Of a stretch of 64,000 bases of DNA, positions 1 through 64,000 are shown piece by piece. Under the pieces are notes generated by a model, which made no database searches, was not told the DNA's origin, and was given only the letters and a program-made list of their open reading frames with translations. A program made the translations under genes and the position numbers. The DNA is from Malus domestica (lineage: Eukaryota > Streptophyta > Magnoliopsida > Rosales > Rosaceae): assembly GCF_042453785.1 (NCBI RefSeq), contig NC_091668.1, positions 875,501 through 939,500 of the forward strand, written 5' to 3'. Every line of letters begins with the position of its first letter. Positions within the stretch are counted from its first letter, which is position 1.

Positions 1-253
1 TTTACATCAGAATAAATCCAACAAGAGATTCTTGCTCGCTTCTCACTTCCTCCGCACTTTGTCTTCTGCAAACCTTCTTGAGTTTCAGCAGAGTTTTGGT
101 TCTCCTTTCGCTGCTTCTCTCTACTATCTCTCAGCCGTTTGCCCTCTCTCCCTTTGCTTCGGCTTAATGCCTTTTATAGGCAAAATGTGGAAACGGAAGT
201 TGTGGTTAGTGGGTGAGTGCTACCACGTACTCTGCACATTGGGATACCCGTAG
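1..253 (-). promoter_or_regulatory. Possible minus-strand promoter/leader or LTR edge at the window boundary
   Basis: On the minus strand a TATA-like TATAAAAGG lies near 170-179. It is followed, toward base 1, by a purine-rich leader of about 170 bases with no long coding frame. The layout suits a core promoter and 5' leader of a minus-strand gene, or the U3/R part of an LTR, whose body lies left of the window. The plus-strand 73-codon frame here has no recognisable domain and I do not call it a gene. Confidence 0.25.
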
Positions 254-307
254 AAAACCACCCACGTCTCCAATTGTGAAGTGATGCTATTATCCCTTAT
301 ATATATA

Positions 308-530
308 GGAAATAAACAACCTCCATATTGTTTTCACTCCTTAAAAATAGGCACTTGCAATCCCCACATATCTCCACATCTACTCCACTTCTTTTATATT
401 TTTACTTTGTGAAAATATATGGTTCAACAGACATAAAGGGGATTCCGCTTCACTGTTCATGAAGCAATATATATATATATATATACTTGCATCTTTGTAT
501 TGATTGTTTCTTATCAAGTATTAATCAGAT
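308..530 (+). repeat. Dispersed repeat A, copy 1
   Basis: About 200 bases, running from a 'cctccatattgttttcact' start to a 'gttcatgaagc' end followed by a TA run. The same string recurs three times at 2745-3250. No coding content. Class unknown; it could be a degraded MITE or an internally amplified element. Confidence 0.6.
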
Positions 531-748
531 GATGCTCTTAATTCTATTTTTGAGCCAAAAAATACAAAAGTACTAAATTTTACACGATTATTATGTGGTC
601 ATAAAATGGTAAATACGAGATCACTATCATATCCCACCCCAAATATAATTGTTATGAAACTCGTCACGCATGAACATATATGTTATATACATAAGCTAAT
701 TTGGACACATGCCGAAAATTCTTGATCCGAACCAGAAAATAACTAAAA

Positions 749-895
749 AGGCACACACATCGACACACGCACACCAGAATGGAATGGAATATACGGCGCT
801 CCACAGTGAGTTATATATACATAATTTATATGATTAAAAATTTAATAAAATAAGATCAATAAAATTAAGGGTTAGAAATATTATTTTAATTTTTT
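749..895 (+). repeat. Dispersed repeat B, copy 1 (partner at 5506-5645)
   Basis: The block beginning at the 'cacgcacaccaga' string and running through 'aattaagggttagaaata' is nearly identical to 5506-5645, same orientation, 4.7 kb away. The second copy carries a short internal 'ccacagt' duplication. It looks like a segmental or element-borne duplication; no terminal repeats seen. Confidence 0.7.
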
Positions 896-978
896 TGTGG
901 TGTCAAAAGCCCATGGGAAACGACATTTTTGCCGACTACAATCGTTTAGTAGTATTAGTCAATTTAATTAATAATAAA

Positions 979-1362
979 CATTAAAAGGTCAATTAATTTA
1001 TCTTTCAATTCAACTAAAAAATTTCATAAAAAATGAGATCGACCGAGATGACCAACACACTGTGTGTAAATATAAAAGATTTAAAAAAAAATCTCTACTA
1101 ATTAATAAAACACTCATTGTCAACCAAAATTCTATGAAACTACCAGTTTAACATTCTAATTAAAACAAAACATTAAAAGGTCAATTAATTTCTCTTTCAA
1201 TTCAACTAAAAATTTTCATAAAAAATGAGATGGACCGAGATAACCAACACAATGTGTGTAAATATAAAAGATTTAAAAAAAATCTCCACTAATTAATAAA
1301 ACACTCATTGTCAACCAAAATTCTTTGAAATTACCAGTTTAACATTCTAATTAAAACAAAAC
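979..1362 (+). repeat. Tandem duplication, period 192 bp
   Basis: Two head-to-tail copies (979-1170 and 1171-1362) differ at only a few positions. Both contain the string 'tgtgtgtaaatataaaaga'. A short third fragment of the unit (about 2153-2180) lies 0.8 kb downstream, after the CT-rich block, which suggests the original array was interrupted. No coding potential. Confidence 0.8.
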
Positions 1363-1414
1363 ATGAATAAGAAATATAGAGTAGAAATGTAATTTCACAC
1401 AACCAGATTTTTTT

Positions 1415-1495
1415 TTTCCGAAGGCGGGAGAGAAGAGTAGAGGAAAATGGAAGAGGAATACGTGAAAGCTTTTTACTCCATGCTGCGTTGGTCAA
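1415..1495 (-). repeat. Weak third copy of the thaumatin promoter segment
   Basis: The stretch with 'ggcgggagagaagag' followed by 'gtgaaagctttttact' and 'ccatgctgcgtt' resembles 8765-8850 and 19373-19475 in the same orientation, with the TATA part missing. Similarity is short and imperfect, so homology is tentative. A nearby direct repeat ('agatccccatttgacc', about 1514 and 1595) is unrelated. Confidence 0.35.
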
Positions 1496-1938
1496 TAATT
1501 CGATTAGCAACATCAGATCCCCATTTGACCTTCTAGAATCTCATCATTAGCAACATAAGATGGCAACAAAACGGAATATTGGAATATTAGAATATTAGAT
1601 CCCCATTTGACCTTCTAGAATCTCATTATTGGTTATGCATGTAATAGCAAAGTATATAAATTTTATGATTTGAAAAATCGTGTCATAATTGAGTCACTTG
1701 ATGTTGCTTTTTATAAGAATAAGTTTCCTTTTAATCTTTGAAATAGTGAAGGTTCTAATTATTCCAGAATTTATGAACCTATTGTAGAACATAATGAATC
1801 TGTATTAGAACATATGTGAAACCCCGCCCTAAATTAATTGTAATTTCATATTAACAGGAATTATGAGATTACCATTTTACCTCCCTATCCATCACCCTAT
1901 CCGGATCCCACTTCCCTTTTTAGATTTTATGTTATTAT

Positions 1939-1953
1939 TTTATAACACTCACA

Positions 1954-1986
<33 letters not shown>

Positions 1987-2135
1987 TCCCTCCCTCCTTA
2001 CCACGTGGCACCACCTCCACCTCCTATCTCCCTCTCTCTTCTTATCTCCTCTTCCCTGAGTCACTCTCTCTCGCGCACACTCTCTCTCCCTCTCCCCGAA
2101 CCTACACACACCCACACACCCGAGACAACGACGGT
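1939..2135. repeat. CT-rich and CA-rich low-complexity tract
   Basis: A (TC)n run, then CCTCC/CTCTC-rich sequence, then CACACACC. Open frames on both strands here only reflect the composition. Such tracts occur in plant 5' leaders, but no start codon with a supported frame follows. Confidence 0.7.
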
Positions 2136-2744
2136 CGACGACACCACCCTCCACACTGTGTGTAAATATAAAAGATTTTAAAAAAAATATGAAAGAGAGA
2201 AGCAGAAATGTGGAAATTTTTTTATAAATTAGGAACTCTATATGCTGTGATGATATGTGAATGAAGGAAGAAACGAAACATCCAATTTTTTCTGTGTAAA
2301 TTACTTTAATACCAATGATTTATTTTATAATAATTGCAATGAATGAGTGTAATAATTTTTTTTTTATATAAAAGGGACAACTAATGGCAATCCATGATTA
2401 TCTATCGCTTTCAAAGGCCAAGAATAAATAGTATAAACAAACAAGAATATCTTCAAAAAATGGAAATAAGTTTCAAGCGCGAAAGACATATTTTCTTTTG
2501 CCATTGTTGTATTACCAAAATATAAAAAATTCAGAACTCTTTTTAAGCTCATTTAAAATTGTTTTTAAAATAACTGAAAACGCATTTTATTAAAATGTTT
2601 TTGTAGCTCATCTAGTAAACATGCAAGTGCATTCTAAAAAGCGAAACTCAAAAACTTTTTTCAAAAAAAAAAACCCCTCTAAACATGCCAAAAAAAAAAA
2701 ATTAGAAGTCGTTATCCTTTAGCTGTTTGGATATTTAGGGTCAC

Positions 2745-3260
2745 TATTATTCTACTCCACTTCTTTTATATTTTTACTTTGTGAAAATATATGGTTCAAC
2801 AGGTCATATAAAGGGGATTCAGCTTCACTGTTCATGAAGCGAGATATATATATAGTGACTTGCGTCTTTATATTGATTGTTTCGTATAATGTATTTAGGG
2901 AGAAAAATCAACAACCTTCATATTGTTTTCACTCCTTAAAAATAGGCACTTGCAATCCCCACATATCTCCACATCTACTTCACTTCTTTTATATTTTTAT
3001 TTATTTATTTTTACTTTGTGAAAATATATGGTTCAACAGACATGAAGGTACCATGTATTTAGGGATTTAAAATCAACAGCCTCCATATTATTTTCACTCC
3101 TTAAAAATAGGCACTTGCAATCCCCACATATCTCCACGTCTACTCCACTTCTTTTATATTTTTATTTATTTATTTATTTTTACTTTGTGAAAATATATGG
3201 TTCAACTAACATAAAGGGGATTCAGCTTCAGTGTTCATGAAGTGATGTGTGTGTGTATAT
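2745..3260 (+). repeat. Dispersed repeat A, three further head-to-tail copies
   Basis: Copies lie at about 2745-2880, 2905-3050 and 3065-3250. They differ in the number of 'ttta' units in the middle and in the TA/TG run at the end. Together with 308-530 this makes four copies of one unit in the same orientation. No gene seen. Confidence 0.65.
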
Positions 3261-3278
3261 ATATATATACATACACAC

Positions 3279-3740
3279 TAGCCTCTCCGCGTGCACTAAT
3301 GTGCGTGCGAGAGGCATTTTTGCATAAAGTAATGATTTAAATGTTATTTATGCAATTGTCAAACAACATGGGATTTTGGATGCAAGTTCCTACCTAAAGT
3401 CCATGAACAATAGTAAGTAGATGTAAATAAAAAAAGAGTAGATGAAAACATTAAGTACTCGCCCAAACTACTATAAAAAACAGTAAGTAGACATGCCAAC
3501 GGAAGAGCTGACACCTATACAAAGGTGTTCGTACTATAAAAAGGTAGTATTTTGTATGTTCCTACCTTTTTATGCGAGAGGTATTTTTTTATCACGGGTG
3601 CTACGCGTTGTGTCTTAAAATAAAATATATCATACATTGAAAATAAAAGGAAATAAAACATAATTAACACGAATGTAAAATGCATGAGAAAAAAAAAGGA
3701 CTTTGCACGTACGAAAGCACGTTAGAAAAGGCTAGTAATG
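3279..3740. mobile_element. Candidate degenerate element with inverted-repeat-like ends
   Basis: The left end reads 'actagcctctccgcgtgcac'. The reverse complement of the right end reads 'actagccttttctaacgtgc', so the ends are imperfect inverted repeats about 0.45 kb apart. No TSD could be fixed and no coding content is present. Confidence 0.35.
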
Positions 3741-5505
3741 AATAAAGAAAGAAATACAGCAAGGAACCAAGATACTTCATATGTATCATCTTTTCCTTGC
3801 CATTTATCTTATTAAAATTTGCTAAAAATGAGTTGATACGTTTGTGGCTTCATAGTATAATATATACTATTTTTTCCTGACATATATGTTACACTTTCCC
3901 ATTCCACCTGCAAATTGCTTTGTCAATTCAATAGCGCCACAACACTAATGCTTGTTTCCATAACTGCAAACGGAGTTTTTGAATGAGAATATGAGTTGAG
4001 GTGTAAATTGCATTATAGTATGTAGTAATTAAAATGTACATACATTGACAAAAAATAAGAAAAAAAAATAGTCATATCCAAAGGAAAATGGATCATTTGT
4101 AGCTTTCTTCACAGTTTTTTTTCTTATGGGATTTTTCTTGTATTGTCTTTGCAAGCATGGAACTGACAACATTGTATACGTGTTATTATTCTCAATAGAA
4201 TGCAAATTTCATTCAACTTGGAGAAATACTATTTGAGCAGCCAACCTTAAATCCTGCTCCACTACACTCATTTATGTATGACCAAATCACTTGTCATAGA
4301 TATTGCATTGCATTTTAAACATTTGTACATAATATTTTAATTGGTATTGACAATGAAATAAAAACATTAGAGATGACCACCTCAATTATTCTAAAATCTT
4401 GAATTAACATAAAGCAATGATACAATTAGAGTACCGATTGTTAGGCATTTAGAAGAAAAATAATAAAAATGAATCATTCCAAACACCAACAAAACGGAAA
4501 AGAGAACCGAAAAAATGTCCTAAATCTTCAAGTTCCTCAGCCAAGCAATCCTTATGCAGTATCGCAAGTCAAAAGTTTTTTACGCCTACATAGAATTTTG
4601 TCCACAAACCATGTAATTCATATTGCATTCAAAAAAGGCTTTTTCATATAAAAAAAAGTACATAGCAAATAATATACAAATTTATAGCTAGAAAAATAGT
4701 GTGCACACTTACAATGGAGAACGTCTAAAATTGAACTAAGAGAAATTAAACTATCCAATTATTATTGCAAACAGGTTGGCAATCAGTATTAAGAAAAAGC
4801 TGCTTGACGGAAGACAATGATCTTTGTTCTTCAATCCAACAAGAAAATGAATAAAGTTTTAGACATAGCTTACCAAAGGAAAAAATGCAAAACAAAGAGT
4901 CATTTACTCGTCAACCTGTCACAAATTTGTGCACTTTTTTATTGTCTCCAAGTATATTTTGGCTCTCCCTCTAAATCGCTTTCTCTATCCCCATGTAGTT
5001 TATATTTAATTAATTCCTAATCACATTTGTTATATATAGTTTATACAAATTGGAATTTATAAAGACTTACAAATTACAATGCCAAGTTGTCGACATATAT
5101 ACTTGAGCATCTCTGATCTTCATACCAATCGTCTTTGTTTCGAAGTCTTAGTAATTTGCACACCACCGTCACCTCAGACCTTAATCGAAGACCGCGTCAA
5201 AAAAGAAGGGGCCGCGTTCCATCGTTAAGGGCCAGGGGAAAACAATTTTTGGTTACAAAGAAACCAATCAAACTTCATATCAACCGCATAAAACCCCATA
5301 TAATATGCATATTGTTATTCAATAAATCCTGAACAAAGTGAATTAGGATTAAACAATTCGATGTTGAAGAAGCATCAAATGAGATAAGGTGGACCGGCAC
5401 CTATAAATTACATTAAAAAAGAAGCATAGATGAAGAAACACCAAATTGCAAGGTGGACGAAGAAGCACATACAAAAAAAGAGGGGTACGTGAAGTTGAGT
5501 GGGCA
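3741..5505. other. AT-rich intergenic, no gene seen
   Basis: No frame longer than about 67 codons and no recognisable domain. I see no tRNA, clear TIR pair or LTR in this 1.8-kb stretch. Confidence 0.5.
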
Positions 5506-5645
5506 CACACACAGACACGCACACCAGAGTGGAATGGAATATACGGCGCTCCACAGTCCACAGTGAGTTATATATACATAATTCATATGATTAAAAATTT
5601 AATAAAATAAGATCAATAAAATTAAGGGTTAGAAATATTATTGTG
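5506..5645 (+). repeat. Dispersed repeat B, copy 2
   Basis: Near-identical to 749-895 and in the same orientation. The flanks differ on the right, where this copy runs into 'gtgtggtgtggtggt', so the duplicated block ends close to 5645. Confidence 0.7.
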
Positions 5646-6980
5646 TGGTGTGGTGGTAACGTGGATTAGGCAGGCCAAGCCAGCCAATGAGCCGTCGTGC
5701 ATATGACGAAAGTTGACATGAGCATGCAGCAGCCGCAGCAGCACCGCCAAATGAAGGACGTGTGCTACTTGACTCTTGACAGCGACCTCCCTTGGCCACT
5801 TCGAATTCGAAACCTCCAACAGTCACCAGCCACCGCACATATAATCTTAACTTTATTATTATTTGCTTACCCACTTGATACTTACAGCGATCAAATAAGC
5901 CACACTTTACAAAAAAAGTGAATTTGTATAAACAGACACTTGTTACAACTCAATTTACAAATTTTATTCCAAAAAGTCTTTAACACATACGATACCTGTT
6001 GTACGAGGTTAATGTAAGATGGTTATACGATATCGTCGAAAATTCTATAATTTACTTGTATGTGGGATGCACCAATGCATTAGTTAGATAGCTAAATTTA
6101 CATTTGACAATCTCAATTCACCAATTGAAACAAGTTCTTCTTAATTAGTTTTGTGGTATATTTTGATTATGATGAGAAAGTAAGTCCATAGGGATATTTG
6201 TTTCTAAGGATCATGGTAACATCAAATAATTAAAAGAAAGAATAACCATGGAATGCCATGGATGACGCAAATGTGTCATAATGTCAACATAAGTTAGTTA
6301 GGGTTTATTACTGATGATAGGGTCATTGCAAACTCTAACATAATTAGTTTAGCCATCATGTATACTCACAGTCTGCAAACTATAATTATGAATACATCCC
6401 TGTGAAAATATAGAAACGTTGTTGATGCATAAAATCTGGTCGAAAGAAACTGCGATAATTAACATAATTTTTCATGAAAATATAAAATACGGTGATTGAT
6501 AGAGAGAGACTGAGAAAATCACTTCTCAAATGTTAATAGTAAACACAGAGAAAGTGAATAATTAAGGACATCTCATGGTCAAAAAAGGAAAGTTGAAGGG
6601 TCGACGACCTAATTTGGGTTATGGACACACATGGGTCCACGTGTGAATGGACACGGCCGAAAATGAATCGTTTGAGCCGCATTTGTACTCCATTGTGTTG
6701 TTTATCTCCAGCAGCGAGGTTGAGGTGGTTGTCGACGGCGGTGTAGTTGTCTGCTGCGGCTGGGAGTTGTCCTGTGATGCTTTCTGGCTGTAAAATTGCA
6801 CAATATTCACAGTCAGTACAATTACCGTTACAAAAATAAATACGATGCAAAAATAATGTGACGAGTTTTGGAGTGTGTGTTGAGCTTTAATTAATTAAGA
6901 AAGGGAATCGAATCTCTAGATTTCGAAAGAGCATCGGGATATGCGTTTTGCTCCGGCATCAGAGACAGCATGTAGAATTC
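5646..6980. other. Intergenic; short GC-richer islands but no supported gene
   Basis: Two islands (about 5660-5840 and 6600-6830) are less AT-rich than their surroundings and carry overlapping 65-105-codon frames on both strands. None shows a domain, a signal peptide or a credible splice partner. They could be remnants of genes or promoters. Confidence 0.4.
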
Positions 6981-6984
6981 TATG

Positions 6985-7165
6985 AGGAATGAGGACACTC
7001 TTCGGGAGGATTCTGGAGATTTTTAATTTGTATCCGTTTATCGTATATCGTGCGATTATAAATTATTTTAATATTTTTATTTAAAATTAAATATAAATAG
7101 TATTTAATGAAAACGATTTGAGGATCTTGGACTATCCTTATTCTTCTATAAGTGCACCACTTTAC
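6985..7165. mobile_element. MITE-like element, family C (divergent copy)
   Basis: About 180 bases of the type 'gaggatt...tgatttgaggatc' with an AT-rich centre. The arrangement resembles 39061-39240 and 49801-49993: GGATCCT-like ends, a central AT tract, and a palindromic 'cgtacatcgtgnga / acacgatgtatgatga' arm pair. No clean TSD in this copy. Confidence 0.4.
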
Positions 7166-7300
7166 CACTTTATTTGAAAAGACCGTTTTTACCTCCATTT
7201 GTTTAATCTATTTGGTGGCTGACACAAAATTCTCTGCCACCTTTATAATATTAATATTAAATTTGAGAGGTGGCATAGTTCATATATCATCTTAAAAGAA

Positions 7301-7521
7301 CGGGACTTGGATTGTCTGCCCTCCCATTTCGATGCTCTTTTCGTATCCTTCTGTTTTGTGTGGTCACGGTTAAGTCACGTTAATATTTTATATTATTTTT
7401 TATAAAAATAATAAAACAAAAAAAAATAGTAATATAAAATATTGACGTTGCTTAACGGTGATCACACAAACAAAAAAGCACGAAAAAGGCATCGAAATGG
7501 AAGAGTAGACAATCTACGTCC
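7301..7521. mobile_element. MITE, family D, copy 1
   Basis: Long imperfect terminal inverted repeats. The left arm has 'gattgtctgccctcccattt' and the right arm, reverse-complemented, has 'gattgtctactcttccattt'. The inner arms ('atattttatatta' and its mirror) make the whole element fold back. Flanks 'aaaagaa' at 7294-7300 and 7522-7528 look like a 7-8-bp TSD. A second member sits at 46015-46221 beside the BRE gene. Superfamily hAT or Mutator; not decided. Confidence 0.7.
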
Positions 7522-7826
7522 AAAAGAATGCCCGTAGCATTTCTCGATGAACTAATTTTAATATTTCTATGAAATATGCGTGCGGAGGTGACAATATATT
7601 TAGTTAATCAGTTAAAATGATAGGGTCGGCGGGAAAGGCGTCCTTTTTTACCGCCGTCCCCTTTTTAGTGCCCATCACTGATAATGACTAGTGACCCTTG
7701 GGATATTCCGTTGAGTTACGTAACGTTTCTATTGACAGGCTTTATACGAAGCTAATCGGAGGACGAAACTACCTTATGACGGTCGAAAAAGGAGGGAAGC
7801 AGAATGTAAGGGATAATTCCGCAGAT

Positions 7827-8687
7827 TTACCTGGTGCTACGCGATGGGCAGAAGATGATGGTGTAGTCGCCACCGGCGCATGTGAAGGTGCTGGTCTTGT
7901 CGTCGTAAGCGTAACTGTATGCGCGCGGGCATGCGCTCTTGAAAATCTGAGAGTATTGAGAGGGCTTGCAAGTGTCGGGTGAACCGTAGGCGCCGCTACA
8001 ACAGTACTGCGGCTTGCCGAACGCCTCGCACGCGCTCTTGCACGCGACTGCTTCAGCTCCGTCGGCACCGGTGACCTTGAGCTCGGAAGGGCAGCTGGCG
8101 TTGAGGTCGGTAACACAGCCGGTGTTCGTACACTTGGTCCCGGTTCCGCCATTGGGGACCACCAGCATAGGGAGGTTGTACCCGTCTACGAGGCTGACGT
8201 CGAAGAAATCAAGCCCGCCGGCGCCGTCGAGTGTGAATTCAGCGACAGTGGCGGGAGGGGCGGCTCCGTTGCCGGAGCATTCTAATTTTCCTGAGCCGCA
8301 GTCGGCGGTGAGGCAGGAGAATTTACCGGCGGAGTCGTGGGAGCAGAGAGTTCGGCCCCAGAAGCGGCCGCCCCACGAGGCTGGTGCGGAGATAGTTTTC
8401 GTTTCGCCCTTTTCGAGGGCGAAGCCGGTGGTCGGAAGAGGTGAGACGCCGGCGTTGGTGAGAATGCCCGGCCACACTGTGTAGTCGCACTTGTTCTCCA
8501 TTGTGAATGTCCTTGAAACAACACCTGCATGTTAATAAAACAGAGCAAAATTCGTACACAAATTAACAAAATTGAACCCAGAATTATAATAAAGCTGGAA
8601 ATTTAATAGGGATTAGAGATTATTACCTGATGTTTGTAGGCCGAGGATGGTTAACAGAGAAATTAACAATGATGGTAATCGAGCCAT
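7827..8687 (-). CDS. Thaumatin-like protein (PR-5 family)
   Basis: Secreted pathogenesis-related type thaumatin-like protein, about 251 residues. Two exons: 8687-8627 (start ATG, 20-residue signal peptide rich in Leu/Ile) and 8524-7827 (stop TAA). The intron 8626-8525 is GT-AG and joins in frame, giving a mature start near 'SGVVSRTFTMENKC'. Visible family marks are the N-terminal 'NKCDYTVWPG', the 'GRFWGRTLCS' stretch, 'FDVSLVDGYNLPM' in the acidic cleft region, many cysteines (the family usually has 16) and the C-terminal 'YTIIFCPS'. Length and one-intron structure are typical. Members of this family bind or hydrolyse beta-glucans or disturb fungal membranes; which of these applies here cannot be read from sequence. 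Its promoter is duplicated at 19373-19990. Confidence 0.95.
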
Positions 8688-8760
8688 GGATTCAAAGCTG
8701 GGATTTGGAGAGAGAGAGACACAGAGAGAGAACAGAGGAGAGGGTGTGTGCGATTTTCTG

Positions 8761-9075
8761 AAAAGGTGGGAGGGAAGAGTATTTATAGAAGAAAAGGGAA
8801 GAAGAAGAGGTGAAAGCTTTTAACTTTGCGTCTCGCATTCCATGTTAAGGAAAGTTTTTCACTTTTTACTTTCTGCCAGTTTTTTTTTTTTGTTTCCAAG
8901 AATCAGTTGGAAAATCAATTAGTAGGGATAACGTTGAAAAGGGGCCGAACAGTTCTCCTCAAATTCCAAATAGTTTTTATCCAATTGGGGGTAATTCTAC
9001 TCTACAACAAAATGAGTTAAAAGTTGATTTGGATAATTTTGAGAGAGATCCCGTGTTGGAGAAGTTATGTTTTTA
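8761..9075 (-). repeat. Thaumatin promoter segment duplicated at 19373-19990
   Basis: The TATA region, the 'gtgaaagctttt' segment, 'aatcagttggaaaatcaatt', 'gataacgttgaaaagggg' and the 'gagttaaaagttgatttgg' string all recur, in the same order and orientation, in 19373-19948. Here the two halves are contiguous; in the distal copy about 230 bases are inserted between them. Confidence 0.85.
8780..8787 (-). promoter_or_regulatory. TATA box of the thaumatin-like gene
   Basis: On the minus strand TATAAATA lies about 93 bases upstream of the start codon. The intervening leader is GA-rich (complement of the 'gagagagagaca' string at 8709-8740). Spacing gives a leader of roughly 60 bases, normal for a plant gene. 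Confidence 0.6.
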
Positions 9076-9337
9076 TTTAAATAATACTAGCATTTGACTA
9101 CATACTTTGTGTGTATGAACACATTTTTTTAGAAAATAAGAAAGACAGAAAGAGAACATGGGAGAGTGAGAGGTTTTTGTTTTTGGTTTTTTTATTTTTT
9201 ATTTTTTATATTTTAAATATTAGAGATAACATCACTGTAGGTGAGGTTTCAATAAAAACAGTAAAATTTGGACTTGTGAAATTACATAATTACCCATCAT
9301 TTTTTGTGTGATAGAAGACTAAGTTATCTTTTCACTA

Positions 9338-9410
9338 TTTTTTTATTGACAATGAGGGTTTCATTAATTAATATGTGTGCGTATATATATATGATTTGTT
9401 TTATTAGAAT

Positions 9411-9463
<53 letters not shown>

Positions 9464-9635
9464 CTATCATTAGGAGTAATTTCCATTCGTAAATATATTG
9501 GAGACAGACGTGAGGAAGTTTCTTACTTACAAATTTGACAATGAGGGTTTCATTATTTTTTTATTGACAATGAGGGTTTCATTAATTAATATGTGTGCGT
9601 ATATATATATGATTTGTTTTATTAGAATTAAATAA

Positions 9636-9677
<42 letters not shown>

Positions 9678-9752
9678 CTATCATTAGGAGTAATTTCCAT
9701 TCGTAAATATATTGGAGACAGACGTGAGGAAGTTTCTTACTTACAAATTTGA
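9338..9752 (+). repeat. Tandem duplication, period about 218 bp, with long (TA)n runs
   Basis: Two copies (about 9338-9541 and 9556-9752) share 'gacaatgagggtttcatt', a (TA)n run (9417-9461 and 9642-9676) and 'ttggagacagacgtgaggaa'. The TA runs differ in length. A third relic of the 'gatttgttttattagaa' part follows the duplicated thaumatin promoter at about 19976. Confidence 0.85.
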
Positions 9753-10436
9753 GATGCCATATAGAGAAGAAGATCACGTCCACCTACATATATAATCTAT
9801 CCGTTTTGATTTTTACGTTCTGGTTTATTCAGGATTTCTAGCATCTAATTCTTAATCCTTCAACATCTATTTCTTTACTTTGTATATAAATATAAGTCCC
9901 GAGTATCAATGTTCAATAGATATAGAGAATACTACAAGTTTATATGTAATTTTTGAAATTAAGTTTTTATAGCAACATATCGAAATGGTGCAAGTTCGAA
10001 GGTTCTTCCATTGTGCAAGGAAGAATCTTATCAGAAGAAAGTTATGAGCTGTTTTATCATGGAGACGACATGGTGTTTGTGAACTGTTTGCACACTTTGA
10101 GCAGAGCCACGAAATGTCTTAAAGAGAGCGACTTAGTCCGCGACTCATCCCAATAATTATTCATCACTCAAGACTTCTACATTTTCCAAGTAACTTCGTT
10201 CCTTTGTATTTTGGTTTGCAACACCCCGGACAAAGAATTCCAATTAAGTGTTATCCTTCAAATATTCGAGATGAGGTCCGAAGAACATATATATTGATAG
10301 ATCCTTTTAGAACTAAAGATCTTGATTTTCCATCCACTTTGCTTTCAAATATATAAAACCTAGGTCATTCGAAGAACCAGTGCAAACAGTCGTTGCCGGC
10401 TAGCTTTTCTTTAATTAACGCACTTTAAGACATCTA
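9753..10436. other. Intergenic, no gene seen
   Basis: A 67-codon plus-strand frame (9953-10156) has no recognisable domain. No terminal repeats identified. Confidence 0.45.
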
Positions 10437-10895
10437 AGGTCAACATTGTCTCATCAAAACACTTCTGTCTGACTAACAGTACATACCCACCTTCTAGATT
10501 CTCCATCCCAAATAACGACAACATAATATCATCTACAAAAGGGATCCCGGCTCGCGGCCATCATGTTCGAGCCATACAGCAGCTTTAATGCGACCTATGT
10601 ACACAATAGTCAATAGCTAACAGCCAGCCCTTAAGAGTTCTAATTAATCGGGGAACTTGGGAAGATAATCTTTTCCTTAAAAATCTCTAATTTATCATAA
10701 CAAATGTAGTAAAAAAAATGCAATTCTTATAAAGAAACTAGCAGAGAGCACACACACAGAGTGTGTGAACAACCGCTCATCTTCTCAAACTATCCAAAAA
10801 ACATCATGATTTCACTTACCCGTATAAAAAAATGATGGTAAAACAATTTCTCTTAATAAATACATATTTTATCTTAGTATTACATAATTACTGTT
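10437..10895 (+). repeat. Segment repeated at 16691-17090 and in part at 18307-18360
   Basis: The part 10531-10895 ('aaaagggatcccggc', 'gggaacttgggaagataatc', 'agcagagagcacac', 'aaactatccaaaaaacatca') matches 16691-17090 closely. The first 55 bases ('ggtcaacattgtctca...') match 18307-18360. Copy 1 has an extra stretch of about 65 bases near 10550-10620 that copy 2 lacks. Confidence 0.75.
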
Positions 10896-11283
10896 TTGAG
10901 AAAAAGAATAAAGCTGCTTTGAATCGTCCGGAAGCTCCCAAATATCTAATTTCTCATGGTCCTATCTTTACTATGTTTGTACAAAAATTTCCTAGTCATT
11001 TCTTTTTGAAGAAATGGGAGTTGGTTATCAAGAAGTCTTCGGTTGACGTCACTACATATTAATTTAATTGAAACTGGAACAAACCAGATTCGATCTGAAA
11101 AATGTACCAATGGTATGAATGTATACATATAAAAATACAGACATATATATCATTTAAAAATTAATCGATGCATGGCACTGAAAAAAATAGTGTTTGTTTG
11201 AATTGGGGTCGTCCCTTCGGCTCCAGCTGGGGTAGGCCTTCAGCAAACTCATCCTCCATGTCCTAAATATCCATATTCTGAAA

Positions 11284-11707
11284 CATGGACGGAGCTAATG
11301 AAGGCTCACTGGGGGCAGATGCCCCCACTCAAGTAATTCGTTTGTTTAGTTACAGACTACAATTATATAATATACACGAGTTATCTTTGAAGAAAATATA
11401 TGTATTTAATATCTAACGTACATTCATTCTACTACTATACTCCATATCAAATACTATATGAGCAATAGTGCACTTTGCTTTGTCATTTAAACCGAAAAAA
11501 CCCTCTCCCGTCTATCATGTACTTATATTTTTCTCATCACTTTGCCACTTTCCACTACTATATTGAAATTTGTGTAACATTGGAATTGTGATACATCATC
11601 ATTTGAAACCATCATTAATATCATATTGCATATAACCATACTATAATAAGGTTTTCTTAGTTGTTTTCGGTTGCCCCCACTAGAAAATTTTTTTGGCTCC
11701 GTCCCTG
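11284..11707. mobile_element. Non-autonomous hAT-type element
   Basis: The element starts CATGGACGGAGC and ends GGCTCCGTCCCTG, so the ends are inverted repeats. It is flanked by a perfect 8-bp duplication TTCTGAAA at 11276-11283 and 11708-11715. Both the 8-bp TSD and the CA...TG ends are hAT hallmarks. At 424 bp with no transposase frame, it must depend on another element. Confidence 0.85.
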
Positions 11708-11830
11708 TTCTGAAAACCCTCCAGCTATGTTTTATAATTGTTCCCACAAACTATTATTCATAATCACTAGCAGAGAGCACATACTTTGTATGTGTGAACA
11801 ATTTTTCTTAATAAGTGTTTTTTTTTTCTA

Positions 11831-12120
11831 TACTATTATATTAAGAGAAGCCTCATTGTCAAATTTTTCCCCATTTTTTCCTATTTTGTCCTCCTTGTGT
11901 AAATATTATGTATCAAAAGTGAGGGTAAAATTGGAAAAATAAGTATACGATTGTTATTTTCTCAAAAAAAAAAGAAGAGGGTAAAATAGGGATATGATTG
12001 TCATTTTGTCAAAAGATACAAAATTACTATTTTGCCCTCTTTTTTGTTAACATTGTGTATCAAAAGTGAGAGCAAAAAGGGGGCAAAAAGTTGACAAGCC
12101 CTCTTCTCTTAATAGAATAG
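11831..12120. mobile_element. MITE with about 40-bp terminal inverted repeats
   Basis: The left arm reads 'attaagagaagcctcattgt'. The reverse complement of the right arm reads 'attaagagaagagggcttgt'. Both continue into 'caaatttttcccc'-like sequence. Exact ends and TSD are unclear. A degraded single-arm relative lies at about 17115-17190. Confidence 0.65.
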
Positions 12121-12229
12121 ATAGATATAGATATAGATTTGCACCAATAATATAGTGTGAGTGATTAGCTATCCATGTGAGTGAGTGAATTTTAGTCTTA
12201 GCGGTTCATGTGAGTGAGTATTTTTTAAA

Positions 12230-12527
12230 GCATCTCCAAAGAAGATGTCAAAATATCCAAATCAACAATAACGGTAACAAATGACAGTATTAATGTTTTC
12301 CAACCGAGAAACCAAATCTGATGTGGCATGATAAGGAATGACATATCTCCCCCTTGATGCCAAATTTGACAGCACTTTCAATTTTTTTAATTAATTATTA
12401 AATGCTTTTTATTAGTTTATTATTGGTTTAAAGCATTATCCTTTTGTTTCTTTTCATTCCCAATGCAAAAAAAAAAAATATATGAATTTTTATTTTATGT
12501 TTAACATTTGACATATCGGTTGGAGAA
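12230..12527. mobile_element. MITE with 'CATCTCCAA' ends
   Basis: Left end 'gcatctccaaagaagatgtc'; the right end, reverse-complemented, reads 'ttctccaaccgatatgtcaa'. The internal sequence is AT-rich. The ends resemble the CTCCAACCG-type Harbinger ends elsewhere in the window, but no clear TSD was found. Confidence 0.5.
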
Positions 12528-12829
12528 CAAAACTTTAAAAAATGTCAAAATACCACGTAAACTTTCAAATTTAAATTTTAAGTTTAAAATTTGACATTTC
12601 ATTTGATGATAATTTTAACCGTCTATAAATTTAAAAGATGAGAGTCAAAGATAATAGTCCATGCATGCCAGTCCTTTGAAAAAATGAAAAAGAACAAGAA
12701 CAATTGCTTTCGCACAAATTGGACAATGACAGTTCAACAGATCCATTGTTATCATACTAATCACAAGCCGGCGCAAAAAAAAAGGATAAAAAATGGGCAC
12801 TAAAGTAGTTTAAAGTATATATGCTTTAT

Positions 12830-12982
12830 AATAAGACAGGTTTAACAAAACACTTATGTACTATTCATTTTTAACGAAAAATCATGTTTATACATTTTTC
12901 TGGTACTATTCACTATACCTTTAAAAATGATTTTTTATTAAAATGGAAATTTTTTTTAGACTTTTAGTTAGTTTTCCTTTAT
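12830..12982 (-). mobile_element. MITE family E, copy in reverse orientation
   Basis: Reverse-complement match to the family seen at 17302-17455, 20391-20540 and 24172-24380. Shared are the 'tttaacgaaaaa' arms, 'gtactattcac' and 'agttagttttcc'. About 150 bases, non-coding. Confidence 0.65.
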
Positions 12983-14436
12983 AATAATTAATTAATTTTT
13001 ATTGTTGGAATAATAATTAACTAAGAAAATGCAAAAGAAGGAATATATCAAGGACAAGGGCAATGTCACAAGTCTCTCTAAGCGACGTATCAGTGCAAAA
13101 ATGCCTAAAGTATGTGATTATACTATCAGTTACATTCCCTAATGAAATATATAGTATGTGATTATATTTGATAATTGCATAAAGTAAAATTTGTATACGT
13201 AACTGAAAGTCTATGCAGCCCATTTAGATTAAATCCTGATAATCTAGCAGAGTAAAACTAGATTCAAGAGATTTTGGTGGTGCTTGAAATGCAGTCATGC
13301 TCAACTAAAAAAAAGTAAAGCTATGATTTCATTGGGGAATCTTCTTGTTATAAATTTTGGTTTTTTTTTTTACCAAAAAAAGTAAAGCTATGCTTTCACT
13401 TTTACTCCTTGATCGATTTGTGCTTTCTGCGACAAAGAAATGGCTCAACATTTAACACCCATTTGCTTTGTCTACGTGTACTGCTATCAGCATCACTGCA
13501 AGACAGGAGTGTGTAGGGATTGTAAATGTCATCTTTCTCTTATGCTCTTATAAGAAAGGAGTGTGTAGTGATTTCTTTGGCGTGTTAAGTTTGAACTTGT
13601 CAATACACTCAATTTTGATTCGGAATGACCCAAATTTATTATAATTAACAGAATATAATATCACTTAGGTTCGATTCTTGCAAAAGACGAATTTGAACCA
13701 CAGTATTGTTAACCCATTATGAGGCTAAGCCCACCCCCTCTCTTTGTAGATACTATCAATTATTCAAAAAAAAAAAGGATATAGACTGAGACTTACAATT
13801 GAATTTGTTCAGTAATCCTATTATAAATGGGTCTAGATATGTATCAAGATTGATATGATTCAATAATAATATGATTCAAGTCAGTATAACATATTATCTA
13901 TTTTCTATATATATATATTTTTTTTTTGTTGAACTCTATATATTATTTGTTAGGTATTATACTTTGTAAGTAACCTTATTAGAACTATCGGATTATCTAA
14001 TGAATAATATACAAATACAATAATGTTACTTAAAAAAAATTAATTCTTAAATTAAATCCGATAATGATCTGATTTAATTTGGATCAAATATAGATTGACA
14101 AGTCAAATTTGATAATCCTATTATAAATGAATGCGCATATGAATTAAGGCTAACACAATCCAAATTCGACTATTTTACAAGTCTTATCTTAATCGTTATT
14201 ACATGTGAAGCGATGATGCATTGCTGGCTATGTAACTTACCAAGTACCAGGGGATGATAAGTGGTAGGGTAAGAAGAAAATATACCCTTTTGAACATACA
14301 TTGCATACATGTTTCAACAACCCTAGCTGAAATATAATATTATTCCAAAAGTCACCACTTGCATTGCATCGTGGTTTATATTACATATACTAGGTCCTAA
14401 TCAAAGGGCACTCATAAGGCGGTGTTTTTTGTTTTT
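12983..14436. other. AT-rich intergenic
   Basis: No gene seen. Two related strings containing 'aatcctattataaatg' (about 13815 and 14113) suggest an old repeat. Poly-A/T runs are common. Confidence 0.4.
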
Positions 14437-14732
14437 GGGAAAAGTAATGATATTCATGTAATATTTTTATACCATATTTTCATATCACCTTAAGTGTCAT
14501 TTGATGTAGATAGACACATCATTTGAATTAATTAGATTTTTTAATTTAGTTCATTATTTAATAAATTAATAATTAAGAAAAACTAGTTAATTAAATGATG
14601 ATTGTGGTATACGAGGAGTCTTTCTCTTTCCTTTCATTAGGTTTTGCAAATTTTTCAAATGATGTGGCTGTCCACATCAGATGCCATCTAAAGTGGTATA
14701 AAAATGTGGTATGAATTGCATTACTCTTTTGG
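14437..14732. mobile_element. MITE with about 60-bp foldback arms
   Basis: The left arm contains 'aaaagtaatgatattcatgt' and 'atttttataccatatttt'. The right arm, reverse-complemented, contains 'aaaagagtaatgcaattcat' and 'atttttataccactttag'. The arms pair over about 60 bases with mismatches around an AT-rich centre. TSD not resolved. Confidence 0.65.
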
Positions 14733-15120
14733 AAAACTCATAATGCGTTGTTAATGGAACAAACGAATCTCAATAATCAGACGGTCCAGATCCATCCTAC
14801 TCAGGCCATCTCCAACCGAAGGCTGGCCAGAGGGCTCGTTTGAGCCCTCTAGCCCTCCAAGATTCCCTAAGATATTAATATTTTAATGAACAGTACAGGG
14901 CCATATTTGCCTCCGTCTCCAACCGAGGGCCAGATGGCCAAAGGGCTCATTTTAGCCCTGTCACAAAAAACCGTCTCCAACCGAGGGCCAAAGGGCCATA
15001 GGGCCAAACATAATTTATTATTTAAATTTAAAAACTACAACAACTTAAATTTAAAAACAACAACTTATATTTAAACACTACAAATTAAATTTAAAAACAA
15101 CATTAACTTAAATTTAAAAA

Positions 15121-16101
15121 TTACAACGACTTAAATTTAATATCCATAATCAATATTATCTTCATCATCCGCCATTGTAGGAGTATAGTCAGAGATAAAC
15201 AATTGCCGCTGAGCCATAATTTTTTTTTTTTCCTATCAAAATAGGCCTTACTCATTGGAGTGTAATTCGAAGTGTTCATTTCCATATTCTTATCATCCAT
15301 CTCTTCTTGTATTTGTTTGGCTCGCTCTTCATGTCTACACTTCCTTTCTTCCGCCTCACGGGCATTTTGCTCCGCCAGTAATCGAAATGAGGCCGCCACT
15401 TCATGTTGAGCGGCGTAATCAGCATTTGCCTTGCCCTTTTCCCTCAACCTTCGAGCCTTGTTTCGTCCCATAGGCCTAGGTAAAGAAATTTCGGACGGAG
15501 TCGGATTTTCTACCCTTGTTTGTTGAATGGTAGGAGATCCATCTTCATTCATATCTACAGATGGGGATGCAGCTTCCAAATGATCCACTCTATGTTGAGG
15601 TGGATCTTCAAATAACACCCACCCTTTACAAATTTCCCAACAACCGTGAAATTGAAAGGGTTTTGAGCTGCCCTCCATATACAATTCCTCCGCTTGACGT
15701 ACCTAGAAAATATAATTAAAAAAATTTTAGGAAATTAATTCACGAAATTAATGTAATATAATTAAACATTTAAAATAAACTGTAAAAACACTAACTTCGT
15801 CATAGTAATTGGCGCCGCTTTCATGTCTACTTGCTGCTGCTAATAGTGCTTGATGCCATTTATTCAAACTTGGATGAAGATGTTTCTTCCATCTTGAAGA
15901 ACAACTTTCGTGGTTTCGGGTATTCGGTGGAATGGTGCCTTCGTAGAACTCTAAGTATTTTTTGGACACACGAGTCCAAACACCTTCACTTGTTTGAGAA
16001 ATCCCCCTCACACTATCTTCTGAGATCCATCTATAAGCCTTGCAAAGAGCTTCATCTTCTTTTCGGGTCCAAGCCCTACCTTTCATTGCAGATGAGGCCA
16101 T
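15121..16101 (-). CDS. Harbinger ORF1: Myb/SANT-like DNA-binding protein with NAM-associated-type C-terminus
   Basis: Two exons: 16101-15796 (102 codons) and 15702-15121 (stop TAA), joined by a GT-AG intron in frame; about 295 residues. Residues near 9-75 form a Myb/trihelix-like helix set ('AWTRKEDEALCKAYRW' ... 'SSRWKKH'). The second exon has a basic 'MGRNKARRLREKGKA' patch and an E/K/R-rich helical region (residues about 170-260), as in NAM-associated/'glutathione S-transferase T3-like' ORF1 proteins of plant Harbinger elements. In that superfamily ORF1 helps bind DNA and import the transposase. A run of 12 T (15220-15231; A on the coding strand) changes the frame just before the end: the alternative frame encodes an acidic tail, so the printed C-terminus is probably a frameshift product. 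Confidence 0.75.
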
Positions 16102-16387
16102 TTTTTTTTTGAAAAAAAATGAAGGAAATATTGAAGGAAATATTGCAAATGAAATGAAGAAATATTATAGATGAAGGAAATATTGAAAAATTGAAACAAA
16201 TATTATAGATGAAGGAAATATTGGAAAATATATTGAATGAAATATTGAGAAATATATTGAAGGAAATATTGAAAAATATTGAAGAAGGAAATATTGCAAA
16301 TGAAGTGAAGAATTGAAAGAACTTCACCATATTTATAGAAAAAAAAATGTTTAAAATAAATTAAAAAAAAAAAAAAAAAAAACCAAC

Positions 16388-16518
16388 GGCTAGCTGACTC
16401 AGCTAGCCATTACATTAAAAAATATTTCAAACTATTAGTGTCGGTTATAACCGACACTAATAGTAGAACTATTAAAAAAAAAAAAGCTCTTCAATGCTGT
16501 CGGTTTTAACCGACAGCA
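16388..16518. repeat. Three consecutive palindromes inside the Harbinger element
   Basis: 16388-16408 is a 10-bp perfect inverted repeat with one central base (arms GGCTAGCTGA). 16432-16463 is a perfect 32-base palindrome centred on GTCGGTTATAACCGAC. 16495-16518 is a 24-base palindrome with the sister core GTCGGTTTTAACCGAC. Spacing is about 25-30 bases. Confidence 0.9.
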
Positions 16519-16690
16519 ATAGGAAACATTAAAAAAAAAATAGCCAGCCACCTCCAGCCCTCCAGCCCTCTCCGATCCCGTGGGGCCCTCCCAGATTCCA
16601 GAGCCCTCTGGCCTAGCCCTCGGTTGGAGACGGTTTTAGGGCTATTTTCGGCCCTCTGGCCCTCTGGACCCTTCGGTTGGAGATGGCCTC

Positions 16691-17110
16691 ATGATCTACA
16701 AAAGGGATCCCGGCGCAGCCAGCCTTTAGAGTTCTAATTAATCAGGGAACTTGGGAAGATAATCTTTTCCTTAAAAATCTCTAATTTATCATTACAAATG
16801 TACTAAAAAAATGCAATTCATATAAAGAAAATAGCAGAGAGCGCACACTCTCTGTGTGTGTGAACAACTACCCACCTTCACTCACGTTCTCCTCAAGCGC
16901 AAACACTTCAGTTCATTCAAACTATCCAAAAAACATCATGATTTCACTTACCTTTATAAAAAAATGATGGTGGGACAATTTCTCTTAATAAGTGCATATT
17001 TTATAAAAGAGAATGAAAAAATGATGGTGAGACAATTTCTCTTAATAAGTGCATATTTTATCTTAATATTACATAATTACTGTTTTTGGTCATCCTTATG
17101 TAATATTTTA
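16691..17110 (+). repeat. Second copy of the 10531-10895 segment
   Basis: It begins directly at the right TSD of the Harbinger element. Contains an extra internal duplication: 'aaaaaatgatggtg[gag]acaatttctcttaataagtg' occurs twice (about 16962 and 17018). Confidence 0.75.
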
Positions 17111-17301
17111 TCTTAGTATTCAAAAGTGAGGGTAAAATTGAAAAAAGTGGGAAAAGAAATTGACAAGGGCCCTTCTCTTCATAGAATAGATACTACAGTT
17201 CTTGGTCCATGCTCTATGGAACACTTTATTGTGGTAAGTGGTAAGCCTAATGGCAGGCGAGAGACCCTTGGAGCCTTTGGACCAGCCGCATGCTTTCATT
17301 T

Positions 17302-17455
17302 TAAGGAAAACTAATGAAAATAACTTGAATACTTTAAGTTTTAACGAAAATGACAAAATAAAAGGTAAAGTGAATTGTATCAAGATTGACTTTTTAGTAT
17401 AAAAATATGATTTTTCGTTAAAAATAAAAAGTACAAGGAACTTTTCGTTAAAGTT
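17302..17455 (+). mobile_element. MITE family E, copy
   Basis: Shares 'aagttttaacgaaaatgaca', 'ggtaaagtgaat', 'gactttttagta' and 'aacttttcgttaaagtt' with copies at 20391 and 24172. Both ends carry TTAACGAAAA-type arms. Non-coding. Confidence 0.65.
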
Positions 17456-18628
17456 TTATTCATTTTATCCTTTCCCACTTTCGGTAGCAACCAAAACGGG
17501 TGAGGAGCTCATCTCGATCTTTTACCAGGATGCATGCCACTGACATGTTGCATGCCAGGGTTTAGCTAGCTACTTGTTGGTCGAAGGCCATCAACCAAAT
17601 TTTATCCTCCAATAATGTGTGTTTTTTTTTTTTTTTAACAAACTATTGCTTTAATAGGTTAAATTGTTAAAAGTTAGTGAAGTGGAGGATCCGTGGGATT
17701 AAACCCGCACCATAATACAACGGGATCCAATAATGTATGTTAGGGTTATCAAATTTGTGCACCACACAACATATCACATAAATATACATTGGTATTTCGC
17801 AAACATGTCAAGGAATAATGTCATGTAACATAAGATATGTGAATAAATAAAACACGGACACATTTTTAAAAACCAATAATATAATTTTGTGAGTTTGAGT
17901 GATCCTAGTAACTGCCTAGCAATGTATACATGAGTTTAATATGACTAAAAAAGCGTGTGTCCGTATTTATACTTAAATTTGAATTTGGTTATGTATAATT
18001 TAAATAAATTAGTTTAGAATATCGTTTATTTATATAAACTACCTAACTTTATATGCCTAACATGCCTTATAGTAATGGCTTTATTAAAGCTCATTACAAG
18101 GGTGCATATGATATGAGAATCAATTAAGAAAGCATGCTAGCTATTAGTGTTCTGCGATCAATCAATTTAGTTAGATTGTGTTGGATTATATGAGAACCTT
18201 TGTGGTCCATTGGTACGTGTCAATTATGTGTGGCCGGGTTGGATTTCAACCCACTGATAACCCAACTTTTGGCTTTATTAGCTGTTAATTCATAAGGATA
18301 ATTCAGGTCAACATTGTCTCACCAAAATACGTCTTCCTAGTTGTCTTATCTGTTACATACATAACAAATGGGCCAACGGCGTCGATTTGCAAGAAAGAGG
18401 CGCATTAAAAGGTTTGCTTCAACTTCCCTTGGACTGTTCTACAAAACGAGAAATTTTTTATTATGATCGAAACACGAGAGGTACATCACGTGTTTTTATA
18501 TAAGCAGTGGAAAATTTTACTTTTTAAATTATTAACCTTTTAATACACATATCTCATCATTTGTATAGTGATACGTGGTATATCACCCCGTGTATCGGTC
18601 ATATTGAAAAATCTCATACAAAACCTAC

Positions 18629-18661
<33 letters not shown>

Positions 18662-18784
18662 AAATTGTTGAACTACCACAATAATTATGAAAGAATTAGA
18701 TACTATTTCCCAGAAAATATCTTACAAGAAAGCAACTGCATGCTCAGATTCATTAGTTTTTGTTGATCAGTTTACTCATAAACG
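17456..18784. other. AT-rich intergenic
   Basis: No gene seen. Contains a (TA)n tract at about 18637-18661, and a 55-base string at 18307-18360 shared with 10437-10490. Confidence 0.45.
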
Positions 18785-19295
18785 CAATGGTTTTTTTAGT
18801 CAAAATGGTTTCTGAGATTGACATAACTTCTATTTGATTTCTGACATTGAAAATCGAGAGAAGTGGTTCTTAAGTTTATCCATTGTAAATTATTTTGGTC
18901 ATTCTATGAGAAATCTTTCAATATCCTCGTGAAGTGGAAGGATTAGTTTGACAAAAGGGTGATATTGTCCACACACCCCTCTCAATTTCGGTTGTTAGAT
19001 CAAATGAACTGAAAAAGATTAAAGGACAAAAATTAATAAGGGTTGTGTGGAAGGTAAAAATGCATGTGTAGATAGCACCACTCTTGGCAAAAATACCCTT
19101 TAAAAGGTAGAAATGTGGTTGTTCACGTGATAATTTAACGAGAATATTGACAGATTTATAACGAAATAACCAAAATGATTTACAGTGGACAAACTCAATG
19201 ACCACTTTTAACGACTTTCATTATTAGAGATCAAAATGAGAAATTATGTCAATATTTAAGACCATTTTGACTAAAAAAACGTAAACTCAATTAAA
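18785..19295. mobile_element. Foldback element with about 200-bp inverted arms
   Basis: The left arm ('ttttttagtcaaaatggttt', 'aaattattttggtcatt') is mirrored by the right arm, whose reverse complement carries 'ttttttagtcaaaatggtct' and 'aaatcattttggttattt'. A relative with the same arms lies at 44622-44945. It occupies the place where coding sequence would be expected downstream of the duplicated thaumatin promoter. Confidence 0.65.
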
Positions 19296-19372
19296 ATGAT
19301 TAAGACCATTAATCACCATCTGAGCCATTAGCCACCTTAGACCGGAACAGTTGAAGATGGTCAGTCATATAC

Positions 19373-19939
19373 GGTGGGTGGGAGGGAATAGTATTTATTT
19401 ATAGGAAGAAAAGGGAAGAGGAAGAGCAAGGGGCAAAAGCTTTTTACTTTGCTTCTTCCATTCCACGTTGCGTTAGGAAAGTTTTTCGCTTTTTACTTTT
19501 CCAGTCTTTTATTTTTGTTTCCATGAATCAGTTGGAAAATCAATTTTAATTAGGGATAACGTTGAAAAGGGCAACTCTTTCAACTCTTTCAAGTAAATCA
19601 GAATTTTTGTTCTCAATATCTTCGTATTCAAATCGTGATTTTGTCGATGACAATTCATGCCCTCCATAGCAATTTTTATAAATTTTCTAATTTAGTGTTA
19701 GTTCTTACTTATTTTTATTGTTAGTTGATACAGATTTATTGTTAATTTGTTAGGATTTTTAGTTTTAGGTTTTTTTTTAAAGAACACTAATTAAAAACAA
19801 AGGGGCCGAACAGTTCCCCTCCAATTTCAAATAGTTCTGATCCAATTTGGGTAATTCTACACCACAACAAAATGAGTTAAAAGTTGATTTTGATAATTTT
19901 GAGAGAGACCCCATGTTGGAGCAGTTATGTTTTTATTTA

Positions 19940-19975
<36 letters not shown>

Positions 19976-19990
19976 GATTTGTTTTATTAG
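19373..19990 (-). pseudogene. Orphan duplicate of the thaumatin-like gene promoter
   Basis: Collinear with 8766-9075 on the same strand, including a TATA region (minus strand, about 19393-19405), but the match stops near the expected transcription start and no thaumatin exon follows at lower coordinates. The match breaks at 19571-19800, where about 230 unrelated bases are inserted, and resumes at 19801-19948, followed by a TA run. I read it as a gene copy that lost its coding part, or a promoter-only duplication. Confidence 0.75.
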
Positions 19991-20390
19991 AAATATTAAA
20001 TATGAGTGGTGATAAATCCACCTCATTGTCTTATTTCCCCACCCACAGTTTAATAAAAAAATTTAATACCTAATTTACTTTCTTGTAAAATGACATCTAA
20101 GACCAAAGAAAAGAAAAACCCATGCTCTCTAGGTTGGCAGGTTTGTTCTTCCCCATATTCTAGAACCCACCTCTGTAAATCTTCAAAAAATAAAGTCACC
20201 ATTACCTTTGACCATTTTAAATTGATCTGTTTGTTTTTGTTGTCAGTACCAGCAAACAACCTTGAAAACTAGGGTAAAGGCTTGTCTGTCCACAATCCAC
20301 ATACCGATTGTTGTAAGAGGCGCATATGAAGTGGAACACAATGTTCTCCGGACGGGTGCCCACTGCCCCTCCACATCAAATAATAAAAGA

Positions 20391-20540
20391 AAAACTAATA
20401 AAAATGATTTGAAAACTTTGAGTTTTAACGATAAGGACAAAATAAATGGTAAAGTGAATAGTACCAGGTTTGACTTTTTAGTGTAAAAATGTGGTTTTTC
20501 GTTGAAGTAAACAGTACCGCGAACTTTTCGTTAAAACTCT
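20391..20540 (+). mobile_element. MITE family E, best-preserved copy
   Basis: Runs from 'aaaagaaaaactaataaaaa' to 'cgaacttttcgttaaaactc', with internal 'gagttttaacgataagg', 'gtgaatagtacc' and 'gtggtttttcgttgaagt'. It lies 0.9 kb past the 3' end of the DUF615 gene. Confidence 0.7.
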
Positions 20541-21485
20541 CAATAATAAATGAAATTAAAAAGCAAGCCAAGTTGATCACTCAAAACAACATTATTGTGT
20601 GTGAAGCGTGACAAACCAATTATTGTCATTGGCTTACATTCTCTAGTGCGTGTATGTGTCTGTCCTTCTGGTCGAGTAATATGTTTCTGTCCTATTGTCT
20701 ATCCCCTTCCCCTCCCTTATCCGATGGATCTTTGGCCGGACAGCCACGTGGTGCGGGAGTTTGCACGGAATAACTCCTCCTAAGCCAGGTCCAATACGAT
20801 GTAATCTAATTGAGAGAACACAGGGCAAATGGACGGACTTTTAAAAACAAATCGTGAATTTCAACCCTCCGGTTCTCAGTACAAGCCCGCTAGAACGATT
20901 TTATTTCATTTCCCTGCGGGTGATAGTCAGTTCAAGCTTTGGTTTGGTATGATTTAACCCAAATCCTATGCTTCAACATTTAACACAGAACTCCCTTTAT
21001 ACTTCTTTTTTTTTTCCCGTTTTCTGTTGCAATAACTCAACTAGTAAAACTGAGGCTACAAAGCGGAGCCGGTCTGGATTAGGCCTAAAAGTTCATTGTT
21101 CAGACAATTAAATCATTCTGGACAACGACAACAAAACCACGCGGAGTCATGCCACTGGGTTGAACACCCTGGGTCAACTGCTACAAAATGATTTTGTACA
21201 ACTTAAAAGGAAGATACTGGACAACACAGTTTGCACCAAAGCTCGTATAACCTATGAATTTCAACTCCTTTGCCCATGGTGGCTAACTACAATCTAGAAA
21301 TACTTGGTGTGTAACGAATTACTAACCAACTTGGACTACTAAAAAAGAACTACGTTGTTATCGAGACCAGACAACGTGAATCTATGCAAGAAAAAAAAAT
21401 TGCACCGTACAACCAAGAGAACAAAAACTGCATTCTTTAAGAAATATTATGTAATGACACATAAATAATGATGGAAACTAAAATA
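20541..21485. other. Non-coding, includes the probable 3' region of the DUF615 gene
   Basis: No supported frame. A G-box-type core sits at about 20746 ('gccacgtggtg'). The last few hundred bases before 21486 should include the 3'UTR of the minus-strand gene. Confidence 0.4.
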
Positions 21486-23177
21486 TCATATATCAGTCTC
21501 TAGGCTACGTTTAGCAAGGGAAAGAAGGAACCTGGTGAGTGCCTTTTCAGCAATCACTCTCGCAGCATCAATCTTTCCCGCATTTTCCTCCAAATCAACC
21601 TTCTGCTCCAATATAGAATGCACACTTCGGACAAGTTTCCTTAGTTCCTGTCGAGTGAAACTAGCATTAGCAACACAGAGCAAGAAACAGAACACTATGC
21701 ACCCTTACGATAAGGGAACAATTGGCATGAGAGTTAATCAACTGACTCAAGTGAATATAAACTGGCTGGGCTTCTACATAATCTGGTGGTTCAAGTGAAT
21801 CCAACTCCATAACCAGCCCTCGAGAAGGACTTTTTATCGGGAAATCAACAGTGTCGCTTAATCAGACCATCCCACTCCATTAAGGATGTGGTGGAAAAAC
21901 AGAAGTACAAGTGACCGAGGCAGCAAAGGAACTGAAAACCTTTTACACTTAGGAAGCACGTTATGACTGTTTAAACCCATTATTTGACATTAAAGACACT
22001 GGTGTCGAGATGGCATTCAACTTACCTGACGGTCAAAATCAACATTCGAAATTGAATAAACTTCATTGGTGATCTTAATGTCCTTACTGATCAGACCATC
22101 AAACCATCTGGTTGCTTCATCAATGTGAGAACCCTGCATTCGAGGCTCAAGTAATCAGATCAAATATGTCCATAAACAACTTACCAAATTTCAGCAATCT
22201 TTCTTGCACAATTTCAAACAAAGTAAATGTAACGTACCTCTTCTTCCTCCTCACAATCAGTTTCTTCCGCCTCTTCTTCGTCGGCAACATCATCAACCTC
22301 CAATGTCTCCGGACCTGATAAAGCTTGCAGCTTCCTTTCGTCGCTATCTTTTGTAGCTTGAATCAAAGCATCCATCAAGTCGGCCTCCACATCACGCAGC
22401 AGTTTCCCTTAACACGAATTGAACATATCTTTGTAAGATAAGATCACAAATTCACAATGCATGCACAAATGTAAGAAATGATTGAACTAAACAGATTCCG
22501 GGCAGGGCACAAAGTTGTTGCATCACATACCAATATAATTGAACTGCCTTCGCTTCCCTTCTCGAACATCCGGTCCTAGTTTCTGCGGCATTAACACAAA
22601 CACCTTAGCTGCAACAGCTGAAATCAGTAGCTAACACTCGTTTGAACAGAAAATAATAAACTAACCAAGCACCTTCACTAGGATCACAGCATCCAACACG
22701 TCTTGGTCCAGAGAAGCCACTCTACATCCCAATCAAATTAAAATCCATAACTCGAAATAACTAAATTTACAGGGACTTTTTTTTCAAAATTTGAAGTTTT
22801 AGGGGAGGGGGGGGGGGGAACCTGACAATGCGCTTGATTTGAGGGGTGGAGAAGGACGCGAGGTCCATAGCCCAACGGACGGCGCGGCGGGCGTGGCGCT
22901 TCAACTCGTTACGGCTCTTGTACGTGACTGAATCCGAATCCGAACCCGAACTGGCTGTGTTGGCGTCTTGGTAATCGGACGGTCTGAGCCCGCGTAATAG
23001 TTTATGGACGCCGCGAGTGGCCAGGTGGACGGTGGTCAAAGACGGACGACGGGAGTTGGTTCTGGTGGTGACCGGAAGTAATGGGGAGAAGATAAGGTGG
23101 TGGAAGGCGGCGTTTGAGCAGCAATGCTGCTGCCACATCGGCCATTGCCTCAGTAGCCGTCCCGCTTGAGCAGCCAT
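21486..23177 (-). CDS. Organellar DUF615 / YjgA (DarP)-like ribosome-associated protein
   Basis: Six exons on the minus strand: 23177-22822, 22721-22673, 22582-22531, 22407-22238, 22133-22026, 21647-21486 (stop TGA). All introns are GT-AG and join in frame, giving 298 residues. The first 80 residues are Arg/Ser/His-rich with almost no acid ('MAAQAGRLLRQWPMWQQ'), as in a mitochondrial or plastid targeting peptide. The core matches the YjgA family: 'SRNELKRHARRAVRWAMDLASF' (about 89-110), 'IKRIV' and the signature 'RRQFNYIGKLLRD' (about 146-158). A Glu/Asp-rich insert (about 185-205) precedes the C-terminal helices. Bacterial YjgA/DarP acts late in large-subunit assembly; a similar organellar role is inferred, not shown. 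Confidence 0.85.
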
Positions 23178-23239
23178 CGCCCCTCTTTCCCTCTCGCTGG
23201 TGATTTGCTATACCACATGCAACACATTTTATCCTCCTT

Positions 23240-23630
23240 GTCTTAAAAAAAAATAAGTTAAAATCGTAGTAGTGGTCTTTCAATTTTAATTAAATTAGAG
23301 AAATATTTCATCAACTAAAAGTTTATTACCATTAGCTCCTCAATTCATCAAAACGTGTAGCTATGATCTTTTTCGTCAACTTCGTCAAAATTTTGTCAAA
23401 ATAAGTTATGTTGGAATGATCATTGCTACAATTGGATTAAAATTGAGGAACAATTTCTCCAATTTGATTAAAGTTGATGAACTATTTCTCCAGTTAGATT
23501 AAAGTTGATGAACGATTGGTAATGAATTTTTAGTTGAAGGATTATAGCTGCACGTTTTGATGAGTTGATGATCTATCGTTCCAATATGGTTAAAGTTGAG
23601 AAATTATTGCTACAATTTACTCAATAAATA
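23240..23630. mobile_element. Degenerate foldback-type repeat upstream of the DUF615 gene
   Basis: Repeated 'attaaagttgatgaact' and 'ttgatgaactatt' strings together with related 'agtggtctttcaattttaa' sequence. It looks like the 18785 foldback family but too decayed to bound. Confidence 0.35.
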
Positions 23631-23819
23631 AATAAATGAGCTAAGGCCCAGGCCCATTATTAAAGACTTCAAAAGGCCTACGGTTGAATTGGGTCCCCTT
23701 CAAACTCTATATGTTATTTGGGCTGGTCTGTTTCACATGACTACTTGTTTGGGACTTGTCCTAGTATGACTAAAATGTTTTTGGACATCAAAAAGCATTT
23801 TGGATGTTCGAGATTTGTC

Positions 23820-24130
23820 GATAGATGCTAACAACTTCATATGTATGTTCTCAAAATCTACGTTGAGGAATGAAATCAAAATTTATCGACAAATACCCAA
23901 ACACTTTCGTTGCAGGTGGTCGAAATCTATCAACAGACGATTGAGGCATGCTACCTAGATTTTCGACAGGTAATGCTAGGTTTACGAACGGAGTATAAAA
24001 TTTGGTCTTCCTAGTCAACAAGTTACAATGCACGCTATCGAAATTTCTCGATGGATGCTGAGGCATGATGGCGAGATTCAACGACAGTGCTCAAGTGTTA
24101 TGTCGAGTATTGACAACTATCAAGACGTGT
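23820..24130. repeat. Degenerate internal repeats
   Basis: Diverged strings of the type 'cgaaat[c/t]t[a/c]tcgacagatg...gaggcatg' recur about every 90-120 bases (23880, 23925, 24035, 24075). No reading frame convinces me. Confidence 0.35.
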
Positions 24131-24171
24131 TACCGAGGTTTGTTGAGCATCATTTGCCAAGTTACTACTCA

Positions 24172-24380
24172 TAAAAGAAAAACTAAATAAAATAATTTGA
24201 AAATAATTTAAAAACTTCGAATTTTAATTAAAATGACAAAAAAAGTGCATAGTTCCAGTTCCAGAAGTGAGTTTTTAAAGTAAAAATATCATTTTCCAGT
24301 TCCAGAAATGACTTTTTAAAGTAAAAATATCTTTTTAGCTAAAGATGAACAATACCGAAAGAGTTTCGTTAAAACGACAA
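24172..24380 (+). mobile_element. MITE family E, divergent copy
   Basis: Same order of blocks as 20391-20540, but with an internal duplication of 'ccagttccagaa[g/a]tga' and 'tttttaaagtaaaaatat'. Confidence 0.55.
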
Positions 24381-24671
24381 AAAATTATCATCGAGTACAA
24401 TATACATCTTCAAAATAGATCTTACATTTCGTTATAAGCTGACATGAAATTGGGGGATATAATTTCCCCCAACGGTTCAGGCTGTAAAAATGGCGCCTGC
24501 AGCTTACAATATGTACACGCGAACACACAAGCTAGCTAGCACTTCGTCCAATCCGAACGACAGGCCAGTAGCAGGCTTTCCTAATTACACTAATTAACCA
24601 TGTAATTAGCTTAATTAGGTTTGTTTAATTACAGATGATCGGAATATGTTCAGAGTGAAATGTCTGTAAAT

Positions 24672-25133
24672 CTACCAGCACTGGTCGGTTTCCCATCTAC
24701 GGCCAGTCGACGACGACATTGTTGTCGCGTAAGCGTAAGACGAAGCCACGCCTGTCCTCGGCCGTCCGATCATCATCTTGCGGTCGTAATCGGCGCGTTT
24801 TTGCTCGTCGGTGAGAGTGGAGTAAGCTTCGTGGACTTTCATGAACTCGTCCGCCGATGATTTCGCAACGTCCGGGTGCAAAACCCTCGCTAACTTCCGG
24901 TACGCCGACTTGATCTCCTGGCACGTGGCGCCGGCGTGAATCCCGAGCACGTCGTAGAGTGAGGAGCTTGATCCAATGCGGGATCGCGGCCTTTCAACGG
25001 TCGATGCGCACGAGGCGGAGACGCGGAGGGGGCGGTAGCTGACGGAGGAGGGAGGAGCGCGGGGGCCGTTATTGGCGACGGAGAAAAGAGGAGAGGAGTG
25101 GCAAGTGAAGGATGAGGAGGATAGGGAAGCCAT
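24672..25133 (-). CDS. Small plastid-type J-domain protein (DnaJ11-like)
   Basis: Intronless, 153 residues from the chosen ATG at 25133. An upstream in-frame start (25193) would add 20 residues; I prefer the inner one because the protein then opens 'MASLSSSSFTCHSSP', a typical plastid transit peptide. The J domain covers about 59-118, opening 'LYDVLGIHAGATCQEIKSAY', with the HPD loop at residues 86-88 and 'EFMKVHEAYSTLTDEQKRADYD' as helices III-IV. There is no G/F region, zinc finger or C-terminal domain, so it is a type III (class C) J-protein. Such proteins stimulate ATP hydrolysis by Hsp70, here probably stromal Hsp70 (inference). A minus-strand TATAAAT at 25212-25218 lies about 80 bases upstream. 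Confidence 0.92.
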   Translation of the reverse strand: MASLSSSSFTCHSSPLFSVANNGPRAPPSSVSYRPLRVSASCASTVERPRSRIGSSSSLYDVLGIHAGATCQEIKSAYRKLARVLHPDVAKSSADEFMKVHEAYSTLTDEQKRADYDRKMMIGRPRTGVASSYAYATTMSSSTGRRWETDQCW

Positions 25134-25211
25134 TTTTGTGATTGTTGTTGCTTGCTTTGAAATTTGATTGGTATGAGTCGGATCTGTGGCCAAAGGAGTG
25201 GGAGTTTGGGG

Positions 25212-25218
25212 ATTTATA
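25212..25218 (-). promoter_or_regulatory. TATA box of the J-domain gene
   Basis: TATAAAT on the minus strand, 79 bases before the chosen start codon. Transcription starting some 30 bases downstream would still include the upstream in-frame ATG at 25193, so initiation at either ATG stays possible. Confidence 0.5.
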
Positions 25219-25705
25219 GGCAGTTGGGGATAAGAAGCGTATCACGGTTAACCGTGGTTAAAAGTTGGGGGTTGGGTTAACGAAATATGAGGCTTATCCG
25301 TTTGGGAAACCGTCTGACTCAGCGCGGCGTCGGTGTCCATTCCAATGTCCAAAAATCTGACACGGCACATGGTATGGGCATTACCGTTGGATATACAGTT
25401 TAACTGTGTTGGTTTGGGTTTTGGGTTTCACTTGGTTTCTGACTAGATTTTGTATGTGTGAGGTTGACAAATGGCAACAATGCGTTGGACCTACAGGGAC
25501 TTTGATAGGTTAACCAATAATGGAGTGACACCTTTTCCATCTTTAATTTTTACGAAAATTCTAGAATTTGCATATCTCATGGTCTGGAGAAATTTTTTCA
25601 TGGAACGAATCATAGCGTGGTACGTCATATTTCATTATATAAGTAGAGAAAAGTTTTAATTTTCAAGTATCCCTTTCGAGCAACACTACAAATCTTTCCA
25701 TAAAT

Positions 25706-26388
25706 TAAGGGTGCAACTCGGGTGGGTTGGAAGGTCAACTCAATCCGAACCTAATTTTTACAATTCAAGGTTGGGTTCGGGATAAGTTTCATTCGGGTTT
25801 ATTTGGACTAGGTTTTAATTGGATTCGGGTTTACTTGGGTTGGGTTCGGGTTGCCCAACTATTTTGAGTATAATCTTGTAACAACTTAATTTCCAAGAAT
25901 TTCTAAAAAAAATTAAGCCAAGTAGCATCAAAGCTAGTTAACTTTAATTTTATAAATAAATCAAAGTTGATGAGCAATTACTTCGAGACACAAAGAATTT
26001 AGGTTTTGGAGACTAATGACTATAAAGCTTTAGGATTTATAGACTATGAATATGGGTTGACTAATCAAAGCCTCATATTCCCTAAAAACTTAAGTAATTA
26101 TAAAGGGTAATTTATTAAAAATAAAAAGGCCGTTGATTTGTGGACTTAGCCCACTTAGATGTAGTATGAGCATTAATTGATATGAGTTACAATCTCGTTA
26201 GATTGAGTTTGGTTAATCAGGGTGGGGATGGACATGCAAAAGATCAACCCAACCCAACCCAATCAATGAACGGGTTGAAATTAGGTTGGGTTCGGACGGG
26301 TTATAACTAAAAAAACATGTTTGTTCAGGTTTAAAGTCGGGTTGGATATGGGCGGGTTCGGATTGGCCCAACCCAAGTTGCACCCTTA
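25706..26388. mobile_element. Non-autonomous hAT-type element, 683 bp
   Basis: Ends are TAAGGGTGCAAC and its perfect inverted copy. Flanks are a perfect 8-bp duplication CCATAAAT (25698-25705 and 26389-26396). The subterminal regions are rich in GGGTTGGGTTCGGG-like motifs on one side and the complementary CCCAACCC on the other, giving long foldback arms. No transposase frame. Confidence 0.9.
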
Positions 26389-26649
26389 CCATAAATTATG
26401 CACGTGGTGTATCACCTTGTATTGCAATAACATTAAAAAATCTCTCCATAGCATGGGTCATACAAATTAATAGTGAGATGTGTGCTCAAAGATTCAATAA
26501 CCAAGAATTTAACAAATAAAATTGTTAGCAGATATTATATTATGCTCTATAATAGGTAAACTCGTTATTTTGTTACATATAGTTCTTGCAACACAATCGT
26601 TGTTCATATTAACGTCAATCTTTTATTTAAGGGCGTGTTTGTATATAAA

Positions 26650-26850
26650 GAGAGAAAGTGTAGCCCACCACTTTGCTCGCTTCGCTCAAAGTGATGCGCC
26701 TTGTGTTTGGAATGTCGATCCACCTTTGTTCTTAGATGATTTGTTGGTTGAGGAATATGTATGTTAAGTTTTTTTGCCTTGTTGACTTTTGTATCTAATT
26801 ATCTCTCTCAATGAAGTTCTATCACATCTTTAAAAAAAAAAAAAAAAAAA
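26650..26850 (+). mobile_element. 5'-truncated LINE (L1-type) 3' end
   Basis: The frame ending at 26767 encodes 'RESVAHHFARFAQSDAPC' and then a 'PPLFLDDLL' tail. This is the usual C-terminus of plant L1-type polyproteins (end of the RNase H-like region). A short 3'UTR and a run of about 18 A (26831-26848) follow. Everything upstream is missing, the normal outcome of target-primed insertion. Confidence 0.7.
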
Positions 26851-27058
26851 CACTCTAGAAGAATCAAAATATGCATCTAGAAGACTCGAAATATGCATTG
26901 TTCTTCCTTCTTATACTAAAAGTCCGCCTAGTGAAAAAAATAAAATTTGCTTTCTACAAGAGTTATTTGATAGTTTTGATTTATACAAAACGATTGGATT
27001 TTAGGCAAACAGAAAGTCAAAGGAAGAAAACCGCTGTCACACAAGAATGGGGATGTTA

Positions 27059-27368
27059 GACCATCTCCAATCGAAGACTGACCAGATGGTTCATTTTAGC
27101 CATTTGGTTTTCCAAGAAATTAATATTTTAATGAACAGTGCAGTATCATATTTCTTACCATCTTCAACTAATGGCCATATGGCTCGTTTTAGCCATGTCA
27201 CAAAAAACCGTCTCCAACCGAGGGCCAAAGGGCTATAAGGTCAAACATAGGTTGGCCCTTTGGCCATTTTTTGTCCAATGGGGCCCACGAACCCTTTGCC
27301 CTGGCCTTCGGTTGGAGACGATTTTCGGACTATTTTCGGCCCTTTGGAACCTTCAATTGGAGATGACC
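27059..27368. mobile_element. Harbinger-type MITE, 310 bp
   Basis: Ends GACCATCTCCAATCGAAG and the inverted GGTCATCTCCAATTGAAGG, flanked by TTA (27056-27058 and 27369-27371). Internal 'cgtctccaaccgagggccaa' is shared with the ORF1-bearing element at 14804-16688, so this is a deletion derivative of the same family. Confidence 0.85.
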
Positions 27369-27788
27369 TTACTAGTTTAAAGTCTATTGGTAGCAAAAGA
27401 ATTATGTAGACAGAACTACATAATTTATCCATCGCAATGTTTTTATTTAATTAAAGAGTTAAGTGGTTTTATACATAAAATCTTTAGTTGTTTTCGTTAT
27501 CTAACAACTGATAATGTTAGTGAGAAACAATTAAGGAATATAAATTATATAAATATAACTTTAGTCCAACAAATAGATTCTTATGGGTACAATAACAGTT
27601 GGATCTATTATTATTTTAATAAAATAACGTAATCCAAATATAAAATAAGTAAACAAAAGCAAAAAAGTCAATTAATTGTGAAGCTAAATAGAGAATAAAC
27701 GTGAATATCTAGTTTTTAATCAAAACTACATATTAATATAACTAATTTTGTCAATAAAAAAATAATAAAATTACAACTATAACCTTTA

Positions 27789-28889
27789 GGATGCGTTTGT
27801 TGCATCGGACTGTCTCGAACTGGACTAGCTACATGGACTAAACTGTACTGGCTTAGACTAGACTAAACTGGACTAGTTTAATAAATCATTTGGTGCAGTG
27901 TCAGGACTAAGGAATAGACTAATAACAAATTCTAATATTATATTATTTAATTCATATTTATTAATATTTACATTATTTAATAAATATTTAGTAATATTTT
28001 ATTATTAAATCTGCCTATTTTCTCATTCTAGAAGCCTTATTTCATTCCCAATTCCGTTCATCCCCTGTTTCTTCCTTTTTCTCCGCCCCTCTCCCTCTGT
28101 TTTCATCCTAATTTTTCTTCGTCCATCTCCCTTTTTTTCTTCGTCCCTCTTCCTCTTCATCTCCCTTTTTTCTTCATCTCTATTCATCTCCCTCTTTTGA
28201 TGAAAGAAATTAACATCAAAATTAAACCCAGAAGCTATTCGTCTCCCAACTTCATAATCGACTCCAAATCTTCACAGTCAAACCACAAAGCAAGAAAGAG
28301 ATTGAAAATTTAGGAGTTGGGAGCGGGTTGCATGTGTGATTGGCTCGAAAGTGGGAGATGGCGAAGCTCTACAATCAAGGAGTTTCATGTTTTCTGGGTT
28401 CGGTTTGCCTTCAATCAATCCCATCGTTGATTTAAGCTTATAACCACTGCAGATTTTTTTTTTTTTTTTGTGTTTTATAGTTTTTGGGTTCGGTTTTCTA
28501 GGTTCTATTTTGCAGGTTGGATCTGAATTTGAAAAATGGAATGATTGCATTTTTTTTTTGTTTTGAATTTTGCGGGATATGGGTTTGAAAATGGTTGTGG
28601 AAGCGAGGAAGAAGATGGAGCAGGGCAAGGAAGGAGCGATGTGCGACAAGCAAGACGAGCGACGTTGAGTCTTGGACGACTGACTCTCTCGCGATTTTCT
28701 CTCTATCAGAAGAGGGCTTACGAATCCGGCCGAAATTGGGGATCCTCGTTAAGAACTCGTAGCGAGGTGGTTAATCCGAGCGAGTCCGACCTAAGCTCAT
28801 TAAACCTAATCCTGGTGTAGACCAAACAAGGGACTACAGTCTAGTCCAGTCCAGTCCAGTCCTCCCTAATCCGGTCAAACAAACGGCCC
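27789..28889. mobile_element. PIF/Harbinger-type non-autonomous element, 1.1 kb
   Basis: Left end GGATGCGTTTGTTGCA, right end (reverse complement) GGGCCGTTTGTTTGA, flanked by TTA (27786-27788 and 28890-28892). Subterminal 'ggactagactaaactggact' is mirrored by 'agtctagtccagtccagtcc'. GGGCC(C)GTTTG ends are typical of PIF-like elements. The internal CT-rich tract and short frames show no transposase domain. Confidence 0.8.
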
Positions 28890-29175
28890 TTAATACATAA
28901 TTGAAAAAAAAATGTGAGAAAAGAAAAAAAATGGGGGCATTAAAGTAATTTCAAACAAACAACATTTGCCTTTTTTTAAACCTCACAACAATGTCACCTT
29001 ATCATTATCCTCCAAACACACTCTTTCTCCATAATTACCAACACTTTTTACATTTTTTTTTTAATCTAATGCCTGCATAACTCTTGCCGGATTTTTTCTT
29101 TTAAAACAATATTTGAGAATTTTTTTTTTTTATTTCACACACATAGACTGTGTGGCGTTTGCTAGTATTAATTAT

Positions 29176-29370
29176 GGAAAGGCATCTTCTTTAGATCTCT
29201 TTCTCCTAATCCATCAAATTAGGGGATCTATGCCGTTGACATTTGATCCACGACTGAAGTTATTATAACTTTTAAAGTGTGTCTCTATTTATAACCGTTG
29301 AATCAAATTTCAATGACACGAATTTTTTGATTTGATGGATTAGAAAGAAATGATCCTAAGTTCCTTTCCA
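29176..29370. mobile_element. hAT-like MITE with about 50-bp inverted arms
   Basis: Arms 'ggaaaggcatcttctttaga...taatccatcaaat' and the mirrored 'atttgatggattagaaag...ttcctttcc'. Flanked by TTAATTAT at 29168-29175 and 29371-29378 (8 bp). About 195 bp, non-coding. Confidence 0.8.
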
Positions 29371-29379
29371 TTAATTATT

Positions 29380-29640
29380 GACGCGGTTTGTTGAGAGGCA
29401 ACCGCCGGACAGGGAAGCACATCTGGGATGGCCCACCGCAGCGGAAACACAAAAGCGGTGTAAACGACGGGCGGCCGACATGGCACGTGGGTTACCGCCG
29501 TGCGGAAGGAACGGTGGTATTAGAGTAGTAAGGCCACCAATGCCAACCGGCCACGTTGGATTTAGGAACTCTGTGATCCCATCAGCGAATGTGACGGGTA
29601 TTATTAAGGTTCATCCATAGGAGACAAGAGTTCCAATAAG
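29380..29640. other. GC-rich island, unexplained
   Basis: An unusually GC-rich stretch for this neighbourhood, with a G-box (cacgtggg, about 29483), 'gcggccgacatgg' and GATAAG motifs near its right end (about 29640 and 29668). An 80-codon plus-strand frame has no recognisable domain. It could be a relic exon or promoter of a lost gene, directly abutting the MITE on its left. Confidence 0.3.
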
Positions 29641-29831
29641 GATAAGACCAAGTTCGTGTTTCAAGGTTCGTAGGATAAGACGAAAATGACACATCAGAAA
29701 ATGTTGAATGTGACTGCTTATAAACTTATGCCCAGCTGGCTGTTTGGATGCAGACGTAATTTTATGTTTAAAGCTCTGTATTCGATTTCTAATACTGGTG
29801 AATTACATAATAATGATTAGGAAGAGACTAA

Positions 29832-30253
29832 GGGTCAATTTGGTATCATATTTGAAATTTTTTATCATTTATCAAAACATTTTTTAAGAACGTTTCTTGA
29901 AAACAATTTTCTTTAAGATTCAAAAAATTGATTGGTTTGCGATTTAAAATTTTTAAATCTTACGACTTAAACTAAACAAAAAAATCTAAAAAGAGGGGGT
30001 CGCATGATAGGGAGAAAGAGGAGAGAGGAGGAAACAAGGTAAAAGATGATTGAAGAAAAGAAATGAGTAAGTTTAAGTTTAAAAAACCTAAAAACTCACT
30101 TTTTATGTTTTTAGATAATAGATTATATTTTTGAGTTAGTCTTGAGTTCAGTTTTTTTAAATAGTCCTACCAAACAAATTTTTTAAAACCTAAAACTTAA
30201 CAATTGTTTTTTAGTTAAAAGAGTTGGATTCAAGTAGAGTACCAAACATGCCC
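29832..30253. mobile_element. PIF-like MITE, 422 bp
   Basis: Left end GGGTCAATTTGGTATC, right end (reverse complement) GGGCATGTTTGGTACTC, flanked by TAA (29829-29831 and 30254-30256). The interior is AT-rich and self-complementary. Confidence 0.75.
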
Positions 30254-31089
30254 TAAAATGCTTCTGTGAGTTCTTTTAACCGCCGAAAAAGTAGACAGCC
30301 GTGACAAAACCACAAACTGGTTTTTTAAGTATAATTTTGTGCAGTTCATTGTATAGTATAATGTTCTGGTACTGTCGCATAATATGGTAAAGATTCAACG
30401 TATATAAACCAGGTACCCATCAAAAGCAACGTAAATAAGAATGCTTGCATGTTCGTGGAAGGGACAGTGTCGAGCTAGCCGAGAAAGGGTGGCAGTGACT
30501 CAGACGGAAGCCACGCCCACGTGAGGAGATCCAACATGTATCTCGGTTTACTAAATTACAACACAAAACAATTTAAACCAGGTTAACGCTCTCCGAATTT
30601 TGTTCCCTCTGAGTACGTGTGCAGTTCTGCAGTCCTGCTTTTTTTAATCTTAATTTGTTGTCTCTTTAGCGTTAAGCAGGGAAGAGCAGAGATCTAAGTA
30701 CGGACGATGCGCCCCGTATTCGCGGCGCAAATGAAATTTGGGCGGTGCAGCGTTGCATGTTAGAAATTTAATTGAAGAATCAAATGATGAGTAGAATGAT
30801 GGGTGGCAGCGATTCAGCGAAGTGAAGCACTCAAGGCTCATGTGGAGTACTTGCTTCATTTCAATTGACTTCATGTCCCAATACAAATTGATTTGAAAAT
30901 GCTCGATCGATTGAAGAATCAAATGATGAGTATGAATATCTATTCAAAACTGTATGATGCCGATTCGTGTTTATTGATCAGAACAGTTTATCTTATAAAT
31001 CATTCTATAAATATCGTTTCTGCAAATAATCGATTAAAACAAATGTTGTTTAATCATCGAACTATATAAATTAGATGAATGAAATTGAT
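30254..31089. other. Intergenic, no gene seen
   Basis: Includes 'gcccacgtgagg' (about 30511, G-box/ABRE-like) and a direct repeat 'gaagaatcaaatgatgagta' (about 30774 and 30912). No supported frame. Confidence 0.4.
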
Positions 31090-31700
31090 AAAAGCATTAC
31101 GAACTTGTGGATGCAAATTTATTCCTCCTTGTTCTTGGACAAAATTGCACCTATAAAACAACACCTTAGGTCAAGACCAAGAGCCTCACGCACCCACGAT
31201 GAATTAGGGGGGGCTTTGGCCGAAGAACTTCCGATGTCAAAGTTAGAATTTTGAGGGAAAAATGTTTGGAGAATTTAGATAATTTAGCAAGAGTGTAGAA
31301 CTTAGGTTTATAGAGAAAATGGGGTAGTATATATAGGGCATGGCCGGCCCCCTTTGGAGAGATGGTGACCGGCCCTTTGTGGCATTTTTGGGTGTAATTT
31401 GTAGTTAATTAGCCAATTAATAGATTAATTAGGTAATAAATCAATTAATTAGCTAATTAATATAATTTGAAATGAATGTTTTGGGGGTTACATTGTGGAG
31501 AAGATTTGATGAGGATCGATGAAATAAGTTTTGAATAAATGCCTATTTTTGGCACTTTTGACTTAATTGAGAAATGATTGTCCACTGCTCGCGCGTAGGA
31601 GTTCCGGTGTTCCTTGAGGATAATTTTGTCCTTTTAACCCTAAAATCCATGTGTCGCCTCCATTTTTTTTTTATTATTTTTGGCTCCACATAACTGTCTA
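31090..31700 (-). mobile_element. Probable solo LTR (or LTR fragment), minus strand
   Basis: Read on the minus strand it has the build of an LTR: a GC-richer 'ggggccggccatgccctata' promoter block with TATATATA (about 31330), then a pyrimidine-rich leader with 'cttcggccaaagccccccc' and 'gtgcgtgaggctcttggtct'. There is no gag-pol next to it. TG/CA ends and TSD could not be fixed, so the borders are approximate. Confidence 0.45.
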
Positions 31701-32480
31701 TGTGTTTGCTCGATCGTCTCTAAACGACCTTAGTATTAATTTATTTTTTGCACAGGTGATCTTTACGGAGTAATTCATAAATATGATCAGTTTTGATCAT
31801 AAACACAAAACTCTATAATTCAAATACAAAGAATTTTATGTAGGAATCCTACTTATACTTGAGTTGCCAACATATGATAATTGGCTACTTGCAAACATCA
31901 TATTTGTGATTCCAACTTAAGAGGATTTGTGTTTGGGCCCATATCATGAACTCTTAAACATGGTCCAAACAAAACTTCGCAATTAATCAATAAAGTTTGA
32001 ACCATCTTGAAACATGTCTCACATTGAAAATTAACCTTATGAAATCAAATATCCGACAAGTGACTTGAGTCATGACAAATTTTTATTGTCGAGATGGGAT
32101 CAGATCCTATTCAAAGCACTTCACTATGAATAAATGTCTTCATGTGGTGCCACGTTAGCATGTCTCAAATCGGAAGACTCTTGAAGTTAAATCTCTTTAC
32201 ATTGAAACCACTACTACTTGCATCAAAGTTTTTGTATAAAACCTCACACCATGCACAAGTGGTTAAGCAAGAAGCCGTATTAATATTGATTAGTCGTGTA
32301 CCGCTAAACCATCTCTAAAGCTATGGCAAATCAATTTTGGTAAATTATTAATCAATGAAATTAAAATCTGTTTTTTTAATTACAAGTTTGATCCTCTATG
32401 TGAAGATGAAGCTACAGAGTTTGAGCCTATGAAGAAACCTGACTGTGGAAGATGAACTATCAAAGAGCGGGAAAGCGGAC
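31701..32480. other. Intergenic, no gene seen
   Basis: AT-rich sequence without a supported frame or terminal repeats. Confidence 0.4.
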
Positions 32481-32487
32481 GAAGGCA

Positions 32488-32540
32488 ATCCCACATCGAC
32501 GATGGAATATAATATTGGTTGAAGCGGCGTGGATAAAAGG
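32488..32540 (+). promoter_or_regulatory. snRNA-type promoter motif pair (USE plus TATA-like), candidate
   Basis: 32488-32498 is an exact match to the plant snRNA upstream sequence element RTCCCACATCG. A TATA-like 'ataaaag' begins at 32533, 34 bases after the USE. That is close to the four-helical-turn spacing known for RNA polymerase II snRNA genes in plants. A transcript would start near 32562. I do not recognise U1, U2, U4, U5, U3 or U6 sequence downstream. A C-box-like 'gtgatga' (32590) and a D-box-like 'ctga' (about 32686) bracket about 100 bases, but a terminal stem is not obvious. The 'cccacatcg' string also occurs in plant retroelement ends, so this may be coincidence. Confidence 0.3.
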
Positions 32541-32864
32541 GCGGGACAACGACCGTGAAAGGCATGATCCTTCAGGCAGAAACGGGATGTGATGAGTGGT
32601 CATAATTCGCAAATTAAAATGCGAGAGATGGGTGTCCGCCCCAAAGCCTGTTACGACAATTGGGCACTCTCCTCTTTTACCATCTGATCCCTATTCACTT
32701 CTTTACCTAAAACGCCCCCAAACACCAAATTTCAGTGAAACTTTTTTAACAAATTTATTTTCATTATTTTTAAATTTAGCATTCAGTTCAATGTGTTGTC
32801 TGTCAGTTGCATTTTTTCCAAAAAGAAAAACAATTATAAAAAGTAATTAGACAAATTAAAAACG

Positions 32865-33590
32865 AAATGATTATCAAAATTACTTTGTAGGAAGTTCATT
32901 TTATGATTGTTCGCAAATAATTATTCCATTTCTATAACTAGTGCCTTCAAGCTTTAATATGAACATGTAAAAGGATTAGGTAAAATTCTAAATAAGTTTT
33001 ATTTTTTGTTAAACATAGATAAAAGCACTTTTGGTTATCCTCTAATCCTTATAGAGGCCACCTCAAACAAACCCAAAGGTGTTTTAGGGCTTGTTTAGAC
33101 TACTAAAATGACTGAAAACGTTTAGAAAAAATGTTTTTTGTTTCTAAAACCATTTAAATACTTTCTGCAAGAAACACTAGTTATGTAATTTGCACAAAGC
33201 AATAAAGCTTTTTTTCCAAATTCAATTACTATTTTACTAAGAATTATTTTCAAAAACAAATTAACCAAAACGCTTTTAATCAGTTTAACAACACTTCTAA
33301 TCGAGCTCTTATCATTTTAGATCCTAACTGATCGACCAACACTTCCAACACTTAAAGGAAGTCCATGAGTACAAACTACTTATATATTAATTAACACATA
33401 ATCGTATTTCAGTATCACATTAATTTTTCCGTACATAAGTCACTCTCATGAGCTACATAAAATAACTCCATTTCTGTATAAATATATAGGTGGTACATAT
33501 ATACAATAACCCTAATCATCTGAAGATTATATACAGAGAAATATAAATATTTATAAAAAAATTTGATTGAAAATTTGAAACTGAAGACTC
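32865..33590. other. 3' flank of the PSI1-like gene, AT-rich
   Basis: No frame supported. The part next to 33591 should contain the gene's 3'UTR. Some fold-back sequence near 33090-33310 hints at another small element. Confidence 0.4.
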
Positions 33591-36500
33591 TCAATATATT
33601 GAATCTAAGCCGTCGATGACATCCAAAGCATTACTCTTTCGCTTAAGCAATTTTTTACACCTTGAACCCAGCTCCCTTGAAGGGGAACTCCCTGTGCTCT
33701 TGCTCAAACCCCAAACTCCTCTTCTTTTCCTCTCGGCAATCGAAAACTCCTGACTCTTACTGATCCCGGGAACCCTTTTCATTCTCCCGATCACCTCGTC
33801 TAACAGGTTCCGGTCTTCTTCCGAAAGTTGGACTTTTTGGGACTTGGTGTTGTAGGACTTGGTTAGAAACTGCTGCATGTTGGAGTGAATATCCAACCCT
33901 TTACGAGTTGGAGACCGCGTATGCAAAGGCTTCACGCCATGATCTCCTTGTCTAACAAGGTTGATCAGATGGTGAAGCCATGCGACTAGTTCGAGGATGT
34001 AGAGATCCGTCTTCTGCTTGTCTGCGTGATATAGCGTCTGGAGGCGGATCAGGTTAACCTGTGAGGATCCGTTCTTACCAAACTCAGGACTGTAAAACAG
34101 AAAACACGGTCAGAGTTGAACTTAATCGCTTCAATTGAGGTTAGAAAATATCGAGAGAGTGAGAGAGGGGGGCCTTGACTGACCCAGAATTTGCCCATTC
34201 TCCAACCCACCCGAAGCCTTGATGTGCTCTGCCACAAATTGCAGAGATTAGTGGAAGTAAGACAGTAACGACAATGCGTAATAATTTCTTTGCGGAGTTC
34301 GATTCAAAAGAATGAAAACAAACACGGGCAAAGCATTGACAGCAACTTTCGATTAGCATGCTACAGAACATACTTGGTCGTATTTGTGGAAACTGGAACA
34401 AGCCAATGGAGAGTCTTTTCCATTTCTTCCTTGACCTGAGGAACAGAGCGCTGCAGAAACGCAACATAAAAAAAGGAGAAGACGATTGGAATGCTGAAGC
34501 TCCAAGGAGAAAACCAAAATCTAATGAGGAATCTACAATATAAAACAATGGACAAATGTGTGTTAAATGCATTGTGATACCTCTTCCTTGGCATCAAGAG
34601 TCTGCAATCGGGATCGTAAAGCTTGTTTGACTGTAATTGGTAAACCTTGATATAATGTGTCCCGTGTGTTTGGTGGGAGGGAGGTTGGTCGGGACGCCTA
34701 TTAGGATTAATCATTCATGAGTACATATTATTTTGCAAATGTATACCGAGTATATGAGACACAATATACAGAAACGGAGAATTAAGCTTACAATGTTATC
34801 AATTTGGTTGATCATGTTAGCGTAGTGTAGCGCAAGGCCAGCCACCCCTAGTCTTTGAGGATCTTTGCTCTTGTCTGCACTAACCAAAGTCAGACCTGTA
34901 ATAGAAATCATAATGTACAAGATTAAAAAAGCACATTATAGAGAGTGCGGAAACTGAAACTGCCAGCTATATCGTAAGTAAGTTTGTAATCGACTAAGTG
35001 ATAACGCAAGCTCAAGTTGTTCATTATGTTTGAGTCATGATGAAGAAAGCTCTTATGAACAATTCCTCGACATCCACTACGGCATATGTATACAGTTATC
35101 AATTTTTGCTCTCGGAGTGAGAGACTGCTCCTACCATTATGTCCAAATGCTTCCAAGATTGCTTGATGTGTATAAGTAACAACATCAACAAGTTTCTCGA
35201 CAATCTGCAAAGAAAAATACAATGTGATAGCAATAAGGGAAGATGAATACTAATGAAATCCTATTGTGCCCCGTCGAAGGCAAATAATGAACTATCGCTG
35301 TGCATTGTTTTGAATAATGTTAGCAAATGGTAGGAAAGAATTATGCAATTTGAAAAGTGTTTCACGATGGTACCTGATCCAAATTTTTAGACCAAAGAGA
35401 TTTCTTTTTCAAGCTTCTTACAAGCTTTCTTTGTTGTTTTACATCACTTAACAACATCATCAGAGTCTCTCCTGAAAATAAAAAGAAAAGAGCATCCATA
35501 AATGTCTTTCGATGTTATAAACTAGACTATTCAAATACTCAAAGGATGGTACTCGCTGAAACCCCAAAACAGAAAGCAAACCAAAAACAAAAATCGACGA
35601 ACCTCTTGGAGGGAGATGCAAGGTTTTTGCTTCCTCTACCTTGCTCCGGTAATCTTGTTCAAATCTGTCCAGTGCATTTAACTCATGGTATAATTCCTAC
35701 AAATGTAGATAAAATTAGTCTCTTCAAGTTGACTTCAATATATACAAATTGTTGGTTATTATGAATCTCCAACTTACAGAAGTATGCTGAGCAAGAGTGG
35801 TCAATTCCTGCATCGTCATGTCTACCTCTGATCGTAGTTGTTCGTACCCTAAATCATCATCTGAATCTAGTCTGAAATTCAAATTCACAGAAGATATTAA
35901 AATAGCGGAAATTCATCAATATAATCGCAGCAGCATAATTCTCACAAATCAACCCACCTTGCGAAGTATCGACCCAGGCTATGCCATTGTGGGTCTTTAC
36001 ACAAGTCTCCAAACCTTATCACTTCACGTGCGAAAACATCAAGCTCTTCCCTGCAGGCGAGCATGCAAAAAAAAAAAAAAAATGGTAAGATAGAAAGGCA
36101 ACGAATAGCTTCAACTAAATTCAACCTATTCTCTACACAACAACCACCTTTTGTCAGAAGCGGCAATGCGTAGCAACTCATTCATATCTTTAGAAACTAA
36201 GTTTTGTACAGCTTCCGAATGGAGAACATCTTTCTTTAGAAACTGGACGTTTTCGTCTGATAGAGATTGCAACAAGTTTGCACCTTTGGTGATTGTATTA
36301 GCTACTTCAAACGACAATATTGAGATCCTACTGCCTCTAGACACCCCGCCAGTAAGAAATCCGCTATTGACAGTCAAATTCGACATGCTACTGCCGAGCG
36401 TATCCAAAACATCTACTGCCCTCTCCAGGCCAACAATGCCAGCCTTTCCTATGAACGAGTTCTTCGGGGTAACCTACCATAGAAAACACAACACTAAAGC

Positions 36501-37085
36501 AATAATGCCACAAATATAAGAGTTTTTTCAAGAGTGCTTCTACTGAAGTGGCTAAAAGTGTTATCTGACAAACAACAGCTCTTATCACTACATTTGACAT
36601 CAAAACTTAAAAGCATACATGGGTCGTAAGAAGCGGCTTATGGAGAAGCATTGAGAAAGTACTTCCAAGTGTTTTTCCGGGAAGTACTTGGGTTCTTAAT
36701 AAAAATCTCGACATGATTATACCAAAATCACTTCTAGCAGAAGTGCTTCCAACATTTTCCAAGTTCAAAACAAAAAATACATCGACCAGTATTTCCCTAA
36801 ACCATTCCAGTACAAAACTAAAGCAATCGATACCTTGCTAGTAGCAGTCCTAGCCGGAGTTGAGGGCTTCAATTCGCGGGAAACTGAAGACTGCAGCTCG
36901 CCGGAATCAAACCTGTTCGGTGTTTTCCGCGGAGCAATTCCTTCGGAAAACGAAGGACTAGAATTCTCCTTGTTCTTGCCGATGCTCCTCACCGACTTGA
37001 GTTTCCCGGAAAATCCAGCACTTTTCCCTCCGCCGTGATCGGGATTTTCCTCACCAGACACCCCGCCCGAGCACACCCCACCCAT
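33591..37085 (-). CDS. PSI1: PSK SIMULATOR 1-like protein (DUF3475 + DUF668)
   Basis: Twelve coding exons on the minus strand: 37085-36834, 36473-36148, 36050-35958, 35871-35778, 35696-35603, 35471-35374, 35204-35135, 34895-34792, 34697-34581, 34450-34374, 34228-34184, 34089-33591 (stop TGA). All are GT-AG and in phase; 622 residues. I start at 'MGGVCSGG', not the in-frame codon 13 residues upstream, because Gly2 gives an N-myristoylation signal seen in this family. DUF3475 spans about 134-190 (begins 'ISILSFEVANTITKGAN'). A helical/coiled region follows (225-340). DUF668 spans about 358-442 (begins 'LGVAGLALHYANMINQID'), followed by 'GFGWVGEWANSG'. In Arabidopsis PSI proteins act in growth and phytosulfokine signalling; a plasma-membrane or nuclear site is inferred from the myristoyl signal and family work. 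Confidence 0.9.
36490..36770. mobile_element. Possible MITE inside intron 1 of the PSI1-like gene
   Basis: 'gagtgcttctactgaagtgg' near 36531 is mirrored by 'cacttctagcagaagtgctt' near 36730, with further pairing in between. It would account for much of the intron. TSD not resolved. Confidence 0.4.
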
Positions 37086-37130
37086 CGTTTGCCCCAATTC
37101 AAAAAATCCACAAGAGCTTTCCAATTACAC

Positions 37131-37238
37131 CTGCATAAGCAAACAAAACTCGGTTCACAACCTCTGATTTCCTTCTTACTTTTTCTCGGCAACCAAACAC
37201 ATACACAAATAAAAACATGAAGCAACCAACGAACATAC
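37131..37238 (-). other. 5'UTR intron of the PSI1-like gene
   Basis: On the minus strand, donor 'aatag|gtatgtt' at 37238 and acceptor 'tatgcag|gtgtaatt' at 37131, 46 bases before the chosen start codon. Both sites fit consensus well. A leader intron is common in plant regulatory genes and supports starting at the downstream ATG. Confidence 0.6.
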
Positions 37239-37355
37239 CTATTTGCAGAGATGATCCTTGAGAACCCAGTAATTTTCTCAGCAACCAAACACCGTTTATC
37301 AATCAAGAAAACAAATGCAGAGAGTTGAAAAGGAAAGAGAGTAGAAATTCTAGAG

Positions 37356-37361
37356 TTTATA
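37356..37361 (-). promoter_or_regulatory. Possible TATA box of the PSI1-like gene
   Basis: TATAAA on the minus strand, about 120 bases upstream of the 5'UTR donor site. Spacing is reasonable for a leader of about 85 bases before the intron. Confidence 0.35.
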
Positions 37362-37399
37362 TGTTTGACTGCAAAACAAAATGGTGATAATTTTCTACG

Positions 37400-39060
37400 G
37401 GACTAAACGCGTGATTAGGAAAACCGGAAATCTCGTGGGAAAATGGGGAATATCTTGACTGGTATGAAATTGCGAGAATTGGATTTGAATTTTGGGAAAT
37501 CTTTGGATATGAAATGTGGATTAGCAGTTGATATCACGAAAATTTGAATTTTAAAATTTGATATTACGAATGAATGAATGCGTGATTGGGTGGTGGAGGG
37601 AAAAATAATACGGAAATGTCAAAGTCCCCGCCTACTTTGTCTGCCTCTTTTTCCTCTTTGTTTTGCCTGACGTGTCATTGCCATCTTTTTCGTTTACCAA
37701 TTCAGATCCTGTCCTAATCTCGCAACTCAAAGCGACGGATCGAAATATCTGGACTGTTCAAAAGAGAGAGAGCAAAAGCGATTATTTTTTTGTTTAAGTA
37801 AGGTAGTTTCACGTGATGGGTTAATGGGAGTCGTAAGATTTAAAATAAGTAGTTTGATTTTTTTTATCGTCGGTTTTAGACTACAAGATTTAGAGAGGAT
37901 TTTAATTCATCATTTACCTTTTTTACCTTATGATTGTATTTTTTTTTTTTAATCAATGAAGGGATATTAGAAAGAAAGGAAATTCATAGTTGGAAAAGGA
38001 ATTGGTTTCATGTTCTCCAATTCCTTACTTCCCTCAATAGTGTCAAGTAAATGTGTCAAAATCGAAAAAAATTAGACTTGAAAATGTCATAAAAACTCGT
38101 GTAGAGGTGGAAGAACACAAAACTGGGAAGACATTTCTCACAAAAACAATGATTTCTTGTATTTTGGTTCTACGTAACTCTATGTAGTCAGTGGCGGATC
38201 CATGATTTGAACTTTGGAGGTTCCAGTGTTAAACGTTCAAGTTTTTGAGATAGAAACAGGACTCGAAGTGTGCAAAAAAAAAAAATCAGTTTATTTACTG
38301 AGGCATTTCATGGAATACTTGGTGGGCTTGTTATTGTTAGCCAAACTACGTTGCGCACATATCATCATATATCAACACATATCGAAGCAATCTGATGAGT
38401 GATATCGATAAAATTTGTTGAGTATTGTCGACATAACCCATCAAGATATACTTAGTAGACATTACATCAAACACTTGGTGGCAGAAAAATGTACACATAC
38501 CAAACATTCAAAAAGTCATCAGATAGTCTTCATATCTACATTTCCCAAACTTTGAATGGTTCCAAAAACCACCTCGATTCCAAAGTACATCCTCCCCTGT
38601 ATGCAATCTCATGTGAATAATAATAAAGTCAAGCAACACTGCCGACTATCTCACCTTGTGCAATGAACCACACCAGATGAGTATCGAGATAGTTTAAAAA
38701 AATCACACATTGAAACTTTTGAATTATGTTGTGTGGATGTCTTTACTGTAAAAACGTTGGGTTGTTAAAACAAATATATGAAATATGAGAATTTCTTGAA
38801 CCAGAACCACTGTGGTGTTCAAGTCAATCTTTGATTTGTCAACGATTTGATGATTAACAAGGATTTAATTACTCCAAGTGCATGAAACATTCGGGCAGAG
38901 GAAAAGATTTTTTTAAGATGCTTGTGGCAACATTGGACAACAAGTCGGTTTCCAAGCTTGAAGTTTGAACCACGATTTCGACATGTTCCTTTCGGCTTCT
39001 TGTTTTTGGCCACGTTGTATCGAACTATTACTTACGTTGAGTTTACTTCTCCATCCAACA
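37400..39060. other. Intergenic, no gene seen
   Basis: The first 340 bases are the PSI1-like promoter. At about 38190 there is an 'agtggcggatcca' string resembling one end of a hAT-type element, but I found no partner end. No gene supported. Confidence 0.4.
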
Positions 39061-39240
39061 GGATCTTTTCCGGATCCTCTTTGTGAGGATCTGTGAATCG
39101 TGTTCGTTAATCGTACATTATGCGATCCGTTTTCATCAGATATTGTTTGTGTTCAATTTTAAATAAAATTAAAATGATTTATGACCACATAATGTATGAT
39201 AAACAGACACAATTTACGAATCCCCATAATCCTCGATTCC
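39061..39240. mobile_element. MITE-like element, family C
   Basis: GGATCCTC... left part and 'aatcctcg' right part, with the arm pair 'cgtacattatgcg' / 'cacataatgtatgataaaca' around an AT-rich centre, as in 49801-49993. Decayed ends. Confidence 0.5.
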
Positions 39241-39798
39241 ATGATGTATTTTAACTTTAAACAACTGGGTTATCGACATTTCTCGCAATTTGATTGGTTC
39301 TCCATGTATATTTGTCATTATGAGGTTGAGCTTCGTTCTAGAATCTAGAGTCCTCGACCCATGGGCCATCCTACTCACCATGAATAGATAGCAACTCGGA
39401 CAACTTCTGATCTTTCTAGAGGTTTATTTGGTACTGCTTTTTTTATTAACGCAACAATAACGTCATCAATATGAGAATATCATTGATTACTAGCTCTTAT
39501 GATTCGAATGCACGTCAAGTTACGTTTTGGCATCTCCCATTAGAGATGGTCTAAGCAAATCTACAAGACTAAAAACATTTGTCAAACGATTAAAGCTAAC
39601 GGTTCTTCCAACCCAAAAAACATAAAAACAAACAAACCGTAATGAAGCTTTAGGAACATCTTTAGATCCAGACCGTTGAGATTTGACAAGTATTATTATC
39701 ATTCGTCAAACGGCAAACAAGTTAGATATTTGGACCCTATGAGCCCAACCGGGTCAACCACATCAGGCCAAGCCCATCAACAGCTTCATCGACCACCA

Positions 39799-40122
39799 GT
39801 GTAGTATCTTCTAGTCAAGTTTGTTACATTTCATCTTTTCTCTCTCTCTCTCTCTCTCTCTAGTTAGTATCTTCTAGTCAAGTTTGTTACATTTCTTTTT
39901 TTTTTCCCTCTCTCTCTCTAGTGTAGTATCTTCTAGTCAAGTTTGTTCCATTTCATCTCTTTTTTTTTCCCTCTCTCTCTCTAGTGTAGTACCTTCTAGT
40001 CAAGTTTGTTACATTTCATCTTTTTTTTTTTCCTCTCTCTCTCTCTCTATATGGTGTAGTATCTTCTAGTCAAGTTTGTTACATTTCATCTTCTTTTTTT
40101 CCTCTCTCTCTCTCTCTCTCAA
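39799..40122 (+). repeat. Tandem array, five copies of about 63 bp, with (CT)n
   Basis: The unit contains 'gtagtatcttctagtcaagt', 'ttgttacatttcatc', a T run and a CT run. Copies start near 39799, 39864, 39920, 39983 and 40054. Variation is mostly in T-run and CT-run length. The 61-codon frame across it only mirrors the repeat. Confidence 0.9.
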
Positions 40123-40511
40123 GCTTGTTTGAAATTATTTTTACAATAATAAGTGAACCCTTTTTAATTATGTTTTGTAAAAAATATTAAAAATTGGAAA
40201 ATTTTATTTGGATCTCGTTATCTTATCTTTACACCAAACTAACAAGTTTTATCCAACTTCCTTCCAATTTTACCCTTAAATAAATAAGAATGAGAAAATA
40301 AAAGAAAATAAACATTGGTGTTTTTATCTATACGCCTCATAACTCCAAAACTAACACACCAGTGCACTCCTCCATTATTTCCGACAAAACTTACCCTAAT
40401 AATAGTAAAATATTCTCTCGATTTCATCAACTGGTCAGCTTGCTACAAACCCTTGTTAGCCCTCATTTATAATTTAAGCGTAGGTTTTTAGCATATATGT
40501 TTGTTTGAACC

Positions 40512-41032
40512 ATGATCTAAAATATCCATAATATCCCTATATTTCCATCGAAATTTCCGTGTTTTTGGACTACAAATATTTTTTTGGGCTACCGATATTT
40601 CCGATATCATCAATATTTTAGACCTTGCTAAGTCACTCATGTATCTTACCATGCAATGTATAAAGTGTAAAATATTGTACTAATTCATTATATATAAATG
40701 ATTATGGTGTGTTTAAACTTCTTTCATTAATTACTACATATTTTCTACACTCACAATGTTTGCCAGCTCGCTATATAATCAACTTAAATCAGTTATATCT
40801 ATCATGCAATGCATTTCCTTCCAATTTTTTGTGATAAACTAATAGATAATTGACTAAATAAACATCCTACAAAGTTTCAATAAAAATTTCCAAGTTTTTC
40901 TTACAATTTCTGTGGTTTTTATTCAATTTTTATTGATATCGATAATATCCTGATATTTCCATCGAAATTTCCGTGTTTTTGGACTACCGATATTTCTGAT
41001 ATCATCAATATTTTATACCTTGGTTTGACCCA
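40512..41032 (+). repeat. Direct repeat pair of about 90-110 bp
   Basis: 'tatttccatcgaaatttccg', 'tgtttttggactac' and 'gatatcatcaatatttta' occur at 40540-40622 and again at 40945-41018, same orientation, about 0.4 kb apart. The motif-rich 'cgatatttccgatatcatc' sequence suggests the two ends of an unrecognised element. Confidence 0.6.
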
Positions 41033-42004
41033 TTATCTAGGAGTTGGCTACTTGCATAAATTATTAAAACTAACAAGTCAGCTTGCTAGCTATCGCTTCT
41101 AAATAGACACTGACATGGAAGCTTTTTCCTTATATTGCAGGAATTTGTTTTATCCACTAAAATTATAATTAAGGGCCGCTAAGGCTTTTCATGCAACAAG
41201 GGTTCCCAGCAAGCTTTACTTGTATCAGAACTCAGAAGAATATTTTGTTGTCATTTCGATCACTCTAGAACTAAACATTAAAATACTTAACAGAGAGCTT
41301 GAAATACACATTCACTAACCATTGTACATCACATTTATGTACTCTTGAAGATCCCTCCACTGCCGAGTTGTCTTTGAGGGGTCGGGGATGCTTAACGGGG
41401 ATCCTCATACATGGTGAATAATCAAATTCTAACTGAAATGAAATCTTTAGGATAAGTCAATGCATTGTAGGAGGACTCAATGAAAGGACATGAATTCAAA
41501 TCCTGAATTTTCGAATTAAAAGAGATATTGAGAGACATCGAGAATGCACAATTTGTAAGGACAGTGGCTTCTTAATCGTAAAGTATTTGCACAAATAGTG
41601 ATATTAAATGAGAGGTGTCTTACACTTTGATAGGAGGAATAGTAGTTTGATCAGGGCTTTCAAATCAAAGTCATATAGATACGTGGGAAGAAGGCTTGCT
41701 GCGGAGACATGGATTGCTACAAAAGAGATGACAGATCATTCTCCACCACTGTACTTCTTCTAACCCTCATGCCCAGGGGAAAATATCCAAATCCAAATTA
41801 CAAAGCATATATAATAATCAATACATACCTCATTATCTAAACATTATACGTAGAATATAAGAAGAATTACAAGAAAGTGTTCAACTTACAAACCGTTGTA
41901 TCATAGCACGTATAAATTCTAATGAAGCATACAAAGTAAATAATACAAACCATTATTTCATAGCATATATACCATTATTTCATAGCATATATAGTATAGG
42001 GGGT
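41033..42004. other. Intergenic, no gene seen
   Basis: No supported frame; no clear repeat ends. Confidence 0.4.
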
Positions 42005-43245
42005 ACGGAAATTCTCCTCAATACTCGTTCCGTAGTCTATTTTGTGGATCTTGGAAATTCTCCTCAATACTTGTTCCGTAGTCTATTTTGTGGATCTTTG
42101 GTTGTTTTTTTTTTTTTCCTTCTTTGAGATATGAGAGAAATGGTTGGTTTAGTGATTTCAAATTGGAAGCGTTGGCTAAAGGGTTGATTTTGTTCAAGAA
42201 GTGGAGGGATGAGGATTTATCTAAGAATTTTAGTGAAGAAGATGCTTTTAGATTAGTTGGAATCTCTTTTAATCATGCATGAGAGAATTATTAAAGGTTT
42301 GAATCATGCATGAGAGAATTATTAAAGGTTTGAGGTAATGACAACCAGTAATAAGTTATATGACCTATGCAGAATAAATGTTCTAACTCCTCAATACTAA
42401 TGACAAATTTAAGGTAATGACAGCCAGTAATAAGTTTAGTTGGAATCTTTCTTCATCATGCATGCCAGATTTATTATTGGAAATTCTAACTACTTGATAC
42501 TTTATTATTGGAAATTCTAACTACTCGATACTCTTTGAGTTCCCTAGTCTATTTTAAGGATCGTGAATGAACTCTTTGTAGAGAATTGTTTTTTTTTTCC
42601 TTTCTTTGAAATGGGAGAGAAATGGTTGGTTTAATGATTTCAAATTAGAAGCGTTGGCCAAATGTTTGGTTTTGTGCGATAAGTGGAGGGATGGGAGGCT
42701 TAGAAGGCTTTATATAAGAACGTTAGTGAAGAGGTTGCTTTTAATTTAGTTCTTCCACAAACCCAACTAAACTAAATGCAACATCTTCACTTAACATTCT
42801 TATATAAAGCCCTCCATCCCTCTACTTCTTGCATAGAGCCAACCTTTTGGCTAAGGCTTCCAATTTAAAATTACTAAACCAAACATTTCTCTCCTATTTC
42901 AAACAAAGAAACAAAATAAACAACCATTCAAGATCCACAAAATAAACTGGAGAACTCAAAGAGTATTGAGGAGTTAGAATTTCCAATAATAAATGTCATA
43001 CATGATGAAGATAGATTAACTTATTACTGGTTGTTATTACCTTCAATCTGTCATTCAAATAGTATTGAGAAGTTAGAAAATTTCTTCTGCATGGTTCATA
43101 TAGCTTATTATTGACTAAATGCAATCTCTTCACTAACATTTTTATATAAAACCCCCCATCCCCTTCTTGCACAAACCAAGCCAACACTTCCAATTTGAAA
43201 TCACCAAACCAAACATTTCTCACCCACTAAACCAACCATTTCTAA
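42005..43245. repeat. Multi-arm inverted repeat cluster
   Basis: Four related arms. 42005-42290 and 42480-42750 run one way ('aaattctaactactcgatac', 'gagaaatggttggtttagtg', 'gaagcgttggctaaa', 'gtggagggatg'). 42756-42990 and 43010-43240 run the other way ('catccctctacttcttgca', 'ttccaatttaaaattactaa', 'tattgaggagttagaatttc'). Arms 2 and 3 are almost back to back, so a transcript would form a hairpin of over 200 bp. The first arm carries an extra 'cctcaatactcgttccgtag' duplication. No protein-coding signal. Confidence 0.75.
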
Positions 43246-43860
43246 TCCAAGATAAGATAACTGGTCCAAATAAAATTTCTCTTAAAAATATTTCCATAGT
43301 TATAAAAATGGCTTTCAAATACTTTCATGTAAAAATAATATCAAATCGATTTTTAACACTTACAGCAACAAAACACTTAAGAATAGAAGTACTTTTTACA
43401 GAAACAAGATGAGCATAATTATATGTAAACTCGACTCTAGGCTCATTGATCTTAAACTGGAGATGAATCATCTTCGATTACAATTTACAATCATATGTTT
43501 CTTGCGAAGAAGCTACATTAGGGTTCTTGACCAAGAAATTAAAATTTCCCGCAATTCGTTTAAAAAAAATAAAAAATAAGAAGGATAAAGGCACTCAGAA
43601 TGAAAAGGACTAAAATTATTAGTCATCGATATATGAACCTCATACCACTACTATAATTACTCCTCATCGTGCCTCTTCAATTTACAAAAATAATAAATAA
43701 ATAAAACTCAAAGATTTCATATTTTAAAAGTACATTAATCTAAATATTAACTTCACAAGCAAAAGCAATGGCGGGTTAAAGTAATTAATTTTAATTTCTC
43801 AACGAAATCAAAGCGAAAATGTAAGACGAATTCATACAAAAATTAGAAGAAAAAAAAATT
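43246..43860. other. AT-rich intergenic
   Basis: No gene supported; A- and T-runs throughout. Confidence 0.4.
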
Positions 43861-44130
43861 ACAGGTTTAGAAACCATCAGAAGCAAGGGATCGTTTCAGC
43901 TTCGACACCGAGTCTCAGACGACCGTCGTGAGATGATTAATCCAAATTCATCACCTGATTTCCTACTAATTTTCCACAAATACTAATTAAAGAGAAAAAA
44001 GAAAAGAAAAGACAGAATGGGGAAGAAGGGGAGAGAGGCTCTGGAGTTTTCGGTTGGAGAAGCGGAGGCCGCGGCGAGACGATTTAAAGGACGGAGACTG
44101 AGACTTTATTAGGGTTTTCATACTTTCGCC
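43861..44130 (-). other. Orphan gene leader (possible 5' exon without a body)
   Basis: Read on the minus strand from about 44120 this has the build of a plant 5' leader: 'aaaccctaataaagtctcag', then CT-rich sequence with 'ctctctccccttcttcccca', then a less AT-rich block (43870-43960). A short frame 'MKTLIKSQSPSFKSSRRG' begins at 44121. No splice partner with a recognisable domain is found downstream (lower coordinates), where repeats take over. It could be a gene beheaded by repeat insertion, or a non-coding transcript. Confidence 0.3.
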
Positions 44131-44621
44131 TTGCCGGTTTTGCCCTTTTTTTGGATCTGGACTCGCAATTCTGTCCTTACTGGGCTGGTTTAGTATAGGA
44201 TTATAATGTGGCATGATTCTCGGCCGCACACAAATGAGTGATTGAGATTTAATTAAATCTTATTTGAATAAATTTCAACCACTCATTAGTGTCTTTTAAT
44301 GCTTAGGTAGATGTCAATGAACTTTTTTATTTTATCTGAACAAACGATATTGTTTACAATAATAAGAGATAATAGCCTTAACTTTATAATGAGCTAGTAA
44401 TAATGTAGTTCAAATTCGTCTATAGTAAGAATCAAATATAAGGCATTTCACTTACAAGTGAAAATGAATATCACTAAATTGTAATATTAAGTGGCACATT
44501 GCACAAAATAATTGTAGCTCAATTTAAGAGTATGTATTAGGCACTTGAGATTCTAAGTTCGATTTTCCCTGATAATTTTATTTTCTATTCACCCAAATGA
44601 CACTTGTATATATAAAGAAGG

Positions 44622-44945
44622 GGTTTTTAGCTTAAATGGTATCTAAGATTGTCATAACTCCTCACTTTGATCTCTGAGATTTAAAATTGATATATGTGGT
44701 CCCTTAGATTGCCACTGTCAATTATTTTGGTTATTATGTGAAATATTTTCTCTAAATGAAGAAACCACCAATTTAAAAGGAGTTGATTTGACAAAAATAC
44801 CTTTAATTTAACGAAGATTTATCACAAAAGAACTAAAATGATTGACGGTGGGAAATTTCAGGACCACTTCCATCAACTTTAAATTTTAGAGACCAAAATG
44901 AGACTTATGCTAATTTTAAAGACCATTTTTGAATTAAAAAAATTA
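44622..44945. mobile_element. Foldback element related to 18785-19295
   Basis: Left arm 'ttgatctctgagatttaaaa' and 'attattttggttattatgtg'; right arm reverse-complemented 'ttggtctctaaaatttaaag' and 'atcattttagttc'. Arms of about 130 bases. TSD not fixed. Confidence 0.6.
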
Positions 44946-45006
44946 AAAAATTATACATAACATTTGACCAAGCTCATAAAACCAACGGCTAGATGAAGCC
45001 CACTTA

Positions 45007-45975
45007 GGCCATCTCTAACTGAATGAGGGTCAAATGACTCCCTTTAGCCTTATAACCTTGCAAAAAATTATATTTTAATGAACGATGCTAGACTATATTT
45101 TATACCATCTTCAACGAGGGGAGCCAAAAGGCTATAGGCCAAACATAATCATTTGACAAAAAATCATCTCCAACCGAGAGGGCCAAAGGGCCATAGGCCA
45201 AACATAATTTATTATTTTAATTAAATTAAACTACCATATTAAAATAATATTTTCGGACATATTTTGAGTACCAGTTGTCACCAAATGAATAAGCCTCCAG
45301 ATTTCTTATCTTTATATAATCTCAAAAACTTTTTGGATAGGATTTCGAGTAACATGTGTTGTTAACGTGAGTAAATCTTCAGATTTCTTATCTTTATGTA
45401 ATCTCAATAATTTTTAAGATAGGATTTATAGTGACATGTGTCGCTAAAGTGAGTAACTTTTCAGATTTCTTATCTTTATGTAATTTAAATAATTTTTCGG
45501 ATAGGATTTCGAGTGCCATGTGTCTAGATGTAATTGGTTGTGCAAAATTTAGATAGGATTTTTATGTACGTGGCACTTTTTATCTTCAGCTTTCAATGGT
45601 GTAGGTATTTATAGGAACAAAAAATTAGATTTGTTTTTTTAACTTTGTCCAAAAAAAAAAAAAAAAAATCAAATTCCAACCGTAATCTGCCAACAGCATG
45701 ATGTTAACTAGCCATTGCTAGCTGGCGTCATGTTGATGCTAGGTAGTTGTTGGCATTAAAATGGGTTGAGCTGTAGGGCTAGCAAAATGTCAAGCTTGAT
45801 ATTATGGCGCTTGAGGGCTGGTTGGAAATGGCCAGCCCGCTAGCCTGATTTGGGGGTTTGGGCCCAATGAAGCCCACAAGTCCTTTGGCCTAGCCCTCGA
45901 TTAGAGATGGTTTTTGTGTTATTTCAAACAATTTTTAGCTCTATGATCCTTTGGATAGATCGGTTGGAGATGGTC
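45007..45975. mobile_element. Harbinger-type non-autonomous element, 969 bp
   Basis: Left end GGCCATCTCTAACTGAATG, right end (reverse complement) GACCATCTCCAACCGATC, flanked by TTA (45004-45006 and 45976-45978). The interior contains three tandem copies of an 82-bp unit (about 45250-45530, marked by 'cagatttcttatctttat') and a CTAGC-rich region. No ORF1 or transposase left. Same family as 14804-16688 and 27059-27368. Confidence 0.85.
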
Positions 45976-46014
45976 TTACATGACGATTTCTTGGGCCAAA
46001 GGCACGAGTTAATA

Positions 46015-46221
46015 GGAGGCAGATTCTCTGCCCTCACACTTTCTGCCTTCTTGTTTTGTGTGATCACTGTTAAGCCACGTCAATATTTTATATTATCTTT
46101 TTATAGAGATAATAAGATAAAAATAAATAGTAATATAAAATATTGACGTGACTTAATCGTGAATCGTGATCACGTAAAGTGGAAGGCATGGAGGCCACGG
46201 AAGTGGGAGGGCAGCCTCCGG
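46015..46221. mobile_element. MITE family D, copy 2, at the 5' end of the BRE gene
   Basis: Left arm 'ggaggcagattctctgccct' and 'ttgttttgtgtgatcac'; right arm reverse-complemented 'ggaggctgccctcccacttc' with 'tacgtgatcac'. Inner arms 'atattttatatta' and mirror. Flanked by GTTAATA at 46008-46014 and 46222-46228. The right TSD touches an ATG at 46229 that is in frame with the BRE exon, so the element is part of, or directly next to, the gene's promoter/leader. Confidence 0.8.
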
Positions 46222-46285
46222 GTTAATAATGCTGCACTGTACGGCGCCGTTTAGCTCTCCCCTTCTCTATGATTCAGTTCAGGTG

Positions 46286-49226
46286 ATGGATTTCACTTCC
46301 ACAAAATCCAATTCTCAGTCTCATCGCTCTGCGACCACCATGTCGTCGGAGAGTGTTCCGCCGCTCGTCGCCGCCCAGCTCAACTACCTCCTTACTCACT
46401 TCCCTCTCGTCGTCAAGGTAATGCCTCCCAAACCCAACGTCTCCGCTTCATTTCCAATTTTGCAAAAACAAATTGCGGAGAAAATTTAACTCCAAAATTT
46501 CATTTCATTTCATTCATCCCCGACGGTAATAGTTTACTGAGGCATTTTCTTGGAATCCAAAACAATCTAGGGTTCGTGGGTTTTCATTTGTTGCATGATC
46601 TGCCGATTTCTCTGAGCTGCTGTACACTCTAGGGTTTTGTCAAAAGATTTCTTTAGGACATTTTACATGATCAATTTTGCTTTGCAGATTGAGAACAAGT
46701 GGTCTGGCAGCAAGTACTACCCGGGATTTCTCGACCGGTTCACCTTAGTCATTTCCTACTGTCTAGACGTTATCAAATGTGAGTGGATTGTTGTAATAGG
46801 TAGTTTCATGTAGTACTGATTGTTTTCGATTGCTAAGAATGTGGGGGGTTTTGATTTGTTGTAGGGGATGTTGTATTTGATTCGGAGTCTCCGTTCTCTG
46901 CACCCGATGTTATATTCGGACCGGATGATGAGAAATTTCCGCAGTTTCTTGTATCGCGCGATGAAGGAGAAGGGGACTCAAAGTTTCACATGAAGTGTTT
47001 GAGTGATTGGAACAGCAGAGACCCGACACAGCTTATGCTTCTCATTCATGAACTGAGGTGATGGATTTTTCGATTGTACATTTTCTTTGGAGTTTTGTAT
47101 TTCTTTTGGGAATAATGTAGCTAACCAGTCTCATAATTTTCAATGAAATACTGTTGTTCTATTTTAAAGGGATCAATACATGTCCTACCAGAAGAAGCGT
47201 GTTGCAGAAGTTGATGACGACAGGTTGAAGTTTGAAATTAGCACAATTGTTGCTCGAGAGGTAATATTTCAAACAACCATGAGAAATTCAAAAATAAAAC
47301 TCTTTGTATATTACTAGACGTCTGTTTGCGTGTGAGGGATGAACTAGGAGGAACATTTTCATGAATATCTAATGTAATGAAATATTTCTTAGCTATTAAA
47401 TCCTTACACTTTGCTTCAGGGCATTGAGATGCAGATGAGTTCCGGAGTTGACAAGGTATTTATGATTGGGTAAAAAACATGTTCAACTTTTGTTATTGGC
47501 TCTAATGAAAGATCAGTGTTGAATAGAACTTGGCTGTGTAGCTTCTGATTATAAATGTGGTCCTTATGCCTCTGAATTTTAGTGTAGCCAGAGGAGGTCA
47601 AATTTGCAGTTCCTCTATTGGACATGAACATAAATAAGATGGTGCCTGTGTACCCCTGGAGACATCAACAGAAGATATACTTGCAGGTTGAGATTCTCTT
47701 TCCCTCTGTCTTCCCCCCCCCCCCCCCCCAGTTTTAATTCTTTTTCCCCCATTTTTTAATTTTCTTCCAGGACATCATATTCAATGATGTGTATTTTGGG
47801 CTGTGCAGATTGTATATCCTGTTGAGAAAAAATATGTTTCCACTCCATCAGCTCCTCGCTTGAAACTAGTGTCTACCTCAGAGTTGAAGACTCTATTTTC
47901 CATTGATGAAGTCAAACTTCCTCCATGGTTGAATGGAATGTATGTCTAAGTCCTCTGAATTATAAATTCTTAGTCCTTTATACTCTACTATTATTGGTTC
48001 GTTATGGGTTTTTTTTTTCTTTCTTACTCTTGAAAGGTGCATGGCTGAATATCTTCCCCATCTTGAAGAATCCCTTGAGAAACAGGTCAGCTGCATTTGA
48101 GTTTATATTTTGCACTTTCACGTACAAAATATTTCATATTTGTAAGAATATATTGTCTTGTTACTAAGGTTTTGGAGGCAGTCTCCTTGGTTGATGTTAG
48201 AAGGCGCTTTATCGAGGCATTAGCCGTTCAGTTTGGAAGACCAGTGGAAGCTGATTCGGTAGGCATCCTAGGCATGTATTTCTCTGTGCGAAGTTCTTGA
48301 AACATTAAGACTAATTGTTCATATCTAATTGGGCAGGTCTTATGCAGAAAGGCAACGTTCCTTGCCGCTTCTGGAGTTTTCACGTTCCTGGTATATATGG
48401 TCATCACTGTATCATCTTTGTATGGAATATTCCTTTAAGCTAAAGCATGTGCTGGGTCATTGATTAAGAATTAAGAACTCATTTGATCTATAATATTTTG
48501 TTTCTACCTTTCTTATAAGCTTTTTGACTAATCTAGCAGTAATTCACGTGGATTCCGTGTCGTTTATTGCTGTCAATAGCAAGAGTTTTACATTCTATTT
48601 TGTTATTGCGCATTATCTGGTGGTACTTTTGTTCTATTTCAGTTGTTTTATGTCTACAGTTGGGTACTACACTCTAGTTAATCTTCCCCTTTCAAGCGAC
48701 CAAGCTTCTGATCGTTTTGTTTTGTATAGGTTCATGTTTCGGTTTCAACTCAGTTTCCAAAGCAAAGGCCTTCTTTGACGCTTCAAAGTTCACAGGCAAG
48801 GATAATTATCCGAATCTATGCATTAATGATTACAGCAAAACTAAACCATATATATGGCTAGTTCATTACGAATATCTGCTGCACACGTGCAGTTTGTTTC
48901 GATTATTGTCTTCATATACATGTTTTCTAGTTGAAATGAAACTCTTGATTGACGGGGTTATATTCTCGTAATGATGTAGCATTTCAACCACCAAGGTGTG
49001 CCGATCAAGTCACTTCCTCTAACGGAATTTCCTTGGAGCCCTAGATGGGAATTACCTCATATGGCCGAGCGAATTTGGTGAGTTCCTTTGTAAATTCTTA
49101 TCACACTCATTCACCACTTTTGCATCTGAACAATATCACTGACGGGGATCACTTTTCAGCGACTATTTGACAGACGAGGCTGTGGACTTCAAGAAGCACT
49201 GCAACGAGCCTCCACCGCAGCACTAG
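46286..49226 (+). CDS. BRE: BRE/BABAM2 (BRCC45) homologue, BRISC / BRCA1-A complex subunit
   Basis: Thirteen exons: 46286-46417, 46688-46778, 46865-47057, 47170-47260, 47420-47455, 47588-47686, 47809-47939, 48037-48085, 48169-48258, 48337-48390, 48730-48795, 48980-49077, 49160-49226 (stop TAG). Total 398 residues, close to the animal protein length. All junctions keep frame. Eleven introns are GT-AG; the one after 48795 is GC-AG (CAG|GCAAGG). The start is uncertain: ATGs at 46229, 46286 and 46340 are in frame; I chose the middle one because the first lies on a transposon TSD. Recognisable stretches are 'PPLVAAQLNYLLTHFPL', 'WSGSKYYPGFLDRFTLVI', 'FSAPDVIFGPDDEKFPQFL' and the C-terminal 'PLTEFPWSPRWELPHMAERI'. 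The family has UEV-like folds and scaffolds the K63-specific deubiquitinase BRCC36; in plants it is tied to DNA repair. Confidence 0.85.
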
Positions 49227-49800
49227 GGTGTCATAGATCGCCGCGGTTAATGTTCAGTATCATCGTCTCCGTTACCAATCGAATCATGTAAATTTTTGTA
49301 ATCGCTTTGAACTCTTTTGGTTCTTGGGCATGAGCTTGGATGGGAAAATAGTCACTTGTGTTAGTAACTGAGAAATGGAGCGATGATTACTCTAATCTGG
49401 TAATCTTTGCCGTCTCAGATCAAGATCTAGTAAGAGTCCAAATGCTTCAAAATACTAAAATATTTTGTCAGGATCTGAGACGGGTATATTGGAAATGAGG
49501 TATTCGCCGATTTACCAGTTTTTCCTGAGCTTTAATTTTAGCTGATTACTCGCCTGAACTTTTATAATTGCCTACTTTTTCCAGTGTTAGATTTTAGAAA
49601 ATTTCATGCATCTTAGTTACGTGCACGGCACATGGAAATTGACTAAAGATCTGAATCGGGGATGTAATTGAAATTGTTGGATTTGGATCCCAGCACATGG
49701 ATTTTCAGACTCCACAATTATTTTAATCAATGTAAAAAAATTATTATCATTTGTCGGATTGTCAATGTATATCTTGCGAAAAGATTACATATGGATAGAA
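49227..49800. other. 3' flank of the BRE gene
   Basis: Probable 3'UTR in the first 150-250 bases; no further gene seen. Confidence 0.4.
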
Positions 49801-49993
49801 AAGGATCCTCGCTGAATCATTTTTCTAGAGATCCTAGGAATTTTGCAATCGTGACCGTTCATTGTACATCGTGAGATCAGTTTTTGTTAGGTACTATTTA
49901 TATTTAATTTTAAATTTTAAATTTTGAAATGATTTCTGACCACACGATGTATGATGAACGATCGCGAAAAAGAATCCGGCGAGAATCCTTTTT
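49801..49993. mobile_element. MITE family C, best copy
   Basis: Ends 'aaaggatcctcgctgaat' and (reverse complement) 'aaaggattctcgccggatt' are inverted repeats. Inner arms 'gttcattgtacatcgtgaga' and the mirrored 'cacacgatgtatgatgaacg' also pair, so the element folds into one long hairpin with an AT-rich loop. Related copies at 39061 and 6985. Confidence 0.75.
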
Positions 49994-50237
49994 CCATATG
50001 GATTATGGAGGACAATGATTGAGCCGTCTGAGCAGTTTCTCTGATCACACAACAAAATAGAGAAATTGGTAGCACTGAAGCGCATGGGTGCAATGGTGCA
50101 TTAGTGTACCCTCGCTAGTATACGATAATTATTAAATTCTCAAAAGAAATACAAAAAGACAAAAAGATACTAAAATTTCGAGTGTTTTTTTTTTTTTACA
50201 ATGCGCTATACACTACTCAACTAGACATTTAAATTTA

Positions 50238-51371
50238 GAGGTGTAGTCGAATGAGGATTTTAAAGGATTTTAAAAGACTTTAGAATCATGGTGTAGTCAA
50301 CTAGGATTTTTAAAGATTTTTAAAGAATTCATTCAAATACAGGGGTAGTCAATTAAAGGATTTTAAAAGACTTTAGAATCTTGACGTAGTCAACTGAGAT
50401 TTTAAAGGATTTTTATAGAGTCCATGCAAATCTATAGGTATTCAAAAAATTCATAGATTTTGAAGAATTTCTTTTAATAAGATATTTTGTAAGATTCGAG
50501 AAGGGATTATAAACATAACAAAATCCTACCTCCACCCCTAGGATTTCTTTTCAACCCCCTTGCTCTTTCTCTCTCTCTCCATTATGCAACTTGAACTTTC
50601 TTTCTCACTCTCCATTTTCTTTCAAACATAGAACCTACCAACCTGATTTCTTTTCACGTTCATCTGTCACCGTCCCAGTTGCAAACTTGATTTTTTTGAA
50701 TTTTACAATATTTTTTGAAATTTTTATTTTCTTTATTTTGGACTGTGTAATAGTATTTCTTGTAATGCTTTGATGAGAAGTGTTAATAGCTACTAACAGT
50801 TCTTGTAATGATTATGCGTTCTATCTGAATGTGTTAAATTTTTACCATGTTAATTGAACTCTTGGAAATTACTACTAAGAATCTTATTGCCAATTCAAGC
50901 TTTCTATTATTTTCCGTGTAATCATGTTAGTGTAAGGGTGCAAACATCTTCCAAAGCCTATTTATATTGGTAACTGTACTTAGACTGAATAACACATTAT
51001 GAACTAATCAATTGTTGAGGAAAAATGGTTAATTTTGAGACATTTGATTTAAGAAGCACTACTTGTTTTGATTAGTTAAAATTATTTTTCGTAAAGAAAT
51101 CATAATTCAAATGAGAAGGGGAAAGAAAAGACATATTTGATTGGTTTATATTTCCATATCAATATACATATGCTTATATCTTTTTTAGATTGTGCACTGA
51201 GAACAAAATTTATGTTGTAAGAGTCAAAAAAGAAATTCATACAAATCTATAGAAATCCATAATAATCTGATAAAATCCATATGAAATTGTAGAATCTATT
51301 AAATCATTTGAAATCTGTCACTTAAAAAAATTCATTAAAATCCTCTGAAATCTAAATTAACTACACACCCC
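50238..51371. mobile_element. Harbinger-like non-autonomous element, 1134 bp
   Basis: Left end GAGGTGTAGTCGAATGAGG, right end (reverse complement) GGGGTGTGTAGTTAATTTAG, flanked by TTA (50235-50237 and 51372-51374). The subterminal part repeats 'ggtgtagtcaactaggattt' / 'gattttaaaggatttt' several times on the left, and the right end carries the complementary series, as expected of transposase-binding repeats. The interior shows no coding domain. Confidence 0.75.
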
Positions 51372-51889
51372 TTAAATGTTTTAAATAAAACCATCTTATG
51401 TGAGGGATCATACAGTTAACAACGTAATGCATGTATATCAATAAAGGGCCACGAGTTTTTAGTCGCCCAGTCCGAAAAATTAAAATGAGGTCCTTTCCAG
51501 CACATTAACATTAAATATTTACATATTTTTAAAAATATATATGTACACTAACATATGTTAAAATACATTTGGGCCGTCCTGCATGGTCGACCTTTTCGCC
51601 CTTGTTCGGAAACAACAAAACAAATTTCTGGTCCGGCCAAACACAGTCCAATGACAGTAAAAAGCAAACGGAAAAAGGAAATCAACGGATTAAATCTCGC
51701 TTTTCTCAATGATACGGTCGATTTCAACGGACTAAAGCTCGTTATCAACGGTTAAATTCTAACACCGTTTCCCGCGGGAAAACTTTTTGGCGGGCGGGTG
51801 CGATCACCGAATTAACGTGCGCACGCACCCCATGCCAGCCAGAGAGACGGAGTGAAGGAAGAGAGAGAAAGTAGTTGGTTTGTTCTTAA

Positions 51890-52171
51890 TCTCTCTCTCT
51901 CCCTCTCTCTCTGTCTGGCTGTCACACACACAGCAACCAACGGATTAATTGATTTAAAAAATATCCCACCGCCCATTATTTACCTTCCTAACCTCCGATT
52001 CTCTCTCTCTCCTCCCCCTTCTCTCTCCTCCCTTTCCCCTTCATAACACCGACTTCGGATACACTCTCTTCCTCTGTCTTCGTATCTCTCCCTCCTCTCG
52101 CCGTTCCTCCCAAAAGCCCTTGTAATCGCAGCAGCAGATCTCGCTTCATTTCCGGCACCTCCGTCGCGACA
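51890..52171 (+). promoter_or_regulatory. Beta-tubulin leader, CT-rich
   Basis: Several TC-rich tracts (51891-51915, 52001-52035, 52085-52105) precede the tubulin ATG, with no ATG after about 51852 in a competing strong context. CT-rich leaders are usual in highly expressed plant housekeeping genes. No clear TATA box. Confidence 0.5.
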
Positions 52172-54719
52172 ATGAGAGAGATCCTGCACATCCAGGGAGG
52201 CCAATGCGGCAACCAGATCGGCTCCAAGTTCTGGGAGGTCATTTGCGACGAGCACGGCGTTGACCCCACGGGAAGGTACCGAGGAGACGCCGGCTCCGAT
52301 CTCCAGCTCGAGAGGATCAACGTCTACTACAATGAGGCCTCCGGCGGGAGGTACGTCCCCCGCGCCGTCCTCATGGATCTTGAGCCCGGTACCATGGACA
52401 GCATCCGATCCGGCCCCTTCGGCCAGATCTTCCGCCCTGACAACTTCGTCTTCGGCCAGTCCGGCGCCGGCAACAATTGGGCCAAGGGACATTATACCGA
52501 AGGTGCCGAGTTGATCGATTCCGTTCTCGATGTTGTTCGCAAGGAGGCAGAGAATTGTGATTGCCTTCAAGGTAAAATTTCTTTGAATTTCGACATGAAT
52601 TATGAAATGAAAATGCTCCTCGATCGGATTTGAATTTCTGCTACATTGAATGTATTGATGCTTGAATGATTATTCAGTTGATTACTGTTTCTGTTGCTCT
52701 ATGAGTTCGTCGTTAAAGATTTGATAATCCGATTTCGAAATGCTTCTGAATCGGAATTGATTTTCTGCGAGATTATAAACATTCATGCTTGAAGATTCAG
52801 TTGATTACCGTTTTCATTAGCGTTGTTAATTACATATTTAACAATAACTTCTTTGCAAAGTACGGTCGTCAGATCCTTCATCCAAAACTCTGATCTTGTC
52901 CTTTACTTTTTGTTTGGTTGTGGATCTGATATATTCATCGTCAGCTTTCCTAGCACCGCCATGTGGTTAACTGTACTACTACTTGCATATATATTATATA
53001 TGCATATAATTTGTCTTTATATGGCTGATTTTGCTTGTGGTCCCCCTTGTTTTTTGTTCTTTAGTGGAGACGGATGAGGAATCTGTTTACTTTTTTTTTG
53101 CATGATTGTGATTTCCCAACAGTCAATATGTTACCACACCGACGTTGTGCTTGGTTTTTTGGATTGAGATTCGGATCTCTGTATTCTAAGTCCGCGGACC
53201 TCTGTATTCTAAGTCCGCGGACGGAGAGATTTGAGCCACTTAATTTCAATCATAAGGTTCTTATTAACCCATCCCACTAGCCCGATTCATAAAAACTAAA
53301 AAAAATTGAGCTCTCTTGAACAGTCCATATCTCTCGGTCCTTGGATTGCAGACACAAAGGTCCAGAGTAGATCTCATTCCGGTTGTTTTAGCAAATTAAC
53401 TATTGCAATAAATCTGAGATGACAGTAAGAAAATTTTCAACCCTTTTCTGTAACATGCTTAATTGTTTGAGGATTAGTGATTTGTATTTACATGGGAACA
53501 TTTAGCTTATATTCGTTTGGGTTATAGGGACTTATATCATTGATTTGTTATCGTGAGGATCTGTGGTTGTATGTTGGATCCTTGTTCGTATAAAATCTTT
53601 AAACCTCACTTGCCCATTTCCAGTTTTGTTTAATATGCTGATTGACATCGTCTTTTTTTATACGGGGCAGGTTTTCAGGTGTGCCACTCTCTTGGAGGAG
53701 GAACTGGTTCTGGAATGGGAACCCTTCTCATATCAAAGATCAGAGAGGAATACCCTGATAGGATGATGCTCACATTCTCCGTTTTCCCTTCACCGAAGGT
53801 CTCAGATACCGTTGTGGAACCATACAATGCCACTCTTTCGGTGCACCAGCTGGTTGAGAACGCCGATGAATGCATGGTTCTTGACAACGAGGCACTTTAT
53901 GACATTTGCTTCAGGACCCTAAAGCTCAGCACCCCAAGCTGTGAGTGACAACCTAATTCTTTTGAATAATGTTGCAAGTAACACAACTAGTCTTATAGCA
54001 CCCGGTTCTAGTTTTACTTAATTGTATATCTGTTTGCAGTTGGTGACCTGAACCATTTGATATCCGCAACCATGAGCGGTGTGACATGCTGCCTAAGGTT
54101 CCCTGGACAGTTGAATTCAGACCTCCGGAAGCTGGCCGTGAATCTCATTCCATTTCCACGTCTTCACTTCTTCATGGTTGGGTTTGCCCCTCTCACCTCT
54201 CGTGGATCCCAGCAGTACATCTCCCTTACCGTGCCGGAGCTGACTCAGCAAATGTGGGATGCCAAGAACATGATGTGCGCTGCTGACCCTCGCCATGGAC
54301 GTTACCTGACAGCCTCAGCTATGTTCAGGGGGAAGATGAGCACCAAAGAGGTGGACGAACAGATGATCAATGTGCAGAACAAGAACTCGTCCTACTTCGT
54401 TGAGTGGATCCCTCACAATGTGAAGTCAAGCGTGTGCGATATTCCTCCCAAGGGTTTGAAAATGGCATCTACCTTTGTTGGTAACTCTACATCAATCCAG
54501 GAGATGTTCAGGAGAGTGAGCGAGCAGTTCACAGCCATGTTCCGGCGCAAGGCCTTTTTGCATTGGTACACCGGTGAAGGCATGGACGAGATGGAGTTCA
54601 CCGAAGCAGAGAGCAACATGAATGATTTGGTTGCCGAGTACCAGCAATACCAAGATGCAACCGTGGAGGATGAGGGCGAGTACGAGGAGGAAGGTGCAGA
54701 AGAGAATTACGAGGACTAG
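52172..54719 (+). CDS. TUB: Beta-tubulin
   Basis: Three exons: 52172-52571, 53671-53940, 54040-54719 (stop TAG). The 1.1-kb and 99-bp introns are GT-AG and join in frame; 449 residues, the normal plant length. It begins '[17 protein letters not shown]', the autoregulatory MREI plus the N-terminal nucleotide loop. The GTP-binding tubulin signature GGGTGSG is at residues 142-148. '[16 protein letters not shown]' and '[19 protein letters not shown]' are intact, and the tail is acidic ('[16 protein letters not shown]'). It pairs with alpha-tubulin, binds exchangeable GTP and polymerises into microtubules. Nothing suggests a pseudogene. A polyadenylation-type AATAAA lies near 54964. The intron position after Q133 is the one known for plant beta-tubulin genes. 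Confidence 0.98.
53178..53222 (+). repeat. 23-bp tandem duplication with palindromic core in tubulin intron 1
   Basis: Two copies of a 22-base unit with one spacer base, each ending in the self-complementary GTCCGCGGAC. Strikingly GC-rich for an AT-rich intron. Confidence 0.85.
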
Positions 54720-55118
54720 AACATGCCGGCAATCACAAATCAGGACCGGAAGAAAGGTTTGACATGGAAGGGGGCGTCCCTTATTGCTTGCTTGTGTACT
54801 TACATGGTAAAATCTTCGTTTTTGCTTTTATCATTTTTTTTGTATTTGCTTGTGGATTATTGTCTCGGCTAATCACGCAAGATTATCACCTTGCTGGATT
54901 AAGTTACAATTAGTAAATCATCTTGTAAGACGATGTTGTGTGATTGTTCTTTTCCAAGTATGGAATAAAATGTCATTTTTGCCAATCCTTGATTATTTTT
55001 TCCAAATTGCGTTATTTTTAAAACTCGATTTTGATTTTATTTTGTTCGGAAAACTATAAAATTGCCACGCCGTCAAGTTCGATATTTGCTCCACTTTGAC
55101 GGGATGCAAGATTGATAG

Positions 55119-55639
55119 TGTTGATGCACAAAATCAGCGAAGACTTTGGTACAACAGAAAGTGTCAGGTTTTGTGACCTTCGCTTGGTTGCTTGGTTGCT
55201 TCAGTCACTAGTGAGGATAAGTACGTAAATGAATAGAGACAGAGAAACAAACACAGGATGTACGTGGTTCACCCAGATTGGCTACGTCCACGGAGTAGAG
55301 GAGTTCTTATTAGTAGTGAAGGGCTTACACAAGTACAAAGGATCAAGCTCTCAATTTAGTGAGTTCTTGTGAATGATTTAACACAAAATGGCATTAGGCA
55401 ATATTGTGGGGGAATGACCCCTATTTATAGAAAAACTTGTAGCTTTGTCACATTGACATGTGTCATGTTGTGATTGGTTCTTGATGTCGACACGTGCTGC
55501 GCTCTGATTGGCTTCTAATCTTGACACGTGTCGAGTAGTGATTGGCCTCCCGGTCGGAGGGGAACTCTTCTGGGTCCTTGACAGTATAGCGTTGGCCGGT
55601 GCTCGGTAGTTTCGGGATTGGTCAAGTATGGTACAAACA
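55119..55639 (-). mobile_element. 3' LTR of a minus-strand Ty3/gypsy (Tat-type) retrotransposon
   Basis: In minus orientation it starts TGTTTGTACCATACTTG and ends GCATCAACA, so it has TG...CA borders. A TATAAATA at 55432-55439 (minus) and a downstream GTGAACCACGTACATCC-type R/U5 region fit an LTR promoter. Just outside its 5' end the minus strand reads 'cttaggggagcac', a plausible polypurine tract, which identifies this as the 3' LTR. It ends about 400 bp past the tubulin stop codon. The flank GATAG (55114-55118) would be one half of the TSD; the other lies outside the window. Confidence 0.75.
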
Positions 55640-57533
55640 GTGCTCCCCTAAGTTCCCGAGTGAGGGAAACTCCTCGGTTGGGGACTTGCAAGATCCAATC
55701 CCTTGAGTAATCACGAAACTTCTAAGTACCGAAGTGTGGTCTGATCTTCATCTGCCCTTCTCTGGAAGTACCTTTCCTCCATCCGGGAATGGTGTATTTA
55801 GCTAATGTTGACGCACAAGGTAATGTATCAATTTCACTTGAAGCTTAGTTGTAGTTTCGAGCTTAGTCAAGTGTGATACAAACCCTATAGTAGGAGTCCC
55901 CCAAGTCGCCGAGCTAGGAGATCTGCCGAAAGAGGTGACAGACAAGGTAAGCAGTCAAACTTCCAAGTAAGCAACCCAGGATCAGAGGTTTGACTTCGGC
56001 TTCCGGTTGATTGTTCTCCTTCTCCTTGTCTCTCATTCAATTGCCAGGATAAGGAGAAGCAAATGGATAAGAGATGATATGAGATACTTTTGCTTTTGAA
56101 GAAGTAACTTTCCACAGGCTTATTCTTGAACTGTGCTGGAGGGTTTTCTGGTGCCCTTCAGAGTATAAGGCCGACTCAAAAATTTGAGGGTCAAAACAAG
56201 TCCATCAAATCTAGAGTATGTTCGACCTTGATGATATGGGATACTTTTGCTGTTGACGGAATAATGAATGTGGTATGGAAAGGTGTCGTGCTGTAGTGAT
56301 CTGTTTCAGCTCACCGTTGAACCTTCTGCTTCAATCTTTTGCATGGCAGAAGTGGTGTGCAACCTTTGCATTTAAATGGTCCTTCAGAACATTCCTTCAT
56401 AGTGACTCATCCACGCTTGGCAGCTTCAGTGTAAAGAGCCAATATCTGATCAACTGTCATGAGGTATTTGCCGGTGGAATTCGTGACCTTGACAGCAGTT
56501 AAGGATGAGTACTCGAGAGCAATGCTAAGTAAGCAACCAGGCAAAGGCTCCAGGCAGTCAGTTCCAAATTGGAGGTTTGATTTCAGGTTCCGACTGACTG
56601 CTCTCTTTCTCCTTGTCCTGCAGGTGTGGACAAGGACAAAGACAAAGACAGGGAGAAAGCATGATATGGGATACTCTTGCTTTCGACCCTGATGATATGA
56701 GATACTCTTGTTCTTGGTGTGGCTTATTTGCTGAGGCATTATCGGGGGGAAATAAAGCTGAGTATTTCGAGAGGTTATGTTGAGGGTGCCTTTTCGAATG
56801 CGAGAAAGGGTTGAGCATTTTTGCAGGTTTTTCTGTCCGTTGAGGAGGGAGGTCAATGTATATAGGGATTTCCTAATAACAAGTAGTAATGCTATTCCTT
56901 TACCCTTCTTGGTCACAGCAATGTAGTGGGAGCTGCCAGCTTCACGTGTTTTAATTTTGTCAGAGCACTTTGAAAAAGTGGTATGTGGTATCTGGAAAGC
57001 TGATATTACGTGTGGAGATTACAGACAAGCTTTATCTAAGGAAATCTGGCTCTCGAAGTTCTGAGAGTTGTGCCTCTTCGGTTTTCGAACAAGCAATCCC
57101 GTCGAGGATCTGACTCTCGAGATTCGGAAAGCGGTGCTACTCCGGTTTTTGAGAAAGTAATTATGTTGGGAGTCTTTTCTCGAATGTGAGTAAAGGTTGG
57201 TCGTTCTTGCCAACCTGTCTTGCCACAAAACACGGAGGTCGACACACATAGGGACTTTCCAGTTGTCAAGCAGTGGTGCTGTTCCTTTACCCTTATGGGT
57301 AATAGTAGGGTAGCTGGCACTTCGAAATTCTCGTGCCTAAACTTTGTCAGAGATCTTTGACAAAGTTATATGTGGTACCCGAGGAGTTGATGGTGCATAT
57401 GGAGAGCGGTGATTGATCAGTAAGATTCACGTGCTTTCTACTTCACCAGAAATCTTCGACAGATTGCCCGTAATTTCCGCAAAGCTGATTGTGCATGTGA
57501 CAGGTGCTGACGAGGCTGCAAAAGCAGGTGCTT
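55640..57533 (-). mobile_element. Retrotransposon 3' spacer, part 1 (non-coding)
   Basis: No protein domain on either strand. It contains the string 'aagttcccgagtgaggg' and about 80 bases after it (55652-55740) that recur imperfectly at 58698-58790, and 'agtcccccaagtc' at 55895 and 58807. Several imperfect 'gatatgggatactttt' / 'cttctgcttcaat' motifs also recur. Long non-coding 3' spacers of this kind are known in the Tat lineage. Confidence 0.6.
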
Positions 57534-57675
57534 CTTCGATTTCTGAGATCGGCCCTCGTGGTCTCTGAGCAGCCCAGCTTTTGAGAAAGCATTCGCCTCT
57601 TCGATTTCTGAGATCGGCCCTCGTGGTCTCTGAGCAGCCCAGCTTTTGAGAAAGCAAACGCCTCTTCGATTTCTG
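57534..57675 (+). repeat. 65-bp tandem repeat, 2.2 copies
   Basis: 'cttcgatttctgagatcggc' starts at 57534 and 57599, with a partial third at 57664. Copies are almost identical. It lies 140-280 bases upstream of the antisense ORF, so it would sit in that ORF's promoter. Confidence 0.9.
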
Positions 57676-57694
57676 AAGCTCCGTCGAGTGCAGA

Positions 57695-57702
57695 TTTTTA
57701 TA
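57695..57702 (+). promoter_or_regulatory. Possible TATA box of the antisense ORF
   Basis: 'tttttata' about 115 bases before the ATG at 57816, on the plus strand. Only suggestive. Confidence 0.3.
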
Positions 57703-57815
57703 GAGGCTGACATTAAGTTCCACAGCACACTTGAATCTCTACCAGTAGAAGCTCATTTCTTGCACTTCTAAGATCTTGATTTGTTTGACCTCTTCCTTCT
57801 TCAACACATTTGAAA

Positions 57816-58490
57816 ATGTCTGGACCCTCCGACCGTCGTTTTGACTTGAACCTTGGAGAAGAGACAGCCACGCCTTCTCCAGACAACATATGGCGCCCAT
57901 CCTTCATATCCCCTACTGGTCCCCTTACCGTTGGGGATTCTGTGATGAAGAATGATATGACCGCTGCAGTGGTGGCCAGGAACCTTCTCACTCCCAAAGA
58001 TAACAGACTACTTTCCAAACGGTCTGATGAGTTGGCTGTTAAGGACTCTCTGGCTCTTAGTGTTCAGTGTGCAGGTTCTGTGTCTAATATGGCCCAACGC
58101 CTATTTGCTAGAACCCGCCAAGTTGAATCATTGGCTGCTGAAGTGATGAGTCTCAAACAGGAGATTAGAGGGCTCAAGCATGAGAATAAGCAGTTGCACC
58201 GGCTCGCCCATGACTATGCTACAAACATGAAGAGGAAGCTTGACCAGATGAAGGAATCTGATGGTAAGGTTTTACTTGATCATCAGCGGTTTGTGGGTTT
58301 GTTCCAAAGGCATTTATTGCCTTCGTCCTCTGGGGCTGTACCTGGTAATGAAGCTTCAAATGATGAACCTCCAATGCCTCCTCCTTCTGGGGTTTTGTCA
58401 AGTACTGAGGCTCCGGATAACCACCCTCCGGTGCTTTCTCTTTCTGGGGCTCTACCGACTGCTGAGACTTCCCCTAAGCAACCTTTGTGA
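57816..58490 (+). CDS. Antisense ORF (aORF) of the Tat-type retrotransposon
   Basis: 224 residues, intronless, on the strand opposite gag-pol and between integrase and the 3' LTR. The first true ATG is 57816 (a TTG lies two codons before). It opens 'MSGPSDRRFDLNLGEE'; 'DLNL' resembles an EAR-like repression motif. Residues about 90-145 are strongly helical with heptad-like spacing ('VESLAAEVMSLKQEIRGLKH'), a likely coiled coil. The C-terminal third is Pro/Ser-rich with three imperfect repeats of about 19 residues ('SSSGAVPG', 'PPSGVLSS', 'SLSGALPT'). An AATAAA follows at about 58558. Extra ORFs in this position, some antisense, are known from plant Tat elements (e.g. Grande); their function is unknown. 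The reading frame is clean although gag-pol around it is broken. Confidence 0.6.
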   Translation: MSGPSDRRFDLNLGEETATPSPDNIWRPSFISPTGPLTVGDSVMKNDMTAAVVARNLLTPKDNRLLSKRSDELAVKDSLALSVQCAGSVSNMAQRLFARTRQVESLAAEVMSLKQEIRGLKHENKQLHRLAHDYATNMKRKLDQMKESDGKVLLDHQRFVGLFQRHLLPSSSGAVPGNEASNDEPPMPPPSGVLSSTEAPDNHPPVLSLSGALPTAETSPKQPL

Positions 58491-59179
58491 AGGCTCCCTT
58501 TTGTTTGTTTATTTTGACTCATGTATATGTACATATTTGTGGCTTATCGAAAATATTAATAAATAAGCTTTGCTTCATTTCAACATATTGTGTTAAATAC
58601 ACCAAAGCCTTCTTCATAAAGTTCTTTGAATTTTTGCTTTTGTTGAAACCTGTATTGTTGAAGCTTTGTGAGTGAAGCATGTAGTTTGAGGTAGTGTTCC
58701 CTTAATTTCCCGAGTGAGGAAAACTTCTCGGTTGGAGACTTGAAAAATCCAAGTCACTGAGTAGTCACGAACTTTTGAGTACCAAGGCGTAGTAGCATAT
58801 GGTGGGAGTCCCCCAAGTCTCTAGTCGAGGGAGTTGACGAATGAGGTGTCTTGCTAATAGTCCATGTCGTAAGTACCAAAACTTCATTCTTTTGTTTTCT
58901 AAGTGGTAGCCCCGGACTTTTTCTTCATAGATTTTGTTTATGAAGGTTGCTAGGCCCGAATAAGTGGAATTGCAGAAGGTGTAACCGTTGGTGCATTAAC
59001 ATCATAATGGAAGCATCACAATGATGGAAGCATCACAATGATGAAAGCATCATAATGATGAAAACACCATAATGATGAAACATCATAATGATGTTTCTTT
59101 GGTGGAATTGTTTTTCATTTCCCCTAACAACCGGAATTGTTTTTCAACATAACACCATCATCTGTAGGTCGAATCACAA
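58491..59179. mobile_element. Retrotransposon 3' spacer, part 2
   Basis: Non-coding. 58698-58790 repeats sequence from beside the 3' LTR (55652-55740). At 58998-59090 a short array of 'gaagcatca[c/t]aatgatg' units (about 17-18 bp, five to six copies) is seen. Confidence 0.6.
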
Positions 59180-59935
59180 AGTTGTCTTCATGAAAGTTGT
59201 TCGTTAATTCCTTAACTACAACATATCCAAATTGGAGAGCCATCGGAGCAGTACAACTCCAGAAATCCAGGTATGATGAGTGACTGTTTATCATTTGTCT
59301 GTCAACCCGTCAGATTTGTTGTGAGCTTTGAAACTCTATTTTCTCTTGCTCAGATCAGCATGCTTTCTTCATTGAAGTTGTTCCTCAGCTTGTGAACTAC
59401 AACATATCCAAATTTGAGATCCCTCGGAGCTGTATAACTCAAGAAACTCAGGTATGATGAATGACTGGTTATTATTTTTCTGTCAACCCGTCAGATTTGT
59501 TGTGAGCTTCGAAACTCCATTTTCTCTTGTTCAGATCGGTATGCTTTCTTCATTGAAGTTGTTCCTCAGCTTGTGAACTACAACATATCCAAATTTGAGA
59601 TCCCTCGGAGCTGTATAACTCAAGAAACTCAGGTATGATGAATGACTGGTTATTATTTTTCTGTCAACCCGTCAGATTTGTTGTGAGCTTCGAAACTCCA
59701 TTTTCTCTTGTTCAGATCGGTATGCTTTCTTCATTGAAGTTGTTCCTCAGCTTGTGAACTACAACATATCCAAATTTGAGATCCCTCGGAGCTGTGTAAC
59801 TCAAGAAATTCAGGTATGATGAATGACTGGTTATTATTTGTCTGTCAACCCGTCAGATTTGTTGTGAGCTTCGAAACTCCATTTTCTCTTGTTCAGATCG
59901 GTATGCTTTCTTCATTGAAGTTGTTCCTCATCGAC
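59180..59935 (+). repeat. 181-bp tandem repeat, about 4 copies
   Basis: Anchor 'tgctttcttcattgaagttg' occurs at 59361, 59542, 59723 and 59904, exactly 181 bases apart. The middle copies are almost identical; the first (from about 59180) is more diverged. A decayed half-copy may continue to about 60125. Each unit holds 'ttgtgaactacaacatatcc' and 'tgtcaacccgtcagatttg'. Non-coding on both strands; it could seed satellite DNA. Confidence 0.9.
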
Positions 59936-60484
59936 TCTTTCATAACATATCAAAAATTCAGGATGAACTAACGGTTAAATATTTCCAGATCTTCGAAACA
60001 TCACAACAGCTTCGAAATCTGCAAGAAGCCGACTATCATGTTTGGAGCTTCAACACTTTAATTTCCGTCGCTCAAACAGAAATGGTTCCTTCTTGAAAGT
60101 TGTTCATATGCTCAAGAACTATAGGGTGTCCAAAATTCAGCTCCATTGGAGAAGAGCAGAGGTTGCAGAAATTTGATAGATGAAAGGAGGCGGAAGAGGG
60201 AGAGAGAGAAAAAGTCTCTTGGGTTGGATTTCTATTTTGGAGCAGATTCCAATTTTTGTAGCACCTTCATTATTGATGAATTGCTTGTACTTTTGTCCAT
60301 TATGAAATTTGGGACTTTGGCTTGTTGTTGGATCTATTATAATATGTTTGGGAACATATATAAGTGAATAAATAAGAAGGAAAATTTTGGGCCCTTGTGG
60401 GTGTAAAACAAAAAATGTTTATGTTTACCCAAGTGTTTTTGTACAAGTTCAAGGGCATCTTGGGTTTTGTGAACAAAATTTGTT

Positions 60485-61036
60485 TATTTGGAGCAAGGTT
60501 TTGTGTTGAAGCTTTGTAGGTGAAGCTTTGGTGTTGAAGCTTTCTAGGTGAAGCTTTGATGGTGAAGCTTTGTAGATGAAGCTTTGTAGATGAAGCTTTC
60601 TAGGTGAAGCTTTGATGGTGAAGCTTTGTAGATGAAGCTTTCTAGGTGAAGCTTTGATGGTGAAGCTTTGATGGTGAAAGTATGTAGAGGGAGCTTTCTA
60701 GGTGAAGATTTTTTAGGTGAAGCTTTGTAGGTGAAGCTTTTTTAAGTGAAGCTTTTCGGGTGAAGTTTTTTTTTTGGGTGAAGCTTTGTGGGTGAAGCTT
60801 TTTAGGTGAAGCTTTGTGGGTGAAGCTTTGGAGGTGAAGCTTTTCGGGTGAAGCTTGTTGGGTGAAGCTTTTTAGGTGAAGCTTTGTGGGTGAAGCTTTT
60901 TAGGTGAAGCTTTGTGGGTGAAGCTTTGGAGGTGAAGCTTTTCGGGTGAAGCTTTTTGGGTGAAGCTTTTTAGGTGAAGCTTTGTGGGTGAAGCTTTGGA
61001 GGTGAAGCTTTTCGGGTGAAGCTTTTTGGATGAAGC
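60485..61036 (+). repeat. GGTGAAGCTTT minisatellite
   Basis: More than 30 variable units of 14-18 bp of the form 'ggtgaagctttgtgg' / 'ggtgaagcttttcgg'. Higher-order groups of three to four units (about 60 bp) repeat near 60790-61030. The antisense 66-codon frame (KLHP/SFTRKASP repeats) is a by-product of the periodicity. Confidence 0.9.
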
Positions 61037-61037
61037 T

Positions 61038-61079
<42 letters not shown>
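61037..61079 (+). repeat. Poly-T tract, about 42 bp
   Basis: Uninterrupted T run on the plus strand, i.e. poly-A on the retrotransposon's coding strand, directly after the minisatellite. Length may be inexact in any assembly. Confidence 0.9.
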
Positions 61080-61080
<1 letters not shown>

Positions 61081-61291
61081 GCGCTTGACACGGTCTTCAT
61101 TTGCTTGTTTTGTAGTGACTGTGGAAGACGGATTGCTTTCTGATTGAGAAGGGTTCTGGCATCGCTTGCTATGAATGTAAAAGAGTGAGGGCTGAGTTGG
61201 CTAAATTACCTCTTTATTGAATTCATTGCCAAATGGCCTTCATTACATAGGATGCCGAACGGCTATAGCTCAACACTTGTACATCGTGAGT

Positions 61292-62395
61292 CTATTTGTA
61301 GTAGTACTTCAAGTGATCAGCGTTCCATGGATGGCCAAGGGTCTTGCCATCAGAGCTTCTAAGTGTGTAAGAGCCAGGGTGACTGATGCCAATGACTTCA
61401 TACGGTCCATCCCAGTTTGGACTAAGTGTGCCTTCACTCGGGACTCTGTCGCAGAGTAATCTTTTCTTTAAGACCCAGTCTCCTATTTTGAAAGAACGAG
61501 GCTTGACCCTAGAGTCATAATAGTTGGAGATGCGCTGCTTGTAGGCGACATTCCTCAAGTGAGCTTGGTTTCTGTGTTCCTCGACTAAATCCAAGTTGAG
61601 GGTGAGTTGTTTGTCATTTTCACTTTGAATGTAGTTCTGGACTCGGAATGTTGCTTGCTCGAGCTCAACAGGGACAACCGCCTCTGTGCCAAAGGCAAGT
61701 GAGAATGGAGTTTCTCCTGTTGAAGTCCGATATGAAGTGCGATATGACCAAAGAACTTGGGGTACAAATTCTGGCCAACAGCCTTTAGCTTTGTCCAAGC
61801 TGGTTTTCAAAGTGCGCTTGATTATTTTGTTGATGGCCTCAACTTGTCCATTAGACTGGGGATGAGCTGGAGAGGCAAATCATAAGTTGATGTTGAACTT
61901 AGAGCAGAACAACCTGAACTTCTTGTTGTCAAACTGTCGCCCATTGTCAGTGACTATCGCATTGGGAATGCCGAATCTACAAAGGATGTTCTTCCACACG
62001 AAGTCTTCTATCTTTGCCTCAGTAATGGTTGCCAAGGGTTCTACTTCGGCCCACTTTGTGAAGTAGTCCACTGCAACGACTGCGTAACAGACTTTGCCCT
62101 TCCCTGCCGGCATTGGGCCGATCAAATCAAGTCCCCACTGGGCGAAGGGCCAAGGGCTGATCATAGGAGTAAGAGGCTCTGGAGGGGAATGAGGAATAGT
62201 TGCATATCGTTGACATTTGTCACATGAGCGGGATACTTTGATGGCATCCTGGTGGAGTGTTGGCCAGTAATATCCTTGGCGAAAAGTCTTGTGTGCTAGG
62301 GACCGAGATCCAGCATGATCTCCACAGACTCCCTCATGTATTTCTCGAAGGACGATTTCCGCCTCGGCAGGCGTAAGACACCTTAAGTATGGCAG
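61292..62395 (-). pseudogene. Integrase remnant of the Ty3/gypsy element
   Basis: On the minus strand, from near 62395, the frame gives an HHCC zinc finger (His near 'REIHEGVCGDH', Cys in 'CDKCQRYA'). The catalytic core follows, with Asp in 'QWGLDLIGP', Asp in 'IVTDNGRQFD' and Glu in 'PQSNGQVEAINK'. It ends with the C-terminal 'KIGDWVLKKR' and 'NWDGPYEVIG' (GPY/F-type) module and a stop at 61292. An in-frame TGA at 61880-61882, between the second Asp and the Glu, breaks it. It opens in a frame one base off gag, with no protease, reverse transcriptase or RNase H upstream. In intact elements integrase inserts the cDNA; this copy should be inactive. Confidence 0.85.
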
Positions 62396-62396
62396 G

Positions 62397-63979
62397 CTAA
62401 AACCTCGCTATTGTGGCGATACCCTTGACGCGGGTTTGACCCACTGCATTGACTGCCTGGGGGCGAGCGCTATTGTGGCGATACCCTTGGTTATCGGGAT
62501 AGTGTCCCTTACTCTTTTTACTGAAAGGAGAGTGGTGAGGATGGAAATCCTTCCTCTTGCCTTGAAATTGATATGTCTGTTGATTCGGTGAAGCATTATG
62601 CAAGGCATGGGGAGGTGCCACTGCTGTTTGGAAAGTCGAGGTCTTCTCATTTAGGTGAGTCTGGCTTCCACCTCCCACTTGTTGATAAAGGATGGTTGTA
62701 GGGGGTTTCTCCTGATATGTCTTTGCCTCGGCGGAGGCATGGTTATAAGCCTGCGCCATCACCTCAGAGTAAGTCTTCCAAGTATTGGCATTGATCATGT
62801 ATTTAAAGAAACAATCATGTTGGCCTGCCGTGAAGGCTTTGAGAGCAGTCTTGTCGTCTGCCTCGGCACACCGGGAGTATTCATGGCTGAAGCGGCCAAC
62901 ATACATACGTAATGACTCGTCTGGCTTCTGGCGGATAGTGTACAAGTCATCTGCAGAGTGCAAGCGATCGGTTTGGAAAATGTGTTGGGAAACAAATAGT
63001 TTCCTCAATTCCTCAAATGAGTCTACCGTCTCAGGTGTAAGACGACAATACCAATTTAGAGCTCCACTAGAGAGGGTGGAGGGGAAGAGAAGACATCGCT
63101 CTTCGTCGGTGTGCATCCGGTATGCCATGGTGGATTCAAAGAGGTTAAGGTGCTCAATCGGGTCCTCTTTTCCAGTATAAAGTTGCAAGCCAAGCTTTTG
63201 CTTTGTCTTTGCTTGAAGGGGGGTGTTGAGGATCCTCCTTGTAAGAGGGCCAGGCCTGGGTTGGTTCCAGTCAGGTATTTCAGCCTGACGTTCAGCCTTC
63301 AACTTGTTTACTTCCTCAAGAAGTTGTAGGACAAGGGGGTCCTGAGCGGAGTTATGTGTCACTGGAGCTTTCCTTCGTAAATCTCCATCTCCTCTTGGAA
63401 TTAGGAAGGTTTGATCAAGGGCATGTGATTTTTCCCTGACTCGCTGTACTGGCTTCCAGGGTATGTCTGTCGGAACACCTCTGAGTCCCCTGTACCCTCA
63501 TGTCTCTCTAGGACTTGTTGCCCCTTCCCCAAATTGGTGGCCGGCTTGGGCCGTGGCAGGGGACCGAGTCTCTCAGAAATCCTTGGGTCATTAATCTTTG
63601 AGCTTATATGGATGGAATTCTCTCGACATTGCTTCAGGAAATCCCGACAATCGCGAAAGACGGCTTTCGATCCTTCTGCCCCTTCAGCAAAGAGGTGTCT
63701 CCCTCCACTTCTCATGGTTCGGGTCGAAGCAACTGGGTTAAGAGAAGCCTCATGTTGATTATCAAGTCGAAGGATAATCTGTTCCCTATCAGGGATATCT
63801 ATGTCGAATGCATGTGACCCTCCATGTTGGAGGGCACCCAGTTGATGGTTGACTTCCACGGGGGCAACAAGCTCGCGTGTCTGAGCTTGCCTAGCTTCGT
63901 GGAGTGTCTCGAAGAGCTTCTCATATTGCTCCTGGAGGACCTCATTCCTCATTGCTATCTTGTTGTTCTGAGGTTCCAA
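62397..63979 (-). pseudogene. gag of the Ty3/gypsy element, frameshifted
   Basis: Two minus-strand frames overlap in sense. 63979-63401 gives an N-terminal region ('EQYEKLFETLHEARQAQTRE', charged) with no ATG needed at the window edge; then 63362-62397 carries the retrotransposon gag domain ('NLFESTMAYRMHTDEERCLL', 'LSSGALNWYCRLTPETVDSF', 'LRKLFVSQHI'). The two frames change near 63420, where the first frame runs into a stop while the second frame is already open, so a small indel is likely. The C-terminal basic, His-rich part ends early at a stop at 62397, in a region with a 21-base direct repeat at the internal-deletion junction. No CCHC knuckle is left. Confidence 0.8.
62408..62490. repeat. 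21-bp direct repeat at the gag/integrase junction
   Basis: 'gctattgtggcgataccctt' occurs at 62409 and again at 62470, 61 bases apart, directly beside the place where gag meets the integrase zinc finger. It probably marks how the protease-RT-RNase H block was lost. Confidence 0.85.
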
Positions 63980-64000
63980 CTCATCGACTTTAGCTTGAAG

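What the first reader, a model, noticed from the sequence alone, without database searches (positions are those of the whole stretch)
57816..58490. Clean antisense ORF inside a decayed Tat-type retrotransposon
gag has a frameshift, integrase has a stop, and PR-RT-RNase H are gone, yet the opposite-strand 224-codon ORF is open from ATG to stop. It has a DLNL motif, a coiled coil, tandem C-terminal repeats, its own possible TATA and an AATAAA. Antisense extra ORFs are known in the Tat lineage but their role is unexplained. An EAR-like motif plus coiled coil would suit a protein that binds a co-repressor; that is inference.
Basis: partly seen in the sequence, partly recalled or inferred. Interest (0 to 1): 0.7.

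Follow-up and report, generated by a model that had tools for sequence, protein, structure and literature searches.

The report
Antisense accessory gene of plant retrotransposon
A jumping element next to a plant tubulin gene carries, on its opposite strand, a small intact gene for a long coiled-coil protein; the same protein is encoded unchanged at dozens of places in this genome, so it is the accessory gene of a recently multiplied family rather than a lone survivor in a dead element, and what it does is still unknown.

Summary
The 224-codon ORF at 57816-58490 (+) is real and antisense to gag and integrase, between integrase and a 521-bp 3' LTR. Chance is unlikely: 12 of 1,200 surrogates held an ORF this long, and its three-base periodicity exceeds all 1,267 background windows. 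"Clean ORF in a decayed element" misleads twice. Two point lesions in the remaining gag and integrase predict an unbroken 675 bp with probability about 0.6. And the genome search scored 150 full-length copies, 98 tied at the identical-protein score and 147 without a stop: a recently amplified family. Eight of those copies plus the window differ at 5 synonymous and 0 amino-acid sites, while the upstream flank has 33 variable sites in 905; but they were ranked by protein similarity, so this does not prove selection. Best explanation: an antisense accessory ORF of the Tat/Retand kind, with a predicted 108-residue helix, a Pro/Ser-rich tail and no Transposase_28 match. The EAR co-repressor idea is weak: FDLNL is present, but both defining consensus forms fail. 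Whether copies share the gag frameshift, integrase stop and pol deletion was not tested; the genome server stopped answering.

The parts
57816..58490 (+). antisense accessory ORF (aORF), 224 codons, 24.4 kDa: predicted disordered 1-43 with FDLNL at 9-13, low-confidence helix 44-56, long helix 60-167, Pro/Ser-rich tail 168-224
57699..57705 (+). TATAGAG, possible weak TATA element 117 nt before the ATG; kept in 9 of 9 copies compared (window + L001-L008)
57533..57676 (+). 65-bp tandem repeat, 2.2 copies, just upstream of the possible promoter; exact-string count of its junctions is 2 in seven, 0 in one and 3 in one of the 9 copies
58558..58563 (+). AATAAA, candidate poly(A) signal 68 nt past the stop; kept in 9 of 9 copies compared
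55119..55639 (-). 3' LTR, 521 bp, TG...CA; polypurine-type stretch directly inside it; 5-nt left flank GATAG is a candidate target-site duplication (the other end lies beyond the window, so not verified)
61295..62407 (-). integrase (Integrase_H2C2 and rve domains), one in-frame stop at 61880-61882
62400..64000 (-). gag (Retrotrans_gag) open in two frames that overlap at 63404-63497 (frameshift); runs off the window
59214..59930 (.). [quoted passage not shown]
60507..61037 (.). 14-bp tandem array, about 37 copies, next to the integrase end

Best explanation
The ORF is the antisense accessory gene (aORF, also called eORF-3'R) of a Tat/Retand-type Ty3 LTR retrotransposon. Shown: place, orientation, coding signal, and dozens of identical-protein copies in this genome. 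Predicted: the fold outline. Inferred: it is transcribed from an internal promoter just upstream, as reported for maize Grande gene23, and makes a protein whose long basic helix forms a coiled-coil oligomer between two acidic, disordered ends; it most likely acts in the nucleus, in trans, as a scaffold or regulator of the element's own RNA or DNA. This copy carries it intact because the copy is young and the target small, not because this copy is under selection. My odds are about 0.85 for identity and about 0.35 for a nuclear, protein-level regulatory role; the figure given is for identity together with protein-level function of some kind.
For: Position and orientation between integrase and 3' LTR; pol-3'LTR region of about 5.65 kb with tandem arrays, as described for Retand in PMC11963269. 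Coding periodicity confined to the ORF within the pol-3'LTR region. 150 scored copies, each covering 224/224 residues at 99-100% identity, 98 (window included) at the top score, on contigs C1 to C17 (my count of rows). In 9 compared copies the 5 variable ORF sites are synonymous while the upstream flank has 33/905 and the downstream 27/349 variable sites. Promoter-like and AATAAA motifs kept in 9 of 9. Helix prediction.
Against: No Transposase_28 (PF04195) match in the aORF or in 10 of the 24 other stop-free pieces of at least 70 aa in the region (all 5 on the + strand, 5 of 19 on the -), and no other match above a family's curated cut-off. The 8 copies were ranked by protein similarity, so absence of amino-acid changes is partly built in. 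Codon scores do not favour the frame, and codons 1-85 alone show only weak periodicity. No expression data. FDLNL and the repeats could be accidental. Lineage rests on architecture: RT and archaeal RNase H, which define it, are missing from this copy.
Confidence: 0.6

Rival explanations
1. The protein is a co-repressor recruiter: FDLNL binds TOPLESS- or SAP18-type co-repressors, the coiled coil makes it multivalent, and it represses the element's own LTR or nearby host genes.
For: FDLNL at residues 9-13 in a predicted disordered N terminus; [LF]DLN[LF] arises in 22 of 20,000 shuffles. PMC6479872 (passages) says 160 of 280 rice DLN motifs conserve nothing but DLN.
Against: LxLxL and DLN-x(1-4)-P both absent. 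PMC9956375 found only 5 of 65 DLNx(x)P-containing motifs outside the C-terminal region; this one is N-terminal. DLN alone is common: 2,112 non-transposon rice proteins; 1,580 of 20,000 shuffles hold DLN. No DNA-binding domain found.
Confidence: 0.08
2. The antisense transcript, not the protein, matters: it pairs with the sense element RNA, feeding or dampening small-RNA silencing; the ORF is incidental or ancestral.
For: PMC7264820 (read) offers this for antisense aORFs in general. The 3' region of the sense RNA would be complementary.
Against: Coding periodicity and only-synonymous changes in the copies compared; a protein explains both, though the second is biased by how the copies were ranked.
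Confidence: 0.15
3. Truncated derivative of the usual long antisense protein: the Transposase_28 half was lost and a C-terminal coiled-coil half remains, now with no function.
For: 97% of Retand clusters encode Transposase_28 in antisense, and 11 Smc-type domains were found in antisense ORFs (PMC11963269); here only a coiled coil is seen, and no Transposase_28 trace in 10 of 24 other stop-free pieces.
Against: Own ATG, own stop and AATAAA at fixed offsets in 9 of 9 copies; that study counted 104 antisense ORFs but only 57 with Transposase_28, so antisense ORFs without it are ordinary; PF04195 was found in only 23% of Retand elements in PMC6317226.
Confidence: 0.15
4. Chance ORF or a captured single-copy host gene.
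For: No family match above cut-off.
Against: 12 of 1,200 surrogates reach this length; periodicity beyond every background window; 150 scored copies across the genome rule out a single-copy host gene.
Confidence: 0.02

Closest known systems
Grande gene23 (maize), antisense accessory gene between pol and 3' LTR
   Same: place, antisense orientation, a possible own upstream promoter; gene23 as summarised in PMC7264820 (read)
   Different: sequence not compared (original paper not held); nuclear localisation and promoter are reported for gene23 and only inferred here
Retand-lineage antisense ORFs with Transposase_28 (PMC11963269)
   Same: long pol-3'LTR region with tandem arrays and antisense ORF; LTR of 521 bp and region of about 5.65 kb fall within the published ranges of 315-1,194 bp and 2,933-6,566 bp
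   Different: no Transposase_28 match here; [quoted passage not shown]
eORF-3'R of plant Ty3/gypsy elements (PMC6317226)
   Same: 3' place, reverse orientation; extra ORFs of Ty3/gypsy fall in 314 groups, so one without family matches is ordinary
   Different: that survey used a 250-codon minimum, so an ORF of 224 codons would not have been counted
HODOR high-copy apple repeat
   Same: a high-copy LTR element of apple, given as 9.2 kb in PMC6901071 and 9,716 bp in PMC13334179 (passages)
   Different: not compared in sequence; reported as gathered at putative centromeres, while identical aORF copies here include places near a contig start (for example C2:22798, C1:207301)

Membership tests
Tat/Retand Ty3 LTR retrotransposon | archaeal-type RNase H between RNase H and integrase; RT phylogeny | not testable with these tools
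   no protease, RT or RNase H found in this copy; stretches of other copies could not be fetched (server unanswered)
Tat/Retand Ty3 LTR retrotransposon | gag and integrase domains present on one strand, gag first | tested here: met
   Retrotrans_gag, Integrase_H2C2, rve
Tat/Retand Ty3 LTR retrotransposon | long region between pol and 3' LTR with tandem arrays and antisense ORF | tested here: met
Retand antisense ORF with Transposase_28 | PF04195 match | tested here: not met
   no match at E up to 10 in the aORF or in 10 of 24 other stop-free pieces of the region
antisense aORF / eORF-3'R (position class) | ORF between pol and 3' LTR, opposite to gag-pol, kept in most copies of the family | tested here: inconclusive
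   place and orientation met; without a stop in 147 of 150 scored copies, but those are the best by protein score
EAR repressor motif | LxLxL or DLNx(x)P | tested here: not met
   definition from PMC9956375
coiled-coil protein | long helix with heptad hydrophobic pattern | tested here: met
   predicted helix 60-167, block pLDDT 94-98 over residues 91-150; heptad score reached by 13 of 500 shuffles; prediction only

The most novel reading that the evidence does not exclude
The amplified family is non-autonomous: its copies share the broken gag-pol seen here, borrow gag and pol from other elements, yet have kept only the antisense gene intact under purifying selection. That would mean the accessory protein has to come from the element itself (in cis or cis-preferring) even when all classical retrotransposon proteins are borrowed, and would give a clean selection test for an antisense aORF, with the dead gag and integrase of the same copies as built-in neutral controls.
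Probability: 0.2. Interest if true: 0.75.

Novelty: new member of a known kind. Interest (0 to 1): 0.42.

Why it matters
Antisense accessory genes of plant Tat/Retand elements are described as having no known function (PMC7264820, PMC11963269). A genome with 98 scored copies coding for the identical protein, beside recognisable gag and integrase remnants in this copy, allows a direct selection test inside one genome. If the copies share the broken gag-pol, the aORF would be the only gene the family kept, which would make its role testable.

Tried and rejected
Transposase_28 sought in the aORF and in 10 of 24 other stop-free pieces of at least 70 aa: none. NCBIfam and PDB: only weak matches, all in or near the coiled-coil part. 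Relatives in viral contigs by aORF: no pattern match; by integrase: 3 pattern matches, none confirmed; in bacterial and archaeal genomes by aORF: 33 pattern matches, none confirmed. Codon log-odds did not separate the reading frame from the other frames. The C-terminal repeats are too short and diverged to test selection. A fold search was not run: a single helix matches too much. The thought that an open ORF in a broken element shows selection was rejected by the lesion count. A lone domesticated gene was rejected by copy number. Papers: among the 12 of 17 papers listed and the 10 of 16 listed, none held both an antisense-ORF or aORF term and the EAR term; those searches see open-licence PMC papers only.

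Full report
What is there. The window's right end holds a Ty3-type LTR element on the - strand. From right to left: gag in two frames (63404-64000, then 62400-63497), integrase (62407 down to 61295, with one in-frame stop at 61880-61882), a region of about 5.65 kb with two large tandem arrays, and a 521-bp 3' LTR at 55119-55639. Pfam finds Retrotrans_gag, Integrase_H2C2 and rve, and nothing for protease, RT or RNase H in the four longest pieces scanned. The 5' LTR lies beyond the window. On the + strand, antisense to all this, lies the ORF of the finding: 57816-58490, ATG to TGA, 224 codons.

Is it more than chance? [quoted passage not shown] for the whole window in 1 of 60. Three-base periodicity is 8.87, against a mean of 0.98 and a maximum of 3.94 in 1,267 overlapping windows of stretches that I took as non-coding without checking them for genes. 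It stays beyond the background maximum when the C-terminal repeats are cut off (4.64 against 3.41) and is at background level in both flanks. The signal is uneven: codons 1-85 alone give 2.50, reached by 3.0% of background windows, codons 86-168 give 3.43 (0.5%), and the C-terminal part 8.53. A codon log-odds score was high for the segment, but with both training sets some other frame scored higher than the ORF's own. I take it as a real protein-coding ORF, in origin at least.

Does openness mean selection on this copy? No. The gag and integrase remnants in the window span about 2.7 kb and carry two point lesions; at that rate an unbroken 675-bp ORF is expected with probability 0.61.

The genome changes the picture. 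The whole-genome search answered once. The window lies at C8:875501-939500 of a 651-Mb genome with 19 contigs; the scored hits lie on C1 to C17. This fits apple (17 chromosomes and the near-equal size of a published Golden Delicious assembly are recalled, not from a call), but no name was given, so apple is inference. All 150 scored hits cover 224 of 224 residues at 99-100% identity. By my count of the rows, 98, the window's own included, tie at the top score of 486.4 bits, and 147 of 150 have no stop (3 have one TAG). The first look had 10,207 candidates, of which only the best 150 were scored, so 150 is a lower bound for copies and the sample is the most similar end of the family. The element's aORF is therefore one of a recently multiplied set, not a solitary relic.

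A first, biased look at selection. Eight of these copies came with 1.5-kb flanks. Each encodes exactly the window's protein and differs from it by 1 or 2 synonymous bases. Across the 9 copies the ORF has 5 variable sites, all synonymous, in 161.7 synonymous sites; the upstream flank has 33 in 905 sites and the downstream flank 27 in 349 (columns with gaps dropped, which removes much of the upstream tandem repeat). Synonymous sites thus vary about as much as the upstream flank, and at that rate 18.6 amino-acid-changing variable sites would be expected where 0 are seen. But the copies were ranked by protein similarity, so zero is partly built in. By a hand estimate from the mean upstream pairwise difference of 1.1%, an unconstrained copy would carry about 3 amino-acid changes and stay identical with a chance near 5%, so 98 identical copies would need some 1,800 copies of like age; this cannot be excluded. 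I count it as suggestive only.

Anatomy of the protein. Mass 24.4 kDa. A single-sequence AlphaFold model has disorder at 1-43, a low-confidence helix 44-56, one helix 60-167 with block pLDDT 94-98 over residues 91-150, and a disordered tail (mean pLDDT 69.2, pTM 0.35). The middle part 44-167 is basic (pI 10.0), both ends acidic (pI 4.2 and 4.1). The best heptad score is reached by 13 of 500 shuffles. The C-terminal repeats are weak. No family match above a curated cut-off was found and only weak PDB matches (best E 0.39); in particular no Transposase_28, nor in 10 of the 24 other stop-free pieces of at least 70 aa in the region, which include all 5 on the + strand. The weak TATA-like TATAGAG at -117 and AATAAA 68 nt past the stop are kept in 9 of 9 copies; since these copies are close relatives, conservation of short motifs says little.

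The EAR idea. FDLNL at residues 9-13 fits the first five positions of the ERF-type motif L/FDLNL/F(x)P (PMC6479872, passages) and is rare in shuffles (22 of 20,000). But the consensus forms LxLxL and DLNx(x)P (PMC9956375, abstract and passages), even allowing up to four residues before the proline, are not met. The motif is a lead, not membership.

What is known. [quoted passage not shown] PMC11963269 (first three of five parts read) reports antisense ORFs in all recently active Retand clusters studied and Transposase_28 in 97%; function unknown, regulatory role suggested. PMC6317226 (passages) reports Transposase_28 in 23% of Retand elements and 314 groups of Ty3/gypsy extra ORFs. PMC11197308 (passages) lists Retand among the Gypsy clades of apple 'Gala'. 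The present ORF fits this known kind as a member without Transposase_28.

Best reading. An antisense accessory gene of a Tat/Retand-type family, coding for a probably oligomeric coiled-coil protein, most likely with a nuclear role in the element's own cycle (by analogy with gene23; inferred). Lineage is by architecture, because the defining RT and RNase H are missing from this copy.

What stayed open. Whether other copies share the gag frameshift, the integrase stop and the gag/integrase junction decides between an amplified non-autonomous family and private decay of this copy. I tried to fetch 20 stretches and to run the integrase and gag searches, but the server did not answer again. Nothing in this report rests on those requests.

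Noticed in passing
55640-55730 and 58694-58783: 91-bp direct repeats, 82% identical, bracket the aORF and its upstream region: one directly inside the 3' LTR, the other past the aORF's AATAAA; a second pair at 55886-55937 and 58798-58848 (75%). The aORF module may have come in or been duplicated by recombination near the polypurine tract.
   Followed up: partly
55851-55883: A 33-bp piece 85% identical to the inner end of the 3' LTR (55606-55638) lies again 212 bp further inside the element, as if a second LTR end had once been there.
   Followed up: partly
62406-62427 and 62468-62489: A 22-bp stretch occurs twice, exactly, 62 bp apart and nowhere else in the window, at the gag/integrase junction where protease to RNase H are missing; it may be a copied-in filler at the deletion.
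   Followed up: partly
52172-54719: A beta-tubulin gene on the + strand (recognised by eye from the translation; no search was run on it) has its stop codon 400 bp before the 3' LTR, so the element sits just past the 3' end of a host gene.
   Followed up: no
[quoted passage not shown] alignment breaks and gaps in the first array's neighbourhood in several of L001-L008 suggest that array length differs between copies.
   Followed up: partly
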